Virus record (IMG/VR): IMGVR_UViG_3300026094_000847
Location: 1 to 63,589 of that record
From: a virus
Length of the DNA: 63,589 bases
Direction: 5' to 3' (one strand)
Each line of letters opens with the position of its first letter. Positions within the stretch are counted from its first letter, which is position 1. Both the position numbers and the translations under genes were made by a program. Positions 1 through 63,589 of this stretch are shown in pieces. The notes beneath the pieces are model-generated. The model was not told where the DNA came from. It worked only from the letters and a program-made list of their open reading frames with translations, and did not search any database.

Positions 1-64
1 GTTCTAGCTTGGCTTTCTGTCTTAATTCTTTAGTTGATAATGTTGATATACCGTTAGCTGCCAT
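1..64 (-). CDS. Leftward gene, only its N-terminus inside the window
   Basis: The reading frame begins MAANGISTLSTKELRQ and runs off the left edge. Its ATG overlaps the stop codon of the next leftward gene (TGATG), so the two are translationally coupled. Too little is present to assign a function. Its partner carries a late promoter, so it is probably a late gene. Confidence 0.6.
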   Translation of the reverse strand, partial: MAANGISTLSTKELRQKAKLE

Positions 65-345
65 CAGTTGCCTCCAAACACTCTGCCGTGCTCACCTCGT
101 ATATCAGCTGGATGTTTGGGCTCTTGCCAGCCGCCTCCTGCACGTGTGGTAACAACTGTGATATCACTGACACGTTCATCTGGTTCGTTTGCATAACCAG
201 AGTCGGTGTTACAGCCCTGTAGATCATCTATTTGATTCTTTCTGCGAGTTTCGTCATCGTAGTAAGATGACTCCGCGTCTGTGCTCTTGTGTTCTACCTT
301 GTCGATCAAGTCTAGAATGTCGCGGATAATTTCTGTGGCACGCAT
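64..345 (-). CDS. Small acidic late protein, unknown function
   Basis: A 93-residue soluble, charged protein with no recognised domain. An AGGAG ribosome site lies just before the ATG, and a perfect T4-type late promoter (TATAAATA on the minus strand) sits 18 nt upstream. It overlaps the start of the next leftward gene. The late promoter suggests a virion or morphogenesis role, which is inference only. Confidence 0.7.
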   Translation of the reverse strand: MRATEIIRDILDLIDKVEHKSTDAESSYYDDETRRKNQIDDLQGCNTDSGYANEPDERVSDITVVTTRAGGGWQEPKHPADIRGEHGRVFGGN

Positions 346-363
346 CTAATTCTCCTGTCTACA

Positions 364-371
364 TATTTATA
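364..371 (-). promoter_or_regulatory. T4-type late promoter TATAAATA
   Basis: Exact TATAAATA on the minus strand upstream of the 93-residue gene, giving a short leader that contains AGGAG. Confidence 0.75.
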
Positions 372-372
372 A

Positions 373-380
373 TGTAAATA
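373..380 (+). promoter_or_regulatory. Late-promoter-like TGTAAATA before the ALAS gene
   Basis: TGTAAATA ends 5 nt before the ATG of the 5-aminolevulinate synthase gene. It differs from the late consensus at one position. No Shine-Dalgarno sequence lies between it and the ATG, so the message would start at or next to the start codon. Confidence 0.45.
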
Positions 381-385
381 CATGT

Positions 386-1579
386 ATGATAGATAAGAAA
401 CCTGTTCAACATCTCATTGATCAATTAAAAGAAAATGGGAAGTATAGAGTTTTTAACGATATTATTCGAGAGCGTGGCGATTTCCCCAATGCACTTTGGT
501 ATGGTCCTTACAATATCAAAAACATTGTTAATTGGTGCAGTAACGACTATCTAGGCATGGGGCAACACAAGATTGTTATAGATGCCATGCACACTGCGCT
601 GAATCAAACCGGCTCTGGCAGCGGAGGAACGCGGAACATAGGCGGGACTTCGCACTATCATGTCGCGCTAGAGCACGAACTAGCAACACTGCATCAAAAG
701 CAGAGCGCACTGTTGTTTACAAGCGCCTATGTAGCAAACGAATGGAGCCTGATTGCGCTTGCAAAAATAATACCAAACATAGAATACATATCTGATTCAA
801 AGAATCACAACTCAATGATTATGGGCATACGCCATTCAGGCGCACCCAAACAGGTTTTTGAACACAACAACCTAGAGGATCTAGAAAGCCGTGTTGCTAA
901 TTCTAGACTCAGCGGCAACACGCCTTGTATTGTGTTCGAAAGTGTATACAGCATGGACGGTGATGTTTCGCCTATGCAAGAGATCTGTGATATTGCTGAC
1001 CGTTATGAAGCCATTACGTATATAGACGAAGTTCACGCTGTTGGTCTGTATGGTGAGACCGGCGGAGGTTGGACTGAAAAACTGGGGCTACAATCCCGTG
1101 TTGACATAGTCAACGGAACCCTGGGGAAGGCATTTGGCGTCCAAGGAGGATATATCGCCGCGGACAGCGATGTCACAGATGCTATTCGACTGGTTAGTGC
1201 AGGATTTATTTTCACTACTTCAATGAGTCCTGTTACCTGCGCCGGCGCAATGGCATCTGTCAAATGGTTAAAGCAAAACAACTATATTAGGGAACAGCAT
1301 CAAGAAAGAGCGCAACGTCTAAAAGAACTGCTACAGCAGGCGGAATTGCCTGTAATGAACAGTGCAACGCATATTGTGCCTGTAATGGTAGGCAATGCCA
1401 AACGATGCAAAGCAATGAGTGACGAGTTACTGAACGAGCATAACATCTATGTTCAGCCTATTAATTCGCCAACTGTTGATGTGGGAACAGAACGATTGAG
1501 ATTTGCTCCGACGCCGTTTCATTCTGACTCAATGATGAGCGAACTGGTTTGCGCACTTCAATCGGTGTTCAAATCTTGA
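386..1579 (+). CDS. hemA: 5-aminolevulinate synthase
   Basis: PLP enzyme of the alpha-oxoamine synthase family that condenses glycine and succinyl-CoA to 5-aminolevulinate, the first committed step of C4-type haem synthesis. Visible signatures are [10 protein letters not shown] (50-59), the glycine-rich GSGSGGTRN (76-84), YSMDGD (188-193), DEVHAVG (214-220) and the PLP lysine K248 in GTLGKAFG. The C-terminal part keeps the INSPTV and [11 protein letters not shown] segments that separate ALAS from 8-amino-7-oxononanoate synthase and KBL. At 397 residues it matches the length of bacterial ALAS and looks intact. It stands alone, facing a leftward cluster. This route is typical of Alphaproteobacteria, which suggests acquisition from such a host. 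It probably boosts haem or tetrapyrrole supply during infection (inference). Confidence 0.93.
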
Positions 1580-1584
1580 TATTT

Positions 1585-1983
1585 TTATCTACCGATAATT
1601 GTTTTAATTTTTTGTGTGGTCGAATAACCTTCTAGCCTCTCAAAATATTCTATGTTCTTACAATGCTGAGCACCAACAATACGTTTACTTTTGTATTCGA
1701 TTCCGATTACCAATCTATCTGGTTGGTAGGCTTCGTAGATTTGTTCTAGCTCTCGTTCATTATCAAAGATACGAACTTCGTCGATGCCTTTGATGTTTTC
1801 TAAAAGTGCTTTTCTTTCTTCTTGACTGTTAGCAGGCCTGCTGTTTCCTTTAAGTTCTTTTACTCTACGATCACTGTCAATGCATACCAGCAGATAGTTA
1901 CTGTCTTTTCTTGCATACCCGATCAGTGCAAGATGACCTCTGTGCAGAATATCAAAAGTACCGTTAATTGCTGTCTTGGTCAT
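1585..1983 (-). CDS. Cytidylyltransferase-like nucleotidyltransferase
   Basis: A 132-residue protein of the HxGH nucleotidyltransferase superfamily (glycerol-3-phosphate cytidylyltransferase or RfaE C-terminal type). The signature NGTFDILHRGH lies at the N-terminus, and the C-terminal YSTT matches the family's second nucleotide-binding motif. The start is set at MTKTAING because an upstream extension would run deep into the cupin gene; the frames still overlap by 20 nt. With the cupin gene it forms a pair whose two domains recur as one fused protein at 51931-52725. It likely activates a sugar- or polyol-phosphate with CTP or ATP; the substrate is unknown. Confidence 0.8.
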   Translation of the reverse strand: MTKTAINGTFDILHRGHLALIGYARKDSNYLLVCIDSDRRVKELKGNSRPANSQEERKALLENIKGIDEVRIFDNERELEQIYEAYQPDRLVIGIEYKSKRIVGAQHCKNIEYFERLEGYSTTQKIKTIIGR

Positions 1984-2353
1984 TTTGTGTTTGGCTGTCT
2001 CCGGGAAAAATTCTATAGTTGTCTTCAACTGAATCTGGAGTGCTAACTTCAAAAATAACAGAGTTAGGAACCAGTGCTTCTAATTGATGCGGCACCATCG
2101 GCGGATTGCGCCAGATATCACCTTCCTTTAGGGTCTGTTCATGGGTGCTGCCGTCTTCTAGGTTCATTAATGTGAGTTTGAAACTGCCTGCATTTACAAA
2201 CCAACTTTCGTCTTTTTCTTTGTGAAAGTGCATTGAAAACTTTGCACCTGCACGATCGAATACTAGAAGTTTTCCGCAGTAACTATCAGTAGTAGCCCAA
2301 ATAATTTCATAGCCCCAACCTTTGTCTACTTTTCCTGATTGGCGTTCACTCAC
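1964..2353 (-). CDS. Mannose-6-phosphate isomerase-type cupin
   Basis: A 129-residue single-domain cupin. The metal motif appears as HFHKEKDE (around 43-50), with the second-motif histidine in VPHQLEA. It resembles the type II sugar-phosphate isomerase cupins common in marine phages. The frame overlaps the nucleotidyltransferase gene and shares its start point with the end of clpP. An isomerase or epimerase role on a nucleotide-sugar precursor is plausible but unproven. Confidence 0.75.
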   Translation of the reverse strand: MSERQSGKVDKGWGYEIIWATTDSYCGKLLVFDRAGAKFSMHFHKEKDESWFVNAGSFKLTLMNLEDGSTHEQTLKEGDIWRNPPMVPHQLEALVPNSVIFEVSTPDSVEDNYRIFPGDSQTQNDQDSN

Positions 2354-2940
2354 TAGCGCGACTCCTTGATTTCGTCTACTAAACCATAATCAAGAGCTTC
2401 TTGCGCACTCATAAACTTGTCTCGCTCCATGTCTTCGCGCAGTTCTTCGTAGGTTTTGCCTTTTGAATTATGTTTAACGTACACTTCAGTAAGGTACTTT
2501 TTAATTTTGATTATCTCTTCTGCATGAATCTCGATATCTGTGGCTTGACCGCTGGCACCTCCAGACGGCTGATGAATCATGTGCCGAGCGCTGGGCAACA
2601 TGTATCGTTTGCCTGCCGCACCTGCCTGTGCCAACAAAGAACCCATAGAACAAGCCTGTCCCATGACATAGGTTGCAACATCCGGTTTGATAAACTGCAT
2701 GGTATCGTAGATTGACATGCCTGCTGTTACTACTCCGCCCGGGCTATTGATAAACAAATTAATATCTTTGTCTGGGTTTTCGCTTTCAAGAAACAGCAAT
2801 TGCGACACGATCAAATTGGCCATGTTGTCTTCTACTGGTCCATTCAACATCACAATGCGCTCTTTCATCAAGCGACTGTAAATGTCGTAACTGCGTTCGC
2901 CTTTGCTGGTCTGCTCGACTACCATTGGAATAAGATTCAT
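2353..2940 (-). CDS. clpP: ClpP ATP-dependent protease proteolytic subunit
   Basis: A 195-residue serine protease of full bacterial ClpP length. The catalytic triad is intact: S98 in GQACSMGS, H123 in MIHQPSGG and D170 before MERDKFMS. The family segment INSPGG is also present. The N-terminus is short, as in mature ClpP without a propeptide. It heads a three-gene leftward operon with the cupin and nucleotidyltransferase and has its own sigma70 promoter. No ClpX or ClpA partner is visible here, so it would use host unfoldases or redirect host proteolysis. Confidence 0.95.
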
Positions 2941-2968
2941 TAGTTTCTCCGTTGTGTTCTAAAGTTAT

Positions 2969-2996
2969 ATTATAGCGGTTGCAAAAAAATTGTCAA
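2969..2996 (-). promoter_or_regulatory. Sigma70 promoter for clpP
   Basis: On the minus strand TTGACA and TATAAT are separated by 16 nt, ending about 29 nt before the clpP ATG. It interleaves with a rightward promoter-like sequence for the HNH gene. Confidence 0.7.
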
Positions 2997-3008
2997 TCGT
3001 TATATAAT
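2979..3008 (+). promoter_or_regulatory. Candidate sigma70 promoter for the HNH endonuclease gene
   Basis: TTGCAA, 18-nt spacer, TATAAT. It overlaps the divergent clpP promoter, so RNA polymerase could probably occupy only one at a time. Confidence 0.45.
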
Positions 3009-3047
3009 TGTAGTCTTATGTAAAGTAAATACTCTAGTAGGAACAAA

Positions 3048-3554
3048 ATGTCAACTCTCGTACTAAACGCAGATGCACAACCGACAAACTATCTCCCGCT
3101 GTCTGTTATTGACTGGCAGGAGGCCATACGCTATATGGTTTCTGAGCGTGCTAGAGTTGTAACCTTCTATGAAGATTGGGTTGTGAGCTCTCCCAGCTGG
3201 GAAACTCCCGTTCCTGCTGTAATTATGCTCAGCGAGTATCAAAAACCAAAGAAATCGGTAAGATTATCTAAGCGTAATGTTTATCTACGCGATGAATACC
3301 AATGTCAATACTGTAGTGAGATTGTAAACGAAAAAACTGCCAGTATCGATCACGTGTTGCCTATTTCTAAAGGCGGAAAGAATCGCTGGGACAATCTTAC
3401 CACGGCCTGTAGAACCTGCAACAGCAACAAAAGCTCTAAGCTGATCAAGCCCAAGAACACACCTTACAAACCCGACTATTGGGAATTGGTTGCTAAACGC
3501 AAGGCACGAGGCTACGCAGTTCTCCATCACAGTTGGAACGAGTTTTTAGGTTGA
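3048..3554 (+). CDS. HNH endonuclease
   Basis: A 168-residue protein. The HNH core occupies about residues 80-130: CQYC, then SIDHVLPISKGG, WDNLTTACRTCNSNK, giving the zinc-binding cysteine pairs and the His-Asn-His catalytic set. The N-terminal LVLNADAQP segment is typical of a widespread bacterial and phage HNH subfamily. It has its own promoter-like element and precedes the ligase gene. It could be a free-standing homing endonuclease or a host-DNA nicking enzyme. Confidence 0.88.
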   Translation: MSTLVLNADAQPTNYLPLSVIDWQEAIRYMVSERARVVTFYEDWVVSSPSWETPVPAVIMLSEYQKPKKSVRLSKRNVYLRDEYQCQYCSEIVNEKTASIDHVLPISKGGKNRWDNLTTACRTCNSNKSSKLIKPKNTPYKPDYWELVAKRKARGYAVLHHSWNEFLG

Positions 3555-3578
3555 CAGCATTGCTTTTTGTGCTATAAT
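3551..3578 (+). promoter_or_regulatory. Sigma70 promoter for DNA ligase, -35 overlapping the HNH stop codon
   Basis: TTGACA, 16-nt spacer, TATAAT. The TGA inside TTGACA is the stop codon of the HNH gene. Confidence 0.8.
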
Positions 3579-3605
3579 TTGGATATAGCAATTAGGAGCG
3601 TAGCA

Positions 3606-4925
3606 ATGCGAACCCAACCCATGTGGTACATTCACAATCTAGAAACCCATAACAGTCGACTAAACAAGGAAGCTATCCTCGAATCGGCTGTAGATGACAA
3701 CGTGCCAGAGTTTTTTGAAGGTCTTCGCATGGCATTAGACCCGCTGGTAACGTTTGGCGTTAAAGAAATTCCCGCGAAACACGACACAGAAGGCCAGGGG
3801 TTGAGTTGGGATAACTTTGTTGTAATGGCAGATAAATTGCAGTCTCGCGAGCTTACAGGCCACGCCGCACGTGATGCAATTGTAATACAAATGAATGTTG
3901 CTACACCGGAACAGTGGAACGATTGGTATCGCAGAATCTTACAAAAAGATCTGAAGTGTGGTGTAAGCGAAAAAACGATCAACAAAGTCGTCAAACGCAA
4001 GGGACGGCCTGAACTAGCCGTCCCTGTTTTCGAGTGCATGTTGGCACACGATGGCGCAAATCACGAAAAGAAAATTGCAGGACGCAAGATTCTAGAGCCC
4101 AAACTAGATGGTGTTCGCTGTGTTACAGTAATCGATTACGAAAAAAGATTGGTTCAGCAGTTTACCCGCAATGGCAAATTGCTCACAAACTTTGGCCACA
4201 TTACATCAGGACTAGAAAAGGTTATAGACGAGTTTGGAAGATCCTATGTAATTGATGGCGAGATCATGAGCAACAACTTTCAAGACCTTATGAAGCAGAT
4301 TCATCGCAAGAAAGATGTTCATGCAGAAGATGCTGTGCTACATGCGTTTGACATTTTGCCTTTGAGTGAATTTCAGTCGGGCAAGAGCGTGATGGCACAG
4401 CGCAAGCGTTCAAACTTTCTCAACACATTCCGTGGTGTGTTTGAAGACGCAGGTTCAGTTAAAATTGTGACTTGGGACGAAGCTGATCTCGATACAAAGG
4501 AAGGCAAAGCCAAATTGCATGAATACAATCAGTGGGCCGTCGACAACGACTTCGAAGGCATTATGATCAAAGATCCACAGGCACTCTACGAGTGCAAGCG
4601 AAGCACTAGCTGGCTAAAGATCAAACCTTTTATTGAAGTCACACTAGAAGTAGTCGACTACGAAGAAGGCACAGGACGCAACGAAGGACGCTTGGGTGCA
4701 GTTATTTGTGAAGGAACAGATGATGGAAAACAAATTCGAGTTAATGTTGGCAGTGGCTTTACGGATGCTGATCGCGATAGCTATTGGAACAGTCGTGATA
4801 GTCTTGTTGGCAACCTCATAGAAGTGAGAGCCGATGCTGTAACACAGAATCAAGACGGTACTTATAGCTTAAGATTTCCTCGATTCAAAACTTTCCGCGG
4901 ATTTGAGACAGGCGAGAAGATATAA
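3606..4925 (+). CDS. ATP-dependent DNA ligase (T4 gp30-like)
   Basis: A 439-residue nucleotidyltransferase-fold ligase that seals nicks in Okazaki and recombination intermediates. Motif I is EPKLDGVR with the adenylated lysine K166. IDGEIM is motif III, FEGIMIKDP motif IV and WLKIKPF motif V, followed by a C-terminal OB-fold region. The start at 3606 is chosen because it follows TAGGAGCG and lies downstream of the mapped promoter; the 13-codon upstream extension lacks a ribosome site. Confidence 0.95.
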   Translation: MRTQPMWYIHNLETHNSRLNKEAILESAVDDNVPEFFEGLRMALDPLVTFGVKEIPAKHDTEGQGLSWDNFVVMADKLQSRELTGHAARDAIVIQMNVATPEQWNDWYRRILQKDLKCGVSEKTINKVVKRKGRPELAVPVFECMLAHDGANHEKKIAGRKILEPKLDGVRCVTVIDYEKRLVQQFTRNGKLLTNFGHITSGLEKVIDEFGRSYVIDGEIMSNNFQDLMKQIHRKKDVHAEDAVLHAFDILPLSEFQSGKSVMAQRKRSNFLNTFRGVFEDAGSVKIVTWDEADLDTKEGKAKLHEYNQWAVDNDFEGIMIKDPQALYECKRSTSWLKIKPFIEVTLEVVDYEEGTGRNEGRLGAVICEGTDDGKQIRVNVGSGFTDADRDSYWNSRDSLVGNLIEVRADAVTQNQDGTYSLRFPRFKTFRGFETGEKI

Positions 4926-4970
4926 TAGTTAAGAAGCGATAATATTATTTTCACTCACTTGGAGTTAACG

Positions 4971-5189
4971 ATGTTTGGACTATTTAAAAAGAAAGAACCC
5001 GAAGAAGCAATTCAATACTATACTGTAGACTTTGACAAGATCGAAACACTGGAAGAACTTAGAGAAGTAGTGCGAGGTCTTGTTTCTGCTATCTCTCCGG
5101 TCCCGCGTTCAAAATTACGTGTGCCAGAAGATAGGCTTGAAAACTACCCTGTGTTGAAGAAAATTGTAGTCAAAGAAGAGACTAAATGA
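4971..5189 (+). CDS. Small protein, unknown function
   Basis: A 72-residue protein starting MFGLFKKK, with a basic N-terminus and acidic body. GGAG precedes the ATG by 7 nt. Its last nine codons share near-identical DNA with the end of the gene at 5465-5737, read there in another frame. No domain recognised. Confidence 0.6.
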   Translation: MFGLFKKKEPEEAIQYYTVDFDKIETLEELREVVRGLVSAISPVPRSKLRVPEDRLENYPVLKKIVVKEETK

Positions 5190-5191
5190 AT
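5161..5191 (+). repeat. 31-nt direct repeat, copy 1
   Basis: Matches 5713-5743 at 28 of 31 positions. It covers the last codons and stop of the 72-residue gene. Confidence 0.7.
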
Positions 5192-5203
5192 ATCTATTAG
5201 TAT

Positions 5204-5425
5204 ATGAAAGATTACACTAGACAATTCCCAATGGGTTGCGGCAAAAATTACACTGTTATCGACGTTTCGCACTGTAGAGAGCGGCTGAGATCAGTTGAGC
5301 ATAAAATGCTAGAATGGCTTGAGTATTATGATGATCAAAGTTGGTTTGCTTGGGAGCGGCCCGCCGATAAGATGATATTTGAAGACAAAAAAATTGCAAC
5401 AATATTCGCTTTAAGATGGACATAA
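5204..5425 (+). CDS. Small protein, unknown function
   Basis: A 73-residue protein rich in aromatic and charged residues (GCGKNYTVID near the N-terminus, WLEYYDDQSWFAWE in the middle). No strong ribosome site is visible before the ATG. It sits between two genes of similar size with shared 3' ends. Not recognised. Confidence 0.5.
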   Translation: MKDYTRQFPMGCGKNYTVIDVSHCRERLRSVEHKMLEWLEYYDDQSWFAWERPADKMIFEDKKIATIFALRWT

Positions 5426-5464
5426 CGTAGTAGGCATCTTAATTTTAACTTAACGGAGTAAAAT

Positions 5465-5737
5465 ATGTTTGGAGCAATGCTAAAATCATTTAAACGTGTT
5501 AAACACGAACCAGCAAGGCCAACGATTTCAGACTATGAAAGAAATCTACTTGAAATCTGGGAAAGTCTTGACAGCGAACTCAAGGCATTTGCAAAGTCCG
5601 ACAGGCCACATATCGCTCCTCGTGGTAATAAAATTCGCTTTAATGAAAAAGGAATGGCTGAGTTGGTTAGACAACTGGATGAGATTGGGTACGAAATCCG
5701 TAAAAAGAAGGGAAATCGTAGTCAAAGAAGAAATTAA
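5465..5737 (+). CDS. Small basic protein, unknown function
   Basis: A 90-residue protein starting MFGAMLKSFKR and ending in a basic KKKGNRSQRRN tail. ACGGAG lies just before the ATG. Its 3' end carries the second copy of the 31-nt repeat, but in a different frame from copy 1, so the tails differ. An alternative frame at 5496-5741 ends VVKEEIK like the 72-residue protein, suggesting a duplicated and frame-shifted tail. Confidence 0.55.
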   Translation: MFGAMLKSFKRVKHEPARPTISDYERNLLEIWESLDSELKAFAKSDRPHIAPRGNKIRFNEKGMAELVRQLDEIGYEIRKKKGNRSQRRN

Positions 5738-5743
5738 ATGAAT
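5713..5743 (+). repeat. 31-nt direct repeat, copy 2
   Basis: Three mismatches to 5161-5191. It lies across the stop codon of the 90-residue gene. Confidence 0.7.
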
Positions 5744-5873
5744 GTTATACTAGAATGAGTCATCTAAACATAAAGTGCTAAAAACCAAAAGAAGAAAGCA
5801 GATTTTTTTGTCAAACACATGATGGATTTAATTAATCTATTTAAATAAATGATAGTTTGTAAGGATTCACTTT

Positions 5874-6629
5874 TTGAAAATTAAAAAAACAATATTAGAT
5901 AGAATAGAATCAAAATTTTCTAACACATATGAATTACAACAGCGTTATAGAGCGCATCCCTGCTATTCTCTAATAGAAATTAAAAACTTTCTTCCTGTTG
6001 AAATAACACGAAAACTAGCCAAAGAACTAGACTATATCCCTCTTTCAGAATGTAGGAATTTTACTCGCCGCGGCTCTAACATATATGAATATAACAAGTT
6101 AGACGATACTCCAGTTGCTGACGAACTCGTACATGCCCTACATAGTTCTCAATTTATTAGCTGGTTGCAACAAGTAACTGATACTGTCGATATTATTCCA
6201 GATCCGCATCTAATCGGAGCAGGATATTCTAAAGCTTATAAAGGCGATAGTCTAAAGGTACATACAGATTTTAACTGGAACGACGAACTAAGATTGCACA
6301 GAAGATTGAATACTATTATCTTTCTCAATGAAAATTGGAAGGATGAGTACGGCGGACATTTAGAATTTTGGGACACAGAAAACGAAAACATGCTGTCTAA
6401 GATAAAGCCTGACGCTGGTAATTTACTAATTTGGAGCTATCATAACCTTGCCTATCACGGTTATCCAGAGCCTATGCATTGTCCAAAAAATGAGCCTAGA
6501 CGCAATTTTAGACTTTTCTATTATGTTAGCAATGCAAAACCAGATGACAAACATCCGCCTCATAGAAGTTTATATTGGTTTGACAAAAACACAAAAACCC
6601 CTTATGACGCATCCTGGAAAGAAAGATGA
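5874..6629 (+). CDS. 2-oxoglutarate/Fe(II) oxygenase, prolyl-4-hydroxylase type
   Basis: A 251-residue protein with the double-stranded beta-helix signature: HTDFNWN supplies the HxD pair, YHGYPEP the distal histidine and RRNFRLFYY the 2-oxoglutarate-binding arginine. The segment IFLNENWKDEYGGHLEFWD is characteristic of the P4H/Tpa1 type. The start is an unusual TTG after AAGGAT, since no in-frame ATG or GTG lies near. First gene of a tightly overlapping five-gene rightward operon (to 9904). It probably hydroxylates a protein or small molecule; the substrate is unknown. Confidence 0.85.
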   Translation: MKIKKTILDRIESKFSNTYELQQRYRAHPCYSLIEIKNFLPVEITRKLAKELDYIPLSECRNFTRRGSNIYEYNKLDDTPVADELVHALHSSQFISWLQQVTDTVDIIPDPHLIGAGYSKAYKGDSLKVHTDFNWNDELRLHRRLNTIIFLNENWKDEYGGHLEFWDTENENMLSKIKPDAGNLLIWSYHNLAYHGYPEPMHCPKNEPRRNFRLFYYVSNAKPDDKHPPHRSLYWFDKNTKTPYDASWKER

Positions 6630-7144
6630 AGACGCTGCATATAGATTTACCCAACTTTAATTTTAAAAATCTTAACTGGCTTGCACACGACAATGTTAGT
6701 TCGCAAGGTCGTGATGCAAAGTTCGAAGAACAAAACAGAAAATATATCGAAGCAGGTTTTACAGAATATAATTCTTTTTATTATCAAGCGTTTGATATAA
6801 CAGAAGAAATTACACAATTTGCACATGATCTTTTTCCTCGTTGTTCTATTTCTGTAATGTGTCAACCTCCAGGACAAACTCTGCCCAGTCACGAAGATAC
6901 TTTTTATAAATTTTCGAAGCTCAACGATGTTGACCCGTACAAGTGTGTAAGAGTAAATATATTTCTAGAAGATTGGCAGAGTGGACACTATTTTGAAATA
7001 AACGATACTCCTGTAGTACCGTGGGAGAGAGGGGATGCAGTTGTTATCTATAGAGACGAATTACATCTAAGCGGCAACATGGGTATGACCGAAAAATACA
7101 CTATGCAAATAACTGGAGTTGAAAGTGAACTTAAGAGGTGCTAA
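6626..7144 (+). CDS. Aspartyl/asparaginyl hydroxylase-like 2OG oxygenase
   Basis: A 172-residue protein. LPSHEDTFYK carries the first metal histidine, CVRVNIFLEDWQSGHYFEI the core strands, and RDELHLSGN a second histidine. This order resembles the aspartyl/asparaginyl beta-hydroxylase branch of the cupin fold. The ATG overlaps the upstream stop by 4 nt, so the two oxygenases are coupled. The lack of a clear HxD pair means it may act on a different metal set or be non-catalytic. Confidence 0.65.
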   Translation: MKTLHIDLPNFNFKNLNWLAHDNVSSQGRDAKFEEQNRKYIEAGFTEYNSFYYQAFDITEEITQFAHDLFPRCSISVMCQPPGQTLPSHEDTFYKFSKLNDVDPYKCVRVNIFLEDWQSGHYFEINDTPVVPWERGDAVVIYRDELHLSGNMGMTEKYTMQITGVESELKRC

Positions 7145-7991
7145 ACCCGTACAAGATCCTGCAATTAAGACATTTATTTCGCATCTCGAGCCTTCGCACG
7201 ATTTATACAACGAAGATATACAGGAACAGTTTATAGAAAAGTTTTTCAAATGGATTAATTCTAGCGAATTAAATTCTCTAAAGGGTTTAGAAACATTTAT
7301 AAACCGTAAGCTTACAGCAGGAACAGCCCAAACATTTGACCATTTTTATTGGGCAAACAAAACAAGAAGATTTAGATTCTATAAAGGCGAATTTATGTAT
7401 CACTCTGCCTGTTTAAAAAATGGCGGAGAATTTGAATATATCGAAAATGCCGACCTAGATGTAAACGATGCGGTAATTGTTTCTGTACCTTTTTCGGATT
7501 GGGGTACACAAAGACCTATGCAGAATTTACTAGAAACTTGTGATAGTCTTGATATTCCAGTACTATTAGATTTTGCATATTATCCTTGTGCTAAAAATAT
7601 CAGTATCGATCTAGCAAAACACAAATCAATCAATACTGTGGCCTTTTCTATATCAAAAGCCTTTGCTGGAGCAGAGTTTTTACGAGTAGGCATGCGTTTA
7701 CAAAAACAGGATCGAGACGACGGCATAGATGTTTTTAATTCTGTAGAAATGGTGAGTAGAGTCGGTATTTCTATAGCCTACCAGTTGATATCAGAATTTT
7801 CAGTAGATCATAATTGGCACACATACAAAGACGTTTATAAAGGAGTGTGCGAAGAATTAGAACTAGAACCTACAGATTGCGTAATGTTTGGCCTCGGCGG
7901 AGATCGATATCAAGAATACAATAGAGGAGGTTCTGTGAATAGAGTTTGTGTATCAGATATAATCGGAGAAAAATTGAATGGCAGTAGTTAA
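7125..7991 (+). CDS. PLP-dependent aminotransferase-like protein (fold type I)
   Basis: A 288-residue protein. VLLDFAYYPC matches the strand bearing the PLP-pyridine aspartate, and FSISKAFAGAEFLRVGM matches the Schiff-base lysine motif of class I/II aminotransferases. It is about 100 residues shorter than a typical aminotransferase and lacks an obvious small C-terminal domain. I place the start at GTG 7125 (GGAG 8 nt upstream); a TTG at 7119 is possible. It overlaps both neighbours. It may make or consume an amino group that the next gene's enzyme converts to a guanidino group. Confidence 0.65.
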   Translation: MNLRGAKPVQDPAIKTFISHLEPSHDLYNEDIQEQFIEKFFKWINSSELNSLKGLETFINRKLTAGTAQTFDHFYWANKTRRFRFYKGEFMYHSACLKNGGEFEYIENADLDVNDAVIVSVPFSDWGTQRPMQNLLETCDSLDIPVLLDFAYYPCAKNISIDLAKHKSINTVAFSISKAFAGAEFLRVGMRLQKQDRDDGIDVFNSVEMVSRVGISIAYQLISEFSVDHNWHTYKDVYKGVCEELELEPTDCVMFGLGGDRYQEYNRGGSVNRVCVSDIIGEKLNGSS

Positions 7992-9039
7992 TAGTCACAA
8001 TGACTGGGATCCCCTTGAAGAAATATTTGTAGGGGTTGCTGATCATGCTAGAATTCCTACCGTAGACCAATCTACCCACAGTTTCGGATTCGCTGATTGC
8101 ACCCATGACGAGATTAAAGACCTAGAAGGTCCGTCACCGCAATGGGTTATAGACGAAGCAAATGAAGACCTCGACCGTCTATCAGACGATCTGCGCAAAC
8201 TAGGAGTTACTGTACGCAGACCAGAAGCAATTGATCACTCAAAGTCATTTAAATCTCCAGACTGGGAAACAACCGGCTGGTATACCTATTGCCCTCGAGA
8301 TTTACTGCTACCTTTGGACAACCTAATTATCGATTGTCCAGGAGCAATGAGAGCTAGACAGTATGAAACTCTTGCATATAGAGATTTCTTGTATGAAGTT
8401 GTAGACGGTGGCGGAGAATGGTTAGCTGCACCTCGTCCTCGCTTGCTTGACGAAAGCTATCAGCTAGATGATCTTTCTCAACCTACTCTTACAAACAAAG
8501 AGATTGTGTTCGATGCTCCTAATGTAGTTAGGTTAGGCAAAGACTTAATCTATCAAGTTTCTAATTCAGGTAACTTATGGGGTTATAAATGGCTTAAGAG
8601 TGTTTTACAGCCGAGAGGTTATAAAATACACCTAGCAGAAAAGTTTTATTCCTACTCTCATTTTGACTCTACAGTGATACCGCTTCGTCCTGGACTGGTG
8701 TTGTTTAATGGTGATAGATGTACACCCGATTGGTATCCTCCGATTTTTAAAGACTGGGACAAAATCTTTATTCCGGGCGACAAAGTAGTTGATATCGGAA
8801 GCAATTTAGAAGGCAATGTTTCTCCTTGCTCTAAGTATATCGGACTTAATATGCTCAGTGTAAACGAAGACTGTGTTATTATCGATGAAAATCAAGAATA
8901 TGTTCGCAAGGAACTTGATAAATGGGGTATAGAATCTATTGGACTTCCTATGCGCCAAGCAAGAACGCTGTCGGGCGGATTTCACTGTGTAACCCTTGAC
9001 ACAAAGCGTAAAGGAAAATTGGAAGACTATTTTGCGTGA
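7978..9039 (+). CDS. Glycine/inosamine-type amidinotransferase
   Basis: A 353-residue member of the arginine:amine amidinotransferase family, which moves the amidino group of arginine to an amine. The catalytic set is recognisable: D179 in FDAPNVVR, H228 in SHFDSTVIPLRPG and C337 in GGFHCVTLDT. The 49-residue Asp-His spacing equals that of human AGAT (D254/H303). It overlaps the upstream PLP gene by 14 nt and the downstream radical SAM gene. It likely guanidinylates a product of this operon; the acceptor is unknown. Confidence 0.9.
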   Translation: MAVVNSHNDWDPLEEIFVGVADHARIPTVDQSTHSFGFADCTHDEIKDLEGPSPQWVIDEANEDLDRLSDDLRKLGVTVRRPEAIDHSKSFKSPDWETTGWYTYCPRDLLLPLDNLIIDCPGAMRARQYETLAYRDFLYEVVDGGGEWLAAPRPRLLDESYQLDDLSQPTLTNKEIVFDAPNVVRLGKDLIYQVSNSGNLWGYKWLKSVLQPRGYKIHLAEKFYSYSHFDSTVIPLRPGLVLFNGDRCTPDWYPPIFKDWDKIFIPGDKVVDIGSNLEGNVSPCSKYIGLNMLSVNEDCVIIDENQEYVRKELDKWGIESIGLPMRQARTLSGGFHCVTLDTKRKGKLEDYFA

Positions 9040-9904
9040 CAGAGATCGAGGACACTGGATACCAAATTTAGAATGGATGATTACAACATCCTGTGACCTT
9101 GCCTGTTCGGGTTGCGATCGATTTATCGATTTCGGACATAATTGGACAGAAAGTTTTGAAGATATAAAGACCAATATGGCATTTTGGAGCCAGCACCTTG
9201 AACCAGATAACCTAACAATAATTGGCGGAGAACCGTTAATTCATCCTCGCATAGCAGATATTTGTAAAGTTGCTAGAGAAAATTTTGATCATGCACAAAT
9301 TGAAATTTTTACTAACGGATTATTGCTTCCTAAACGTCCAAAGCTAATAGACAGATTATTAAAGCTTGGCAAGACCAGGCTTTCTGTTACATATCACACA
9401 CGCGATGAATTTGTAAGATCCAAAATAGACGAAAATATTAAAAAATTTATTTTTAAAGACTATCACTGGAGACAGATTGACAATAATGCTTGGCAGTACG
9501 AAAGCCTTATATTCGAAACTACTGATCCGCCTTATGAAGGCTGGCAAGAATATCGCAGAGAAATTGCCGGAGAGCTAAAACCTTACAATGACGGCGACCC
9601 AGAAGGTAGTTATAATGCTTGTGGCGTAAATCACTTTCCTATAATTTATAACAATAGATTATACAAGTGTCCACCGATTAGTATGGTTAAAACACACTTG
9701 AAGAAATACGATAGATTAAACGATCCTGATTGGGCACCCTATTTAAAATACAAAGGCCTCGGAACAGACTTCACAGAAGAAGAACTGGCGGAGTTTGTGG
9801 ATAATGTTTTTAAACCACACGCAATTTGCGGAATGTGTCCTGTAACCCCTATCAATAATCCACAGCCAGATGCTGTTATTAAACATAAGATAGAAAAATT
9901 ATAA
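9032..9904 (+). CDS. Radical SAM enzyme
   Basis: The CxxxCxxC cluster motif is in TTSCDLACSGC (cysteines 21, 25, 28 with this start), followed by GGEPLIHP, the SAM-binding GGE motif. Further cysteines near the C-terminus (NACG, YKCPP, ICGMCP) suggest auxiliary Fe-S ligands, SPASM-like. The start is uncertain: TTG 9032 gives an 8-nt overlap like the other genes of the operon, while TTG 8996 adds 12 residues. It is the last gene of the operon. It could oxidise, epimerise or crosslink a peptide or small molecule; the substrate is unknown. Confidence 0.88.
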   Translation: MRDRDRGHWIPNLEWMITTSCDLACSGCDRFIDFGHNWTESFEDIKTNMAFWSQHLEPDNLTIIGGEPLIHPRIADICKVARENFDHAQIEIFTNGLLLPKRPKLIDRLLKLGKTRLSVTYHTRDEFVRSKIDENIKKFIFKDYHWRQIDNNAWQYESLIFETTDPPYEGWQEYRREIAGELKPYNDGDPEGSYNACGVNHFPIIYNNRLYKCPPISMVKTHLKKYDRLNDPDWAPYLKYKGLGTDFTEEELAEFVDNVFKPHAICGMCPVTPINNPQPDAVIKHKIEKL

Positions 9905-9963
9905 ACAATCTCAAACAGCTAGACTAGATTGGATACAAAATCTCGAAAAAAAGGAGAAAAATC

Positions 9964-10155
9964 GTGAAAGTCAATATAGAAATCGATCTAACACCAGACG
10001 AGGCCAAAGAACTGTTCGTTCCAAGTGATAAACAATCAGAATTTATGACTAGAACCTATGACGCCTACATTAAGGCACTAAACGGAATGTTTAGAGAACA
10101 CATTGATCCTTATAACTTTACAGGGATCAATCCCAAAGCCAACGAAAAAACTTAA
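9964..10155 (+). CDS. Small conserved protein, DUF6489-like
   Basis: A 63-residue protein beginning MKVNIEIDLTPDEAKEL, which resembles the short DUF6489-type proteins of proteobacteria and marine phages. AAAGGAG lies about 9 nt before the start codon, which is GTG. It ends overlapping the convergent YqgE-like gene by 4 nt. Function unknown. Confidence 0.6.
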   Translation: MKVNIEIDLTPDEAKELFVPSDKQSEFMTRTYDAYIKALNGMFREHIDPYNFTGINPKANEKT

Positions 10156-10715
10156 AACCAAGCGTCAATTGCCTGTTCTGTTGCTCGTTGCATACAGGCT
10201 TCCCACATGACACCTTCCGGCATTTCATAGATATAGTCCACGCCTGGATCTTCTGTGATTAGCCAACTGCTGCCTGAATGCCAAGGTGGCTGGCCTTCCA
10301 ATTCTCTTTTAAGTTGATTTGGGCTCCAACTGGAAAAACCGTGCATGAATCTAAACTGCCTTGGTATGTCTCCTGCGGCAATGTGATGGAACATTCCTCG
10401 CGAACTGGTCATGGCCCAGTTTTCATTTATTACAATAGTTTTGTCCATAACCCAGTCTGCGTCGTGTAACATCCATATGCTCCCGGGCTGAACAGGGCCT
10501 CCCCAGTAAAGAGGAAATGGTAAATTTGCATCTATATTAATTTCGTCTCTGAGATCATTCACAGTAAATTCTGTGTCGCTATTAAGGCACAGCGCAACAG
10601 TGCTGGAGTCCTCTGCCAGCTGGCATACTAACAGCACAGAGCCTGCAAAACGTATGTCAGTCATGTGTGGTGGTGCTATCAGCAGAGAGCCAGGTGTAAT
10701 ATCTTCGTATTTCAT
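10152..10715 (-). CDS. YqgE/AlgH family protein
   Basis: A 187-residue protein matching YqgE/AlgH along its length: GSLLIAPPHMTD at the N-terminus, PLYWGGPVQPG in the centre, SRGMFHHIAAGDIP and SSWSPNQLKREL after it. Full-length by family standards. The bacterial family is of poorly defined function and often lies next to the ruvX (yqgF) gene. A phage copy is unusual. It overlaps the next leftward gene at its start. Confidence 0.85.
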   Translation of the reverse strand: MKYEDITPGSLLIAPPHMTDIRFAGSVLLVCQLAEDSSTVALCLNSDTEFTVNDLRDEINIDANLPFPLYWGGPVQPGSIWMLHDADWVMDKTIVINENWAMTSSRGMFHHIAAGDIPRQFRFMHGFSSWSPNQLKRELEGQPPWHSGSSWLITEDPGVDYIYEMPEGVMWEACMQRATEQAIDAWF

Positions 10716-11128
10716 GACCAGTCTGGTAAGTCTCCGCCGTACTGTTTACCTTTCATCTTTTTGCCCTGAACCTTGACTCGCTTGCGCCCTATCTTATGAC
10801 TTTTACCCCCATCTCTTGCACGGTAACCCTGACTCTTGCATGACGCAAGAGCGCTTGCTCCCAGGGCAGCGTCTGGCTTGCCTGACGTGCACAGCTCTTT
10901 GCTGGCTTTCCACTCTGCAAGTGCTTGATCGATATCCTGTGTTTCTACTGCCATCGAACGGCCGTCAATGTCGACTGTTTTTCCTACGGTCATTTTTAAC
11001 AGCCGGGCTAAACGATCTAGATCTTCTTCTTGGTCTAGGTATTCTTGTATTGCCTGAACAATGTACTGCCTTAGACTACTTCTGTCGTAAAACTGTACTC
11101 GTGCTTCGATTATGTCTCGTGTTCGCAT
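10712..11128 (-). CDS. Conserved phage protein with basic, glycine-rich tail
   Basis: A 138-residue protein. The N-terminal half is helical. The C-terminal part (about 85-138: ALGASALASCKSQGYRARD, then KIGRKRVKVQGKKMKG and YGGDLPDW) resembles a tail common to cyanophage and marine-myovirus hypothetical proteins. The basic tail could bind nucleic acid. Both ends overlap neighbouring genes. Function unknown. Confidence 0.7.
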   Translation of the reverse strand: MRTRDIIEARVQFYDRSSLRQYIVQAIQEYLDQEEDLDRLARLLKMTVGKTVDIDGRSMAVETQDIDQALAEWKASKELCTSGKPDAALGASALASCKSQGYRARDGGKSHKIGRKRVKVQGKKMKGKQYGGDLPDWS

Positions 11129-11367
11129 TATATCAACCCTGCAGAGCCTAACACTGCTGTGATCAGCAGAGCTTTGGTTTCGAGATCATCAGATGCTCTA
11201 TCTAGCTCGCGTTCGTCTATGATACGACTCATGATGTCTTGAAACTCCATGTCGTCTAGACCGCCGCCTTCATACTGTTCTAGTACTGCAAGTGCCGTCT
11301 GTGCTCGTGAACTGGCCCAATGTTCATTGGCTTCGCTCAACTGTTCTAGTAGATCTCGTTCTCTCAT
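11128..11367 (-). CDS. Small helical protein, unknown function
   Basis: A 79-residue acidic, predicted helical protein. No ribosome site precedes the ATG. Instead AATAAATA on the minus strand ends 6 nt before it, so its message may be leaderless. Overlaps the start of the following gene. Confidence 0.6.
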   Translation of the reverse strand: MRERDLLEQLSEANEHWASSRAQTALAVLEQYEGGGLDDMEFQDIMSRIIDERELDRASDDLETKALLITAVLGSAGLI

Positions 11368-11373
11368 ATATAA

Positions 11374-11381
11374 TATTTATT
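11374..11381 (-). promoter_or_regulatory. Late-promoter-like AATAAATA
   Basis: Minus-strand AATAAATA with 6 nt to the ATG of the 79-residue gene. Confidence 0.4.
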
Positions 11382-11426
11382 ATCAGATTGGCTGATTTAA
11401 TTTTATTCTATCTGATAACTATCTAT

Positions 11427-11984
11427 ATGAAGAGCTTGCTAGACTATGTTGGAATTTATCATTCAGTTGTCAATAAAGATCTGTGTGATGAGATTTTACA
11501 TGAATTAAACATCGCCGAATATATTGAACATGGATTCTATTCACACAGTGATAAAAAAAGATTCAAAACTGATGCAGAACCCTATATTAGTCATACAGAG
11601 ATAGAAAAAATATCGTATCTAAATGACATTGTAAATCAATGCTTAATTACCTACGTATATGAAAAGTCTGGAGGATATCTACCAGGGTTTGACGGATTCA
11701 CTAACGTAAGATTTAACAAATATCAAAAAGGACAAATTATGAGCAAGCACTGCGATAGAGTCCAAGAGATGTTCGATGGTGAACGAAAAGGAATTCCTAC
11801 ACTATCCGTGGTAGGGCTCCTCAATGATGATTTTACAGGTGGCGATTTTATTATGTTCGAAGACACTAAAATAAATTTAGAAAAAGGCACAGTGATTGTG
11901 TTTCCATCTACATTTATGTATCCACATAGGGTTACAGAAGTGAAAACAGGAATCAGACACTCATTTGTGAGTTGGAGTTGGTAG
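11427..11984 (+). CDS. 2-oxoglutarate/Fe(II) oxygenase
   Basis: A 185-residue prolyl-4-hydroxylase-like protein. The metal ligands are in KHCDRVQ (HxD) and YPHRVTEV (distal His), with the 2OG arginine in GIRHSFVSW. VGLLNDDFTGGDFIMF is the usual core strand pair. The start at MKSLLDYVG is preferred because the longer frame extends across the promoter region of the divergent gene. Substrate unknown. Confidence 0.85.
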   Translation: MKSLLDYVGIYHSVVNKDLCDEILHELNIAEYIEHGFYSHSDKKRFKTDAEPYISHTEIEKISYLNDIVNQCLITYVYEKSGGYLPGFDGFTNVRFNKYQKGQIMSKHCDRVQEMFDGERKGIPTLSVVGLLNDDFTGGDFIMFEDTKINLEKGTVIVFPSTFMYPHRVTEVKTGIRHSFVSWSW

Positions 11985-12069
11985 AAGAAAAATAGCGAAT
12001 CTGAAACATAAACTTTAAATTAATGCGAAGAAAACCGATTTCCACAAGCCGAATAACAAGGAGTCACAC

Positions 12070-12246
12070 ATGACCGAACAAGAACCCAGGCATATTACGC
12101 TGACCTATGCTATAGGAGAAGGCGAAGAACAGCACCTCGATTTCTTTCAGCTGGACCCGCCCGACGGCGAATGGATCTGCACGCTAGAGCCCGAAGAAGT
12201 CGACAGAATAATCAAAAGCGCGATTGATCGCGGAACCTTAGAATAA
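12070..12246 (+). CDS. Small acidic protein upstream of the FNR gene
   Basis: A 58-residue acidic protein beginning MTEQEPRHITLTYAIG. AAGGAG lies 9 nt before the ATG. It ends 18 nt before the reductase gene and is probably co-transcribed with it. Not recognised. Confidence 0.65.
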   Translation: MTEQEPRHITLTYAIGEGEEQHLDFFQLDPPDGEWICTLEPEEVDRIIKSAIDRGTLE

Positions 12247-12264
12247 CACAACAAGGAGAACACA

Positions 12265-13074
12265 ATGACCTGCGGATGCGGAAGATCACCAGACTCATGC
12301 AGAGGTTGGCACAGCCTCTCACAAGCGGAATACGAACAGGAGTATGCTCGCTATCTACGCTTAGAAGTGGGCAAAGTCTCAGTCACAGGTGTAGAACACT
12401 ACACTGATGCACTGTTCAAGTTCGCAACAGAACGACCCCCAGGCTTCGAGTTTCGAGCAGGCGAGTTTGTGATGTTGGGACTGGAAGGCACACCGCAGAG
12501 AGCCTACTCAATCGCAAGCAACCCACATGCTGACGATCTAGAATTCTACTCTATCAAAGCGCAGGAGGGCGAACTGACCAGCAGACTACAGCACATCAAG
12601 CCCGGCGACAGTGTTAGAGTCAGCCCCGCAAGCTCAGGCACACTCGTGCTCGACAACCTAGAACAGGGCACGGACCTTTGGCTGTTGGCTACAGGCACGG
12701 GCATAGCACCATTTGCGAGCATAGTGAGAGACCCACAGACCTGGCAACAGTATGAAAGGGTGCATGTTGCGTGGAGCGTGCGCACAGAACAAGAACTGGC
12801 TGCATACAGACACCTGTTTGAAGACACGCCCGTAGACTTCCACCCTACGGTAACACAAGACCCAGACTGGCAGGGCGCCAGTGAACGCATCTCTGCACTG
12901 TTACACAAAAAGCAGTTTGAGCTTGACAGCAAAACAGATCGCGTGATGCTGTGTGGCAATCTGAACTTCAACAGAGAGCTACAGAGCCAGTTGGAGCAAC
13001 GCGGATTCCGTCAAGGCACAAAAAAACGCAAAGGCACATTCCTCACAGAGCAGGCGTTTGTAGATCGAGCCTGA
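12265..13074 (+). CDS. Ferredoxin-NADP reductase-like flavoprotein with cysteine-rich N-terminus
   Basis: A 269-residue protein. Residues 1-31 carry CGCG, then C and GWH, the short cysteine/histidine motif also seen as separate small phage proteins. From about residue 35 it is an FNR-type reductase: RAYSIAS is the FAD-binding RxYS motif, ATGTGIAPF the NADP-binding motif, and the C-terminus is DRVMLCGN. It would pass electrons between NAD(P)H and ferredoxin or flavodoxin, or supply reduced flavin. Candidate clients here are the radical SAM enzyme and the flavin-dependent halogenase (inference). GGAG precedes the ATG. Confidence 0.85.
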   Translation: MTCGCGRSPDSCRGWHSLSQAEYEQEYARYLRLEVGKVSVTGVEHYTDALFKFATERPPGFEFRAGEFVMLGLEGTPQRAYSIASNPHADDLEFYSIKAQEGELTSRLQHIKPGDSVRVSPASSGTLVLDNLEQGTDLWLLATGTGIAPFASIVRDPQTWQQYERVHVAWSVRTEQELAAYRHLFEDTPVDFHPTVTQDPDWQGASERISALLHKKQFELDSKTDRVMLCGNLNFNRELQSQLEQRGFRQGTKKRKGTFLTEQAFVDRA

Positions 13075-13138
13075 AAGGCCGCGCGCAAATTTTTTTGCTC
13101 GAAGAGCGCAGCGATAAACTAGAGCAGGGAGAACCGCA

Positions 13139-13375
13139 ATGAACACACACTGGGAACCAACAACACTAGTACACAACACTGACACAGGTCAAACTGTCAC
13201 AGCTGATGTGACGCAGTTCACACCAGAACAGCGTCTCACAGTTAACCTACAGGGCATAGATATAAATCTACAGTACAACACGCAACATCAAGAGTATCAG
13301 GGATCTAGAGCTGGCAGAGAGTTCGTTAGCCAGGGTCCTAGGTACTACACAGTGAAACAAGGTCGTGCAAGATGA
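13139..13375 (+). CDS. Small protein, unknown function
   Basis: A 78-residue, Gln/Thr-rich, probably beta-rich protein with AGGGAG before the ATG. It overlaps the next gene by 4 nt. The 64-nt gap before it holds a short GCAAA/TTTGC hairpin but no clear promoter. Not recognised. Confidence 0.55.
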   Translation: MNTHWEPTTLVHNTDTGQTVTADVTQFTPEQRLTVNLQGIDINLQYNTQHQEYQGSRAGREFVSQGPRYYTVKQGRAR

Positions 13376-13572
13376 TGATGTCACAGCGTGAACTCACACG
13401 TGTGTTACAGTGGCTTGCAACAGCATATCCCGGCACACGCCTCAGTGACGTTGTTCGTGTGGGAGAAACCACAGACACACAGTGTGAACCCACTACCCAC
13501 GTAGAATGGCTGGACGCACACAAGCAGGCTCACTGGTGGTTAGTGCGTGATGCTTGGTTGCGAGCACAGTAA
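13372..13572 (+). CDS. Small protein, unknown function
   Basis: A 66-residue protein rich in tryptophan and arginine, beginning with three possible ATG codons that overlap the upstream stop. Not recognised. Confidence 0.55.
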   Translation: MMMSQRELTRVLQWLATAYPGTRLSDVVRVGETTDTQCEPTTHVEWLDAHKQAHWWLVRDAWLRAQ

Positions 13573-13582
13573 CAATACAGTC

Positions 13583-13798
13583 GTGAACTATAGAGCACAC
13601 TATCAACACACTATAATCAAACTACAGCGTGAACTCGATCGTGCGATGTACTTGGGTGATTGGGGAGCATACCTGCGACTGCGTCACAGAATAATAGAAA
13701 TCAAAGATCACATCCTAGAGCATGAGACGCGTTGTGGCTATGACTGTGCGTGTGAGCCAGAGCCAGAGTGGGCACAGTTTGCACAGCAGAAAGATTAG
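13583..13798 (+). CDS. Small helical protein with C-terminal cysteine pair
   Basis: A 71-residue protein from a GTG start. It is helical and basic, with a CGYDCAC cluster near the C-terminus that could bind metal. An upstream extension would overlap the previous gene. It is followed 2 nt later by the ParB-like gene. Not recognised. Confidence 0.5.
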   Translation: MNYRAHYQHTIIKLQRELDRAMYLGDWGAYLRLRHRIIEIKDHILEHETRCGYDCACEPEPEWAQFAQQKD

Positions 13799-13800
13799 GA

Positions 13801-14151
13801 ATGAACAGTGAGCAACACACAGAGTGGCACAGCAGAGACGGCAGTGTAACAATAACACTGAACGAACTGTTGAACTGCGCACGTGCTGTGTCCGTGACAA
13901 GCATGCCCTTAGATGCTCTCCAAGAATGTGTGTTAGATTGGCAGGGCGACCCAGAAGAATGGGCGAGAGTAAACAGTGTGGACATGCGCGATCCCATACT
14001 AGTGCTGGTTGTGGACGGCTGTGTTGAGAGGATAATAGACGGCAATCACAGAGTACAACGAGCACGACAGTTGGGTTGGCATGAGATTCGTGCACGTGCA
14101 ATTGAGTTGAAACGCTTGCCACGAGAATACACACAGGTGTTTGGATGGTAG
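13801..14151 (+). CDS. ParB/sulfiredoxin-like domain protein
   Basis: A 116-residue protein. The segment DPILVLVVDG followed by IIDGNHRVQRARQLG is the ParB-like nuclease/CTPase fold signature (DGNHR box). It is only the core domain, with no DNA-binding helix-turn-helix region. Phage ParB-like proteins often act as nucleases or DNA-modification factors; which applies here cannot be told. The ATG follows TTAGGA, with two nt after the preceding stop. Confidence 0.65.
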   Translation: MNSEQHTEWHSRDGSVTITLNELLNCARAVSVTSMPLDALQECVLDWQGDPEEWARVNSVDMRDPILVLVVDGCVERIIDGNHRVQRARQLGWHEIRARAIELKRLPREYTQVFGW

Positions 14152-14184
14152 TAGAGAATGTGTGTTGTGTGAATTACCCAATGT

Positions 14185-14275
14185 AAAGTGCGCAAAAGTG
14201 TGTGAACTGTGTAGTGAATGGGGCCTCGTGGGGTCTAGTGTGTATCAAAGTGTCAAAAAGTGTAGAAAAGTGTGT
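14185..14275 (+). repeat. AAAGTGTG-type repeat array, left copy
   Basis: Five A-rich AAAGTGTG or AAAGTGCG variants within 91 nt, all in one orientation. A similar array at 27908-27953 runs in the opposite orientation. Confidence 0.6.
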
Positions 14276-14593
14276 ATTTGTGCAATGCCTGTCATCCCCA
14301 TCCTCCTAAATCTTTGATCTCACTACAGATTCTACCCAAACACCGCTCGTTTGAACCGTTCGCCACAGTTTTACACACTAAATCCACAGTTTTTCACTCT
14401 CAATCCACACTAGATCCACTCTAGATCACGCTACACACAGCAGCGACTGGAGGCTGTGTTCAGCGTAGAAGCACACTTGCTAGTATGATACCTACACACA
14501 CTAACACTAGGATCACACACTCTGTGCTCGTCAGCTGTGGGATTTCACTGTCGTCGTTACGCATACTGTTAGTTAGTCACTGTGCGACACATT

Positions 14594-14611
14594 GGCCCCG
14601 CTGCTGGGATC
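14594..14611 (+). repeat. GGCCCCGCTGCTGGGATC repeat, copy 1
   Basis: 18-nt repeat identical to 14696-14713 and with one change from 16707-16724. It contains a short CCC/GGG hairpin. Confidence 0.75.
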
Positions 14612-14633
14612 ATGTGTGTGCGCGGTGTTTTCA

Positions 14634-14680
14634 TTATATAGCTAACTTCGCAAGCGTGGTGCGGAGAGTTTGCTATATAA
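14634..14680. repeat. Imperfect 47-nt hairpin
   Basis: TTATATAGC (14634-14642) pairs with GCTATATAA (14672-14680), and the interior arms AACTTCGCA and TGCGGAGAGTT pair with a small bulge. It lies between two identical 18-nt direct repeats. Confidence 0.65.
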
Positions 14681-14695
14681 CTATCTACTCACATA

Positions 14696-14713
14696 GGCCC
14701 CGCTGCTGGGATC
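14696..14713 (+). repeat. GGCCCCGCTGCTGGGATC repeat, copy 2
   Basis: Exact copy of 14594-14611, just upstream of the first array promoter. Confidence 0.75.
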
Positions 14714-14723
14714 GCACATGCTG

Positions 14724-14751
14724 TTGACACGTGTGCACATGTGTGTATAAT
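14724..14751 (+). promoter_or_regulatory. Strong sigma70 promoter giving a leaderless start
   Basis: TTGACA, 16-nt spacer, TATAAT. The expected transcription start falls on or next to the ATG at 14758. Confidence 0.8.
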
Positions 14752-14757
14752 AGTGTT

Positions 14758-15006
14758 ATGACGATTCCTTATGAGAGATTCAGAGCGGTCGACAACACGA
14801 GAGAGTGGTTGTTTCTAAATTTGAGCAATCAGCGGTTGCCCAAATATCTACGCGATGAGATAAGTTCACTGCTGCGGCACTATCCTTCTCGCATGGAACT
14901 GGCTGCTATTGCAGCTGACTCACCGGCGTGGTTGGAAGCAGAACCGGACGCTTTCGTAGAATGGGTAAATGAGCGTGGGTCAGGGGTTGACACAGAGTCA
15001 GAGTGA
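14758..15006 (+). CDS. BPSL0761-family-like small protein
   Basis: An 82-residue protein starting MTIPYERFRAVDNTREWL, with LPKYLRDEISSLLRHYPSRMELA. This pattern (TxPYERxRA, then LRHYPS) resembles the BPSL0761 family of short bacterial and phage proteins of unknown role. The ATG lies 6 nt after the -10 box, so there is no room for a ribosome site; the in-frame ATG at 14731 lies upstream of the predicted transcript. Its last codons contain the -35 box of the tRNA promoter. Confidence 0.75.
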   Translation: MTIPYERFRAVDNTREWLFLNLSNQRLPKYLRDEISSLLRHYPSRMELAAIAADSPAWLEAEPDAFVEWVNERGSGVDTESE

Positions 15007-15015
15007 TCGTACACT
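14987..15015 (+). promoter_or_regulatory. Array promoter for the tRNA cluster
   Basis: TTGACA, 17-nt spacer, TACACT. The -35 lies inside the end of the preceding gene. Confidence 0.75.
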
Positions 15016-15057
15016 GTATGCACAGTAAACAAAGAGGAGCGCACACACAAGGTTTTT

Positions 15058-15134
15058 GGGACCATAGCTCAATTGGTTAGAGCGCACCACTCATAATGGT
15101 AAGGTTCTAGGTTCAAGTCCTAGTGGTCCCACCA
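15058..15134 (+). tRNA. tRNA-Met (CAT), probably elongator
   Basis: Full cloverleaf with a 7-bp acceptor GGGACCA/TGGTCCC, anticodon loop CTCATAA and encoded CCA. The anticodon arm resembles bacterial elongator Met tRNA, so Met is preferred over lysidine-modified Ile2. The first anticodon-stem pair is a C-A mismatch. Confidence 0.9.
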
Positions 15135-15138
15135 AGTT

Positions 15139-15214
15139 CTCCCGGTAGCATAATGGATAATGCAACAGACTTCTAATCTGTAGACTGTAGGTTCGAGTCC
15201 TACCCGGGAGGCCA
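15139..15214 (+). tRNA. tRNA-Arg (TCT)
   Basis: Acceptor CTCCCGG/CCGGGAG, anticodon stem ACAGA/TCTGT with loop CTTCTAA, encoded CCA. It reads AGA/AGG codons, which are common in the AT-richer phage genes. Confidence 0.92.
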
Positions 15215-15218
15215 CCAT

Positions 15219-15305
15219 GCCCGTGTGATGGAATTGGTAGACATACTGGACTTAAAATCCAGAGACCGAGAGGTCGTGGCGGTTCGAGTCCGCCCACGGG
15301 TACCA
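15219..15305 (+). tRNA. tRNA-Leu (TAA)
   Basis: Class II tRNA with a long variable arm. Anticodon stem CTGGA/TCCAG with loop CTTAAAA, acceptor GCCCGTG/CACGGGT (terminal G-T pair), encoded CCA. Confidence 0.92.
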
Positions 15306-15388
15306 CACCGTCAAACCACCGCAGGGACTCCTGAACGACGCTTGGACAAAAAAGTTTTAGGGTTCAGCTTTTGTCCTAAAAATAATGC

Positions 15389-15417
15389 TTGCACATTCCA
15401 GTGTGCGAGGCTATACT
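15389..15417 (+). promoter_or_regulatory. Array promoter
   Basis: TTGCAC, 17-nt spacer, TATACT, upstream of the 67-residue gene. Confidence 0.65.
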
Positions 15418-15449
15418 GTGTTAACATTAACACAGAGAGGGCAAGCTTA

Positions 15450-15653
15450 GTGTTAACCAGCAAGCAAATAGCACGTAACGTTTTTGTTACATACTGTAGC
15501 ACAACCAACACGCTGTTCACGCACACAGCCAAAACAAAACCCAAAAACGTCAGCATGCACACTGCGGAATTTGCCATTAAAAATGCTGCCGCACAGCAAG
15601 TAAAAGAATTTTTAAAAATGCCTGCGCTGTACACACTGCGCAAAAAAGCGTAA
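15450..15653 (+). CDS. Small basic protein, unknown function
   Basis: A 67-residue protein from a GTG start 33 nt after a -10 box, with AGAGAGGG upstream. It is lysine-rich with an amphipathic C-terminal half. An apparent longer frame runs back through tRNA-Leu and is rejected. Not recognised. Confidence 0.5.
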   Translation: MLTSKQIARNVFVTYCSTTNTLFTHTAKTKPKNVSMHTAEFAIKNAAAQQVKEFLKMPALYTLRKKA

Positions 15654-15661
15654 AAAAACGG

Positions 15662-15690
15662 TTGACAACTTGTGCGTGTGCTGTTATAGT
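15662..15690 (+). promoter_or_regulatory. Array promoter
   Basis: TTGACA, 17-nt spacer, TATAGT. It drives the 60-residue gene and probably the ATPase behind it. Confidence 0.8.
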
Positions 15691-15723
15691 ATACGCATAC
15701 TAACACAAAACGGAGCGAACACA

Positions 15724-15906
15724 ATGACAGTAGCACAACTCGTAGCACAGCTACAAGCACTTCCTCAAGACCTTGACGTAACAGCGTTCTCGCATGCACA
15801 AGCAAGTGAGCTTGAACTGTATAGCGCAGAACTGTTTGAGTCACTGGGTGAACCTGAGGATGCGGACCACATTCCAGAATCAGTAACACTACACTTCGAC
15901 GTATAA
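15724..15906 (+). CDS. Small conserved protein, unknown function
   Basis: A 60-residue acidic protein starting MTVAQLVAQLQALPQDLDV, a pattern seen in many short phage proteins. ACGGAGCG, the ribosome site shared through the region, precedes the ATG. It ends 9 nt before the AAA ATPase gene and is likely in the same transcript. Confidence 0.7.
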   Translation: MTVAQLVAQLQALPQDLDVTAFSHAQASELELYSAELFESLGEPEDADHIPESVTLHFDV

Positions 15907-15915
15907 GGAGCAAGT

Positions 15916-16707
15916 ATGCCAGCCAAGAAAACAGAAACTGATGCTGAAATCGTAGAGCGTCTGCGCGAGCGATTTGAAATTCTCAATCTCATGACAGCCG
16001 CTGTGAAGTCAGGCGAAGTACGAGCTATGATTGTTACTGGACCACCGGGCGTGGGCAAGTCGCACGGCGTACAGGAAACTCTCGCCAAAGACGACATGTT
16101 TGCTGCACTGGGCAATCGCGCTCCCAAGTACGAGTTTGTTAAAGGTGCTATGAGTGCAGTAGGACTCTACGCCAAACTGTACGAGTATTCAGCTCGAGAC
16201 GAAGTACTGGTGTTTGACGACTGTGACTCAGTGCTGATGGACGACTTATCGCTTAATATCCTAAAAGCCGCGCTGGATTCAAGCAAGAAGCGAATGATCC
16301 ATTGGAACACGGATTCGCGCAGTCTGCGAAGTGAAGGCATTCCGCATTCGTTTGAGTACCAAGGTGGTGCTATCTTTATTACGAACTTGAAGTTTGAAAA
16401 CGTCAAGTCAAAGAAGCTGAAAGATCACCTAGAAGCACTTGAGAGTCGCTGTCATCACATTGATCTGGGCATGGACACGGATCGTGAAAAAGTACTGCGC
16501 ATTCGCCAGATCGTAGAAGATGGCATGCTGGACGCATATGAACTCAGCCGAGACGTCAAGCGTGACATCGTAGAGTATGTGGTAGAGAACCGTGAGCGAC
16601 TGCGTGAGCTCAGTCTGCGAAGTGTGTTGAAGATTGCGGATCTCGCACGTGCCTATCCAGATCGCTGGCGTAAGATGAGTGAAGTCACTGTGATGCGCAG
16701 GCACTAG
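15916..16707 (+). CDS. AAA+ family ATPase
   Basis: A 263-residue protein. Walker A is TGPPGVGKSHG (around 42-52), Walker B VLVFDDCDSVL (around 94-104), followed by a sensor-like FITNL. GGAG precedes the ATG. The rest is helical with many arginines, consistent with a small AAA+ lid. It is the largest protein of the early array. A role in host DNA or phage DNA metabolism is plausible; nothing in the sequence names a target. Confidence 0.85.
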   Translation: MPAKKTETDAEIVERLRERFEILNLMTAAVKSGEVRAMIVTGPPGVGKSHGVQETLAKDDMFAALGNRAPKYEFVKGAMSAVGLYAKLYEYSARDEVLVFDDCDSVLMDDLSLNILKAALDSSKKRMIHWNTDSRSLRSEGIPHSFEYQGGAIFITNLKFENVKSKKLKDHLEALESRCHHIDLGMDTDREKVLRIRQIVEDGMLDAYELSRDVKRDIVEYVVENRERLRELSLRSVLKIADLARAYPDRWRKMSEVTVMRRH

Positions 16708-16724
16708 GCCCCGCTGCTGGGGTC
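16707..16724 (+). repeat. GGCCCCGCTGCTGGGGTC repeat, copy 3
   Basis: One mismatch to the copies at 14594 and 14696. It begins at the last base of the ATPase stop codon, and the next promoter follows at once. Confidence 0.7.
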
Positions 16725-16725
16725 G

Positions 16726-16754
16726 TTGACAACAGCGACCCTAGATCATATACT
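16726..16754 (+). promoter_or_regulatory. Array promoter
   Basis: TTGACA, 17-nt spacer, TATACT; GATC lies just before the -10. Confidence 0.82.
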
Positions 16755-16786
16755 GTAACAGTGTTGAAGAAAGCGAGGTTTAGGGC

Positions 16787-16957
16787 GTGAAATTTATTCT
16801 AGGGTTGATCACAGGTGGCGTGATTGTGGCATACAATCCTTCTATCGTTGACAACATTCAGGTTTGGATCAACACAGCCGCTGACCGTGTGGTGGAGCAC
16901 ACAGAACCCACAGCAGTTGAACAGTTTAAAGGCAGGATCGATGATCTATCAAGATGA
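16787..16957 (+). CDS. Small membrane-anchored protein
   Basis: A 56-residue protein from GTG with GAGG upstream. It opens with a hydrophobic stretch (MKFILGLITGGVIVAY) that could be a signal anchor, then a hydrophilic tail. It overlaps the next gene by 17 nt. Not recognised. Confidence 0.55.
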   Translation: MKFILGLITGGVIVAYNPSIVDNIQVWINTAADRVVEHTEPTAVEQFKGRIDDLSR

Positions 16958-17117
16958 CGTAGAATTCAACCTCGCATGTCTGTTGGCAGACGGTGACGAG
17001 GACTTCACAGACGAAGAAACTGCTGACATGGGGCTGTACCTCATGCAGTGTGTGGCCATCAAGGCGGCGGGTGACGAACATCTCGTACACTGGGAAGCCA
17101 GCGAAGCAGTACACTAG
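16941..17117 (+). CDS. Small acidic protein, unknown function
   Basis: A 58-residue acidic protein beginning MIYQDDVEFNLACLLADGDEDF (first 20 residues shown by range 1-20), starting inside the end of the previous gene. The longer frame back to 16824 conflicts with that gene and is not used. Confidence 0.5.
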   Translation: MIYQDDVEFNLACLLADGDEDFTDEETADMGLYLMQCVAIKAAGDEHLVHWEASEAVH

Positions 17118-17125
17118 GAGGCGCA

Positions 17126-17353
17126 GTGAGCAAGCATTCAGGAGGCTTTAGCCTTAGATACAACAAGCAAACAGGCCAGTGGGATGTCATAGAGCACACT
17201 GAGCCGAGCAGGGCACCGGACAGCACAGGATCGGCTTGGATCTACGGTGACAGTGTTGCCATGGGAATCATTGATCGTGCAATAGAGCACATGACTGAGT
17301 TTCCCACAGTGGAAAAAATCTTATCACAGGTGGTTGACAAGCCCACTCGTTGA
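17126..17353 (+). CDS. Small protein, unknown function
   Basis: A 75-residue protein from GTG after AGGAGG. It holds the -35 box of the next promoter in its final codons. Not recognised. Confidence 0.6.
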   Translation: MSKHSGGFSLRYNKQTGQWDVIEHTEPSRAPDSTGSAWIYGDSVAMGIIDRAIEHMTEFPTVEKILSQVVDKPTR

Positions 17354-17362
17354 AGGTATACT
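17334..17362 (+). promoter_or_regulatory. Array promoter
   Basis: TTGACA, 17-nt spacer, TATACT, followed by an ACTGT/ACAGT inverted pair. The -35 is inside the upstream gene. Confidence 0.82.
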
Positions 17363-17400
17363 GTATATAACAGTTAGGGCAAAGGCATTAGGAGCGAACT

Positions 17401-17742
17401 ATGCAAGCACAGATCGAACGTCTCATCGAAGACATCAAATCAGACTATCGCACACACATGAGTCGTGTGGACAGCAAGAGTCACACGTCCAAGACCATGA
17501 TTCAAGAGTTTGAAGAGGGTGTTAGCGTGTCCCAAGGACGCAAGTACATCAAAATCCTTCACAAGTTGGGCACACAGACCATGGTGTGGGGATTCGTAGT
17601 TAACACAGACACGGACAAAAAGTTTCGCCGAGGTGACATCCTAAAGCCAGCAGGCTTTAATGCGCCAGCTCGCAACCAGCCACGTGGCAACATCCTAGAC
17701 GGCGACTACAGTATTCGTTGGACAGGGCCACTGTATCTATGA
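17401..17742 (+). CDS. Small protein, unknown function
   Basis: A 113-residue protein with a charged helical N-terminus and a beta-rich end (RRGDILKPAGFNAPARN, then GNILDGDYSIRW) that resembles short conserved phage proteins. GGAGCGA ribosome site. Overlaps the next start (ATGA). Confidence 0.65.
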   Translation: MQAQIERLIEDIKSDYRTHMSRVDSKSHTSKTMIQEFEEGVSVSQGRKYIKILHKLGTQTMVWGFVVNTDTDKKFRRGDILKPAGFNAPARNQPRGNILDGDYSIRWTGPLYL

Positions 17743-18101
17743 AGTGTTTGGTAGAGGTCACTGGTTGGGACACCGAGACACAGCCCAACCACACCTATCT
17801 CGTGTCGGGCGATAAAATGATTGCCTACAGGCCTCATCACACAGGCCCAGTAGAGTGGTTTAAACACCCCATGCGACTGAATCGTGCTCGTCGACGGTTT
17901 GAAGAACGAGCAGTGTGTTCTACAGAGTGGAGCATTGAGTCAGCTGAAGACCCCGCAGTGGTGACTGTGCAGGGCAGCCGTGGAAACACCTACGAAGTCA
18001 ACACCCAAGAGAAGACCTGTAGTTGCACGGGCTATCGATTCCACGGGCGCTGTCGGCACTTAGATCAAGTGATAGCACAACAGGGGTTGACAGCTGCATG
18101 A
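17739..18101 (+). CDS. SWIM-type zinc-finger protein
   Basis: A 120-residue protein. The C-terminal CSCTGYRFHGRCRH fits the SWIM pattern CxC...CxH. The N-terminal part is basic. SWIM domains bind DNA or proteins; a free-standing one this short is uncommon. It is coupled to the upstream gene by an ATGA overlap. Confidence 0.7.
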   Translation: MKCLVEVTGWDTETQPNHTYLVSGDKMIAYRPHHTGPVEWFKHPMRLNRARRRFEERAVCSTEWSIESAEDPAVVTVQGSRGNTYEVNTQEKTCSCTGYRFHGRCRHLDQVIAQQGLTAA

Positions 18102-18115
18102 CTAGGTCATACACT
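18087..18115 (+). promoter_or_regulatory. Array promoter
   Basis: TTGACA, 17-nt spacer, TACACT. The -35 lies within the last codons of the SWIM gene. Confidence 0.78.
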
Positions 18116-18145
18116 GTAACTACACTGAACAATTAGGAGCGAGCA

Positions 18146-18346
18146 ATGGACACTGTAACACTGTACCAGACCACATATGATGATCTCACAGAGAGCATCT
18201 CAGCCAAGACCTACGACGTCAACTACCTCAAAGGCTGCATTCATGGCCTTGCACTGTTTGCAGACAGCGATCCTCTGCATGTAGCACGAGAGATCAAACG
18301 GATGTCAGAAAAGATCCAAGCAGGGGTTGACGTCGCTGAACTTTGA
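18146..18346 (+). CDS. Small protein, unknown function
   Basis: A 66-residue protein with GGAGCGA before the ATG. Its C-terminal codons GVDVAEL contain the next -35 box. Not recognised. Confidence 0.6.
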   Translation: MDTVTLYQTTYDDLTESISAKTYDVNYLKGCIHGLALFADSDPLHVAREIKRMSEKIQAGVDVAEL

Positions 18347-18355
18347 TCTTAAACT
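18327..18355 (+). promoter_or_regulatory. Array promoter
   Basis: TTGACG, 17-nt spacer, TAAACT; weaker match than its neighbours. Confidence 0.6.
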
Positions 18356-18385
18356 GTACTTACACTGAACAACTAGGAGCGAACC

Positions 18386-18745
18386 ATGTCTAATTCAGTA
18401 GAAACACTCGTCGTCCAGGCGGCACACGACAAAGCGATCAGAGCGGCACGCGATGCGGCACAAGAGTTTGCCGATCGTCATTTCGAAGGCAACGACGGCG
18501 GTCCCTGTGGATTTGCGTGGGTAGATGCATACGGCATTCGTTCAAACTCAAAGATGGGCAAGGCTCTGCAGGCTGTGGGATTCCGCAAGAGTTATTCAGG
18601 CGGACTTCAACAGTGGAACGGACGCGATGGTTGGTATTTTGGCCAGAGCGTGGATGCAAGTGAAGCAGGTGCTCGTGCCTACGCTGAAGTATTCCGCGAA
18701 GAGCTTGAGTTGGACCGCGTGTTTGCAGGATCACGCCTAGACTGA
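18386..18745 (+). CDS. Conserved phage protein, unknown function
   Basis: A 119-residue protein. CGFAWVDAYGIRSNSKMGKAL, GFRKSYSGGLQQW and the ending FAGSRLD match a pattern I recognise from small proteins of many phages (first segment given in part: residues about 41-60). GGAGCGA ribosome site. It is followed by a rho-independent terminator. Confidence 0.7.
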   Translation: MSNSVETLVVQAAHDKAIRAARDAAQEFADRHFEGNDGGPCGFAWVDAYGIRSNSKMGKALQAVGFRKSYSGGLQQWNGRDGWYFGQSVDASEAGARAYAEVFREELELDRVFAGSRLD

Positions 18746-18752
18746 ACACGAG

Positions 18753-18808
18753 CGGGGTCTGTGTCCCCGACTGGGTATGGGCACCGCCCGAAATGGGCCC
18801 ATTTTTTT
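18753..18808 (+). terminator. Tandem hairpins with rho-independent terminator
   Basis: First hairpin CGGGG/CCCCG (18753-18769). Second ATGGGC (18777-18782) pairs with GCCCAT (18797-18802), followed by a T tract. Confidence 0.75.
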
Positions 18809-18818
18809 ATTGCAGGGG

Positions 18819-18849
18819 TTGACACAGTCGTCAATGATGTTACTATAAG
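18819..18849 (+). promoter_or_regulatory. Array promoter
   Basis: TTGACA with TACTAT (16-nt spacer) or TATAAG (19-nt spacer) as -10. Confidence 0.6.
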
Positions 18850-18877
18850 AGAGTAGGGCAAACACGGAGCGAACACT

Positions 18878-19276
18878 ATGACCACACTTCTACAGCACAT
18901 CGAGTCCATCAATGCTCGTGCAGATATCTTGATGCAGCAGGAGCCAGGCACTGTAGTGTTCAAACTCACAGACGACCTCAGCCATTGGCACGACCAGGGC
19001 ATCTACACCGTGGAAGACTTCCGTCGCAACGAGTTGATCAATGGGATTTCGGATGCTTCAAAGGACCTTTACGGTTGCCGCTTGCGCCTCAACTGGGATG
19101 AGATGTCTATTGAGCAGTTGCAGTCTACCTACGACAACATCTGCCGTCAACTCAATGAGCAGTTTGAGGAAGAGCAGGCCACAGCGGCTTGGGAAGCAGA
19201 GTTAGCACGAGGTCTGCCCGCGGACGTTGAGCCTCTGCCCTACGAAGAATACGCTTATCTAGAGGAGTCGATCTAG
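18878..19276 (+). CDS. Conserved phage protein, unknown function
   Basis: A 132-residue helical, acidic protein. ISDASKDLYGCRLRL followed by MSIEQLQ fits a motif (D..K..YG.R.....M...EL) widespread in short phage proteins of unknown role. ACGGAGCG ribosome site. Overlaps the next start. Confidence 0.7.
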   Translation: MTTLLQHIESINARADILMQQEPGTVVFKLTDDLSHWHDQGIYTVEDFRRNELINGISDASKDLYGCRLRLNWDEMSIEQLQSTYDNICRQLNEQFEEEQATAAWEAELARGLPADVEPLPYEEYAYLEESI

Positions 19277-19491
19277 TGGGATATGCCGCAATGCCAGCAG
19301 TTACTCCACAGTGGGAACAGGGCTCGCGAGAAAGCGAAGGACTGGAAGGTCCGTTCACATATCCCAATGGCAGAGTTCTGTTCTACGATCGCTGGGAGGG
19401 CGAATACTGGGATCCCTACACCGACCTGTATGTAGATCGCAGCGAGGTCGCACAGCTGCAGGCAGAGATCGTAGACATGATTAGGGGTTGA
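19276..19491 (+). CDS. Small protein, unknown function
   Basis: A 71-residue protein from a GTG that overlaps the upstream stop (TAGTG). Aromatic-rich centre (YDRWEGEYWDPYTDLYVD). Its TGA stop is part of the next -35 box. Confidence 0.55.
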   Translation: MGYAAMPAVTPQWEQGSRESEGLEGPFTYPNGRVLFYDRWEGEYWDPYTDLYVDRSEVAQLQAEIVDMIRG

Positions 19492-19516
19492 CACACAGTG
19501 CGAAAGATCATACACT
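19488..19516 (+). promoter_or_regulatory. Array promoter overlapping a stop codon
   Basis: TTGACA, 17-nt spacer, TACACT; the TGA of the -35 ends the upstream gene. Confidence 0.8.
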
Positions 19517-19538
19517 GTGAGCAAGTTGGAGGCAAATT

Positions 19539-19727
19539 GTGAGATCATATCGTTTTACATTTGATGTACACTGTGTGGGGTCGGGCTCAGCAGATCTTGC
19601 ACAGGTCGAAAGCATGATTGATCTCGCCATGCAAGAGTTGATCTACGATGACACGTTCGTAGCTGCTCTAGACGAGAACGAGGCTGTAACCATCCAGGTA
19701 AATAGGGTTGACACAGCCGATGAATGA
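19539..19727 (+). CDS. Small protein, unknown function
   Basis: A 62-residue protein from GTG after TTGGAGG. Its last codons (RVDTADE) carry the -35 box of the small-RNA promoter. Not recognised. Confidence 0.6.
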   Translation: MRSYRFTFDVHCVGSGSADLAQVESMIDLAMQELIYDDTFVAALDENEAVTIQVNRVDTADE

Positions 19728-19736
19728 CTGTACAAT
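19708..19736 (+). promoter_or_regulatory. Promoter of the candidate small RNA
   Basis: TTGACA, 17-nt spacer, TACAAT. Unlike the other array promoters it lacks the GGGCAAA/GGAGCGA leader downstream. Confidence 0.75.
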
Positions 19737-19742
19737 TTTCGT

Positions 19743-19878
19743 GAACTTTGATAGTTGTGACAAATTACAAGTTCCCACCGAATCAGCCGCCCGGCTGATA
19801 GCCATGGAATCCGATTCGCTCCCGGAGCCCATGGCACCCGGAGCACTCCCCCGCCCTCGGGAGTGCTCCACCCTTTTT
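19743..19878 (+). ncRNA. Candidate structured small RNA of about 136 nt
   Basis: A promoter-to-terminator unit with no plausible gene. Hairpin 1: ATCAGCC (19782-19788)/GGCTGAT (19793-19799). Then GCCATGG (19801-19807) pairs with CCATGGC (19829-19835), enclosing two small hairpins (AAT/ATT at 19808-19816 and GCTC/GAGC at 19818-19828), so a three-way junction. Last is an 11-bp terminator stem. The first 38 nt are unpaired and could serve as a seed. Any target is unknown. Confidence 0.6.
19840..19878 (+). terminator. Rho-independent terminator of the small RNA
   Basis: GGAGCACTCCC (19840-19850) and GGGAGTGCTCC (19859-19869) form a perfect 11-bp stem, followed by ACCC and five T. Confidence 0.85.
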
Positions 19879-19895
19879 CCAGCAGAGTCGATTCG

Positions 19896-20300
19896 ATGAA
19901 CTACTTGATCGACTTTGCTATTTTTGTTCTAGGTTGTGCGGTAGGCAGTGCTGTTACCACACGCATTGCGGGCCGGGCACTGGGCAACCTACTGAACGAA
20001 TTCAATATCGGCGATCGTGAAATCAAACAGAAAGCACGAGAGTTAGGAGTTGACGTCAGTGAGTTCTATCCAGAAGAAACAGAAGAAGACGCTGTGCGAG
20101 AAGTCACTGTGGAAAAGATCAATGACAACTACCTTGCCTATCATTATGAAACAGACGAGTTTATTGCACAGGCCAGCACACCCCAACAGTTGTTTGAACG
20201 GTTGGTAGAATACTTTCCCGCCAACACTCGAGTCAACATTGACATTGATCGTGGCGGACACTACTTCGAAGATCTAGTAGACAAGGAAGAACCAAAATAA
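19896..20300 (+). CDS. Small membrane-anchored acidic protein
   Basis: A 134-residue protein. Residues 1-25 are hydrophobic (MNYLIDFAIFVLGCAVGSAV), a likely N-terminal anchor, followed by an acidic cytoplasmic domain. No promoter or good ribosome site lies between the upstream terminator and this ATG, so it depends on read-through or an unseen promoter. Not recognised. Confidence 0.6.
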   Translation: MNYLIDFAIFVLGCAVGSAVTTRIAGRALGNLLNEFNIGDREIKQKARELGVDVSEFYPEETEEDAVREVTVEKINDNYLAYHYETDEFIAQASTPQQLFERLVEYFPANTRVNIDIDRGGHYFEDLVDKEEPK

Positions 20301-20311
20301 CTACTGCACTG

Positions 20312-20416
20312 ATGCCATTGACCGTGTTGCTTGCGTTGAGCATTGTGGTGTTTGCGATCGGTTGCGTCTCTGAGTGGTGTGATCACAGATCAATGGTTGA
20401 CAAGGGACTGGACTGA
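20312..20416 (+). CDS. Very small hydrophobic protein, possibly lipoprotein
   Basis: A 34-residue protein. Residues 2-17 are hydrophobic, ending in FAIGC, a loose lipobox. The next -35 box lies in its final codons (MVDKGLD). No strong ribosome site. Confidence 0.4.
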   Translation: MPLTVLLALSIVVFAIGCVSEWCDHRSMVDKGLD

Positions 20417-20425
20417 GCGTACACT
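20397..20425 (+). promoter_or_regulatory. Array promoter
   Basis: TTGACA, 17-nt spacer, TACACT, followed by an ACTGT/ACAGT pair. Confidence 0.8.
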
Positions 20426-20457
20426 GTAGATACACAGTTAGGAAACGGAGCGACACA

Positions 20458-20646
20458 ATGAAAGGCACTATTCGAATTGCACTGGGCTTTGTGATGCTGA
20501 TCTCAGCGGTTGGCGTGATGGAAGACTGCGGCGGTGCTTGCTACGAACCCCTCGGCCTGTTTGAAATTGCACTGGCAGGTGTGCTTGTGATGGGCGGAGC
20601 ATTCTTTGGCCTTTGGGGTGCGACTGCTGCCAATGCGGACGCTTGA
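20458..20646 (+). CDS. Small membrane protein, two predicted segments
   Basis: A 62-residue protein with hydrophobic stretches at about 5-20 and 36-56, separated by a short loop containing two cysteines (EDCGGACYE). ACGGAGCG ribosome site. The stop codon lies in the next -35 box. Confidence 0.65.
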   Translation: MKGTIRIALGFVMLISAVGVMEDCGGACYEPLGLFEIALAGVLVMGGAFFGLWGATAANADA

Positions 20647-20671
20647 CACTCTGCCTTAGAGATCATACACT
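20643..20671 (+). promoter_or_regulatory. Array promoter overlapping a stop codon
   Basis: TTGACA, 17-nt spacer, TACACT; GATC precedes the -10. Confidence 0.82.
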
Positions 20672-20703
20672 GTAACTACACTGAAGCACAAGAGAGCGAA
20701 ATC

Positions 20704-20970
20704 ATGTACAATCAATACGCAATGTTTACAGAAACAGGCAACATCCTTGTCAGTCGAATCGTGTTGGCCGCATACGACCTTGCGGTTCATCAAGTGGCCA
20801 CTAACCGAGACATCACAGGATTCGTCAGTCGCGAGTTGAGCCGACTGGCCAGCACGGAAGACTATGCAGAAGCAGGAGACACTGCGGTTCGTGAAGCAGT
20901 GTATTCCGCCCTTGCTGAAGCCATTGATGGCTATCAGTTCCACAATAACGACAGTTTGGAGACTGTGTAA
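20704..20970 (+). CDS. Small helical protein, unknown function
   Basis: An 88-residue helical protein, alanine-rich, with GAGAGCGA before the ATG. Its TAA overlaps the next ATG. Not recognised. Confidence 0.6.
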   Translation: MYNQYAMFTETGNILVSRIVLAAYDLAVHQVATNRDITGFVSRELSRLASTEDYAEAGDTAVREAVYSALAEAIDGYQFHNNDSLETV

Positions 20971-21116
20971 TGCGTGTAGGTGATCGCGTGTGCCTTAAAG
21001 ATGCACCCAACTTTGACTATGTGGTTGTTGAAGTGCGTTCCAATCGAATCATCGTAGAGGATCCGTTCGGTGATCGCTATGACTTCCCACCTCGCAGCCT
21101 AAGGACGATGGTATAA
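20970..21116 (+). CDS. Small beta-rich protein, unknown function
   Basis: A 48-residue protein beginning MRVGDRVCLKDAPNFDYVVV, like a single SH3-type or KOW-type barrel. It starts on the upstream stop (TAATG). Followed 1 nt later by the next gene. Confidence 0.6.
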   Translation: MRVGDRVCLKDAPNFDYVVVEVRSNRIIVEDPFGDRYDFPPRSLRTMV

Positions 21117-21117
21117 C

Positions 21118-21318
21118 ATGGAATGGAGCAAACGAGGTCGAATGATCGCAGGTGTATACCTTGGCGTGGGCTATGCGGGCACTGTGACCAAGAGTCGAAT
21201 CGATTCTGAAGGTTGGATCCATCACACCGTAGATCTGTTCGAGCCCATTGTGGTTCAAGGACGCAAACTGTCAAAGATCGAAGTGATTGACGAGCATCAA
21301 CGGTTGAGCCTCGGATAA
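21118..21318 (+). CDS. Small protein, unknown function
   Basis: A 66-residue protein, glycine- and charge-rich with beta character (GVYLGVGYAGTVTKSRIDSE). The stop codon lies inside a GATAAATA element. Not recognised. Confidence 0.6.
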   Translation: MEWSKRGRMIAGVYLGVGYAGTVTKSRIDSEGWIHHTVDLFEPIVVQGRKLSKIEVIDEHQRLSLG

Positions 21319-21321
21319 ATA
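21314..21321 (+). promoter_or_regulatory. Late-promoter-like GATAAATA
   Basis: GATAAATA with 5 nt to the next ATG. It contains the stop codon of the upstream gene. Confidence 0.45.
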
Positions 21322-21326
21322 CAGCC

Positions 21327-21674
21327 ATGGACACCGCAACAGTAGAACAATTTAAAAAGTGGGCCAAGAGCGAGATCTTTGGCGTGCTTGATCAGTTCAT
21401 GCGAGGCAGTGGCAAACCTTGGAATCCCATGATTAATGAGATCATGGACACACTGGAGTTTAAAAAGACTCGCTCAGGCAGCATTCGTGCTGTTACCACA
21501 CACCCCGACCGCAACACTCGTTGGTTCGAACTCACAGCCGACGGTGATGTCTACGGTCTAGGACTGTTAGGACCTAGAAAACACCGTGGCAACATCACAG
21601 ACGATCCCGATCGTTTTGTGGTGCGTGAAGACGAAATCGATCAACTCAAAACCCTCTCTGGTCTAAACAAGTAG
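21327..21674 (+). CDS. Small protein, unknown function
   Basis: A 115-residue protein with no ribosome site. GATAAATA ends 5 nt before the ATG, predicting a leaderless late transcript inside the early region. No domain recognised. Confidence 0.6.
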   Translation: MDTATVEQFKKWAKSEIFGVLDQFMRGSGKPWNPMINEIMDTLEFKKTRSGSIRAVTTHPDRNTRWFELTADGDVYGLGLLGPRKHRGNITDDPDRFVVREDEIDQLKTLSGLNK

Positions 21675-21693
21675 GCGAAAGTGTTTAGGGGGG

Positions 21694-21722
21694 TTGACAG
21701 GGCCACTCCGAAATCATATACT
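21694..21722 (+). promoter_or_regulatory. Array promoter
   Basis: TTGACA preceded by a run of G, 17-nt spacer, TATACT. Confidence 0.82.
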
Positions 21723-21756
21723 AGTATCAAGAGTTAGGGCAAAGAGGGCGAACAAC

Positions 21757-21885
21757 ATGACCAATTATCACGTTATCTACGCAACCTATCGTCAGCGGGA
21801 TGCACAACGAGTAGCCGGCCGCTATGAGCGTGCGGAACTCACATACACACCGCACTCGGGTTGGGAAGTTCGAGTCCCGGCCTAA
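21757..21885 (+). CDS. Very small protein, unknown function
   Basis: A 42-residue protein starting MTNYHVIYATYRQRDAQRVA, downstream of the array leader AGGGCAAAGAGGGCGAAC. The longer frame starts inside the promoter and is not used. Confidence 0.55.
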   Translation: MTNYHVIYATYRQRDAQRVAGRYERAELTYTPHSGWEVRVPA

Positions 21886-21897
21886 AGGAGAACTACA

Positions 21898-22068
21898 ATG
21901 GGATTTCTAGAAACACTCACAATCGTATTCATCGTTCTCAAACTCACAGATGTTGTTGTTTGGTCGTGGTGGGCAGTGTTTTCTCCCATGCTGGTGGGTT
22001 ATTTTGTGATCTTCGCAGGTGCAATTGTCATTGCGCTCACACGTATAGTACAGGATCGTAGAGGTTAA
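21898..22068 (+). CDS. Small transmembrane protein of a common phage type
   Basis: A 56-residue protein. LTIVFIVLKLTDVVVWSWW and FSPMLVGYFVIFAGAIVIAL are two hydrophobic segments around the WSWW motif, a pattern very frequent in phage transmembrane proteins. GGAG precedes the ATG. Function unknown. Confidence 0.75.
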   Translation: MGFLETLTIVFIVLKLTDVVVWSWWAVFSPMLVGYFVIFAGAIVIALTRIVQDRRG

Positions 22069-22069
22069 C

Positions 22070-22267
22070 ATGAGAACCATTGAAGAGATCGAACAGGCGA
22101 TTCGAGAAGCAGAAGAAGCGCAAGCAGAGACAGAGTTCAGTTCTGTGGGCTGGGACTTCTTGAACGCAGAGATCATCGGCTTGCACGCAGAACTCAAACA
22201 AGCGACTCTGCACCGAGATCGATTACAGTTGAGCGGCATGCTAGGGGTTGACACCCACGGCCGTTGA
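22070..22267 (+). CDS. Small coiled-coil protein
   Basis: A 65-residue protein, almost wholly charged helix (EEIEQAIREAEEAQAETE). It begins 1 nt after the membrane-protein stop. The final codons (GVDTHGR) carry the next -35. Confidence 0.55.
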   Translation: MRTIEEIEQAIREAEEAQAETEFSSVGWDFLNAEIIGLHAELKQATLHRDRLQLSGMLGVDTHGR

Positions 22268-22276
22268 CCATACACA
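22248..22276 (+). promoter_or_regulatory. Array promoter
   Basis: TTGACA, 17-nt spacer, TACACA; -10 is degenerate. Confidence 0.62.
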
Positions 22277-22306
22277 GTATACGAACTTAGGGCAAAGAGA
22301 TACACC

Positions 22307-22507
22307 GTGACAGATTTACTTGACAATTACGAACAGCTTCCCCTCCAAGTACAGGATCTACTTGACAGGTTCGACCAAGAATCAGAATCAGGTGATTCAT
22401 ATGCTGCTGCGGCGCGGCTGTCACAGGCGCTTGCTTGTTTGGGCTACTCTGTAGACTACGGGCCAGATGGTGAACTATGCGATTTGGTTGACACGAACTC
22501 AAACTGA
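22307..22507 (+). CDS. Small acidic protein, unknown function
   Basis: A 66-residue acidic protein from a GTG start. The final codons (LVDTNSN) carry the next -35. Not recognised. Confidence 0.55.
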   Translation: MTDLLDNYEQLPLQVQDLLDRFDQESESGDSYAAAARLSQALACLGYSVDYGPDGELCDLVDTNSN

Positions 22508-22516
22508 TCATATACT
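22488..22516 (+). promoter_or_regulatory. Array promoter
   Basis: TTGACA, 17-nt spacer, TATACT with GATC and an ACTGT/ACAGT pair. Confidence 0.84.
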
Positions 22517-22548
22517 GTATATAACAGTTAGGCAATTGGAGCGAGCAT

Positions 22549-22851
22549 ATGCCATACTACACCCACACTAAAGATCCAATCGGAATCTTCACAGAGAAAG
22601 ACACCGGCAATTATTTCGAATACAGCCTCAACCCAGACGACACTGTTCTTGCTCCGCCAGCACACGGCGGACGCAACATGGAATACCCACATATCGTTTG
22701 GGTAGGTGGTGAAGGCGTATGCGGTATGAGTGGCTATCGTTATGCCAAGGTTATGAAGAACGTGGTGCACATCATCACAGACGAAGATGACCGTGGTTGG
22801 GCTGTGGTTGAGAAGTGGCACATCAAGAACCACTCGGAGTATGTGGTTTAG
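22549..22851 (+). CDS. Small protein, unknown function
   Basis: A 100-residue protein rich in tyrosine and histidine, probably beta-rich. TTGGAGCGA ribosome site. Not recognised. Confidence 0.6.
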   Translation: MPYYTHTKDPIGIFTEKDTGNYFEYSLNPDDTVLAPPAHGGRNMEYPHIVWVGGEGVCGMSGYRYAKVMKNVVHIITDEDDRGWAVVEKWHIKNHSEYVV

Positions 22852-22853
22852 GG

Positions 22854-22881
22854 TCGACACCCGTCAAAATGATCATACACT
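22854..22881 (+). promoter_or_regulatory. Array promoter
   Basis: TCGACA, 16-nt spacer, TACACT with GATC. Confidence 0.65.
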
Positions 22882-22910
22882 ATACATATAGTGAAGTTAA
22901 GGAGCGAACA

Positions 22911-23069
22911 ATGACAGACTACAGAGATTTTGCAATTGAGTTGGTTGAAGAGATGGGCTACTCCGCAGAGGATATGCTCACAGCCTGCTTGAAGTATATG
23001 AGCATGGACGATGTTGAAGACATGTTACACTGTAACGAATATCCAACACCTTGCGAGGAGGATGCATAA
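22911..23069 (+). CDS. Small acidic protein, unknown function
   Basis: A 52-residue acidic helical protein (MTDYRDFAIELVEEMGYS) after AAGGAGCGA. The longer upstream frame lies across the promoter and is rejected. Its stop overlaps the next ATG. Confidence 0.6.
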   Translation: MTDYRDFAIELVEEMGYSAEDMLTACLKYMSMDDVEDMLHCNEYPTPCEEDA

Positions 23070-23230
23070 TGTTCAATCAATACTTTGTTTATTATGATGG
23101 CCGGTTCGCTGGCACTGTGATGGCTCTGAATGAGCGTAGTGCAAAGGACAAAGGTCGTCAGATGGTTGGTGTGAGTGCTTCAGCTTACACTGGAAAGTCA
23201 AGTCATTTAGTAGAGGTTGTAAGACGATAA
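23069..23230 (+). CDS. Small basic protein, unknown function
   Basis: A 53-residue protein beginning MFNQYFVYYDGRFAGTVMAL. It starts on the upstream stop (TAATG), and its own TAA overlaps the next ATG. Three genes are thus coupled. GAGGAGG precedes the ATG. Confidence 0.6.
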   Translation: MFNQYFVYYDGRFAGTVMALNERSAKDKGRQMVGVSASAYTGKSSHLVEVVRR

Positions 23231-23790
23231 TGCCAAACTGGTGCTATAACAATGTGGACATCACAGCCACAACAGAAGAAGGTAAGGCTCTGTTAGAACG
23301 AGTGAGCCGAGCAGAAGCCGCAGATGGTTTCTTTGGTATGTTCCTTCCACTGCCAGAGATCTTGCGAGACACTGTATCTCCCACGCCAGACAACCTCGAC
23401 AGTGTGCAGCGACAAGTTATGATCGCACAGACTGGACATACCAATTGGTATGACTGGCAGGTTGCCAACTGGGGCACTAAATGGGACATTGATCCCGTCA
23501 GTGAAGACTTTGACGGCGTGACTCTGAGCTTAAGCTTTGACTCAGCCTGGGCACCTCCCGTCCAGTTCTATGAGTATCTCAGAGAGCAGGGCTTTGAGGT
23601 CAGCGCGAACTACTATGAACCTGGCATGGCCTATGCAGGCGAGTGGGTCAACGGTGAAGACTTCATGATCGATGACGTGTATGCTCTCGCTCGTTTAGAA
23701 ACCAGTGAACTCAGCGAGCAGGAGTATAACATCCTCGACCAGTTCGGTGTGTACGACGATCTCGCAATGATGGAAGACAGCGTTGGTTGA
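23230..23790 (+). CDS. Api92-like ferredoxin-fold domain protein (DUF1281-like)
   Basis: A 186-residue protein. MPNWCYNNVDI at the start, WYDWQVANWGTKWD in the centre and FDSAWAPPVQFYEYL after it match the Api92-like ferredoxin-fold family found in phages and plasmids. Function of the family is not established. Coupled to the upstream gene. The stop codon is inside the next -35 box. Confidence 0.8.
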   Translation: MPNWCYNNVDITATTEEGKALLERVSRAEAADGFFGMFLPLPEILRDTVSPTPDNLDSVQRQVMIAQTGHTNWYDWQVANWGTKWDIDPVSEDFDGVTLSLSFDSAWAPPVQFYEYLREQGFEVSANYYEPGMAYAGEWVNGEDFMIDDVYALARLETSELSEQEYNILDQFGVYDDLAMMEDSVG

Positions 23791-23815
23791 CATGCTGTCT
23801 CAAAGATCATATACT
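23787..23815 (+). promoter_or_regulatory. Array promoter overlapping a stop codon
   Basis: TTGACA, 17-nt spacer, TATACT with GATC. Confidence 0.83.
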
Positions 23816-23848
23816 GTAGACACACTGTTAGGAAAAGAGGGCAAGACT

Positions 23849-24235
23849 ATGTTTGACACTTTCCACGAAGTAGCAAGTTGGCGTGACGACTTCTACCATG
23901 TCGTAGTAGACTGGTGGTATGAGGACGTGCCCATCCGCGACATGTTCGACGACACTGTTTCGGATGTTGAGGAAATGGAGCGACGCTGCGACGCGGGCAT
24001 TGACACTCACTTCATCACTCGAGTTCGCGTGTTCTATCGGGGACACCTCATGGCAGACGAGAACTTGGGATCCTGCTATGCCGCAGACTGTTCGCCTGAA
24101 GAGGAGATCCTTGAGAACCGTTTGGGCGGATACTTGGACGACATGCTGGAGCAGACTCGTGAGGCGGCAGATCGCGAACTCGTGCGCCTCAACCGCGAGA
24201 TTGCTCGTGACGCTGCTCTGGTTGACACGGTGTAG
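23849..24235 (+). CDS. Acidic protein, unknown function
   Basis: A 128-residue acidic protein. The N-terminal WRDDFYHVVVDWWYEDVP is tryptophan-rich and the C-terminal 40 residues form a charged helix. Start chosen after the array leader AGAGGGCAAGAC. Not recognised. Confidence 0.6.
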   Translation: MFDTFHEVASWRDDFYHVVVDWWYEDVPIRDMFDDTVSDVEEMERRCDAGIDTHFITRVRVFYRGHLMADENLGSCYAADCSPEEEILENRLGGYLDDMLEQTREAADRELVRLNREIARDAALVDTV

Positions 24236-24250
24236 TTGAGATCATATACT
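24222..24250 (+). promoter_or_regulatory. Array promoter
   Basis: TTGACA inside the upstream gene, 17-nt spacer, TATACT with GATC. Confidence 0.83.
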
Positions 24251-24282
24251 GTAGACACTTAGGGCAAACCAGGAGCGACACA

Positions 24283-24507
24283 ATGAGCATGAACTATCCT
24301 AACATGAGCTATTGCGCTGTTGAGAACACTGCGGCCGCAATGGATCAGATTCTTGCGCTGATCGACGAAGCAGGCGGCATTGGCGAGTGGATCGCAAACC
24401 TAGACGATCACGAGCGCGGCAAGGTAAAGTCTCTGCTGTTGGCCTGCTCTGAGATTGCAGAAGCGGAAGAAGACATTCGCTACGAACTTGACAGCACTGT
24501 GGCTTGA
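24283..24507 (+). CDS. Small acidic helical protein
   Basis: A 74-residue protein after AGGAGCGA. Acidic and helical. The next -35 falls within its codons for LDST. Not recognised. Confidence 0.6.
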   Translation: MSMNYPNMSYCAVENTAAAMDQILALIDEAGGIGEWIANLDDHERGKVKSLLLACSEIAEAEEDIRYELDSTVA

Positions 24508-24516
24508 TCATATACT
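24488..24516 (+). promoter_or_regulatory. Array promoter
   Basis: TTGACA, 17-nt spacer, TATACT with GATC. Confidence 0.83.
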
Positions 24517-24548
24517 GTACATGAACACTAAGGCAAGAGGGCAACGCA

Positions 24549-24842
24549 ATGGACGCACGTTTTGTAGACACGAAGAAACTGGCTCGTGAGATCGAAGAGA
24601 AGATCCTACGCCGGTTCGAGTCAGACTGGGCGCGGGCTTGTGAAGACGGCAGTCACGCCGCTGGCTTGAAGGCACTGTATATCTCCGACGCTGGCGACAT
24701 GCTGGAGGTCTGCCGCTATATCAGTCAGGGCCACACTCGTGCAGCACGGGCTGCACTGCTGTCAATGGACACTGCTCCCCGTGAGGACATGTTTGGTCTT
24801 ATCGAAGAGACTGCGGGCTCGGACTTCGTAGACAGTTGGTAA
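24549..24842 (+). CDS. Early paralogue A, unknown function
   Basis: A 97-residue helical protein, clearly homologous along its length to the gene at 25704-26000: both open with an R(F/Y)(V/I)(D/N)TK segment, carry ISDAG and a C(R)(Y/W)I core, and a conserved MDT.PRE box. A tandem duplicate separated by two genes. Function unknown. Confidence 0.7.
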   Translation: MDARFVDTKKLAREIEEKILRRFESDWARACEDGSHAAGLKALYISDAGDMLEVCRYISQGHTRAARAALLSMDTAPREDMFGLIEETAGSDFVDSW

Positions 24843-24846
24843 GGGG

Positions 24847-24875
24847 TTGACAAGACCCCTAGAACATCATATACT
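24847..24875 (+). promoter_or_regulatory. Array promoter
   Basis: TTGACA, 17-nt spacer, TATACT. The -35 lies inside a GGGG...CCCC palindrome. Confidence 0.82.
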
Positions 24876-24907
24876 GTAGACACTTAGGGCAAACCAGGAG
24901 CGACAAG

Positions 24908-25315
24908 ATGGCAACTCGCGCAACGATTGGACAGGTCACTGACGAAGGCTACATCCGTTACATCTACTCACACTGGGACGGCGGACTCAAAGGCGTAGGC
25001 GCTGTTCTCCTAGAGAACTACAACACTGACGATCAGATTGCCGAACTCATCGAGCAGGGTGATGCCAGCCAAATGGCACCCACTATTGAGGACTCAGTGT
25101 TCTATCACAGAGATCATGGCGAACTGCTCAACACAGTGTGCGCCGTTGAGACCAGCACTGTGAAGGACTTGAAGAACGACTATAACTATGTGTGGACAGG
25201 GTCAGAGTGGATCGTAGGCTATGAAGGCAGTTGGTATCGACTGTCATATCTGCTCAACGCTCGCATTCCAGGAATCCAAGCGGACGACTATGTGTTTGGC
25301 AGGCTAACTGCTTGA
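24908..25315 (+). CDS. Conserved phage protein, unknown function
   Basis: A 135-residue protein. MATRATIGQVTDEGYIRYIY then SHWDGGLKGVGAVLLENY is a pattern I recognise from many phages, where the opening reads (S/A)TRA.I and HWDGY. It has no established role. AGGAGCGA ribosome site; the stop is inside the next -35. Confidence 0.75.
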   Translation: MATRATIGQVTDEGYIRYIYSHWDGGLKGVGAVLLENYNTDDQIAELIEQGDASQMAPTIEDSVFYHRDHGELLNTVCAVETSTVKDLKNDYNYVWTGSEWIVGYEGSWYRLSYLLNARIPGIQADDYVFGRLTA

Positions 25316-25340
25316 CAGGAACCCGCCAAGGTCATATACT
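25312..25340 (+). promoter_or_regulatory. Array promoter overlapping a stop codon
   Basis: TTGACA, 17-nt spacer, TATACT. Confidence 0.83.
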
Positions 25341-25371
25341 GTATAAACACTGAACGAACAGGAGCGACACA

Positions 25372-25644
25372 ATGAATTCAGTACAGACAGCAGTCTCAGC
25401 TATCAACTCAATGAACACGAAGGAACTAGAGCAGGTTGTTGAAGCGATCAAACTGCGCCGCACCTACCTGTCGCGCGAAACTACTCGCGCACTGGCAACA
25501 GGAGACTCTGTTGAGTTTGAAGCACGTGGTCGCACCGTGACGGGCACGGTAATCAAAATCAATCGCAAGACTGTGATTGTCAGCGAGTCGGGCTACGGCA
25601 ACTGGAAGGTTCCTGCGAGCATGCTTCGCACGGAAACTGCTTGA
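25372..25644 (+). CDS. Small KOW/SH3-like conserved phage protein
   Basis: A 90-residue protein. A helical N-terminus is followed by GDSVEFEARGRTVTGTVIKI and NWKVPASML, a small beta-barrel pattern common in phages and resembling nucleic-acid-binding KOW domains. AGGAGCGA ribosome site; stop inside next -35. Confidence 0.7.
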   Translation: MNSVQTAVSAINSMNTKELEQVVEAIKLRRTYLSRETTRALATGDSVEFEARGRTVTGTVIKINRKTVIVSESGYGNWKVPASMLRTETA

Positions 25645-25669
25645 CACACTCTTTCAAAGATCATACACT
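25641..25669 (+). promoter_or_regulatory. Array promoter overlapping a stop codon
   Basis: TTGACA, 17-nt spacer, TACACT followed by an ACTGT/ACAGT pair 2 nt apart. Confidence 0.83.
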
Positions 25670-25703
25670 GTACACAGTTAGGGCAAAAACAGAGAGCGAC
25701 ACA

Positions 25704-26000
25704 ATGAACTCACGTTACATTAATACCAAAGCACTTGCCAAAGAACTTGAAGAGAAGATCGTGCGCGAGTTTCGCACGGACTTCGCAGAAGAGCGCATGG
25801 GCGACGACGACATTGGCTACACTGCGATGTTGATCTCCGACGCGGGCCGCATGATTGAGATCTGCCGCTGGATTGGTTGGGGCGAGTTTGATCGTGCACG
25901 TGAACTGCTGCGTGACATGGACACACTGCCGCGCGAGAACATGATGTACTACATCGAATCTGTCGCAGGCAGCAGCATGCTGGACACGATCTTTGCATAG
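25704..26000 (+). CDS. Early paralogue B, unknown function
   Basis: A 98-residue homologue of the protein at 24549-24842 with the same motif order and length. Start set at MNSRYI after GAGAGCGAC; the upstream extension is promoter. The two copies differ enough to suggest an old duplication. Confidence 0.7.
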   Translation: MNSRYINTKALAKELEEKIVREFRTDFAEERMGDDDIGYTAMLISDAGRMIEICRWIGWGEFDRARELLRDMDTLPRENMMYYIESVAGSSMLDTIFA

Positions 26001-26009
26001 GAGTCACTC

Positions 26010-26108
26010 ATGACAGGCACACTGGAAGAACGTTATGAGATCTACTGTGAGCAGGCTAGAAGTTTGGGCTGGCGTGTAAAGACATTTGACGAGTGGTTAA
26101 ACTTATAG
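26010..26108 (+). CDS. Very small protein, unknown function
   Basis: A 32-residue protein (YEIYCEQARSLGWRVKTFDE) of a type frequent in phages. AGGAG lies 8 nt before the ATG. One nt separates its stop from the next -35. Confidence 0.55.
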   Translation: MTGTLEERYEIYCEQARSLGWRVKTFDEWLNL

Positions 26109-26137
26109 TTGACACATCCAACAGTAGATCGTATACT
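26109..26137 (+). promoter_or_regulatory. Array promoter
   Basis: TTGACA, 17-nt spacer, TATACT with GATC. Confidence 0.83.
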
Positions 26138-26169
26138 GTAGACACTTAGGGCAAACCAGGAGCGATAGA

Positions 26170-26538
26170 ATGGCATATGTAAGTCAAGAATTCAAACGTG
26201 AAGTTGCACCCCAGATCCGTGCAGTGCTAAAGAAGTATGGCATGCGTGGCACAGTATCAGTGCGCAATCACTCCACACTGGCAGTGACGCTGACTGAAGG
26301 AGCAATTGACTTCCCCCGGCCTTACATGCAGGTCAACCACTACTGGATCGACGAGCACTATGAGGGCACCGCACGTGACTTCCTCACTGAGCTGTTAGCG
26401 GCAATGCGTGGACCCAACTACTATGATCACAGTGACATCCAGACTGACTACTTCTGTGTCAGCCACTACACTGACATTGACGTAGGGCGGTACAACCGGC
26501 CGTACCGTTGCACAGCACGAGAGGCACTTGCACAGTGA
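26170..26538 (+). CDS. Conserved phage/plasmid-type protein, unknown function
   Basis: A 122-residue protein. MAYVSQEFKREVAPQIRAVL, KKYGMRGTVSVRNHSTL, YWIDEHYEG and DYFCVSHYTDIDVGRY match a pattern recurrent in phage early regions. Role not established. AGGAGCGA ribosome site. Overlaps the next start. Confidence 0.72.
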   Translation: MAYVSQEFKREVAPQIRAVLKKYGMRGTVSVRNHSTLAVTLTEGAIDFPRPYMQVNHYWIDEHYEGTARDFLTELLAAMRGPNYYDHSDIQTDYFCVSHYTDIDVGRYNRPYRCTAREALAQ

Positions 26539-26747
26539 GCATTACCATACACGATCCTGAACAGGTACAGCCTGTTACTCACTATCTACAGGTCATAGAA
26601 GATCTCAAGCGCACGGGCGCGGAGCATGCTGAACTGCGTCCCGGTGGTGACAATGTAGTATGGGTCAGCCGAGGTTCCAGCACGTGTCCCATCAACATCT
26701 ACTACATATTCCGCAACGGACAGATCAGTAGCGTACAGGTTGACTAG
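26535..26747 (+). CDS. Small protein, unknown function
   Basis: A 70-residue beta-rich protein from GTG overlapping the upstream stop (GTGA). Its last codons (VQVD) form the next -35. Not recognised. Confidence 0.58.
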   Translation: MSITIHDPEQVQPVTHYLQVIEDLKRTGAEHAELRPGGDNVVWVSRGSSTCPINIYYIFRNGQISSVQVD

Positions 26748-26768
26748 CGCACCTCAAGACCATATACT
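26740..26768 (+). promoter_or_regulatory. Array promoter
   Basis: TTGACT, 17-nt spacer, TATACT. Confidence 0.72.
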
Positions 26769-26800
26769 TTATAAAAGTTAGGGCAAAGAGGGCAAACACC

Positions 26801-27328
26801 ATGACTGCATTGGATATCAACACATACACACCAGACGGTTTTGAACGTGTGTGCACGGTAACACAAGAAACAGCACACAACAACAGTTGGTTCTACACAG
26901 ACATCGACCAAGACCTTATGTTTCGAGATCACCGCAGCTGGATCTACTTTATTGTGGTTAACGGTGAAATTTGGAAGGTAGGCGAAACAGGCAATCCACT
27001 TGGCATTCGATACAAGCGCGGAACCAGCAGTCAACCAAAGCCAGGCACGGAAGGCAGACTGGGTCGTTACAGAACTGGTGACTACGGCGGCGCAGACAGA
27101 TACGACACTGACTGGACAATTCGCGAGCGCCTGCACACGGAACTCACAGAAGGTGCACGGGTTGAGTTTTGGGCCAAGGCTTGTCCGATAGCAGAAACCC
27201 AAATAACCGTTGCAGGCAACACTGAGCAGGTAGGTAGTGCAATACACAAAGAACTTGAAATGGCGTATCTGGATTACATATTTGAGCAGACAGGCACCCT
27301 ACCGCGTCTCAATAAACTGCGCAAATAA
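26801..27328 (+). CDS. GIY-YIG-nuclease-like protein
   Basis: A 175-residue protein. SWIYFIVVNGEIWKVGETGN followed by RYKRG recalls the GIY-YIG fold start, and a helix with E (IHKELEMAYLDYIFEQ) and final LPRLNK agree with phage proteins of that type. The canonical GIY and YIG triplets are altered (YFI, KVGET). It may be a divergent nuclease or an inactive relative. Confidence 0.6.
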   Translation: MTALDINTYTPDGFERVCTVTQETAHNNSWFYTDIDQDLMFRDHRSWIYFIVVNGEIWKVGETGNPLGIRYKRGTSSQPKPGTEGRLGRYRTGDYGGADRYDTDWTIRERLHTELTEGARVEFWAKACPIAETQITVAGNTEQVGSAIHKELEMAYLDYIFEQTGTLPRLNKLRK

Positions 27329-27331
27329 AGG

Positions 27332-27360
27332 TTGACAAACCACAGCCAAGATCGTACACT
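27332..27360 (+). promoter_or_regulatory. Array promoter
   Basis: TTGACA, 17-nt spacer, TACACT with GATC and an ACTGT/ACAGT pair. Confidence 0.83.
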
Positions 27361-27390
27361 GTAAACAGTTAGACAACAGGAGCGAACAAC

Positions 27391-27654
27391 ATGAAACACT
27401 CAAACACAGCACAGGTAGGTGATGTGATCCGCGCACTGGACTTTCAGGGTCAGCCCTACTATATCCAAGGACGTGTCCTGAAAAAAGGTGCAGTACACAC
27501 ACGCTCAGGTGTTTACCTCTACGATGGATATCACATCAGTATCGAACAGGACACACTGGGTGAGGGATCACGCGTGGGCGACATAGGTTATGTGCCATTC
27601 GAAACAGCGTTAGACTATGAAGATCGTGTACAGCGTGTGGAGAGCACAGCATGA
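27391..27654 (+). CDS. Small conserved phage protein, unknown function
   Basis: An 87-residue beta-rich protein (GDVIRALDFQGQPYYIQGRV) after AGGAGCGA. The pattern of a small barrel with a variable tail recurs in other phages. Overlaps the lipoprotein start (ATGA). Confidence 0.65.
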   Translation: MKHSNTAQVGDVIRALDFQGQPYYIQGRVLKKGAVHTRSGVYLYDGYHISIEQDTLGEGSRVGDIGYVPFETALDYEDRVQRVESTA

Positions 27655-27821
27655 GACTGCTGGCGCTTGTGCTAGCGTGCGCTGTGCTAGCAGGCTGTGC
27701 AGCACGCGAGCCACTACCACACGAACTGTTTGAACAGATTCCCAATTGGGATGGTGAAGCACACCAAGTGTGCTGTGGTCACTTGGAGACTTGTGAACCA
27801 CACCAGACTCCAAGGTGTTGA
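27651..27821 (+). CDS. Small lipoprotein
   Basis: A 56-residue protein. MRLLALVLACAVLAGCAARE is a lipoprotein signal peptide with lipobox LAGC, so C16 would be lipidated. The mature part has a CC pair and two further cysteines. It could act at the outer or inner membrane in superinfection exclusion or as an outer spanin-like part; nothing settles this. The stop lies in a TTGACA that has no matching -10. Confidence 0.75.
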   Translation: MRLLALVLACAVLAGCAAREPLPHELFEQIPNWDGEAHQVCCGHLETCEPHQTPRC

Positions 27822-28069
27822 CAGTGGTGGTCATGGTGGAGGGTAGTGTGGGGGGTGGGCCGGTATAGTGCGTACAGTGTAGTAGCTGTGCGCTAGCCTT
27901 AATATCTCACACTTTCACACTTTCACATTTTCGCACATTTCACACTTTCTCACACACACATTACACAGTTTTGAAACCCATGGTCTAGAATCACCAGGGG
28001 TGGGATAAACTTTATACATATGTAAATTTTTGCGCGGCCAAATTTTTTACCTATAGGACCCATTTGGGC
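27822..28069. other. Non-coding interval with repeat array
   Basis: No gene. G-rich at the left (GGGTAGTGTGGGGGGTGGG), then the inverted AAAGTGTG array, then AT-rich DNA with a TTTTTTACC tract, up to the next promoter. Confidence 0.55.
27908..27953 (-). repeat. AAAGTGTG-type repeat array, right copy
   Basis: Five closely spaced units read CACACTTT on the plus strand at about 9-11-nt steps, that is AAAGTGTG on the minus strand. Opposite in orientation to the array at 14185-14275. Confidence 0.6.
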
Positions 28070-28098
28070 TAGACACAGCTCACACACAGTGTTATAAT
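28070..28098 (+). promoter_or_regulatory. Sigma70 promoter
   Basis: TAGACA, 17-nt spacer, TATAAT. It drives the 135-residue gene. Confidence 0.78.
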
Positions 28099-28155
28099 TG
28101 CATTACACACACAGAGTTCCCATCTGGGCACTGTGAACACACACAGGAGAACACA

Positions 28156-28563
28156 ATGAAATATTGGAATCGAGAAGAGCGCGGCCTCTACACTAAAGCT
28201 CAACGTAAAGTAGCCGAACAAGCATTTTGGCTTGCCGCTGAAGTGTACGAGAACAGTGCGCACACTCACGAAGACGCGTGGGCAGCGTGGGATCGAGTCA
28301 TAGACTACACTAAAGACGTAGACGCTCGCATAGCCACTAGAGATCTGTTAAAAAAGCAGTACTATGGGTTCCACACAATTGCAAACAATTGGTTCTATGT
28401 AGACAGCACGGAACATGCTAAACAGCCATTCACACGAGCACAACTGTTGGCAGAAGCCAGACGGACACTGCATCCATCACAGAAAAACTTAGATCTAGAA
28501 CAGTTTTACACAGAGGTACACGGCAAGCCTGCACACGTGAGATCAGGATTTGGTTATGCCTAA
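28156..28563 (+). CDS. Unknown early protein
   Basis: A 135-residue, charged, mostly helical protein with AGGAG before the ATG. Last larger gene of the rightward early region. It overlaps the next membrane-protein start. Not recognised. Confidence 0.65.
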   Translation: MKYWNREERGLYTKAQRKVAEQAFWLAAEVYENSAHTHEDAWAAWDRVIDYTKDVDARIATRDLLKKQYYGFHTIANNWFYVDSTEHAKQPFTRAQLLAEARRTLHPSQKNLDLEQFYTEVHGKPAHVRSGFGYA

Positions 28564-28681
28564 GTGGGCAGTGATTGCAATCGCGCTGGCGGTAGTAATT
28601 GCTTATGCGCTTGTGTCAGACGTGGGGCGCACACCTAGTGGATCAGTGCAAGACAACTTTGGAGAAAACTGGAGTAGATAA
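28556..28681 (+). CDS. Small single-pass membrane protein
   Basis: A 41-residue protein. MPKWAVIAIALAVVIAYALV is one membrane segment, followed by a polar tail. It overlaps the preceding gene by 8 nt and meets the next leftward gene head-on at the stop codon. Confidence 0.6.
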   Translation: MPKWAVIAIALAVVIAYALVSDVGRTPSGSVQDNFGENWSR

Positions 28682-28855
28682 CTACTCAGTCAGTGTAACA
28701 CACAGTGCTTGATAGTTGTTGAGTACGGGCTTGCCCAATTGCTCAACAACCCGTGTGCGCTGTTCAAAACAGCTTTGCATAGTGCTGTGTGTGTTTAACT
28801 GTTGAACGCTAAAGCCGTTGAGTGTCATTGTGATTACAAATAATGTCCATGTCAT
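28682..28855 (-). CDS. Small exported or membrane protein
   Basis: A 57-residue protein. MTWTLFVITMTLNG is a short hydrophobic start, then a polar part with two cysteines (SCFEQR and ALCV), a layout common in small marine-phage membrane or secreted proteins. The start is uncertain; ATG 28870 and GTG 28876 are in frame upstream. Function unknown. Confidence 0.55.
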   Translation of the reverse strand: MTWTLFVITMTLNGFSVQQLNTHSTMQSCFEQRTRVVEQLGKPVLNNYQALCVTLTE

Positions 28856-28878
28856 ACGGCTATTTAGCATCTGCACAA

Positions 28879-29106
28879 CTAGCCAGTGTGCACAGTGAAC
28901 TGCGCATAACAGCTGAGATACACTAGAGCCATGGTCTGTTCTGGTTCTGAATCAAAAACCAGTGTAACCGCATCACGCTGATGTGTGTCGATGCCTAGGT
29001 CACAGTAGAGATCCACTGCGGCGGCATTTGTAAGGGCATCCTGTGCGGCTGGTGTATTGATTGTGTAATATTCTAGCACAAGCACGTGTTCTTGTGTACT
29101 GGACAT
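28879..29106 (-). CDS. Small protein, unknown function
   Basis: A 75-residue acidic protein starting MSSTQEHVLVLEYYTINTPA. Start chosen at 29106 because CATAAATA ends 5 nt upstream; a start at 29136 would lie upstream of that promoter. No ribosome site precedes either. Leaderless expression predicted. Confidence 0.5.
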   Translation of the reverse strand: MSSTQEHVLVLEYYTINTPAAQDALTNAAAVDLYCDLGIDTHQRDAVTLVFDSEPEQTMALVYLSCYAQFTVHTG

Positions 29107-29111
29107 GTGTG

Positions 29112-29119
29112 TATTTATG
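29112..29119 (-). promoter_or_regulatory. Late-promoter-like CATAAATA
   Basis: Minus strand, 5 nt before the ATG at 29106. Confidence 0.45.
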
Positions 29120-29145
29120 GTGGTGATGTGCTTCATGGTGTTTTT

Positions 29146-29203
29146 GCGCTATCGCGCTGCAAGCTTCGCTTGCTTGGAATCTACCGCGCTGCGCTTCGCG
29201 CAG
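29146..29203. repeat. Three adjacent GC-rich hairpins
   Basis: GCGC/GCGC with loop TATC (29146-29157), GCAAGC/GCTTGC with loop TTC (29159-29173) and CTGCGC/GCGCAG with loop TTC (29189-29203). Confidence 0.6.
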
Positions 29204-29219
29204 AGTTGCTGGACCTGGG

Positions 29220-29227
29220 GATAAATA
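29220..29227 (+). promoter_or_regulatory. T4-type late promoter GATAAATA
   Basis: 15 nt before the next ATG, with GGAGG in the leader. Confidence 0.6.
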
Positions 29228-29242
29228 CTGCGGAGGACGGAT

Positions 29243-29446
29243 ATGCCAACACAATACATAATGCCAATGGCTCGCAACGTTAACACAGGCCAAACTCAGA
29301 AGATTCAGGACCTAGCAGGTGGACGGTTTACTCAAACCCAACATCGTCTTGCACAACAGGTTGCTGAACAGTACGCACACAAGCTAAGCCAAAGCACAGG
29401 TGATGTGTGGGAAGGATTTATTAAAGACTACTCTCCAACCAGTTAA
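29243..29446 (+). CDS. Small conserved phage protein
   Basis: A 67-residue protein beginning MPTQYIMPMARNVNTGQTQK, with GGRFTQTQHRLAQQVAEQ. This layout (N-terminal RNVNTG, then a helix) is shared by small proteins of several marine phages. Driven by a late promoter with a normal leader. Function unknown. Confidence 0.65.
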   Translation: MPTQYIMPMARNVNTGQTQKIQDLAGGRFTQTQHRLAQQVAEQYAHKLSQSTGDVWEGFIKDYSPTS

Positions 29447-30039
29447 CCCCGCACAGGGTCATGTTCTGGCTGCATCATTCCTCTTACCCAGGTATCGAAT
29501 GCAACACTGTGTCTTTCACTGTGCGCTTCATCTACGGGATCCGTGTCGTGTTCAATGTACGAAGGAAACAGCACCAACAGCCCGGGCTCGGGACTGAATG
29601 TCCAATGCTGGCTGTTCAGTATATTTGTCTCTGCAGGAACTGTGCCGATGACCGACGGATGCGGTGTATATAGGTTTAACTGGCACGGATGGTGTTCAAA
29701 AAACAAAACTCCGCTGTAGTAACTGTTCACATGGTTGTGCCTTGATCTATTCATGCCTGCGAGGCTGCGATTTATCCAACTGTCTGTGATATACACACTG
29801 GTATTTGCATCTGATCGCAAAATGCTGTGATGCACAGTGTTACAGACTTCGTTCAGCTGCGTTTTGATGTCTAGCCATTCTGGACGATCCAGCAGTTTGT
29901 CGTCACGACTGATCTGGTTGATGTCATTGCGCTTCGCGGTTATCCAATCTATTTTGTCAAAGTCCGGTCGAGAATCCGTGTCTATACGTGTCACAAAAAC
30001 TGGACAGCTAAACAGTGGAACCGATTCAATTTCATTCAT
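29443..30039 (-). CDS. Putative 2OG-Fe(II) oxygenase (2OG-FeII_Oxy_5 type)
   Basis: A 198-residue protein. SWINRSLAGMNRSRHNHVNS, followed by YYSGVLFF and later LLVLFPSYIEHDTDP with RHSVAFD, fits the phage-common 2OG-FeII_Oxy_5 family. Metal ligands would be the HNH-region histidines and H in IEHD. Start at MNEIES, since an 11-residue upstream extension overlaps the next gene. Substrate unknown. Confidence 0.75.
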   Translation of the reverse strand: MNEIESVPLFSCPVFVTRIDTDSRPDFDKIDWITAKRNDINQISRDDKLLDRPEWLDIKTQLNEVCNTVHHSILRSDANTSVYITDSWINRSLAGMNRSRHNHVNSYYSGVLFFEHHPCQLNLYTPHPSVIGTVPAETNILNSQHWTFSPEPGLLVLFPSYIEHDTDPVDEAHSERHSVAFDTWVRGMMQPEHDPVRG

Positions 30040-30271
30040 AACACAGTATATATTGCAGATAGGTTTTTTCACAAAAAAATTCGCAGCTCAGTCTAGCCCG
30101 TGTGTGTTGCCGTTCTACCAGCATTTGAACTGTGCCTTCCTGTTCTTTTTTTGTTAGCCATGCAACACAATCTTCACCTATTTCTCTGTGCAACAAGGGC
30201 CAGTCGACTTCTAGATCGGGTCTAGGATGTGTATACCATCTACTGAGAACAACGATCTTACTCGTCATCAT
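30032..30271 (-). CDS. Small protein, unknown function
   Basis: A 79-residue protein starting MMTSKIVVLSRW, overlapping the end of the helicase gene by 14 nt. Rich in charged residues with three cysteines in the C-terminal half. Not recognised. Confidence 0.55.
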   Translation of the reverse strand: MMTSKIVVLSRWYTHPRPDLEVDWPLLHREIGEDCVAWLTKKEQEGTVQMLVERQHTRARLSCEFFCEKTYLQYILCYE

Positions 30272-31688
30272 CGTCCCCAAACTGATTGTTTAGTATTTCT
30301 CTCATTTTGCTACTGGTCACGGTAGCTTTGACCTTGGCCACAGGCTTGCCCTCGTCTGGCTCACGCTCTGCTTCTGTGTCTTGTGTTTGAGTCTTGCGTT
30401 TGATCGAGTCGATGATACTGCTGCCACCTCGGTTAGTGGCACCGTTGTGATCCTGATCCTCTTCGTCGCAGTCTGTGATTCGCAGTGTTTCTATGTTAAA
30501 TTCGAGATCAATTTTTTGTCCAACGCCACTCGAACTGCGTGTTTTCATTAGCTGTAGTTGATAACGTCCGCGCTCTCGCATGGCTCTGCTGGTAAAGATG
30601 CCGATAACATTGTCTGCTGTTTGAATCTTACTCAACCCGCCCGATATGTGGCTGTGATCAAATTCAACTTCTTCTACTGCGCCCCTGTTTAACTGTGCGG
30701 CAGTTACAAACACACAGTCTAGTTCCATTGCGAGATTGCGCAGTTCTTCAGAAACATACTTGTCTTTAATAAACAAATCACTAGGTGCTACACGTTTGCT
30801 GATAGGCATCAATAGATCTAGATAGTCTACTAGCAGAACATCTACTCTGCGTCCCATTTTGATTTCATATTCTTTGAGATAACTGCGTATGTCATTTGCG
30901 GTCTTTCCTGAAGGCATGTATTTGACCTGCATGGCACCACTTTTCTTGCCAATCATCTTGACTTTCATTTCAACATCGTCGAGGTCTTTGAATATTTCTC
31001 TAGTTGTGATGCCTGTTAGCATACTGTCCATGCGCATGCTTACCAATGGCTCCGATAGCTCTAAGGTAAGATAAACAACGTTCATGCCTTCTAGTGCCCA
31101 GTTTATTCCTAGGTTAGCAAGGAACAAACTCTTGCCTGCACCTGAACCGCCTGCAAATATGTTAAGCTCGCCTCGATTCATGCCGCCAAACAGTTTGTTG
31201 TCTAGCGCACTCCAGCCTGTGCTGATCTGGCCGTTTTTATCTTTTAATCCCAGCAGTCGTCCTCTAGGATCTTCAAAATAGTCTGTGCCCATGTCTTTGG
31301 CCAATCCGACCTGCACAGCTTCCTTGATCATAGATTCGACTTCGCCATATGCACCTTTTTCTAGTAGATCGGCGGAGTTAACAATCGCACGTTCGAGGCT
31401 CTTGTGTCTCGTAAACTCTTCAAACTCGTCCATGAGCCAATCGAGATGCCCTTCTTTGAGTTCACCGGGCGGTTCGAGATTGCTGCCACAACTTTTATTG
31501 ACCATGTCATAGTCGGGCAATACTGTATACTTTTTAGCGTATTCGTTAATAAACTCTGCGGTATCTTGCAGTTTTCTATCAAACAGAGAGCTGTCGAATA
31601 TACCCTGGCAGCGAACAAATGTCTCTGCATCACTTAACATTAGTTCTAAGTAAAGTTTCTGTAGATCATAGTTGTAATTTTTTTCCAT
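30258..31688 (-). CDS. gp41: Replicative DNA helicase (T4 gp41/DnaB type)
   Basis: A 476-residue DnaB-family helicase that unwinds the fork on the lagging strand. An N-terminal helical domain is followed by the RecA-like core: Walker A GGSGAGKS (180-187), Walker B VDVLLVDYLDLL, sensor VTAAQLNR and the C-terminal arginine region. The acidic C-terminus (DDDDE) resembles other T4-type gp41 tails. In T4 it works with primase gp61, which is encoded further along the same strand. Confidence 0.95.
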   Translation of the reverse strand: MEKNYNYDLQKLYLELMLSDAETFVRCQGIFDSSLFDRKLQDTAEFINEYAKKYTVLPDYDMVNKSCGSNLEPPGELKEGHLDWLMDEFEEFTRHKSLERAIVNSADLLEKGAYGEVESMIKEAVQVGLAKDMGTDYFEDPRGRLLGLKDKNGQISTGWSALDNKLFGGMNRGELNIFAGGSGAGKSLFLANLGINWALEGMNVVYLTLELSEPLVSMRMDSMLTGITTREIFKDLDDVEMKVKMIGKKSGAMQVKYMPSGKTANDIRSYLKEYEIKMGRRVDVLLVDYLDLLMPISKRVAPSDLFIKDKYVSEELRNLAMELDCVFVTAAQLNRGAVEEVEFDHSHISGGLSKIQTADNVIGIFTSRAMRERGRYQLQLMKTRSSSGVGQKIDLEFNIETLRITDCDEEDQDHNGATNRGGSSIIDSIKRKTQTQDTEAEREPDEGKPVAKVKATVTSSKMREILNNQFGDDDDE

Positions 31689-31719
31689 ACTTGTATTTTA
31701 CTTGAGGTTTCTATTATAG

Positions 31720-32403
31720 TCAATTTTTATATTTGCATATTGGTAAGGATTCATCGTTAGATACAATAAATTGCCATGTAGGTGTAAATCTATGCTTGTC
31801 ACGCATTCCAATTGCTGAATGTTCTATGTCGCCCCTGAACATAACAATACGGCCCGGTATAGGCATAATATTCAAACTGATAGGATAATGATCAGATTGG
31901 AATGTGATATCGTTGGTGTTAGGAATCATATCAGGCCGTAAGATAAATTTTGTTTCTCCCATTTGGTCGTGATTGTAATCTAGATTGGCATAAAATATTA
32001 CTGTATAGTTAGGGTCTGTAAAATTGTCTGTATGATAGCATGCATGTTCATTTGGTGCAAACAAGTTAATATGTGATCTACAACATCTTAAGCCATCTAA
32101 TTCTGGTAAGTGACTTTCAAAAAAACTCCAGCATTGTTTATAAAAGAACTGTTGACTCAAATCTGTAACAACATTGTTATTGCATGTGCTTAATCCCGTT
32201 GGCTTGTATTCGATTTTGGTATTAGATTTTTGATCTCCGAACGGTAAAAACCCGGCCAATGTAGGAATTTCTACTTGATTGTCAACCATGCCGTAGAAGA
32301 ATGATTGCGAATAAATTTCGTCGCACATCATTTTTAGATCTTGTAAATCAAAAACTTCGTCATACGTTACAATTAAATTATCCCAGTATCTTGTTTCTAT
32401 CAT
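31720..32403 (-). CDS. 2-oxoglutarate/Fe(II) oxygenase
   Basis: A 227-residue protein. ACYHTDNFTDPNYTV provides the HxD pair, then FYANLDYNHDQMGETKF, then FRGDIEHSAIGMRDKHRF for the distal histidine and arginine. AGGAGG lies before the ATG. It lies between a SufT-like gene and the helicase. Substrate unknown. Confidence 0.85.
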   Translation of the reverse strand: MIETRYWDNLIVTYDEVFDLQDLKMMCDEIYSQSFFYGMVDNQVEIPTLAGFLPFGDQKSNTKIEYKPTGLSTCNNNVVTDLSQQFFYKQCWSFFESHLPELDGLRCCRSHINLFAPNEHACYHTDNFTDPNYTVIFYANLDYNHDQMGETKFILRPDMIPNTNDITFQSDHYPISLNIMPIPGRIVMFRGDIEHSAIGMRDKHRFTPTWQFIVSNDESLPICKYKN

Positions 32404-32411
32404 GTTACCTC

Positions 32412-32711
32412 CTATAATAAGCCATGTTCAAGACGCGTTGCTTCAGGCACCATTTCTAGTGTAAACGGAGGGTCGAATGTAACATCTACTTCAACACTGT
32501 TTACTCCTTCTAACTGCATAGGAGCCTGCCTGATATCATTGCAGATTTCGTCAGCAAAAGGACACATAGGCGATGTAAGTGTATGCAGAATCTTTACGTG
32601 ATCGCCTTCAACTTCTACATTATAGATTATCCCAAGATCCTGTACATTAATACTGATTTCAGGATCGTATACCTCTCTCAAAACATTTTTTACATCATCA
32701 ACTGTTACCAT
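32412..32711 (-). CDS. SufT/MIP18-like Fe-S assembly protein (DUF59)
   Basis: A 99-residue single-domain protein. VLREVYDPEISINVQDLGII and the cysteine in LTSPMCPFAD, then VDVTFDPPF, are diagnostic of the MIP18/PaaD family, whose bacterial SufT members aid Fe-S cluster maturation. It overlaps the carbamoyltransferase gene by 7 nt. It could help mature the phage's own Fe-S enzymes such as the radical SAM protein. Confidence 0.88.
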   Translation of the reverse strand: MVTVDDVKNVLREVYDPEISINVQDLGIIYNVEVEGDHVKILHTLTSPMCPFADEICNDIRQAPMQLEGVNSVEVDVTFDPPFTLEMVPEATRLEHGLL

Positions 32712-34162
32712 ACTTTTACTCCATATGTGTTTTCAAATTCTCGTGCGTCCTGTTCTGAATTTACCATGGGTCTGCCTTTCATATTTAGGCTGGTATTGAG
32801 CAGTACAGGACACCCTGTTTCTTTGTACCAGGCTTCTAGCAGTTTGCGAAAGCCTGTGTTGTCGTCTTTGCCTACTGTTTGAACTCTAGCAGTACCATCA
32901 GCATGTACAACTGCTGGTATTGCTTCAGGGTCCTTAACCACCGCCGTAGACTGCATATAAGGGCCTACAACCCCGTCGAAATAGTCTTGGGCATGCTCGG
33001 CCAGCACCGCAGGAGCAAACGGCCTAAATTGCTGGCGTTTTTTAATTTCATTTACCCTTTGTTTGTTATCATGTGTTCTAGGATCAGCCAGCAGACTTCT
33101 ATTGCCCAGCGCTCTTGGGCCATACTCGGCAGGCCCATTGGCCACACCACACAGACCGTTAGAAACAAGGTCCTGTATCACGGGTTTAATAGGGTATGGA
33201 CGTTTTATGTTATACCCTAGATAAGGCCCCTGCCAATCTATGCGCATATTATAATGCCCTAAAACAGCACCCACAGCAGATCCTGCATCTCCCGGGTTGG
33301 GCATAATCCACACGCTGTCGTAATACTTGTAGGCCAAACTGTTTGCGCTACAGTTTAGTGCGCACCCTCCCATCAGCACTAGGTTCTTACTGGGCAAACG
33401 TTGTTCAGTGTAACGCAAAACAGATTCTAACATCTCTTCGTATATTTTTTGCGTTGCCGCCGCAATATCAAATCTATCTTGCTCTGTGTTTAAATCAGGC
33501 CTCCACCACTTACACCCGCGGTGCAGATTTTGTTTGAATGTGATGTCGGGATGGCCTATGCGGTTAACAAAATCGTTTAAAATTTCTTTTCGATATTTGT
33601 TAGGATCGCCGTATGCAGCCATGCCCATGAGAATGTATTCGTCCTCGTTAGGCTTTAGACCCACACGCTGTGTCATGGCCGAATACCATAATCCTACAGA
33701 GTGAGGATAGCTTTGAGAGTATGCTTTGGTTAGATTGTTGCCCTGTCCTTCCCAAACAGTGAGTGTTTCAAATTCACCAATCGAGTCAATAACGACCACA
33801 GTGGCGTCATCATAAGGGCTAGTAAAAAAACCAGCGGCAGCATGGCTACGATGGTGACTGCAATAATCAACTGTAGAATTAACCCCATAACCGCGCAGAT
33901 AAGCGCGAATGTCATTATCACGCCGCCGCCAACCTTGGCCTGCCCGTATCTGTCTAACTGTCTTTCTAAATGGTCTCTCATACCAAACTACTTTGTCTGG
34001 CTCGCCCCAACGTCGAGCATATTCTATTAGTTTAGTATTTAAGTGAGGATCATTTTTTATGCCGCTGAAGCGCTCGCTGTGCGAAGCAAATTCTAGTTTG
34101 TTTTCTGCGAACACAGCCAAGGCGGCATCGTGACTGTTAGCACTTATACCCCATGTTATCAT
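32705..34162 (-). CDS. Carbamoyltransferase (NodU/CmcH family)
   Basis: A 485-residue protein. The N-terminal Kae1-like part has SANSHDAALAV, the metal-binding HHRSHAAAGF and EDEYILMGMAAYG; the C-terminal YrdC-like part has GPAEYGPRALGNRSLLADPR and CPVLLNTSLNMKGRPMV. These enzymes transfer carbamoyl from carbamoyl phosphate to hydroxyl groups of natural products or sugars. Full length by family standards. Homologues occur in marine phages. The acceptor here may be a glycan or modified base. Confidence 0.93.
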   Translation of the reverse strand: MITWGISANSHDAALAVFAENKLEFASHSERFSGIKNDPHLNTKLIEYARRWGEPDKVVWYERPFRKTVRQIRAGQGWRRRDNDIRAYLRGYGVNSTVDYCSHHRSHAAAGFFTSPYDDATVVVIDSIGEFETLTVWEGQGNNLTKAYSQSYPHSVGLWYSAMTQRVGLKPNEDEYILMGMAAYGDPNKYRKEILNDFVNRIGHPDITFKQNLHRGCKWWRPDLNTEQDRFDIAAATQKIYEEMLESVLRYTEQRLPSKNLVLMGGCALNCSANSLAYKYYDSVWIMPNPGDAGSAVGAVLGHYNMRIDWQGPYLGYNIKRPYPIKPVIQDLVSNGLCGVANGPAEYGPRALGNRSLLADPRTHDNKQRVNEIKKRQQFRPFAPAVLAEHAQDYFDGVVGPYMQSTAVVKDPEAIPAVVHADGTARVQTVGKDDNTGFRKLLEAWYKETGCPVLLNTSLNMKGRPMVNSEQDAREFENTYGVKVW

Positions 34163-34284
34163 TTGTAAATAAACGGATCTCGTTTTTTAAGTTCTTTGAT
34201 TTTTTGTTCTAATTTTTTCTTTTGTTGGTACTTTCTGTAGGGTGTAAGTATCCATTCTTTTAACTTAACTAATTTATTCTTCAT
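34159..34284 (-). CDS. Small basic protein ending in RDPFIYK
   Basis: A 41-residue lysine-rich protein, a charged helix ending KKRDPFIYK. The same ending recurs in short proteins of cyanophages. It starts inside the end of the primase gene and overlaps the carbamoyltransferase start. A possible ATG further upstream would lie deeper within primase. Function unknown. Confidence 0.65.
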   Translation of the reverse strand: MKNKLVKLKEWILTPYRKYQQKKKLEQKIKELKKRDPFIYK

Positions 34285-35287
34285 TCTGTTTAATCCTGTT
34301 GAGCATGTGCTTTTTAGCAATTTCGCACTTGATAGATCCGTGCTGTGCCGTTTGTATTGCATCTACAAGCACAAATAATTCGCCGTATTTATTGACAGCA
34401 TCATTGGCATCTTTGACATCAAGATCCCAGTTGGGGAATGCAACACCCCAGTCTAGATCTACTGCGTCGTTAATTAAATTCATCCCCGCTCTATCTTGAT
34501 CGGGTATCACAATTACCTCTCTGCCCAGCTGATTGATGATTTTTGCCTGCTGTTCGTGTATGCGATTTGTAAGAAGAGCAACTCCGCCTGTGGCCAATGC
34601 ATCAAACGGGCCTTCGCACACAAATATAAATCGTTGATCTGGATTTTGTCTGTCTGCATTGAACACAAAGTTTGGATGCTGTTCACTGAGGTACTTGGGC
34701 TTTCCTGCTGTTACTTTTCTTGCAGTATACCCAACGATTCGGTTATGAAATTTGAAAGGCAATATCACACGACTTTCGAATCCGTCTAACGGAGACCAGT
34801 AAAAGTTTTCGTCGGTAGGATTAAATCCTCGATTGACTATGTATTCTACCACATATGCTAGCGCAGTCTCTGTGTTTAGATCTAGATCTTCTTCTATCCA
34901 TTCTCTAATTGGCTGAGCGCCTTCAGGCAGCTTTTTATCTTCAAATGCTACACGACTGTTTGATTCTTTCGGAATATATTCGGGCGATTCGGTTTTAAGT
35001 GCCTCGAACACAAGTTCTTTGATGTCGTCTTCGTCAGCACCTAGCCAATAGCAAAAACTTTTAAGTTTAGGACTAATAGTTCTGCCAGGCTGCCAACTTG
35101 TAGAAAACTTACAATTAAAACAATTATATATGAAGCCTGTATCTATTTTTACGCCGCCGCGTTTTCTACGATCAGGCTTGTGTCCTCGATGTACACAGCA
35201 CGGCGCATTAAAGCTAATCCAGCCACTGGGACTGGGTTTAGCGTTTAGCGGCAACAGTGACTTTAATTTGTCTAGAACAAACGTCAT
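34274..35287 (-). CDS. gp61: DNA primase (T4 gp61 type)
   Basis: A 337-residue primase making RNA primers for lagging-strand synthesis. The N-terminal zinc site is formed by C30/C31 with H33 and the CFNC pair (C56, C59). The TOPRIM domain follows: FVCEGPFDALA with the catalytic glutamate and VIPDQDRAG with the DxD. Same strand as the helicase, with the carbamoyltransferase block in between. Expected partner is gp41. Confidence 0.93.
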   Translation of the reverse strand: MTFVLDKLKSLLPLNAKPSPSGWISFNAPCCVHRGHKPDRRKRGGVKIDTGFIYNCFNCKFSTSWQPGRTISPKLKSFCYWLGADEDDIKELVFEALKTESPEYIPKESNSRVAFEDKKLPEGAQPIREWIEEDLDLNTETALAYVVEYIVNRGFNPTDENFYWSPLDGFESRVILPFKFHNRIVGYTARKVTAGKPKYLSEQHPNFVFNADRQNPDQRFIFVCEGPFDALATGGVALLTNRIHEQQAKIINQLGREVIVIPDQDRAGMNLINDAVDLDWGVAFPNWDLDVKDANDAVNKYGELFVLVDAIQTAQHGSIKCEIAKKHMLNRIKQNEE

Positions 35288-35299
35288 TGTTCTAGCATA

Positions 35300-36382
35300 C
35301 TATCTATAAAGTATTTTGTCAACTGTTCCTATGTCTGTAACTTCCGCAGATTTAACAAATTTGCGAAATCCATTGTACGAAACACCCTCGTGTTCAAATT
35401 CAGTAATAGCACCGTCGCTATCAGTTTCTGTTACTGTTATTATTAGATCATTAGTAGTGTCTTCACCGCCTAACTCAGAGCCTTTTATGATTATAACATC
35501 GTCTACATCATACTTAACTCCGCCGTTACGCGCTGCCACATCATAATTACCAAACACAGTTTGTGTTATTACAAACGTGGCCTGTGCGCCGGTTTTTGTA
35601 GGTGTATGAACTACCCTAAACCATCTATACTTGCCTGTGACGTTTTTATAGACATTTGCAGTTTGCTCTACGTATTCGGAAACTTCCAGCTCTGACCAAT
35701 TGCTGGGTGCTCCGCCTTCGTCTAGGCTACCTTCTATTGCAACTTCGCCTGTGTAGTTACTGAAATAGAATTGAAAGGTATGTGTTCCGTTTGGCTGTGT
35801 TAAATGTCGCTTGGCATCTATGATTGTGCTTTCGAAGTAAGGAAGTTCCTCGTCTCCTGTTGCCGCAGGATCAACTCTATTGAAATTGGTTATCTCCTGA
35901 CTTGCTGTAACCTCGCCTGTGGCCCCCGATAAGATTTCTAAGGTGTTGTATCCGCCATAGTGATCATCTGTGTATAGAATCTGTTTTGTTATCACTTCAT
36001 ACTGTGTGCTGTCAACGTTTTGTCTTTTTTCTGCAACAAGTGTGATGTCGTAGTATCCTGCTTCTAGATCAAATAGCTCTCTTTCTGTAAGAACTACTTG
36101 GTGCCTTCCTCGATCTACATCTAATACTGTGCAGTCTTTTTGTAAGGCTAAATCTTTAGTGCTTCTACTAATCAAGTTAAATACTAGGGTAGTGTCTGCA
36201 CCGAGCGAAATTTCTTTTTCTTCGCCGTTGCGTACTGTGAAATCTATAGTGTTATCAACACTGCGATATATTTTTAAATTGCGATTATACACTCTGCGAT
36301 ACCTTTCTTGGGTCCAAGATTGATTATAATTAGTAAATATGTCTAATTGATTTCGATATAAATATACACGATTTAGTTGCAT
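35300..36382 (-). CDS. Probable virion structural protein
   Basis: A 360-residue beta-rich protein with repeated short strands and few charged clusters, resembling the virion structural proteins that cyanophages encode in this context. A late promoter (GATAAATA) and GAGGT ribosome site precede it, agreeing with virion expression. No catalytic motif seen. A tail- or baseplate-associated role is possible. Confidence 0.65.
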   Translation of the reverse strand: MQLNRVYLYRNQLDIFTNYNQSWTQERYRRVYNRNLKIYRSVDNTIDFTVRNGEEKEISLGADTTLVFNLISRSTKDLALQKDCTVLDVDRGRHQVVLTERELFDLEAGYYDITLVAEKRQNVDSTQYEVITKQILYTDDHYGGYNTLEILSGATGEVTASQEITNFNRVDPAATGDEELPYFESTIIDAKRHLTQPNGTHTFQFYFSNYTGEVAIEGSLDEGGAPSNWSELEVSEYVEQTANVYKNVTGKYRWFRVVHTPTKTGAQATFVITQTVFGNYDVAARNGGVKYDVDDVIIIKGSELGGEDTTNDLIITVTETDSDGAITEFEHEGVSYNGFRKFVKSAEVTDIGTVDKILYR

Positions 36383-36405
36383 AATAATAAAAGGACCTCT
36401 TTACA

Positions 36406-36413
36406 TATTTATC
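36406..36413 (-). promoter_or_regulatory. T4-type late promoter GATAAATA
   Basis: Minus strand, upstream of the 360-residue structural gene, with a 23-nt interval that contains its ribosome site. Confidence 0.7.
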
Positions 36414-36414
36414 C

Positions 36415-36786
36415 ATGAAGATTTCAGATAACTTACAGGAAAATTTTCCGTTTATAAGCGTTATAAACCATACCGATAAAGAGTATGTAGGAATCATAAT
36501 CAATCAAGATGCTAATATAACCAGCATGTATGATTACGAAGCTCTTAGAACCGATGTAGAAAAACAGGCGTTGCTTGATCTTGGAGAAGCATGGTGGTGG
36601 GAAAGCAATAGGAGTATTCCTATAAATATTTTTCTCAATAAAGAAATACAACCGTTTGCCTACTGCATAAAAAATTTTAACAGTAAAGATGTTAAGGTTT
36701 TGCTAGGGCCAGCAACCAGTTTGAACGACTTTGTGGTTAAAAGAGTTAAAAGAAAATCAATTACATTAGTTAAAAAAACTAACTAA
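36415..36786 (+). CDS. Conserved marine T4-like phage protein
   Basis: A 123-residue protein. YVGIIINQDANITSMYDYEAL and LLDLGEAWWWESNRSIPIN, INIFL and a basic tail follow a pattern I recognise from cyanophage genomes (segments quoted in part). It faces two leftward genes, convergent with the oxygenase at its 3' end. Role unknown. Confidence 0.75.
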   Translation: MKISDNLQENFPFISVINHTDKEYVGIIINQDANITSMYDYEALRTDVEKQALLDLGEAWWWESNRSIPINIFLNKEIQPFAYCIKNFNSKDVKVLLGPATSLNDFVVKRVKRKSITLVKKTN

Positions 36787-37327
36787 CAAATTTGAACCAA
36801 CCGGTTGCAATTATTTTTTCTTGTTCACTACTTACAATTCCTCTATGTAGGTGTGTGAAGTCAGCAGGCCATATTACACTTAGTCCTTTTACGGCTTCTA
36901 ATTTAAAATCTTGATAATACCATTCGGTTCCGCCACTACTCACAGTATTGAGATATGTCATATACACAAGTTGTCTTGACGCATCGCCATTATCACGTTC
37001 ATAATGCCATACTTTATATCCTCCGCCGGGTGGATAGAATTGTATTAAGTTAGTTTGTTCAGTAACTAAATTAAAATGGTCGATTCCAAATCTATTTACA
37101 TAGCCTTCGTAACCATTTTGCAAATGATTAAAGTAATCGACAATGGCCGGATGGGTCGAGTGGTTGTAAAAAAGTAAATCTGTTGACTGCTTAACTGCAA
37201 AATCTACAATGCCTGTATTACCTACAGACCCGATATGTCTATATTCGTCGCTTGCAATCTTAAAATATTCAAGTAAATTATCGCAAACATATTCGGGCAT
37301 TGTCCAAGTATGAATAAAATTTTCCAT
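36779..37327 (-). CDS. Putative 2OG oxygenase, prolyl-4-hydroxylase-like
   Basis: A 182-residue protein. YMTYLNTVSSGGTEWYYQDF and WPADFTHLHRGIVSS match the P4H fold, but the usual HxD reads HYE in KVWHYERD, so the first metal pair is altered. Glutamate can replace aspartate in some relatives. Start at MENFIHTW, which overlaps the stop of the upstream gene (TAATG). Substrate unknown. Confidence 0.7.
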   Translation of the reverse strand: MENFIHTWTMPEYVCDNLLEYFKIASDEYRHIGSVGNTGIVDFAVKQSTDLLFYNHSTHPAIVDYFNHLQNGYEGYVNRFGIDHFNLVTEQTNLIQFYPPGGGYKVWHYERDNGDASRQLVYMTYLNTVSSGGTEWYYQDFKLEAVKGLSVIWPADFTHLHRGIVSSEQEKIIATGWFKFVS

Positions 37328-37893
37328 TATTTTATGTTTTCTGTGAGTAAATTCATATGCACAATGCATGCCATCGCATAAGAAACAGCATGTGCTTTCT
37401 TAAAGTAGTATGAACCATCAGCTGGCTTAGTCCACACTTCCTTTTGTATAGTCTTCCACGTTTCGTCTACTAAATGACGTTTTGCAGGACGAATTATTGC
37501 TAGTACGGCCGCTAACTGTTCTACGTTTTGCGGTTTCAATTTCTTCAATATCTCTGAGTGTCCTGATAGGTGAAACACCTGATCTACAAACTCTTGGTGT
37601 TCTAAAAGTTCCCATAGAGGCTCCTTATTAATTAGATGCTGTAGATGATCTTCGTCCTTTACATCTTTGTATATGCTTACATTTAAGAAATCGATCTTAA
37701 AATAACCTTTGGCCTCGGCCTGCTTGTAAGGAACCGAGCAAAGGCTAGTTTTAGCATCAACAGGAACTTCGTGCATGTACACGCCGGTGTTGTGTTTGGC
37801 TAATTCGTCGTCCTCTAACCGGCTTGCGGTAATATGATTGAAATATTCTAAAGCCTTGTCTCTATCTACAAAATCGATGTCTATGTCAGGCAT
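37327..37893 (-). CDS. Miniature DnaE-like protein (C-family polymerase palm)
   Basis: A 188-residue protein that keeps the DnaE active-site elements in order: MPDIDIDF at the start (D3, D5), GVYMHEV where DnaE has the AGGV segment, KIDFL with D68, HSEILKKLKPQ with LAAVLAIIRP, and FKKAHAVSYA near the C-terminus. A stop codon lies directly upstream in frame and AGGATA precedes the ATG, so it is not simply a clipped long gene. PHP, thumb, most finger and OB regions are missing. It may be a catalytic or regulatory relative; activity is unknown. Confidence 0.8.
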   Translation of the reverse strand: MPDIDIDFVDRDKALEYFNHITASRLEDDELAKHNTGVYMHEVPVDAKTSLCSVPYKQAEAKGYFKIDFLNVSIYKDVKDEDHLQHLINKEPLWELLEHQEFVDQVFHLSGHSEILKKLKPQNVEQLAAVLAIIRPAKRHLVDETWKTIQKEVWTKPADGSYYFKKAHAVSYAMACIVHMNLLTENIK

Positions 37894-37926
37894 TTGCTAT
37901 ATCCTAAATAATCAAAGTCTTCTTTT

Positions 37927-38424
37927 TTACATATAATTTAAATTAATTGTAATTCTAAATTGTTCGTCTGTGCAATTTGTGCTACGATGAGGGGTTGCTG
38001 AATTGAATATTAACAGACGGTTTTCTATAGATTCAACTTTAGTTCCATCACTTAATATTGTAAATCCATCATTGCTGTTTACATAGTATACGGCACCCTT
38101 ATGAGGAACTTCAAAATCTTTATGCCAATCATGTTCCTGCAGGCTACTAGTAGATGGAAAACAGTTTCCTTTTACACGCATAAGTGCAGTCATATTAAGT
38201 TTTTGACATATTGGTAGAGCAATAACATTAAAGAAAGGACTAGTAGGTTGATAATCTTTGTAGAAAGAATGATAAAGATAACCTACAGGAAAATCTTCAT
38301 TATTATGTGCCACATATCGTGAAATATACCACGGAACTGCATCTATATTGTTTCCTAAACAAGATCTTTGTATCTGTTCGGAAATATCTTTATCTAAAAA
38401 GTTATCAATAATTTTATATGTCAT
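37927..38424 (-). CDS. 2-oxoglutarate/Fe(II) oxygenase
   Basis: A 165-residue protein. EHDWHKDFEVPHKG carries the HxD pair, NSATPHRSTN the distal His, and RITINLN the arginine. It is small for the P4H fold. Overlaps the next gene's stop. Substrate unknown. Confidence 0.8.
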   Translation of the reverse strand: MTYKIIDNFLDKDISEQIQRSCLGNNIDAVPWYISRYVAHNNEDFPVGYLYHSFYKDYQPTSPFFNVIALPICQKLNMTALMRVKGNCFPSTSSLQEHDWHKDFEVPHKGAVYYVNSNDGFTILSDGTKVESIENRLLIFNSATPHRSTNCTDEQFRITINLNYM

Positions 38425-38624
38425 TGTATTCTTGTAGATCCATGTAGCAGAATAGGTAACACTTCTGCAAGCGTAGTTGCGTATTCCTCTGCATCTAATT
38501 CGCTATCAAAGCCTTCGAACTGTACAAGCACTTTGCTCTTAGTGTATCTCACATCGATATCGATGCTTTCGCTCGGCAGTATCCATTCTTCTTTTCTAGG
38601 CAGTCCGGTATCTTTTTCCGTCAT
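38421..38624 (-). CDS. Small protein, unknown function
   Basis: A 67-residue protein starting MTEKDTGLPRKEEW. The ATG overlaps the stop of the zinc-finger gene (ATGA). Mixed alpha-beta. Not recognised. Confidence 0.6.
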   Translation of the reverse strand: MTEKDTGLPRKEEWILPSESIDIDVRYTKSKVLVQFEGFDSELDAEEYATTLAEVLPILLHGSTRIQ

Positions 38625-39304
38625 TGTATATTTGCCTCTTTTATTACATCCTTGCAGAGTTCGTGATCTGCAGGTCTTGCTTGAAATCGTTTTTTCCAAT
38701 ACATAGGATCTATTAACGACCCTACAATCTCTAACTGCTCGTCGTTCATATTTCCTAACATCTTTTTTCCAGCCTTGCTGTTGAGTATAACCCAGGGACT
38801 TATTCTACCCTGCCTTATATCATTTGCTGCTCTGTTTAAATTTACATACAAAAAATAATGTTCCCATTCTGCGTCTTTTTCGTCTGCCCAATCCATCATA
38901 TTTTGTATTGTGCGTTGTATGGCTCCGTCGGCTGGTTCGGTTTTAATAAGATTAATAAGATATTTATCGTATAATTCGTCTCTGCACCAGTGATCTAACT
39001 TAACACCGCTAGTCACCACATAGTCAATAAATCTTTCAGGATATATAGGTTTGGTGTTAACCAGGAAGCTTCCAAATTTTATAAAAGCATTATAGTACGG
39101 ACTATTAGTAAAATCTTCAAAGGTTTTTGGCTTTTTTCCTTTCTGTGCAATTTCATAGAATTTCTGATAGGTTAACAATCCCATTTGACTGTGTTTTTCG
39201 GTACGAGCAAGATACCTGCGCTTTTTTTCGCACACATGCACAATGAGAGTTTTTTCTTTGGCAAATTTTTTGCCACAGTGTTCACACTTATAATTTAATT
39301 CCAT
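38621..39304 (-). CDS. Conserved protein with N-terminal C2H2-like zinc finger
   Basis: A 227-residue protein. CEHCGKKFAKEKTLIVHVCE forms a zinc-finger-like CxxC...HxxC at residues 6-25. The rest is helical with ISPWVILNSKAGKKML, a segment seen in related marine-phage proteins. It overlaps the clamp-loader-like gene, so a replication-linked role is likely. Function unknown. Confidence 0.65.
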   Translation of the reverse strand: MELNYKCEHCGKKFAKEKTLIVHVCEKKRRYLARTEKHSQMGLLTYQKFYEIAQKGKKPKTFEDFTNSPYYNAFIKFGSFLVNTKPIYPERFIDYVVTSGVKLDHWCRDELYDKYLINLIKTEPADGAIQRTIQNMMDWADEKDAEWEHYFLYVNLNRAANDIRQGRISPWVILNSKAGKKMLGNMNDEQLEIVGSLIDPMYWKKRFQARPADHELCKDVIKEANIQ

Positions 39305-39755
39305 TGATTGCTTTTTTATCCCAGCCTAGGTCTTCACAGTATTGCTTGATTTCTTTGTCTGTCGAAATAGCAGCAAGTGCAGCAATGTCAGCTCTTTTCA
39401 TATTAGGGAACAGTGTTGCAAGAAACTCTTCGCGTTTGTTCTTTTCCTTTTTAATTTTCAGCCACGGATGAAACTTAATGTTTTTGTCTTCTGCGGCGCA
39501 ACTGCATGCCAATTGCCAACACAGTTTCGGATGTCGATTTAAGAACTGAAAAAGATGTTTGTTATAACGTTCATTGGTAACAACACAAGCATGTTCTTGT
39601 GTTTCTCGATTTCCATTTACATTAGATAGATATCTATTTAGAGTAAAGAACACAACACTCTTTCGTTGATCTTCTGTTAGCTCATCCCAAACGTATTTGG
39701 CATCCATGTCACATGCCGCAAGTATTTCATTTAATTTTAGTTTGTCTTCAGCCAT
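39288..39755 (-). CDS. gp62: Probable clamp-loader small subunit (T4 gp62-like)
   Basis: A 155-residue protein. FFTLNRYLS, then FLNRHPKLCWQLACSCA with a middle W-rich segment, and an ending of short helices with LGWDKKAI resemble cyanophage gp62. In T4 this subunit joins gp44 to load the gp45 clamp. Neither gp44 nor gp45 lies in the window. Similarity is of overall pattern, so the call is moderate. Confidence 0.55.
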   Translation of the reverse strand: MAEDKLKLNEILAACDMDAKYVWDELTEDQRKSVVFFTLNRYLSNVNGNRETQEHACVVTNERYNKHLFQFLNRHPKLCWQLACSCAAEDKNIKFHPWLKIKKEKNKREEFLATLFPNMKRADIAALAAISTDKEIKQYCEDLGWDKKAINGIKL

Positions 39756-39999
39756 CTTTTATAGTATAATACAATAATAAAGTTTTTTCAAGTTGTTTCT
39801 TAAGGGCACTGTTTTGTTCAGCGAGATCACACAGTCTCTGCCAATCTGCATAGCTACATCCTCCTTGAGCCCTTGCCACTGCATCCGAGTCGCCGCCTAT
39901 AATCCATCTTTCAATATCTGGCCTATCTCTATATTTTGCATACACAACACCGTTTGCTCTTTCGTAAATAAGTGGTTCGTTTGGTTTTAAGGAGCTCAT
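39748..39999 (-). CDS. Small protein, unknown function
   Basis: An 83-residue protein. The N-terminal half is polar and beta-like (YERANGVVYAKYRD), the C-terminal half a coiled coil. Both ends overlap neighbours. Not recognised. Confidence 0.6.
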   Translation of the reverse strand: MSSLKPNEPLIYERANGVVYAKYRDRPDIERWIIGGDSDAVARAQGGCSYADWQRLCDLAEQNSALKKQLEKTLLLYYTIKDG

Positions 40000-40544
40000 G
40001 ATCTTAACATTACATAGTAATTTTTTACGGGAATATTTTTTCTAAGCTGTTTAGAATATTTTTCGAACTCTTTATAATCATCTGAAAGGATTGTATAACC
40101 ATTATTTTCAAACTGGTGTCGCCACCACTCGGGAGTTTCTTGTATAAGGTGTGCATTACGACCGTCAGGCAAAATCAACTTTGCAGGCGCACAACTGATC
40201 AAATGATAGTGAAAACGGGCTTTTGTCCCAAGCATTGCAATTGTATCTGCAATATGTTCTGGCTCGATATGTTCAAGAACATCTGTGCTGATTATCATAT
40301 CAACCGGTGTAATTTCTCTATCAAAAATAGGATTTCCTGGATCATATCCGAAGAGCTGGATATTTTTATAATTTTCTTTAAGTGTTTCTAAAAGTCTACC
40401 TTTACCGCATCCAAAATCTAAAATCGACTTTGGAACATTCGAATCAATAAAACCCTTTAAATGACAAGGTATCTTAGATCTTTTTCCGAATGGCGTTTCT
40501 CTGTGTATTGTGTTTAATATTTTTTTGTAGGACAAAGATATCAT
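39996..40544 (-). CDS. Class I SAM-dependent methyltransferase
   Basis: A 182-residue protein. SILDFGCGKGRLLE is motif I, FGYDPGN the acidic loop residue, and DMIISTDVLEHIEPEH motif II. Target-recognition part is not recognisable. It lies between a cupin gene and a coiled-coil gene. Substrate could be a glycan, protein or small molecule. Confidence 0.82.
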   Translation of the reverse strand: MISLSYKKILNTIHRETPFGKRSKIPCHLKGFIDSNVPKSILDFGCGKGRLLETLKENYKNIQLFGYDPGNPIFDREITPVDMIISTDVLEHIEPEHIADTIAMLGTKARFHYHLISCAPAKLILPDGRNAHLIQETPEWWRHQFENNGYTILSDDYKEFEKYSKQLRKNIPVKNYYVMLRS

Positions 40545-40894
40545 TAATCTTTGCTGCCCACAGTTCTTCTTTTGATATCGTCGTGGTTGAATTCTGCCCA
40601 GTATAGCTCGAATGCCACGCCATCTTCTACACCTTCGAATTGATGAAACTTGCCAGGCTTGACCTGCATGAAATCGCCCGCTTCTAAAATTGTTTCATCG
40701 ATCAACCCTTCTTGATCTTCTTGCCATACACGAACTAACATCTTGCCTGACTCAACGAAGAAGCCATTCCACTTAAATTCGTGTTTGTGTTCAGAACACT
40801 TTGCACCTGCCTTGTATTCAATCCTATGAAATTCTAGTACGCCGTTTGCATGTATTAATTCTGTCTGACCCCAAACCTTTCCTGCCTTTGACAT
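40544..40894 (-). CDS. Cupin-domain protein
   Basis: A 116-residue single cupin. CSEHKHEFKWNGFFVESG carries motif 1 and VKPGKFHQFEG motif 2. AGGAGG lies before the ATG. Similar in size to the cupin at 1964 but with a different motif 1. Likely a sugar-related metal enzyme or regulator. Confidence 0.75.
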   Translation of the reverse strand: MSKAGKVWGQTELIHANGVLEFHRIEYKAGAKCSEHKHEFKWNGFFVESGKMLVRVWQEDQEGLIDETILEAGDFMQVKPGKFHQFEGVEDGVAFELYWAEFNHDDIKRRTVGSKD

Positions 40895-40905
40895 AATTCC
40901 TCCTG

Positions 40906-41415
40906 TTAAACTAAATTTGCCAATTGTAAGACTTCGCTCTGTCTACTTATCTCTTTGACAAAGAAAGCACAGTAAGGGTTGGGCGTGTCTGACAAGGGAA
41001 CACACAGCAGTTGCCCATTTTTCATTTTTGGAAAATACCATTTTACATCTTGGAATATATTTGTAATTTCTACTGACGCAAACTCTGGCCTAAATCCTTC
41101 CAGCGGATTATGTATTAATGCTTCAAACCCGCGTTCGTTGATACTTGTAAGTGGCAACACTTCTGGATCCATTCCGCATTCTCTATCTCCTACTACCATA
41201 CACCAATCTAAAGGCATTGTAATTTCAGCGCCGCCGATCTTCATTTGTATAGCAGGAGAATTAAAACTTTCAAGAAACACAAGAGGAATAAAAAAGAAGT
41301 CAGGATCTTTCGGATCACTGTTATCGAGCACTGCAAACCGAACATCGTCTTCCAGTTCTTCGGGCAAGTCATTTAAATCGAAACTTGTATTTTCTAGTGT
41401 TAGTATTTTTGTCAT
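40906..41415 (-). CDS. Conserved protein, unknown function
   Basis: A 169-residue acidic beta-rich protein (LDWCMVVGDRECGMDPEVLP, then FRPEFASVEITNIF). It overlaps the end of uvsW by 4 nt and is probably co-transcribed. I do not recognise it. Confidence 0.6.
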   Translation of the reverse strand: MTKILTLENTSFDLNDLPEELEDDVRFAVLDNSDPKDPDFFFIPLVFLESFNSPAIQMKIGGAEITMPLDWCMVVGDRECGMDPEVLPLTSINERGFEALIHNPLEGFRPEFASVEITNIFQDVKWYFPKMKNGQLLCVPLSDTPNPYCAFFVKEISRQSEVLQLANLV

Positions 41416-42866
41416 AAGTCAACCTTTGTTATTGTAAATGGATATTTTGCTTCTCGATAGAATTTTTTCCTCTCTGTGAGATGCCGCTTGGCATACTTGC
41501 ACGTAGAAGTAATATCCCATATCTGTACAAAATCTTTGTCTTCTGCTTTGCGAATTCCTCGACCAATGCTTTGTATTACTCGCACAAAGCTTTTGCCAGG
41601 CTCTATTAGGACAAGATTAAAGATGCGAGGAATGTTGATACCCACAGCCGCCACACCATATGTGGCCACAAGCACTTTTCCATCTGCTGTTTTAATCTCA
41701 TCATATTCGTCTTTCCTATCATCCAGTTTCATGCTGCCGCTCACAAACACAGCATCATCGATTCGCTCGATCAATTTGTTACCAGTATCTACTCGATTTA
41801 CTAGGATCAATGTGTTTCCTGCTTGTTTAATTGTATTAACAGTTTCTGCAATCCAATCTAATCGTCGATCGTTAGTTACAAGCCATTTGTATTCTTCTTG
41901 GAAGTTGCGAAATGTTTCAATGTCTTTGGTCTGTAGAATATTGATATCTAATTTTGCAAGTACATCTTTTTCCTGAAGATCGTGAGCAGACACTTGGTTT
42001 ATTACAGGGCCGATACCTGCAAGTATGCCTTGGAACTGCCATTCTTCTTTGGGCACTGTTCCGGTCAATCCCCAACGAATAGCCGCATGTCTAAAATTTT
42101 GTGTAAGCAGTTTTTTTAATACATCGGCTTTTGCTTGATGCACTTCGTCAACAATTACCGCCACAACACCTTCAGCAAATTCTGCAAGACTTAGTGCTTC
42201 GGTATCGTATTTCTTTTTTTCTAATACATTCAAACTTTGCCAAGTGCAGATTGTATGTGTGTGTCCTAGTTCTTTTCTGTCTCCAAAGTATACTCCTACA
42301 TCTAGCCCGCAGTTACGATAATCTTCTTCAGTTTGTACAACAAGGCTTTTGTTAGGAACAATCACAACTGTTCTTCCGTATTTTTCACACAAATGGCTAA
42401 GTGTTGCGGTTGTAATTGTTTTGCCTGCTCCGGTTGCAACTTCTTGAATACTTTGAGGATTCTTTAAAAATTTGTTTACAACGTCGTATTGATAGTCGCG
42501 AAGCACAATGGGATTCCCAGCATCCGGGTGTCCCTCAGGCCAGCAAACGCCCTGTTGTTTCCAAAAATTTTCATCAATGAAATCAAACTTTAGTTCTGCA
42601 TGTTGTCTTTGATCTTCTACTTCGATTTCATAGCCACTTTGTTCTATGATCGGTAATACTCGATCAAGGTGTGCTAGATAGCCATTGCCGCCAATGCCAA
42701 AGAAACTGACTGTGCCGTCCCATCGTCCTAGTTTAAACGCAGGCATGTGTCGTGCATACGGCAACTCGTATTTGAGCGCATTTACACACTTGCGCCTAAC
42801 ATCTACAGCCAGACCTTCGACTTTAAAATTTACTTCGTCTTTGATAATCAGTTTACAGCTCGGCAA
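41412..42866 (-). CDS. uvsW: UvsW-type recombination helicase
   Basis: A 484-residue SF2 helicase that in T4 unwinds R-loops and branched DNA and helps turn off origin replication. Walker A is ATGAGKT (144-150), the DEAH-type box is VDEVHQ, and the helicase C domain has VATYGVAAVG and QSIGRGIRKA. The N-terminal about 100 residues correspond to the T4 UvsW DNA-binding domain. Full length. Confidence 0.94.
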   Translation of the reverse strand: MPSCKLIIKDEVNFKVEGLAVDVRRKCVNALKYELPYARHMPAFKLGRWDGTVSFFGIGGNGYLAHLDRVLPIIEQSGYEIEVEDQRQHAELKFDFIDENFWKQQGVCWPEGHPDAGNPIVLRDYQYDVVNKFLKNPQSIQEVATGAGKTITTATLSHLCEKYGRTVVIVPNKSLVVQTEEDYRNCGLDVGVYFGDRKELGHTHTICTWQSLNVLEKKKYDTEALSLAEFAEGVVAVIVDEVHQAKADVLKKLLTQNFRHAAIRWGLTGTVPKEEWQFQGILAGIGPVINQVSAHDLQEKDVLAKLDINILQTKDIETFRNFQEEYKWLVTNDRRLDWIAETVNTIKQAGNTLILVNRVDTGNKLIERIDDAVFVSGSMKLDDRKDEYDEIKTADGKVLVATYGVAAVGINIPRIFNLVLIEPGKSFVRVIQSIGRGIRKAEDKDFVQIWDITSTCKYAKRHLTERKKFYREAKYPFTITKVDL

Positions 42867-44028
42867 CAGTTGCCTCCGATTCTAAAAAATGTCCCATGTT
42901 GGGTCTCATGTTTTGTTCGTTTATGTAAAACACACAGGGATGTGAATGTAACCAATTGTTTAACAGTCTGTTATTGCTGATATAACAGACATCTGTACCA
43001 ACTATTGTAACGTCAACATTTTCTTTAAACAACCACTTGGGAGGTTTATGCTCAAACACCAAATATTTTTGTCCGTCTACTTTACCAGTTACTCCTTGTG
43101 ATTTAATATAGTTGTTAAATCCAATACAGCCTCGAAAACCTATTAGTATATCGCTGGCGTGCACGCCGGCTCTATTTGCTGTATACAAAAAATCTGATGC
43201 CCAATCTTTTTTATCAAGAGTTCGATCCTTGAGAAAAACAACAGTTCCTGCTGCCTGTTTTGCAATTTTAAAGAAATCATCTAATCGTTTAAGCCAGACA
43301 AGATCCGAGCGTTGAGTGCAGACCTGCTGAACTATATCCTCTGCACTGCCCCCGTAAGGTATGCCCATGTTCTTTGCATGCAATAAATCTGCATTCAAGT
43401 TATTGGTCCGAGTCTTATTAAAATACTCAACAACTTCTGCGTCGACATTTTTAAGTTTTACACAATTGTTTTCGATAACGCAGTGCGGAACAATATTTTC
43501 TGCGTTGTTTTGTACCTCTTCTACAAAAGATACAAGTGCATCGTAACTAGAATGCTTTTCAAAGGCATGCTTTTGTACAAACGAGTCTATGGCTAAAATA
43601 TTGTATTCAGTCGCCAGCAACATCCTTACTTTTCGATCTTTATCGAATACATCACTGAGAAAACTGGATCCCACAGTGTGATCGAGTTCGTCTTTGAGTT
43701 GAAAAGGAAATTGTAGGCAGATCCATGCCCCGCTTTCTTCTTGTTCTACCCAAACACGTTTGCTGTAATCAATTTCTCTAAATGGTATTTTCCATGCGGG
43801 CTCTTTGAGAATTTGATTTAAATCCACATCGTGTGCCTGTGCAAGGTGTTGATATTTTTTTAGCAACACAAGAACAAACTTGCCCTGTCGCTTAGTAAGA
43901 GGTTTTTGATTACTGATTAAATTTGCGAAATTTTTTACAGGAGCACGGTCCTTGCTGTCAATATTGATTTTACGCTTGAGAATTAGCGCATAGAAGTCTT
44001 GACAGGCATCTTCGACATAGTTATACAT
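42853..44028 (-). CDS. Large protein of unknown function next to uvsW
   Basis: A 391-residue soluble protein, no domain recognised. KDWASDFLYTANRAGV, DILIGFRGCIGFNN and FEHKPPKWLFKENVDVTIVG resemble the strands of a RecA- or helicase-like fold without a Walker motif. Start at ATG 44028; an upstream TTG is less likely. Overlaps uvsW by 14 nt, so it likely joins the same DNA-processing operon. Confidence 0.6.
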   Translation of the reverse strand: MYNYVEDACQDFYALILKRKINIDSKDRAPVKNFANLISNQKPLTKRQGKFVLVLLKKYQHLAQAHDVDLNQILKEPAWKIPFREIDYSKRVWVEQEESGAWICLQFPFQLKDELDHTVGSSFLSDVFDKDRKVRMLLATEYNILAIDSFVQKHAFEKHSSYDALVSFVEEVQNNAENIVPHCVIENNCVKLKNVDAEVVEYFNKTRTNNLNADLLHAKNMGIPYGGSAEDIVQQVCTQRSDLVWLKRLDDFFKIAKQAAGTVVFLKDRTLDKKDWASDFLYTANRAGVHASDILIGFRGCIGFNNYIKSQGVTGKVDGQKYLVFEHKPPKWLFKENVDVTIVGTDVCYISNNRLLNNWLHSHPCVFYINEQNMRPNMGHFLESEATVAEL

Positions 44029-44052
44029 ACAGTTAGTATACAACAACGAGTG

Positions 44053-44901
44053 TTAGAGATCAAGAGCATTTAGCAGTTTTTCAAACGGCATTCCGCTTGC
44101 AATTTCCTGCAGGGTAAACTCTGTGTGCGAATACCGTGCAAGCCATTGTTCTCTATCGGGCAGGGGCGGATTTTCGATAAGCGATAAATCTTTCATGCTT
44201 ACATCATATGCTAAACTTTCTGGTCCCGTGAACACAGGTATCCCGTTTAAAGCACTGCGTATTCCGGGGTTAGAACTCCAACTGACTGTTGCCCATGCAT
44301 TGTCGAATGCCATGTTAAATTCATCATAGGTGTGCGGAATTTTTTGCGGGGTTTGTCTAACAACATTAGAAAATTTGTGCTCTATGTCAGGCACTCTGCA
44401 TCTGGGATGTGGTCTAAATATTATTTTTCTATCGGTGTGTTTTCTTATTTCAGTTATTGTGTTTTCGACCCATCTTTCTACAGGCGGCATGTTTCTCCAT
44501 TGATGACTGCGTTCGTGTTGACCGCACAACAATATGTGATCTCCTCGTGTTCTCCAAGGATGCAATTCGAGGCCTAATTTTTTAGCACGCTCTAAATTAT
44601 CGTAATCAAACTTGGGCCATGTAGCTTCGCGGTTAATTCCGTTTACAGCCACTTTCCAAGTTTCTCCTCGACTTATACCGCCTACCTCAATCACCAGAAC
44701 AGGTTTATTATGTTTTCTAAAACTATCGAAAATTTGTTTGTTGCCCTGCATTCTGCCATGCCATAACACGCTCCAAATAACCGGAACGTCCTCGCCGGCA
44801 TTGACTACGTCATGGCCTAACTGCTTTAGCCCCTGCTCTGCCGCCCCAAAAACAGGTGCAGAATTTAGACTGCCGTGTTCTCTATATAATTTAAATCTCA
44901 T
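44053..44901 (-). CDS. GT-B-like surface-glycan protein, paralogue 1
   Basis: A 282-residue protein of the capsule-synthesis (KpsS-like) type. RPHPRCRVPD holds the GT-B R-x-H-P motif, and the C-terminal WATVSWSSNPGIRSALNG followed by GIPVFTG matches the sugar-nucleotide-binding end. WLARYSHTEFTLQEI is a tail shared with four paralogues at 46169-49740. Start at MRFKLYREHG; a TTG extension is not needed. Probably a glycosyltransferase for surface sugar. Confidence 0.72.
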   Translation of the reverse strand: MRFKLYREHGSLNSAPVFGAAEQGLKQLGHDVVNAGEDVPVIWSVLWHGRMQGNKQIFDSFRKHNKPVLVIEVGGISRGETWKVAVNGINREATWPKFDYDNLERAKKLGLELHPWRTRGDHILLCGQHERSHQWRNMPPVERWVENTITEIRKHTDRKIIFRPHPRCRVPDIEHKFSNVVRQTPQKIPHTYDEFNMAFDNAWATVSWSSNPGIRSALNGIPVFTGPESLAYDVSMKDLSLIENPPLPDREQWLARYSHTEFTLQEIASGMPFEKLLNALDL

Positions 44902-44934
44902 ATTAACTGTCAATAAATAAGTTGTATTTACATT

Positions 44935-45333
44935 ATGAGCAAATTTCTAAAACAACTTCAGAAAATTGATGCGCGGTTCGAAAATGCATTTGTTATCGGC
45001 CAAGGGTTCGGACTAGTAGAACAATTGCTTGCTGTATATAAAACTGTTTTTGTACAGGATACGGAACACCCCGGCATTGTTGCTAAAAATTTGGTCTATA
45101 GAATGCCCGCTAGTGACCTAAACCAACTAGCAAATATCAGTACTGTATATGTAGGACTAGACAATTTAGATGCATTGGATAAAATTGTGCCCAGACTTCT
45201 ACAACAAAAACCAGATTATTTTGTAGAAGGCAATGAAGTTATTGGCAGAGACAAATCCAAGGCCTTTTATGCTAATGGATATAGAGCCACAAGCCAGCAG
45301 GGATTATTTCACGTTTGGAAAAAAATAAAATGA
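44935..45333 (+). CDS. Rossmann-like protein, possibly truncated methyltransferase
   Basis: A 132-residue protein. FENAFVIGQGFGLVEQLLAV looks like a SAM-type glycine-rich start, but no full motif set follows. It is rightward, between two leftward paralogues, and ends in ATGA with the next gene. No ribosome site before the ATG. Function unknown. Confidence 0.5.
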   Translation: MSKFLKQLQKIDARFENAFVIGQGFGLVEQLLAVYKTVFVQDTEHPGIVAKNLVYRMPASDLNQLANISTVYVGLDNLDALDKIVPRLLQQKPDYFVEGNEVIGRDKSKAFYANGYRATSQQGLFHVWKKIK

Positions 45334-46172
45334 GTATATCTGTAGTAACAACATTTCATGCAAAAGGTCTCAAAGATTACGGCCAAAGAATGATTGATAC
45401 GTTTGTCCAAAATTGGCCAGACGAAGTTAAATTGTGGGTCTATCCGGAAAAATGCAACCCACAGGTTATCGATCACTCGCGTGTTATTCTCACAGATCTA
45501 GATTCAGTACAAGAACTTACAAATTTTAAAAACCGTTGGCGCGATGTGCCCAAAGCCAACGGCGATGTCAGTCGCGACCCTGTACGCAGTAAAAGAAAAG
45601 ACTCGGGCAAGGGTTTTAAATGGGATGCGGTTAGATTTGCACACAAGGTATATTCAGTCTTTGATTGTGCTAAAAGATGCAATACTGACTGGTTGTTTTG
45701 GATGGATGCAGATACAATTTGTCATAGTCCTATAACATTACAGAGAATAGAACAGTTTCTTCCACCACAAACAGATCTCTGTTACCTAGGAAGAAAAGGC
45801 AAGTACAGTGAATGCGGACTGTATGCGATGAATTTAAAATCGAATGCTACACAAGATTTTATCAAAGAATTTAATCGCATGTACGATGATGCAGAAAACG
45901 GTATATTTAAATTGGCCGAGTGGCACGATAGTTTTGTATTTGATGCAGTTAGATGCAAGATACCCAATTTAAAACAGCATGACTGGGCCGCTGGTTTACA
46001 AGACCTTCGTCCTCGCAGAGGCATGAGTGCGGGCGAAGGACATCCCTTAATAAATTCAGATTGGGGTGCTTATTTAGATCATCTCAAAGGCGGAAGAAAG
46101 CAGTTGGGTAAAAGCAAACGCGATGATCTTAAAGTGCCTAGAACAGAACCTTACTGGCAACAGTTTCGTTAA
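45330..46172 (+). CDS. GT-A-type glycosyltransferase
   Basis: A 280-residue protein. WLFWMDADTICHSPI is the GT-A DxD segment, with EWHDSFVFDAVR and GHPLINSDWG towards the C-terminus, as in sugar-transferases of LPS type. Start at MSISVV with ATGA overlap; an upstream ATG is possible. Its end meets the convergent GT-B paralogue. Likely adds a sugar to a surface or protein glycan. Confidence 0.75.
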   Translation: MSISVVTTFHAKGLKDYGQRMIDTFVQNWPDEVKLWVYPEKCNPQVIDHSRVILTDLDSVQELTNFKNRWRDVPKANGDVSRDPVRSKRKDSGKGFKWDAVRFAHKVYSVFDCAKRCNTDWLFWMDADTICHSPITLQRIEQFLPPQTDLCYLGRKGKYSECGLYAMNLKSNATQDFIKEFNRMYDDAENGIFKLAEWHDSFVFDAVRCKIPNLKQHDWAAGLQDLRPRRGMSAGEGHPLINSDWGAYLDHLKGGRKQLGKSKRDDLKVPRTEPYWQQFR

Positions 46173-47095
46173 ACATAAGATCTAAAAAAATTCCAAGCAG
46201 TGCCGTCTCTCAACTCATTAAAATTCCAATGGCTCATGCACAAGCGTTGTATCCACTGTTCACGTTCGGGCATGGCTGGATTCTCGATATTTTCTATACC
46301 TAAATTAGCAACACTTTCTGCTTGACTGTGGCCGGTTACGGGGTCAGTTATAATTACAGGAACTCCCTCAATTGCGCTGGCAACACCCGGCGAACTGTTG
46401 TATATAACTGTTGCCCATGCGCCTTTTAAATCGGTTGTAATATCTCTGCTGGTACTTAATCTAACATTTTTGTGCGCAATTCTAAGATAATTTCTAATTT
46501 TTTTATCGCCCGGATGTGCTCTTACTACGATAGGACGCTTTTTATCATACATGCGAATTTCTTGAATGGTTTTATTCATCCATTCTATCACATCGAATCC
46601 GCGCATGCTCCAGCCGCCGTTTCTTTGAAGGCAGAGAAGAATATGATCGCCTTCTTTTCTCCAAGGTTTTAAACTTAGGTTAAGATCTTTTTGAATCTGT
46701 TGCCAACGCGTTGCTGTAAAGTCTGAATCAAAATAAAATCCCGTCTTGGGAAACACACCATCAAAACTGTATCTCAAATAGCGTTTATGATTAGCAGGAT
46801 CTTTGTATAGAAAGAGATTGCTGTCAACTATCAAAGATCTCTTTCCGCGTTTTGCTTGACAATCTATCGCATTGCGTCTAACCTGTAGATGGGGTGCTTT
46901 TTTGCCATGCTCATGCACAAACCCCTGTATCAATGCCACATCAGCATCAACAACATTAGTTCCTTTGTGAGCTACAGCGTTATCGCCACAGGATCTCACG
47001 CCAGCAAGAAAGTTATCTAAAATTTGCGGTTTCTCAGGATTAGAGTTCCTTGCTGGAATACCTGCATAGTATGCAACAGCTTTAAGATAAGTCAT
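46169..47095 (-). CDS. GT-B-like surface-glycan protein, paralogue 2
   Basis: A 308-residue homologue of the protein at 44053. WRKEGDHILLCLQRNGG, RAHPGDKK with an intact R-x-H-P motif, YNSSPGVASAIEGVPV and WIQRLCMSHWNFNEL are shared. Overlaps the next gene by 14 nt. Confidence 0.75.
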   Translation of the reverse strand: MTYLKAVAYYAGIPARNSNPEKPQILDNFLAGVRSCGDNAVAHKGTNVVDADVALIQGFVHEHGKKAPHLQVRRNAIDCQAKRGKRSLIVDSNLFLYKDPANHKRYLRYSFDGVFPKTGFYFDSDFTATRWQQIQKDLNLSLKPWRKEGDHILLCLQRNGGWSMRGFDVIEWMNKTIQEIRMYDKKRPIVVRAHPGDKKIRNYLRIAHKNVRLSTSRDITTDLKGAWATVIYNSSPGVASAIEGVPVIITDPVTGHSQAESVANLGIENIENPAMPEREQWIQRLCMSHWNFNELRDGTAWNFFRSYV

Positions 47096-48191
47096 GATAG
47101 TTTTTAAGAATTTCCAACGCCTTGCCTTCGGTTAACTCATCAAATGTAAATTGGCTGTAACTTAACATACAAAGCCATTGTGATAGGTCTCCTCTATACA
47201 GATTGTTGACATCCTCTAATTTGTTAGCAGAAACAGGATTTGTAATATGTTTTCCTAAGGTGATTACTGGTATGCCTGCCCATATAGCTTCTGTAGCACC
47301 GTTTGAGTTTATGCTAACTACACAATGATAATCTTCATTGCACAATTCTTTGTAAAGATTTTTCCTTTTTCTTTTAGGTCTTTTTTCTCTTATTATTATT
47401 TTTTTATCTGTATACTTTGATAACTCATTTTTTACGTTTTCTGCCCATCCATTAAGGTCGACGTGAAAAACTTCTGCCGCAAATGGTCCAGGTTCTAATA
47501 TTAAAATATATTTCCCGTCATCTCTCCATTTCTTAGGAAACTTTTTAAAGTTTCCTAATCTATCCACAGGCGCTTGAAAAAATTTTCCATAATGCAAATG
47601 GTTCCTAACCAAACGGTGCCATTTCTTATTAGGCTCTAGGAAATTAGTATATCCGCTGTCAATGAACCAAAACGGATAATTATTATCTATTTTAGATACT
47701 AAAAGTCCTTCATTACCTGTAGTGTTTCTTATTAGGCAGTCTTGTTTGTAGTCTTTAAATTCCTTTCTACGCATTAACGTAGCTGTCTTATCTAATTTTT
47801 TACCAGTGCTTTTAACAAAATTTCGCTTTTCTGATTGTGTATACTTTGTAAAAATAAAATCGATACCAAATTTCTCAATAAAAAATTCTATATTTTTATG
47901 CACTCGATTATAATTCTTTTCTCTTTTTTCCTGCAGGAAATTTTGCACATAAGTTAAATGTGCTCTCGTATCTCTAGCAACACACTTTGTAATCTTGTCC
48001 CACGCTTTCTTTTTTCCTAAAGGAGGGAATCTTTTGACCGGCAATCTTTTCTTATCGTGTTTTAAAGCAAAATTATCCATGTAGGCCTGCGTGGATGTCA
48101 TTGCAAAGTTAAGATCTTTTGCTTTTTTATTATAATCTAATAAACTTAAAAGAAAGTGTGCTATTTCTTTATCGTTAATAAGCAGTTTCAT
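47082..48191 (-). CDS. GT-B-like surface-glycan protein, paralogue 3 with extra N-terminal part
   Basis: A 369-residue protein. The N-terminal about 120 residues are lysine-rich and unlike the others; the C-terminal half keeps WRDDGKYILILEPG, SINSNGATEAIWAGIPV and WLCMLSYSQFTFDEL. The R-x-H-P motif is replaced by REKRPKR, so activity may be lost or changed. ATGA overlap with the upstream gene. Confidence 0.7.
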   Translation of the reverse strand: MKLLINDKEIAHFLLSLLDYNKKAKDLNFAMTSTQAYMDNFALKHDKKRLPVKRFPPLGKKKAWDKITKCVARDTRAHLTYVQNFLQEKREKNYNRVHKNIEFFIEKFGIDFIFTKYTQSEKRNFVKSTGKKLDKTATLMRRKEFKDYKQDCLIRNTTGNEGLLVSKIDNNYPFWFIDSGYTNFLEPNKKWHRLVRNHLHYGKFFQAPVDRLGNFKKFPKKWRDDGKYILILEPGPFAAEVFHVDLNGWAENVKNELSKYTDKKIIIREKRPKRKRKNLYKELCNEDYHCVVSINSNGATEAIWAGIPVITLGKHITNPVSANKLEDVNNLYRGDLSQWLCMLSYSQFTFDELTEGKALEILKNYHDLS

Positions 48192-48946
48192 ATTTCGTAT
48201 TTTTTTATCAGGTTCCATGCTGTTCCATTTCTTATTTCATCTACACTAAATTGTCCGTAAGCTATGTTGTGACATTGCTTCTCTATTATATGTTTATCCG
48301 GAAAAAAAGGGTTTTGTAAATTATTTAGGTCAGTATTTGCAAGCGGGCTAGCGGCGCAGGGAACGCTTACAAATGCCGGAATTCCGTAAAGGACAGATTC
48401 TAGTGCTGCTATACTGTTCAAACAAACAGTTGCATATACACCGCTATCGAACGCGTCGTATATGCTGTATTCTCTATTTCTATATGTTCTCGAGCCTTTG
48501 ATTCTAACTTCAATAGGAAGATCGATTAATTCGCTTAGATGTTGTTTTGTTGCACATTTCCATTCGTTAAAGTCTATATTATAGTATCTGCAAGCTTTAG
48601 GATTAGGCATTACCATTAATATTTTTTTATTATAATGTTTTTGTCCTTTGTATATCAATCTGTTATCTGCCTCCACTAACTTATTCCATCTATCTGCAGG
48701 AACATCTCTTATCATAGAATGTTGCAAATTATTTTTAACTATTCTATGATAAAGTTTTTTGCCGGTAGGGTTTCCTTGTGCAGGAAAGTTACCAACGTAT
48801 CCAGTATCGATATAATAAAAATCTTTTTTATTTCTTATTGCTTCTTCAATTTTATCCTTTTTAATGATACCTCTTACTACAAGACTATTTGATAACTCTC
48901 CGTTTGCGGATTCAATAAACAAATTTTCTAAAGATAACTCGGCCAT
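48188..48946 (-). CDS. GT-B-like surface-glycan protein, paralogue 4
   Basis: A 252-residue protein. YIDTGYVGNF, KKILMVMPNPKACRYYNIDF, CLNSIAALESVLYGIPA and IAYGQFSVDEIRNGTAWN align with its neighbours. The R-x-H-P motif is replaced by RIKGSR. Closest to paralogue 5; the two look like a recent tandem pair. Confidence 0.7.
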   Translation of the reverse strand: MAELSLENLFIESANGELSNSLVVRGIIKKDKIEEAIRNKKDFYYIDTGYVGNFPAQGNPTGKKLYHRIVKNNLQHSMIRDVPADRWNKLVEADNRLIYKGQKHYNKKILMVMPNPKACRYYNIDFNEWKCATKQHLSELIDLPIEVRIKGSRTYRNREYSIYDAFDSGVYATVCLNSIAALESVLYGIPAFVSVPCAASPLANTDLNNLQNPFFPDKHIIEKQCHNIAYGQFSVDEIRNGTAWNLIKKYEI

Positions 48947-49740
48947 TATTCAAAATCCATTAGTTCTTTTGCATATCCGTTTTTGAGTTCATTTGTGTGA
49001 AATTGTCCGTATGACAAATGACATGCCCATGCAAAACGTAAATCATTATCTGCATAAAACGGATTTTCTATTTTACTTAAATTAGTTTCTGCTACTGGCT
49101 TTGCGGCATGAACAGGTGACAAAACAAAAGCCGGTATGCCGTTAAAAATACTTTCGACTGCTGCATTTGAATTAAATGTCACTAGTGCAAAAACGTCATC
49201 GTTTAATGCATCAATAAAAGGTTTTTCTCGTGTTCTGGTTAATCTACTTTTTACACGCTTCCTTATTTCGATAGGTCTGTCGGTATAGGATTTTATTTTT
49301 TCGACGGTGTTGTTAATCCAATTATCATAGCTTTCGTTGTAAAACTTACAAGGCTTCTCGTCAGGACAGGCTAATAATATTTTTTTTCCGGTCTTTTTCC
49401 AGTCGTAAATTTTTTTACCTATTTTTTCAAATCTATCCGGCGGTCTTTCAATTATTCTCTCGTGCTGTAAATTATTTTTTACAATTCTATGATAGTATTT
49501 CCAGCCATTAGGATTCATAGAAGTTACTTCATTTCCAAAATATCCAGTGTCCATATAAAAGAAATCTCTTTTATTTTCCCAACATCTCTTTATTATTTTC
49601 TTTTTAAGAATGCCTCTCAAAACAATAGGATCATCAGATTCATCAAATATAAATTCTTCGGTTGGCGTAGGAACCGAGCCACATGCTTTAGCAAAATAAT
49701 TTATGTAAGGATCCTCGCCACCTTTACTTAGAAAAATCAT
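48946..49740 (-). CDS. GT-B-like surface-glycan protein, paralogue 5
   Basis: A 264-residue protein. YMDTGYFGN, KKILLACPDEKPCKFYNESY, TFNSNAAVESIFNGIPAF and LSYGQFHTNELKNG parallel paralogue 4. R-x-H-P is replaced by RKRVKSR. It lies 6 nt downstream of the halogenase gene. Confidence 0.7.
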   Translation of the reverse strand: MIFLSKGGEDPYINYFAKACGSVPTPTEEFIFDESDDPIVLRGILKKKIIKRCWENKRDFFYMDTGYFGNEVTSMNPNGWKYYHRIVKNNLQHERIIERPPDRFEKIGKKIYDWKKTGKKILLACPDEKPCKFYNESYDNWINNTVEKIKSYTDRPIEIRKRVKSRLTRTREKPFIDALNDDVFALVTFNSNAAVESIFNGIPAFVLSPVHAAKPVAETNLSKIENPFYADNDLRFAWACHLSYGQFHTNELKNGYAKELMDFE

Positions 49741-49746
49741 ATGCTT

Positions 49747-51270
49747 TCAATGAAACTGTGCATAATAATCAAAACTATTAGGAAAACTTTCGATAATATT
49801 TCGTCTATTATCTAAATAGGGTTGCATTTTGCAATCTAATGACTTTAAAACATCAGGATCTTTATATCCCCAGAAATCCAAATGGCTTGTCTTGAAATTA
49901 GTAAATGGATTAATTTTATGCCCTGCTAACATATACAGATGCGCTCCTAATTGAGGCCAATTAAGTAAGTCAGGCAAATCGTAAATCGATGCTGTCCTTA
50001 ACTCGTATATTTGTCTCATAACTGGACTATCTGTAAAATCTTGTTTAAGAATATCCTGCCAATATTTACTGTCGATCCTATTTGTCATGGCATAATGTAT
50101 GGTTATAAAATCTGCAAAATACAAAAATTGTTCTCTGCAGGCATGGTTAAAAGTATGTGCATCAAAATTATTCAAAATATCTTTACCTTCACAGATGTTA
50201 ATAAAATGTATAAGAAATTCGTGCACGCTCATTAAACCATTTGATTCTAGTGGCTCAATAAATGCACCGCTTAACCCTATGCTGATGCAGTTTTTGACCC
50301 ACATACGTTCACTCATTCCGTTGCGCATCCTAATATGCTTAAAATCCATCTGTTCATGTATTGGGCCTAAATAGGATTTAAATTCTTCTAATGCTTCCTC
50401 ATCACTGATGTATTCTCTAGCGTAATTGTAACCGGTCCCTATTCTTGCCCAATTTGGTATTTCCCAAACCCAACCGTTTTTCAAAGCAACCGAATTTGTA
50501 TATAGTTTTAATTCTTCTTTTTTATTTACATATGGTCTGCCAGCTGCCCAAGCACTATCGGTGTACGTCTTGTTATTAAACTCGCGCCACGGTTCACCCA
50601 GTGCGCCTTCTATCAATAACCTTTTAAAACCGGTGCAGTCAAAAAACACATCACCTGTAATAATTTCATTTTTTGTTTTTACGCCTGTTATAAATCCCTC
50701 TGCATCTTTTACAACTTGATTAACGTGGCCAACAATACGTTTTACACCTCTAGGAATTGAATACTCATCTCTTAGATAAGAATAAAACAAATGAGTGTCA
50801 AAATGCCAAGCAGCATCTTTCGTTATATCCCAACCATCTATTACCTGTGTAGGAACCTTATTTTTATCTAAACAGTTTGCAATAGGTGAAAGCATTTCAA
50901 CAAAGTTTTCAAATTCTACATCTGGATTATAGTTTTGATAAGCGAACCAATCAGTAACACTACAATGACGTTCGTCTAATCTTCCGAATGGGTAATGAAA
51001 CCCTTTTTTATTATTAGAATGAAAATTTTCAAAACGTATTGATAATTTATGAGTCGCGTTACATTTTGTTATTAAATCTTCGCTGGTTATTCCTAGATAA
51101 TGTAGCCAACGTCTCATTAACTGTGTTGTAGACTCGCCTACACCGACAGCAGGAACATCTGGAGATTCAACGACTGTGATACTTTTATGCGGGAAAGTTT
51201 TGATCAATGTTGCCGCTGTCATCCACCCTGCCGAGCCTCCACCTACTATTACAATATTGTTAAACTTCAT
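49747..51270 (-). CDS. Flavin-dependent tryptophan-halogenase-family protein
   Basis: A 507-residue protein. The FAD-binding GGGSAGWMTA at the N-terminus, catalytic-type lysine K75 in NATHKLS, the WVWEIP version of the WxWxIP motif and FIEPLESNGL all match PrnA-like halogenases. It needs FADH2 and halide. Related halogenases are known from marine cyanophages. It lies within a glycan cassette, so it may halogenate a sugar-linked or free aromatic substrate; identity unknown. Possible reductant: the FNR at 12265. Confidence 0.9.
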   Translation of the reverse strand: MKFNNIVIVGGGSAGWMTAATLIKTFPHKSITVVESPDVPAVGVGESTTQLMRRWLHYLGITSEDLITKCNATHKLSIRFENFHSNNKKGFHYPFGRLDERHCSVTDWFAYQNYNPDVEFENFVEMLSPIANCLDKNKVPTQVIDGWDITKDAAWHFDTHLFYSYLRDEYSIPRGVKRIVGHVNQVVKDAEGFITGVKTKNEIITGDVFFDCTGFKRLLIEGALGEPWREFNNKTYTDSAWAAGRPYVNKKEELKLYTNSVALKNGWVWEIPNWARIGTGYNYAREYISDEEALEEFKSYLGPIHEQMDFKHIRMRNGMSERMWVKNCISIGLSGAFIEPLESNGLMSVHEFLIHFINICEGKDILNNFDAHTFNHACREQFLYFADFITIHYAMTNRIDSKYWQDILKQDFTDSPVMRQIYELRTASIYDLPDLLNWPQLGAHLYMLAGHKINPFTNFKTSHLDFWGYKDPDVLKSLDCKMQPYLDNRRNIIESFPNSFDYYAQFH

Positions 51271-51953
51271 TTTTCATATCTCATCATATCAATCAGTTCG
51301 TTTTTCCATTCTCGGTGAAATTTGCAAAATCTATATTCTTCTTGCTCGAACCAGGGACCGCCTTCAGTATAGTGTATCAGTTTAGGTTTATCTAGATCGT
51401 TGTAAACGCCAACAAGATAATTCCATGTGTGATCTAGTTCTCCGATTTCGCCGTCATTTAGCCAACTAAATCGATGAAGATATGCGCCGTTTATTTCTGG
51501 ATTGTTAACTAACTCCTGAGTAAGAGCTCTATTGCTGGGGTGGCCACAATTAAACAGCATGACACTAGACCAATTCTTGCGCGGATATACTGTCTGTTTT
51601 TGTCCGTCCATTTTAGTGCCTTCTTTAACTTTATAATCGTGTTTAACACACATTACAGCGTATTTGTCATCGGCTTGATCAAAAAGTTCTTTGATGTCTG
51701 TTGTAAGGATCATGTCGCAATCCATAAATAGAGCCCACCCTTCGAAGTTGGCTAGTTCTGGCACTAAAAATCTTGTAAATGTAAACTCAGTGCTGGCAAG
51801 TTTATCTACAGGTCTAGTATACCAGCCTGCATCTCTCAATTCCTGTTGTTTTAATGGTCTTACATCTGCCTCTGGTTGTTTGCTTACAATGCTGTGTTTA
51901 CAAACTTGGTAAGCAATATCTTCTCTGGTATCATATCCTACGAACACTTTCAT
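51267..51953 (-). CDS. GT-A-type glycosyltransferase (GT8-like)
   Basis: A 228-residue protein. ALFMDCDMILTTDIKELFD is the DxD segment, KNWSSVMLFNCGHPSN and LDHTWNYLVG are further GT8-like elements. It overlaps the halogenase start by 4 nt and the upstream fusion gene at the other end. Probably transfers a sugar from a nucleotide donor. Confidence 0.8.
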   Translation of the reverse strand: MKVFVGYDTREDIAYQVCKHSIVSKQPEADVRPLKQQELRDAGWYTRPVDKLASTEFTFTRFLVPELANFEGWALFMDCDMILTTDIKELFDQADDKYAVMCVKHDYKVKEGTKMDGQKQTVYPRKNWSSVMLFNCGHPSNRALTQELVNNPEINGAYLHRFSWLNDGEIGELDHTWNYLVGVYNDLDKPKLIHYTEGGPWFEQEEYRFCKFHREWKNELIDMMRYEK

Positions 51954-52725
51954 AATTTCTTCTCTCTATGTCTTCCTCTATGCATTCGTCGCCTGTTTGA
52001 ATTTCCAAAACGTGAGCTGGTACTGTTTCAGGATTACTAGCACAATGCCAAACACCCTTGCCGATATTATATGGTAAGCTTTCTAATCTTAGATGTGCTG
52101 TGTCGAATCTCTCTTTGTATTCTGTCTCTATTTTAACAACGCCTTCTAGAATAATCCATTGTTCGTCGCGCTTAAAGTGTCTTTGGTCGCTTAGCCTCTT
52201 GCCCGGATATATTACAAGTTCTTTGACTTTATATCCCTTGTCTGGTTTGTCGTCTAGCACCCTCCAATAGCCCCACGATCTTTCTGTTTTCTGAGTTTTC
52301 CACTCGTCCAGTATCCAACTTGAAGAATTTGCTTTCTTATCGCCGCCAATTCCATATGCAAATGTTACTCGAGCATGATTAGAAAACCTATCTTCTTCTG
52401 GCACATTACCTTGCTTCCTATCCCCGCCGTTTGCAAATATTATAGGATCATTTGTTTTCCAAAAGTTTATAGTCTGTTTGATAGCATCGCAAGCAGTATC
52501 GTCAGAATCGTCGAAGTCAATTACATGATCAACATCAGCTAACGCATTAATAATAGCTTTGCGATCTTTGGCTGGCATGAAGGGTCTGCCTTTTTTACGT
52601 GCTAACCAGCTGTCCGAATTTACCCCCACAACTAGATAATCACCAAGGGACTTAGCAGATTTAAAGTATGAGATATGGCCTATATGAAGAGGGTCGAACC
52701 CACCTGTAACTAACACAATTTTCAT
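51931..52725 (-). CDS. Cytidylyltransferase-cupin fusion
   Basis: A 264-residue two-domain protein. Residues 1-130 are a nucleotidyltransferase with GGFDPLHIGH and its conserved lysine pair. Residues about 145-255 are a mannose-6-phosphate-isomerase-type cupin with RHFKRDEQWIILEG. The same two domains are encoded as separate adjacent genes at 1585-2353. Probably makes an activated sugar precursor for the glycan cassette. CATAAATA ends 5 nt before the ATG, no ribosome site. Confidence 0.85.
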   Translation of the reverse strand: MKIVLVTGGFDPLHIGHISYFKSAKSLGDYLVVGVNSDSWLARKKGRPFMPAKDRKAIINALADVDHVIDFDDSDDTACDAIKQTINFWKTNDPIIFANGGDRKQGNVPEEDRFSNHARVTFAYGIGGDKKANSSSWILDEWKTQKTERSWGYWRVLDDKPDKGYKVKELVIYPGKRLSDQRHFKRDEQWIILEGVVKIETEYKERFDTAHLRLESLPYNIGKGVWHCASNPETVPAHVLEIQTGDECIEEDIERRNYESVRRI

Positions 52726-52730
52726 CAGGG

Positions 52731-52738
52731 TATTTATG
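52731..52738 (-). promoter_or_regulatory. Late-promoter-like CATAAATA
   Basis: Minus strand, 5 nt before the ATG at 52725. Confidence 0.5.
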
Positions 52739-52762
52739 CATTAATATAATCATCACAGCAAC

Positions 52763-53356
52763 TTAAGATTTCAGCATCAATACTGTGTCTTGTCGCTCTT
52801 TGCTAGACTTATATCCAATGCTGTGATACTTTTTTAAGACGGATTCTACATGTGTAGTGTTAGATAAACTATTTGTTTCGAATTTTATTTTCATTGGATA
52901 TAAACTAGGTTTATCCAAAATAAAATCATAATACTGATCTAGAATACAACAGTCGCCGCCTTCGGTATCTATTTTTAGATATGCAAGATGTTCAATATGA
53001 AATAAATCATACAGTCGACCTATACAAATTTGCTGGACAACATCAATAGTCACATACTTCTGTAAATTATGCTGTATATGTAATGGGTGATATTTTTTAA
53101 CACTATTACACCCTTTTAGATAATTCTTTAATCTGAACTTATCTATAATCTCTGGTTTGATGTAGTAAACATCGACAGGATCCTCTGAACCGTCCAAACT
53201 TATTACATAATTTAATTTATGAACGTTTTTAGGATTCGGCAAGTCATCTAGATATATGTTTACAGGCTCGATTGAAATTCCAAAGGTTGATTCATCTGCT
53301 TTTTCTATCAGCGTATCAAAATTACTAGTTCCTATTTCAATAAAGTCTAACTTCAT
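52763..53356 (-). CDS. FkbM-type methyltransferase
   Basis: A 197-residue protein. FIEIGTSNFDTL is motif I and LAYLKIDTEGGDCCILD the FkbM signature (KIDxEG). It likely O-methylates a sugar. It is 7 nt downstream of a GT-A glycosyltransferase gene. Confidence 0.8.
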   Translation of the reverse strand: MKLDFIEIGTSNFDTLIEKADESTFGISIEPVNIYLDDLPNPKNVHKLNYVISLDGSEDPVDVYYIKPEIIDKFRLKNYLKGCNSVKKYHPLHIQHNLQKYVTIDVVQQICIGRLYDLFHIEHLAYLKIDTEGGDCCILDQYYDFILDKPSLYPMKIKFETNSLSNTTHVESVLKKYHSIGYKSSKERQDTVLMLKS

Positions 53357-53362
53357 AAGAAA

Positions 53363-53977
53363 CTATCCCTTAGGGAATCTGTCCCTATATTTTGATTTAT
53401 AGTGAATGATTCTTGCACTTGTCTGATCACGTTTGAAGAAAAAATTATTAAATGTTTTACAATCTAAAACTTTTACTTTAGCATCTAAAATATCTAAGGT
53501 TTTGTTAATATAACTGTTATTAGGAATTTTACAAATTCTATTCAAAGCATTTTGATCGCCATTTACTTCTAACGATATTTTACACCATTCATTTAAAAAA
53601 TTTATCGAGTTAGGTGTTTTTTTCCAAAAACTTACGCCACTATTTAAACTGCTCTTTCTAAATGTAACTGCTAGATCATAGTTATCTATTGCATTGTCTA
53701 CATGATACTGCATTATGCAATCTATATCTATCCATGCTAGATATTGGTCATCGTCTAACTTACTAAGTGCGTCTAAAATCACAAATGGTTTTTTTGGAAA
53801 CTTTTGTAACGATTTGCTACTTGTATTTGATTCAAATGAAATGCCAAAATCTAAGCCGCCAAGATTATAAAAAATAGGTTCGTATCCACATTTTCGAATA
53901 CTTGTTAAACAAGGATCTATAAATTTAATTAAGTTTGAATCCGATGCTACTACTATGTTAAGTATTCTTTCTGTCAT
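53363..53977 (-). CDS. GT-A-type glycosyltransferase
   Basis: A 204-residue protein. YLAWIDIDCIMQYH supplies the DxD, and SLNSGVSFWKKTPNS with DQNALNR matches nucleotide-sugar transferases of this fold. Overlaps the next gene by 1 nt. Confidence 0.75.
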   Translation of the reverse strand: MTERILNIVVASDSNLIKFIDPCLTSIRKCGYEPIFYNLGGLDFGISFESNTSSKSLQKFPKKPFVILDALSKLDDDQYLAWIDIDCIMQYHVDNAIDNYDLAVTFRKSSLNSGVSFWKKTPNSINFLNEWCKISLEVNGDQNALNRICKIPNNSYINKTLDILDAKVKVLDCKTFNNFFFKRDQTSARIIHYKSKYRDRFPKG

Positions 53978-54687
53978 TAGATTTTTTTTCGTTTTCTTGT
54001 AGGAAGTAATTTGTTTACAACATTTTCAGTAAACCAACTATTAAATTCGCCGTGTTCTTCTATAGTTTCTTTGAAGTAGGTTAATTTATTCGAAGTTACC
54101 TCCCAGCCGGGAATGTCATAAATAGGCCGGCCTACCGAAACGTGTATTCCATGAATGGGTCTTTTTGATAGTCCTTCGCTAAAAACTGCATTAGGATACG
54201 TTTCTCTTGTTATGTTATGCAAAATAGTTTCATCTTGACCTTTTATCGGCGCTTTACTTCTAGCAGATTTTGTTTCAGCATACCATTTCTCCGACTCTAC
54301 AAAATGCAATCCGGATAACCTATCTATCTTATTTGTTCTATAAATGTTACTAAAAGGTAGATTTGTCTCCTCCATATGCAATATATGAAAAGGCTGCACA
54401 TGTTCGGTATGCATTATATCAATATCGCAAATATATGTATGTTTCGTATTGGTTGTAGGTTCTACAATATATCGTAATACATCTGCTCGCCCTTTAGGTA
54501 ATTTGTGAAAAATTACGTCTTTTTGTTTTTTAAAAATCTCAGGTTGAGGAACAAATAATTCTATCTTGCAACCTGGATTGCTTTTTTTAGCAAAATAAAT
54601 AAATGGTTCTACAAAATTTAAATAATGCCCGTTGCAACAACTTAAAAATGTAAGGTCAGCAGTGTTATAATCTAAAGTATATCTCAT
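53977..54687 (-). CDS. GT-A-type glycosyltransferase-like protein
   Basis: A 236-residue protein. TYICDIDIMHTEHVQPFHIL is the DxD segment. KGQDETILHNITRETYP resembles the region that orients the acceptor. The N-terminal strand order agrees with the GT-A fold. Overlaps the next gene by 4 nt. Confidence 0.68.
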   Translation of the reverse strand: MRYTLDYNTADLTFLSCCNGHYLNFVEPFIYFAKKSNPGCKIELFVPQPEIFKKQKDVIFHKLPKGRADVLRYIVEPTTNTKHTYICDIDIMHTEHVQPFHILHMEETNLPFSNIYRTNKIDRLSGLHFVESEKWYAETKSARSKAPIKGQDETILHNITRETYPNAVFSEGLSKRPIHGIHVSVGRPIYDIPGWEVTSNKLTYFKETIEEHGEFNSWFTENVVNKLLPTRKRKKI

Positions 54688-55217
54688 AATCTTTTTTTAC
54701 AATGTCTTAATTTAGTAAGTTCTTTATGTATCTCAAAAAAATGGGATGTGTATTTTTGTTCAACATATCTATTACAATCATGAACAAAAATATCGGTATT
54801 GGTAGTTGACAACGTATATGCTGTGTATATACTCTGCATTCTTCCAAAACTTGTTTTTTTATTTCCGGGCGGTGCGTCAACAAAAATTACGTCCCAATGT
54901 GTTTCTGTAACTTGTTTAGGTAAATCCATAACAAGTTCTTTCTGATGAGTCAAATAATAATCTGCTTTCTTAATTATTGTGTTGTATTTTACCTTAAGTG
55001 TGTCTGATGATTTTGGACTAATCCATTTTTCATCGTGCTCCAAAAATATGTTGGTGCCTTTGTTTATTGATCTCCAATATGGTGTGTCGTGGCCTGTTCC
55101 GAATACTAATAAATTAACTTTGCCTAAAAACTGGCTTATGTATTCGTATTCTACTCTAGTCATTTGGCCTTTGCCTACCAAAGACATAAGAGTATCTAAA
55201 TCATAGTGTTGCATCAT
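54684..55217 (-). CDS. DUF579/GXM-like sugar O-methyltransferase
   Basis: A 177-residue protein. NLLVFGTGHDTPYWRSINKG followed by FLEHDEKW, and later WDVIFVDAPPGNKKTSFGRM with IYTAYTLS, match the family of plant glucuronoxylan 4-O-methyltransferases. Those enzymes use SAM to methylate a sugar; a phage copy is unusual. Coupled to two GT-A genes. Confidence 0.8.
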   Translation of the reverse strand: MMQHYDLDTLMSLVGKGQMTRVEYEYISQFLGKVNLLVFGTGHDTPYWRSINKGTNIFLEHDEKWISPKSSDTLKVKYNTIIKKADYYLTHQKELVMDLPKQVTETHWDVIFVDAPPGNKKTSFGRMQSIYTAYTLSTTNTDIFVHDCNRYVEQKYTSHFFEIHKELTKLRHCKKRL

Positions 55218-55653
55218 CTAATCCAGCTGTTCTTAGTTTTACTACATTACTCAACTGCCATTGTTTGATATCAAGAGCCTTTGTAATACCTAGCCACTTG
55301 TTACGTATTAGTGCAAAGTCGTTGATAATTTTTTCAAAATCAACAATGTCGGCTTCGCCGTCAACATATTTTTCAACATCGCGACTAGACAACGCACGTT
55401 GGTAATTTTCTAGATATTTTTTAAAATGTTGACTTCTTAGACGTCGAAGTTCGATATTAAGATATTCTAATATTGCTTCAATTTCTTGTAACTGACTAAA
55501 ACGAGATTCGACCACAGCAGGCATTTCTGCTGCGGCCTTCTCGATTCGACCAGTAATCTTGGTTTCCTTTTTTGCTTCTTCTAATTCGTCATAAAAATAT
55601 TGAATAGCATTAGGAATATTCGAAATATCTTTTGTTATGCGATCATACCACAT
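55201..55653 (-). CDS. Probable UvsY-like recombination mediator
   Basis: A 150-residue helical protein. LENYQRALSSRDVEKYVDG and a C-terminal WLGITKALDIKQWQLSN resemble the conserved segments of cyanophage UvsY (YY.G... and a C-terminal helix). Two genes downstream of uvsX and on the same strand. In T4 UvsY loads UvsX onto gp32-coated DNA. Similarity is by pattern only. Confidence 0.5.
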   Translation of the reverse strand: MWYDRITKDISNIPNAIQYFYDELEEAKKETKITGRIEKAAAEMPAVVESRFSQLQEIEAILEYLNIELRRLRSQHFKKYLENYQRALSSRDVEKYVDGEADIVDFEKIINDFALIRNKWLGITKALDIKQWQLSNVVKLRTAGLDDATL

Positions 55654-55871
55654 TAATCAAAATACTCGTCCAAGCCTTCTTCGTCGTCAATTGCATACTC
55701 GATCGCTCCGTCTAAATGAGGATCGACACCTTTTAGTGCAACCAATGTTGATTCTTTAATTCCGTGATCCATTAGCACGTTAATAAAGTCAGTTGCTACA
55801 TTATCCCTCTTATCATTCGGCAGATGCTCTATTGCAACCTGCCAAAGATCGCCGATTTGCTCTTCATTCAT
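55653..55871 (-). CDS. Small acidic protein between uvsX and the UvsY-like gene
   Basis: A 72-residue acidic helical protein that overlaps uvsX by 8 nt. Not recognised. Its position suggests a recombination link. Confidence 0.6.
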   Translation of the reverse strand: MNEEQIGDLWQVAIEHLPNDKRDNVATDFINVLMDHGIKESTLVALKGVDPHLDGAIEYAIDDEEGLDEYFD

Positions 55872-56949
55872 TAATTTCAGTCTCCGTAGTTTCTACAACG
55901 TCAACATCGTCTTCTAAAGGTTCTTCTTCCTTGGGTCCGGAGAGATCGTAGAATTGATCAATAATCATATCTAGCTTTTCGCCCGTCCAGGCCTTTCGAT
56001 ATTCTTTATGTTCCTCTCCGTTGACGTCAACGTATTTAAGTCTATTGCCATCTTTTTGGAGAATGCCTTTCTTTTCAAATAGATCTACAAGACCGCTGTA
56101 AGGATCCATGCCTGTTTCGTATGGAATCTTAACTTGTACGCTTTCAAACGGTTTTGCATAGCGCGTCTTCATAACCTTACAGGCGGCACGAATGCCGTGT
56201 ACGTCGGAGGTCTTGTTGCCATCTTCGTCTTCTTTGAGCTTGAGCTTTTTCATTGCTATTACAATACTGGAAGCATACACAAAACCCTGTCCGCCTGAAA
56301 TCTTGTCATCCGGGTCGAACATGTCCTGTGATGCATAGGTATGATTAGTACACACCATGCCTACGTTGTAACTACCAAACATGTTAACACAGTTTCGAAC
56401 AAGTGCTGTCAATGCTTTGGGCTTGCGACCCATATCGCCTTTCAAATCACCCTTGCCAAACTGATCCACATCAGTAGGCGTAAGCAACATGCCTAGACTG
56501 TCTACTACAAACAAGACTTTGGGACGATCCTCTTCTGCCATGTCTTTGTAATCCTTCATAAACTCGGACACAGTTTTAGCAACGTCGTCGATCATTGCCA
56601 TGTTGAGTTTAAGAAGTTTTTCTTCGCTTGTGTCAACATCAAGTCTTTGAAGCCAATCTTCATCCAATGCATTTTCTGAGTCAATGAGAACAACAAAAAT
56701 GCCTTGATCCTGCGCATGTTTAATGATATTGCCCGAACAAAAATAGCTCTTGCCAGAACCGCTTTCGCCGGCAAACACCGTTACTTTACCTAAGGGGACC
56801 CCCTTGTGAAAATCACCACTTACCAAATAGTTTAGTGCGTAATTACCAGTCGATACCCAATCTGTAGGGTCATTAAAACCTACACCAAGTCCGTCAATGC
56901 TCTTGGTTAGATTTTTTCTAAATTTACTTAAATCAAATGCCTTTGCCAT
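55864..56949 (-). CDS. uvsX: UvsX RecA-like recombinase
   Basis: A 361-residue strand-exchange protein. Walker A GESGSGKS (61-68), Walker B KVLFVVDSLGMLL, and RecA-type L2 loop segment FDPDDKISGGQGF. The acidic C-terminal tail is typical of T4 UvsX. A 56-nt gap with a hairpin separates it from gp32. Confidence 0.95.
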   Translation of the reverse strand: MAKAFDLSKFRKNLTKSIDGLGVGFNDPTDWVSTGNYALNYLVSGDFHKGVPLGKVTVFAGESGSGKSYFCSGNIIKHAQDQGIFVVLIDSENALDEDWLQRLDVDTSEEKLLKLNMAMIDDVAKTVSEFMKDYKDMAEEDRPKVLFVVDSLGMLLTPTDVDQFGKGDLKGDMGRKPKALTALVRNCVNMFGSYNVGMVCTNHTYASQDMFDPDDKISGGQGFVYASSIVIAMKKLKLKEDEDGNKTSDVHGIRAACKVMKTRYAKPFESVQVKIPYETGMDPYSGLVDLFEKKGILQKDGNRLKYVDVNGEEHKEYRKAWTGEKLDMIIDQFYDLSGPKEEEPLEDDVDVVETTETEINE

Positions 56950-56972
56950 GTTTACTCCTATAAGCCTGAAGG

Positions 56973-57000
56973 ATAGGGCATGCAGATGCAGAGGCCCTAT
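56973..57000 (-). terminator. Intergenic hairpin between gp32 and uvsX
   Basis: ATAGGGC (56973-56979) pairs with GCCCTAT (56994-57000), 14-nt loop, without a T tract. It could attenuate or mark RNA processing between two genes of unequal demand. Confidence 0.5.
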
Positions 57001-57005
57001 AGATT

Positions 57006-58013
57006 TTATTCTGCAGATTTACGTGCACGAATCTGTGCAAGAATATCCTGTGCGCGGCTTGCACCTTCTTCGCTTTCAGTGCTTTCCTGCGCAGGTTCTG
57101 CTGCCGGCTTGCTTTCTTCTGCAGGAGCAGTTTCTGCGACAGTCTCTTTAACTGGTTCTGCTGCTGGCGCAGGCTTTGGAGCGGCAACCTGTGTTTTGTT
57201 GGGATCACCTGTTGCTTGACTCATGCCAGCTGGACGGAAATACTGACTCCAGCGATCTGCGTCATAGGGTTCACCATCGACGCTGGCCTCGAACATTTCC
57301 TTCATTACCTGCATTTCGACTTCGCCTGGCTTCTTGGGTAGGAAGTCAGAAAGATTAAACAACCCATGCTTTTCGATTGCCGCCGCTTCTTCTTCAGTAA
57401 GACTGCGTTCACGACGACTCCACTGAGAAGTAGAATAGTCTGCATACCCGCCTTTTGAAGTTTTCTTGATGCGGAAGTCAACACCGCGCATATAATCAGT
57501 CGGCAGTTCTTCTAGCTCTGGATCCATTAGCGCACCCTTAATGATCTGGAAAATCTGAGGTCCGATAATAAACCTACGAATAGGATTTTCTGGTGTGTTG
57601 TCTTCTTTGATAGGATCGTCTACTACAAAGCCTTGGAAGATATACGAACGCTTCTTCCAATACTTACGACCCATGTCCTCAAGACTCGGATCTTTAAACC
57701 ATGTGCGCACTTCAGATAGGATTGGGCAGGTATCCCCTTCGCCATACATTTCTACACAGGGAATTTGTACGATTGTCTGACGGCTGTCAGTCTCGCCTTT
57801 GATGCCTGAGAAAGGCAGTTTGATCATTGCACGTTCTACCCAAAAGAACGTGTTAGAATCGTTGCCGTCTGGAAGGAATCGAAGAACGGTTTCTGAACCT
57901 TCTTGCATATTCCAGTGCGGATAAATTGCGTTGTCGCCCGGACCTGATGATCGATTGCCACCGCCGTTATTTTGCTCTTGAAGCTTTGCTCGGATTTCAG
58001 CTAATGATGCCAT
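57006..58013 (-). CDS. gp32: Single-stranded DNA-binding protein (T4 gp32)
   Basis: A 335-residue protein. A basic N-terminal start (MASLAEIRAKLQEQN), then a core OB region with CVEMYGEGDTCPIL and YWKKRSYIFQGFV that match gp32, and a C-terminal tail of acidic and Ala/Pro/Glu-rich residues. In T4 the tail contacts replication and recombination partners. Start at MASLAE because AGGAGG precedes it. Its own promoter lies 50 nt upstream. Confidence 0.94.
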   Translation of the reverse strand: MASLAEIRAKLQEQNNGGGNRSSGPGDNAIYPHWNMQEGSETVLRFLPDGNDSNTFFWVERAMIKLPFSGIKGETDSRQTIVQIPCVEMYGEGDTCPILSEVRTWFKDPSLEDMGRKYWKKRSYIFQGFVVDDPIKEDNTPENPIRRFIIGPQIFQIIKGALMDPELEELPTDYMRGVDFRIKKTSKGGYADYSTSQWSRRERSLTEEEAAAIEKHGLFNLSDFLPKKPGEVEMQVMKEMFEASVDGEPYDADRWSQYFRPAGMSQATGDPNKTQVAAPKPAPAAEPVKETVAETAPAEESKPAAEPAQESTESEEGASRAQDILAQIRARKSAE

Positions 58014-58064
58014 TATGTGCCTCCTTTGTTGTTGCCTAATGGTATGCCTAATCGCATAAAACAT

Positions 58065-58093
58065 ATTATGCGTGTTTTATTTAGCGTTGTCAA
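58065..58093 (-). promoter_or_regulatory. Sigma70 promoter for gp32
   Basis: Minus strand TTGACA, 17-nt spacer, CATAAT. An inverted repeat GCATAA/TTATGC (58054-58071) overlaps the -10 and could be an operator. Confidence 0.7.
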
Positions 58094-58120
58094 GCGGAGA
58101 TTGAATCTATTTTCCACAAT

Positions 58121-58128
58121 GATAAATA
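58121..58128 (+). promoter_or_regulatory. T4-type late promoter GATAAATA
   Basis: Plus strand, 28 nt before the DnaE-like gene, with ACGAGG in the leader. Confidence 0.5.
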
Positions 58129-58156
58129 TCTCTACCAGGCAAACACGAGGCAAAAA

Positions 58157-59833
58157 ATGAGTGCAAAATTAGACGAAGTAGAAAAGCTAGTAGAGGCTTT
58201 TGAAAGGCAACTGCCAGAAGGCAAAGAATACGAAGACAGGTTAAGAGAAGAACTAGAAATAATAGCAGATCTCAACTTTTCTAAACATTTTCTTAGAGTG
58301 GTAGAGATATTAAATCTCACCAAAGATATTCCGCATATTACTCGGGGCTCAGCAGGCAGCAGTCTTATTTGTTGGCTATTAGGTATATCCGATGTAGATC
58401 CTATTAAAGAAAGAATCCCCTTGTCACGATTTATGAATCCCAAGCGAGACGATTTACCAGATATAGATCTAGATTTTCCACATTGGAAACAAGATACTGT
58501 AATGCAGAGAATATACAAACGCTGGCCGGGACAGAGTGCAAGGGCGTCAAACTATGTGACATATAAAGAAAAGAGTGCTGTTAGAGAAGCCGCAAAACGA
58601 TTTGGCGCTCCGGGAAATCTCAAACGAGGTTTTAAACTAGAAGAAGTTATAGACAAAGACTATATTAAAGATGCAGAAAAACTTGCACAGAAATTAAAAG
58701 GTAAAAAACGCTGTATCTCTAAACATTGCGGCGGTGTGCTTATATTTGACAGACCCGTTCCTAAAAGTCTTTTAAATGCTGAGAATCAAATACTGCTAGA
58801 CAAATATGAAATTGAAGATTTAGATCATTTTAAAATAGACATATTAGCTAACAGAGGGTTAAGTCAGTTGTGGCACATTTCAGATCAGCATCTTTTAGAT
58901 TATCCAGAGCATGATGAAGCAACCGCAGAACTGTTATCATCTGGCGATGTTCTAGGCGTAACACAAGCAGAATCACCTGCAATGAAAAGACTATGCAAAG
59001 CCATCAAACCGCAATCGAGAGAAGACTGTGTGCTTGCCACAGCACTAATACGTCCAGTAGCAACAATGGGTAGACGCAAGGCCAGCTTTTTTCAAGATTG
59101 GAGCCAAGATAACTTTAGTAAAACTATTGTGTACGAAGACGATGCCATAAGCCTAATATCGGAAATCCTTGGTTGCGACCATTATGAAGCAGATATGTGG
59201 AGGAGAGCGTTTGCTAAGAAAAACGAAGAAAAAATATTTGAATTTATGCGTCTCGTTGGAGATCATCCGCGCAAAGATGAAGTTTTTATGGCTCTTAAGG
59301 AACTAAGTCATTTTGGGCTATGCAGAGCGCACGCAATTAATCTAGGCAGACTAATATGGTCTCTTGCATACGAAAAAGCACACAATAGGAGAGATTTTTG
59401 GACAGCCGCATTAAAACACTGCAAAGGATCATATGCTCGTTGGGTATATTGGCACGAAGCTAAATTAGCAGGCTCTGTGCCCAGTATTACTGAAGGCGAC
59501 GAAGTTACTGAACTACAACAGCTAGGAAAATGGCGAAGCGGCCGTTTTATACCAGGCTGTCAAGAGATTAGAAAGCCCGGACAGATTGAATTTTGTGGCT
59601 TAGTGGCCAACTATAGAGTATTTAAAAGCGGTCCAAAAGAATACATAACATTTGTTACTTTGGGCACAGGCAATGGCAAATATCTTGATGTTATTCTTAA
59701 AGGAGCCAACAGTTTTAGAGACAAACAACTGCTTTGGGGGAGAGGTAAATTGGGATATAAAAATAACTCAGAATATGTTAGTGTATACAAGTATAAAAAA
59801 TTAGCACTTAAAGAGGTTGAACATCTACAATGA
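58157..59833 (+). CDS. PHP-less DnaE-like polymerase (C-family)
   Basis: A 558-residue protein. RGSAGSSL (63-70), PDIDLDF with D102 and D104, CGGVLI, KIDIL with D228, DMWRRAFAKKNEEK and FGLCRAHAINLGRL align with the DNA polymerase III alpha palm and fingers. The end (GQIEFCGLVANYRVFKSGPK) looks like the DnaE OB-fold. The N-terminal PHP domain and about half of a normal DnaE are absent. All three catalytic acids are kept. T4-like phages normally use a B-family gp43, so this is a second-type polymerase. Confidence 0.88.
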   Translation: MSAKLDEVEKLVEAFERQLPEGKEYEDRLREELEIIADLNFSKHFLRVVEILNLTKDIPHITRGSAGSSLICWLLGISDVDPIKERIPLSRFMNPKRDDLPDIDLDFPHWKQDTVMQRIYKRWPGQSARASNYVTYKEKSAVREAAKRFGAPGNLKRGFKLEEVIDKDYIKDAEKLAQKLKGKKRCISKHCGGVLIFDRPVPKSLLNAENQILLDKYEIEDLDHFKIDILANRGLSQLWHISDQHLLDYPEHDEATAELLSSGDVLGVTQAESPAMKRLCKAIKPQSREDCVLATALIRPVATMGRRKASFFQDWSQDNFSKTIVYEDDAISLISEILGCDHYEADMWRRAFAKKNEEKIFEFMRLVGDHPRKDEVFMALKELSHFGLCRAHAINLGRLIWSLAYEKAHNRRDFWTAALKHCKGSYARWVYWHEAKLAGSVPSITEGDEVTELQQLGKWRSGRFIPGCQEIRKPGQIEFCGLVANYRVFKSGPKEYITFVTLGTGNGKYLDVILKGANSFRDKQLLWGRGKLGYKNNSEYVSVYKYKKLALKEVEHLQ

Positions 59834-60144
59834 TATATAGGTCGAGACTGCATTTATATCCTCACAAAGAACCGCAAGGCAAATCGTACATTGTCGGAGA
59901 AAAACGCGCTCTAAAAGAACTTGCTCGAGCATTGGATCGAGCCGCAAACGGACACATTGGCATTGATAATGTAAAATTATACTCTAGCGACGGTCATGAA
60001 TACGAAGTAATTATTGCCAAGGACATTGCAGAAGAAGAGTGGCAGAATCTACAATTACCTTACGAAAAAAATGCTTCGCCCGATGTGTTAGAATCAATCC
60101 AGTTGTGGGAAAGCATAAGAGAAGAATGCAAGCAGGACTATTAA
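59830..60144 (+). CDS. Small protein coupled to the DnaE-like gene
   Basis: A 104-residue protein starting MIYRSRLHLYPHKEPQGKSY, overlapping the polymerase stop (ATGA). Mixed alpha-beta, with no domain recognised. It might be a partner of the polymerase. Confidence 0.65.
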   Translation: MIYRSRLHLYPHKEPQGKSYIVGEKRALKELARALDRAANGHIGIDNVKLYSSDGHEYEVIIAKDIAEEEWQNLQLPYEKNASPDVLESIQLWESIREECKQDY

Positions 60145-62126
60145 AGTCCTGCTAGCTTTTTAAGTGTGTCAAATTCGGCTGTGTCTTCGCCGGTGTTACC
60201 GAGTTCGTCGAGCTCAACATCTTGTGTCGGAGCCATTCTTTCAATCATTCGGCTTGCGGCTTTTCCTGCGGTTTCGCCAAACTTTTTAGCAACCTGTTGT
60301 TCAACCGCAGTTGGACCTTTTGGAAACGTGCCTTTTTCTCTGTCATAAAAGCTCATTACAAAATCAGCAACTTCTTCTACTTTAAAGGTTTCGCCGTCTA
60401 CTTCAAACTCGTCCTTGCCCTGTTTTTTGGCCTTGGCCATTGCACCAGTAAACTTATTGCCTTCTTCTTGCATGTCGCCAAAGTCAATATCATCAACAAC
60501 ATCAGGTGCATTGTCCTCAAGCCAATCTTTTACCATTGGCCGAACACACTGCTCTGGGTCTTCCTTGGCCGCCTGTCTAATTTGATTAAACAGCGAAGGA
60601 TCGTCAATCACGCCTTCTAGACTTCCAATAGCATTTGTTCCGTCAACGCCGGCCGGAAAATGTTCGCCCATAAGATTGTTAAGCTGTCTTACCGCCGCCT
60701 GTTTTTCTTCGGCGTCTCTGCTGACAATAGCACTTTCTTCGCCTAGATTGTTAACCCACGATTCGAATCTATCAAACCCGTCCATCATATCATCCATTGG
60801 GTTATCATCGTATTCTTGTCTAAAATCAAAATCATCATTCTCATAGCCGCCACCGTAGTCTTGTTCGAAGCCGTCTATCATGCGATCTAAAATGCCTTCG
60901 TAATCGTCATCTGGGTGTAGATCAGCGCCGTCTACGATGTCTCCATATCTTTTTTCAATTTCTCTTTGAACATCAGGACCGTATTTTCCATTTAGAGCAT
61001 CGCTTAACATTTCGTAACCAGCATCTCCGCTGTCAGCAACCTTTTGCTTAAACTCTTCTGGATCCATTCCTTCAGCAACTTCAGTGTTGTTTTCTCCGAC
61101 TATGTCGTTATATCCTATTGTATTGTTTTCTTTCATGAGCCTATACAATACAGGAAACACATTTTCCATTTCCTCTTTAAAGCTGATTACAGTGAATTTA
61201 CTTTTGAGATCTTGCCTTACAGTTTCTGGAAGTTCCGTGTCTTGATTTTTAGAGAAGTTATCTACATAAGATTCGTAGTTCTTTTGTTTAGAAAGTCGCT
61301 TTATTTGTTCTTTGAGATTGTTTAGTTGCTCGGTTCCTTTTTCTACGATTTCTGAATTATGTTCGTTTACTAGATTGTTTTTATTAACATAGTTCTGAAA
61401 CATTTTAAGTTGTTTAATTTCTTCGCTAATTCCGGTAATGCTTGAACCTATGTCATCATATGGGTTCCCGCCGTTTGCAACATGGCGCTGCATGGCTCTA
61501 GCACCTGCAAGATGAATGTAAGGATATTTAAATCTTTCTCCTTGTGCATTCTCAATAAAAAGTGCCGAAATATTTCTAGTTCTTGCATTCGGGCTCAGCT
61601 CTTGATCATCAGTGAGTTTCTTGCTGTGCTTGATGATTAATTTTGTGTCATTTAATTTTTGGAAGCTCTGTGTCTTTGTTCCATACAGTGTGCTTTCATT
61701 CATTATGTTTTCCTCTACGGGCTCTTGCATTGTCTGTTGTGGTTCCTGCATAGCATGAGTTCGCAGGAAATCATAATCTCTTTTGTCTAGTGCGTCTTTA
61801 GTAATATCTCTTACATCAAAATTTAGGAGTCTTCTTTTTGCAAAGCCTCTTAACTCACGCAAAAAATTATACCAGTTCTTTTGTTGATCGTTGTCCATTC
61901 CCTCCGCAATTCCGGAAGAAAAGTAAACTTTCATGGACCCTTCTTCTGCAAGGCTTATCGAAACATGGCCTAGACTTTTTTCACCTTCCATGTAATTAAA
62001 ATCAAAAAAAGCAGCCAGTTTGGGATCTACAGTAATTTCGCCAGTTTCCTCTCCCAGTTTAAGGCCAGAGAACCTGCTGCGAATCTTATAAAATAGATCT
62101 TCTGAAATATTTTCTAAAGCATTCAT
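60141..62126 (-). CDS. Large protein of unknown function next to terminase
   Basis: A 661-residue acidic protein. N-terminal half is structured (LAAFFDFNYMEG, RELRGFAKRRLLNFDVRD); the C-terminal half is rich in Asp, Glu and Gly with DDMMDGFDRF and low complexity. A similar protein occurs next to terminase in related marine phages. GATAAATA ends 6 nt before the ATG and no ribosome site is visible, so a leaderless late message is predicted. A head or scaffold role is possible, not shown. Confidence 0.65.
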   Translation of the reverse strand: MNALENISEDLFYKIRSRFSGLKLGEETGEITVDPKLAAFFDFNYMEGEKSLGHVSISLAEEGSMKVYFSSGIAEGMDNDQQKNWYNFLRELRGFAKRRLLNFDVRDITKDALDKRDYDFLRTHAMQEPQQTMQEPVEENIMNESTLYGTKTQSFQKLNDTKLIIKHSKKLTDDQELSPNARTRNISALFIENAQGERFKYPYIHLAGARAMQRHVANGGNPYDDIGSSITGISEEIKQLKMFQNYVNKNNLVNEHNSEIVEKGTEQLNNLKEQIKRLSKQKNYESYVDNFSKNQDTELPETVRQDLKSKFTVISFKEEMENVFPVLYRLMKENNTIGYNDIVGENNTEVAEGMDPEEFKQKVADSGDAGYEMLSDALNGKYGPDVQREIEKRYGDIVDGADLHPDDDYEGILDRMIDGFEQDYGGGYENDDFDFRQEYDDNPMDDMMDGFDRFESWVNNLGEESAIVSRDAEEKQAAVRQLNNLMGEHFPAGVDGTNAIGSLEGVIDDPSLFNQIRQAAKEDPEQCVRPMVKDWLEDNAPDVVDDIDFGDMQEEGNKFTGAMAKAKKQGKDEFEVDGETFKVEEVADFVMSFYDREKGTFPKGPTAVEQQVAKKFGETAGKAASRMIERMAPTQDVELDELGNTGEDTAEFDTLKKLAGL

Positions 62127-62132
62127 AATAAG

Positions 62133-62140
62133 TATTTATC
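62133..62140 (-). promoter_or_regulatory. T4-type late promoter GATAAATA
   Basis: Minus strand, 6 nt before the ATG of the 661-residue gene, and overlapping the terminase stop codon. Confidence 0.6.
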
Positions 62141-63589
62141 AGACTATGCCGCTTATGTAAATAGGCATAGGCATTTCTGCTTCCTCTACTTTTTCAGCCA
62201 TTTTGTTGTAAATTGCCGGATCCCAATCGGCTAGAACAGCGGCCATCCGCACAACCAACAGACAGGCCGAAACCAAATCGTCTGTTTGCTGCCCTTTTGC
62301 CTTAAAGCCAATGCCGGTGGACACATAGTTTTTCAGCTCTGAAATAAGAGGTTTTGAATGTATGGTCATGTTGTTTTGCTCGATCAAATGCTTTAATCTA
62401 GAACAGGCAGATATTTTAGTTTTATGAGTGGTATTAAAACCTTTTCTAAATCTTCGAACATGGCCTCTACGTATAGGTTCACTCAAAAACAAACCGTGAA
62501 AGTTTTCTTCACCTATATCGTTTATTACAATAAGCGCGGATTCTCCCAGCGTGTTGTTTTCGACAGAATAATATATCTGTGGCGGGCTCCCGCGCTCCGA
62601 ACCTTGTTCGTGAACCTGTTTTAGAATTTCTCTCATAATTTTCACTTGTTCTTGTACAGGTGTCATATTGTGACGCCATTCGGCAACCTGTTCCATGCTA
62701 GGTAGCTCAAACACCTGTATTGCACCATGGTCACCGCCGGTGCCAAGGCTGGGATCCAATGCTACCAAATAAGAACAGTCTGGATCAATTTCTTTATACC
62801 AGCGGGTCTGACCCATTTTATAAATTGGCTCTTTGCCTTCTAGTTCAGCTAATTTAACGCTGTTTAGAAGTGTTTCATCATAGATTAAAAATTCGCATTC
62901 GAATTCGCGTTTAAATCGTTCTTCTCCGATTTTAGCAATTTCTTGATTGGCCCAGTCTTGATCTCTATCGGGGTGCTCATTCCAGTGTGCAAAATACGGA
63001 TAAAATCCGTTGGTTCCTGTTTCTTGTTCGTTCCCGTGCTCGTCAAATTTTTTGTTCGCTTCTGTCCAGATTAGAGCAAACTGATCTTCGTCTGAGTTAG
63101 GTGTCGATGTAACAATACATTTACCGCCCGTTGACAGTGTAGGTGATAGTGCTGTCCAAAACTCAGATGCTTTTTCTGGTGGTTGCACAAATGCAAACTC
63201 ATCGCAGTAAATTAAGGAAAGGGATTTGCCGCGTCCTGTATTTTCGGTTGTTGTAGTTGCTTCTACTCTGCTGCCATTGTCAAACTCAACTGAATTTCGA
63301 TTATAGGTATAGACGCCCGCTCTTATAAAATCAGGCAGCATCTCATATCCGTATCTAAATCGATTCATAATATCCTGGGCACCTGTATATTTGTGTGCAG
63401 CGATTAAAACCTGTGCTTCTGGCGTAAACATACTGTACCAAAGTAGATACCCTGCCGCGCAGGTGGTTTTTCCCATTTGTCTCGGCAACATAGCCACAGT
63501 ATATCTGTAATCGTGATAAGAACGGATTAGTCCCTCTTGAAAATCATAAGGAACAAAGTCAATACTACCTCGTGTAGGATGCTGGATTT
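62139..63589 (-). CDS. terL: Terminase large subunit (T4 gp17 type), N-terminus beyond the window
   Basis: The frame is open to the right edge; the window holds about 483 residues. Walker A is RQMGKTT after VPYDFQEGLIRSYHDYR, Walker B LIYCDEFAF, the coupling segment VTSTPN, and the nuclease domain has LVALDPSLG, VENNTLGE and DDLVSA. It packages DNA with ATP and cuts concatemers. The N-terminal region lies outside, so the start is unknown. Confidence 0.95.
   Translation of the reverse strand, partial: IQHPTRGSIDFVPYDFQEGLIRSYHDYRYTVAMLPRQMGKTTCAAGYLLWYSMFTPEAQVLIAAHKYTGAQDIMNRFRYGYEMLPDFIRAGVYTYNRNSVEFDNGSRVEATTTTENTGRGKSLSLIYCDEFAFVQPPEKASEFWTALSPTLSTGGKCIVTSTPNSDEDQFALIWTEANKKFDEHGNEQETGTNGFYPYFAHWNEHPDRDQDWANQEIAKIGEERFKREFECEFLIYDETLLNSVKLAELEGKEPIYKMGQTRWYKEIDPDCSYLVALDPSLGTGGDHGAIQVFELPSMEQVAEWRHNMTPVQEQVKIMREILKQVHEQGSERGSPPQIYYSVENNTLGESALIVINDIGEENFHGLFLSEPIRRGHVRRFRKGFNTTHKTKISACSRLKHLIEQNNMTIHSKPLISELKNYVSTGIGFKAKGQQTDDLVSACLLVVRMAAVLADWDPAIYNKMAEKVEEAEMPMPIYISGIV

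Follow-up and report, generated by a model that had tools for sequence, protein, structure and literature searches.

A 188-residue phage protein as the probable C-terminal half of a split DNA polymerase III alpha

A minus-strand open reading frame in a phage genome fragment of 63,589 bases (63.6 kb; the whole of this stretch was analysed and is referred to here as the window) encodes a protein that carries the catalytic acids of bacterial DnaE in a chain spanning only ~16% of DnaE length. This raises the question of whether so short a protein is a polymerase in its own right, a regulatory decoy, the residue of a decayed gene, or one part of an enzyme that is completed by a product encoded elsewhere. 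We favor the last of these, and regard the 188-aa protein as very probably the C-terminal half of a split, PHP-less and thumbless DNA polymerase III alpha.

The gene, its family and its predicted fold

The reading frame extends from 37893 to 37327 on the minus strand, opens with ATG and contains 188 codons for 188 amino acids. The features of the locus that bear on its identity are as follows.

37327..37893, minus strand: putative C subunit gene of a split minimal DNA polymerase III alpha, encoding the fingers and the palm strands that bear the three catalytic acids (open reading frame, phrog_11778, conservation, AlphaFold model)
37902..37905, minus strand: AGGA ribosome-binding site, 8 nt 5′ of the ATG (sequence)
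37899..37897, minus strand: in-frame TAG, two codons 5′ of the ATG (sequence)
37879..37887, minus strand: codons D3-I4-D5 of PDIDIDF, corresponding to D401 and D403 of E. coli DnaE (D3 and D5 invariant, n = 108; alignment to E. coli alpha from 399–400 on)
37783..37794, minus strand: codons H34-N-T-G37, the DnaE palm motif H-x-(A/G)-G-(V/I) (H34 and G37 invariant, n = 108)
37681..37698, minus strand: KIDFLN, residues 66–71, containing D68, the third acid (D555 in E. coli DnaE) (K66 and D68 invariant, n = 108)
37375..37404, minus strand: FKKAHAVSYA fingers motif, residues 164–173 (F164, K165 and H168 invariant, n = 108)

The sequence upstream of the gene reads TTTAGGATATAGCAA-ATG. An initial annotation of this DNA had reported a ribosome site, which we find as the AGGA element, as well as an in-frame stop directly before the ATG; the stop is present as a TAG, which lies two codons upstream rather than immediately adjacent. 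Its observation that MPDIDIDF, KIDFL and FKKAHAVSYA follow one another in DnaE order also holds, with these motifs found at residues 1–8, 66–70 and 164–173, respectively, and HNTGVY falling in its DnaE position between the first two.

With respect to family assignment, the sole theme returned by Pfam and NCBIfam was DNA polymerase III alpha, at a weak score (PF17657, E = 0.0016, under its cut-off), and a PDB search with the single C sequence was uninformative (E 0.23–1.2, with unrelated kinases mixed in), so that profiles and structure were needed. The phrog_11778 profile of PHROGs ('DNA polymerase', 197 positions) matches residues 3–186 with E = 3.4e-68, which is far above chance. By tblastn, the protein was identified in 63 phage records of INPHARED at ~35–56% identity over nearly its full length. 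The carriers include RaK2-like and PA5oct-like phages, Atu_ph07, Phosso, XacN1, SCTP-2, Vibrio 2.275 and 141-kb Alishewanella phages, and relatives occupy at least 552 loci in IMG/VR. A survey for homologues of equal length had been proposed as a check, and the 108 representatives that we aligned (<85% identity) are 185–219 aa long, which indicates that they are not fragments. Across all 108 members, residues D3, D5, D7, H34, G37, K66, D68, R135, K138, F164, K165 and H168 do not vary, and the gene is under strong purifying selection (median dN/dS 0.11, maximum 0.20, 59 pairs).

The C protein was modelled with AlphaFold2 from the window sequence and a 108-row alignment (pLDDT 94.2, pTM 0.83). 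Compared with solved structures, the 15 best matches of this model were all DnaE or PolC and extended over residues 1–188, led by M. tuberculosis DnaE (5lew, Z 9.7) and E. coli 2hnh (Z 9.4). Specifically, 182 residues superimpose on 2hnh with an rmsd of 3.7 Å, covering E. coli alpha 400–780. The Foldseek TM-scores are moderate (0.41–0.53), since the alignment leaves out the thumb and the finger inserts, and the matches ranked under DnaE and PolC are unrelated. Structure prediction, which had likewise been suggested as a check, therefore yields a Pol-beta-type palm together with DnaE-like fingers. Given this homology, the conserved acids and hundreds of equal-length homologues, we concur that the frame constitutes an independent gene.

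The GS motif binds the dNTP triphosphate in Pol-beta-type nucleotidyltransferases, and the C chain, which begins at E. coli alpha 399–400, is consequently without it. A thumb is also absent, as only 60–65 residues separate DxDxD from KxDFL, compared with ~150 in DnaE, and the PHP, clamp-binding and OB regions are missing from the 188-aa chain as well. The description of this protein as holding the full set of catalytic acids is thus correct for the acids themselves (D3, D5 and D68) and does not extend to a full active site. Lacking a thumb and a clamp-binding region, the split enzyme is doubtful as a processive polymerase.

The N-terminal partner and the proposed divided active site

Each of eight complete phage genomes contains exactly one clear match to the N-terminal part of DNA_pol3_alpha (profile positions ~20–96), in an ORF of ~170–197 aa that is separate and distant from the C gene. 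N proteins overall measure 155–200 aa with GRGSS; those of the eight genomes all have GRGS[SC], with EFLK at or close to the C terminus (GRGSSVASYvLYLIG...EFLK), and the GRGSS loop is invariant in 71 diverse members. In DnaE coordinates the N protein ends ~7 residues short of the C protein start. Searched against PDB chains, the N and C profiles each match only Pol III alpha, with weak E-values, at E. coli alpha 320–392 for N and at 399–421, 597–641 and 752–767 for C.

An AlphaFold2 model of the N protein was built from a relative (L233) with a 71-row alignment (pLDDT 91.8, pTM 0.67). Residues 76–172 match 2hnh with Z 10.2 and an rmsd of 2.3 Å over 93 residues (range 279–393), and every match listed is DnaE or PolC; residues 1–70 have no structural match among those listed. 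As modelled, the N and C chains tile E. coli alpha 279–780 without overlap, and in these predicted structures the cut runs through the palm and separates the triphosphate loop from the catalytic acids.

The two genes also travel together. The N protein, like the C protein, is found in 63 INPHARED records, and comparison of the accession lists shows 60 to be common to both. The other three records with the C protein are Slicko01, in which the N gene is detected by profile; its sister phage Slickus01, which likely has it too; and PP728206, an UNVERIFIED 109-kb partial record in which the C gene is present and no N gene was found by profile. Among IMG/VR contigs >300 kb with the C gene, the N gene is present in four of four, whereas two C-gene contigs >200 kb (280 kb and 221 kb) yielded no N gene, probably because these contigs are incomplete. 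Some of this co-occurrence in related phages reflects shared descent. A family B polymerase accompanies the split pair in all eight complete phages and in eight of eight further records, including Slicko01. The latter, an Alishewanella phage of 141 kb (L245), encodes both split Pol III halves as well as the family B enzyme and is well under jumbo size; the system therefore extends beyond jumbo phages.

Within the 63.6-kb window, no separate N gene was detected, the only match being the GS region of a single-chain DnaE at 58190–58435 (see below), and no family B polymerase was found. As the window is a genome fragment, we infer an N gene for this phage from a 107-kb relative (G031), which has one (E = 3.4e-51) and whose single-chain DnaE (L119) is 78% identical to that of the window.

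In terms of mechanism, the distant N gene product would supply a helix and the GS (GRGSS) loop that holds the triphosphate of the incoming dNTP, and the C subunit would contribute the metal-binding D3, D5 and D68, the remainder of the palm sheet and the fingers. Folding together, these subunits would form the nucleotidyl-transfer site at their interface. A physical N–C heterodimer is highly probable, and catalytic activity of the pair is probable, though held with somewhat less confidence.

Gene neighbourhoods and competing readings

The genes surrounding the C gene in the window include the following.

36779..37327, minus strand: 2OG-Fe(II) oxygenase gene, its ATG overlapping the C gene TAA as TAATG (phrog_61, E = 1.4e-29)
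36415..36786, plus strand: small antisense gene, function not assigned (PHROGs match, phrog_11637)
34274..35287, minus strand: gp61-like DNA primase, a conserved neighbour of the C gene (phrog_47, E = 1.3e-33)
30258..31688, minus strand: gp41-like, DnaB-like replicative helicase, a conserved neighbour of the C gene (phrog_19, E = 5.3e-73)
41412..42866, minus strand: UvsW-like helicase, conserved upstream of the C gene in several relatives (phrog_16, E = 2e-83)

The neighbours of the C gene, both in the window and in many relatives that we examined, are a small antisense gene, a structural gene, and the gp61-like primase and gp41-like helicase; UvsW lies upstream. A small gene in this antisense position is arranged tail-to-tail with the C gene in most or nearly all relatives examined; in the window the oxygenase gene separates the two. 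In CBB, Cassandra, Atu_ph07 and Phosso, a few genes separate the N gene from a gp44-like clamp loader or an AAA ATPase in that position, often with PhoH next; in the 107-kb relative the N gene is near an ORF that, from the start of its sequence, resembles a clamp loader. The placement of one half by the primase and helicase and of the other by the clamp loader suggests a role at the replication fork. The split enzyme would act beside the family B replicase rather than replace it, and this gene order leads us to propose, tentatively and as one possibility, that it extends RNA primers or fills gaps ahead of the family B polymerase.

Other genes near this locus include two at 31720–32403 and 37927–38424, both on the minus strand and both matching phrog_274 'DNA endonuclease V'; the product of the second also weakly matches a 2OG-Fe(II) oxygenase family, and the PHROG name may be wrong. 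By eye, the minus-strand ORFs at 32412–32711 (99 aa) and 32705–34162 (485 aa) encode a putative DUF59/SufT-type iron-sulphur assembly protein and a putative NodU-type carbamoyltransferase, respectively.

How firmly the split-enzyme reading stands depends on its competitors. The initial annotation had considered that this might be the smallest C-family-related protein. Taken as a self-sufficient enzyme, it has three acids on one chain and a well-folded single-chain model, which would suit a minimal nucleotidyltransferase acting alone. The chain lacks the GS motif and the N-terminal palm helices, however, and these are supplied by an N gene that co-occurs in nearly every record, the GS motif being found in the partner of essentially every carrier phage; the self-sufficient reading is not supported, and we consider a lone nucleotidyltransferase very improbable. 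The proposal of a regulatory decoy fares no better, in that the acids and other motifs are invariant, length is conserved, selection is purifying, and the GS motif resides in a co-occurring partner whose model tiles DnaE with that of the C chain. A two-chain form of the same idea, in which the heterodimer assembles as a structural or regulatory replisome part with a polymerase fold and is not a DNA polymerase, is harder to dismiss: the thumb, PHP, clamp-binding and OB domains are all absent, the spacing between acid motifs is 60–65 rather than ~150 residues, and these phages already have a family B replicase. Nonetheless, the three acids, K66 and H34 are invariant across 108 C proteins and GRGSS across 71 N proteins, as would be expected of a functioning active site, and dN/dS is ~0.11, and we judge this reading improbable.

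Two further possibilities can be discounted almost entirely. That the C gene is a decayed or truncated DnaE fragment might be suspected from its coverage of only ~16% of DnaE, and is refuted by hundreds of relatives of equal length, by its own start and ribosome site, by strong purifying selection and by conserved gene order. The other possibility is that a split intein joins N and C, as in cyanobacterial DnaE, a well-known split gene in which a C-family polymerase is produced from two distant genes. The present pair shares the derivation of a C-family polymerase from two distant genes; in contrast, the N proteins end at most ~3 residues from EFLK and the C proteins start 0–16 residues before DIDID, leaving no possible intein half, and the cut runs through the palm, with the GS motif on one side and the acids on the other. 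Among these readings, the split PHP-less and thumbless DNA polymerase III alpha remains the one that we prefer.

A second C-family polymerase and known systems

The window also encodes a second, single-chain enzyme of the same family, followed by a small ORF.

58157..59833, plus strand: single-chain PHP-less DnaE-like polymerase, 558 aa (GS motif, PDIDLDF, KIDIL, fingers; OB-like tail by eye)
59830..60144, plus strand: 104-aa ORF lacking any family match, with a 4-nt overlap with the single-chain DnaE stop

This protein retains a partial thumb, with 122–127 residues between the acid motifs. Its gene lies on the plus strand amid minus-strand genes, adjoining a gp32-like SSB gene and with the large terminase gene nearby, a position that makes it look inserted. 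The 104-aa ORF accompanies it in 11 of 14 relatives checked and is a possible subunit. The single-chain DnaE is rare, with 18 IMG/VR loci and, at 37%, the uncultured phage LR756508; it occurs together with the split C gene in the window, in another record of the same phage with an identical C protein (G012), and in two further contigs (G023 and G039).

A maximum likelihood tree of 252 columns, for which the N and C sequences were concatenated, resolves the split pairs as their own long-branched clade (ultrafast bootstrap 87; non-split side 100) and places the single-chain group with ordinary DnaE (96 with a Persicobacter sequence). LR756508, which has the single-chain DnaE and a family B polymerase, contains neither split gene as far as we could find. 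The idea that the 558-aa protein is a fused split pair was rejected on these grounds; its grouping with ordinary DnaE marks it as a second C-family enzyme. It resembles the split pair in having a C-family core, in lacking PHP and in being phage-encoded, as does its LR756508 counterpart, and differs in its single chain, its own GS motif, its partial thumb and its position in the tree. That this lineage runs three polymerases (family B, an active split Pol III and the single-chain PHP-less Pol III), with the split one serving as the primer-extending or lagging-strand enzyme tied to the clamp loader and primase-helicase, is a conjecture that we hold to be rather unlikely in its entirety.

Relative to bacterial DnaE and PolC, the C protein shares a palm with three acids and the fingers, with a structural match across its 188 residues. 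It differs in that the chain is without PHP, GS motif, thumb, clamp-binding and OB regions, and in belonging to the long-branched split family.

The two-gene arrangement itself is already known, a split minimal DNA polymerase III alpha having been published for group 2.2 jumbo phages (Iyer et al. 2021, PMC7824862), and the paper on phage CBB noted its N protein, CBB_328, as a truncated Pol III alpha (PMC5259590). The protein described here fits the 2021 C subunit, being ~190 aa long, starting with (P)DIDIDF, containing KxDFL and FKKxHAxxYA, and having the fold of the C-terminal part of the palm plus fingers. The systems agree in the C protein (phrog_11778), the type of N partner, the distant separate genes, the family B polymerase alongside and the lack of other Pol III domains, with the partner and the family B enzyme known here from relatives; they differ in that our window-phage fragment is without an N gene. 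The open-access literature that we searched yielded a single comparative paper describing the split, with neither later publications nor experiments on the enzyme. New here are the precise position of the cut, after the GS motif and before the first acids, the recognition that the thumb is lost, the co-occurrence counts, the two neighbourhoods (clamp loader and primase-helicase), the presence in 141-kb non-jumbo Alishewanella phages, and the co-existence of the split C gene with a single-chain DnaE in one lineage.

Should the pair prove active, it would rank with the smallest C-family polymerases known, at ~350 aa in two chains, and its active site would come into being only when two gene products meet. 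It offers a simple system for asking what a Pol III core needs, having no PHP and no thumb, and why giant phages of the T4 type, which have a family B replicase, also retain a polymerase of bacterial type. The split Pol III genes mostly carry the annotation 'hypothetical protein' or a generic 'DNA polymerase', and at least one start codon cuts off catalytic acids, making the system easily overlooked. In Atu_ph07 (NC_042013 gp074; L083 14992–15567), the deposited start at 15073 is downstream of PDIDIDF, leaving the annotated protein without two catalytic acids, and the ORF itself runs upstream past this motif.
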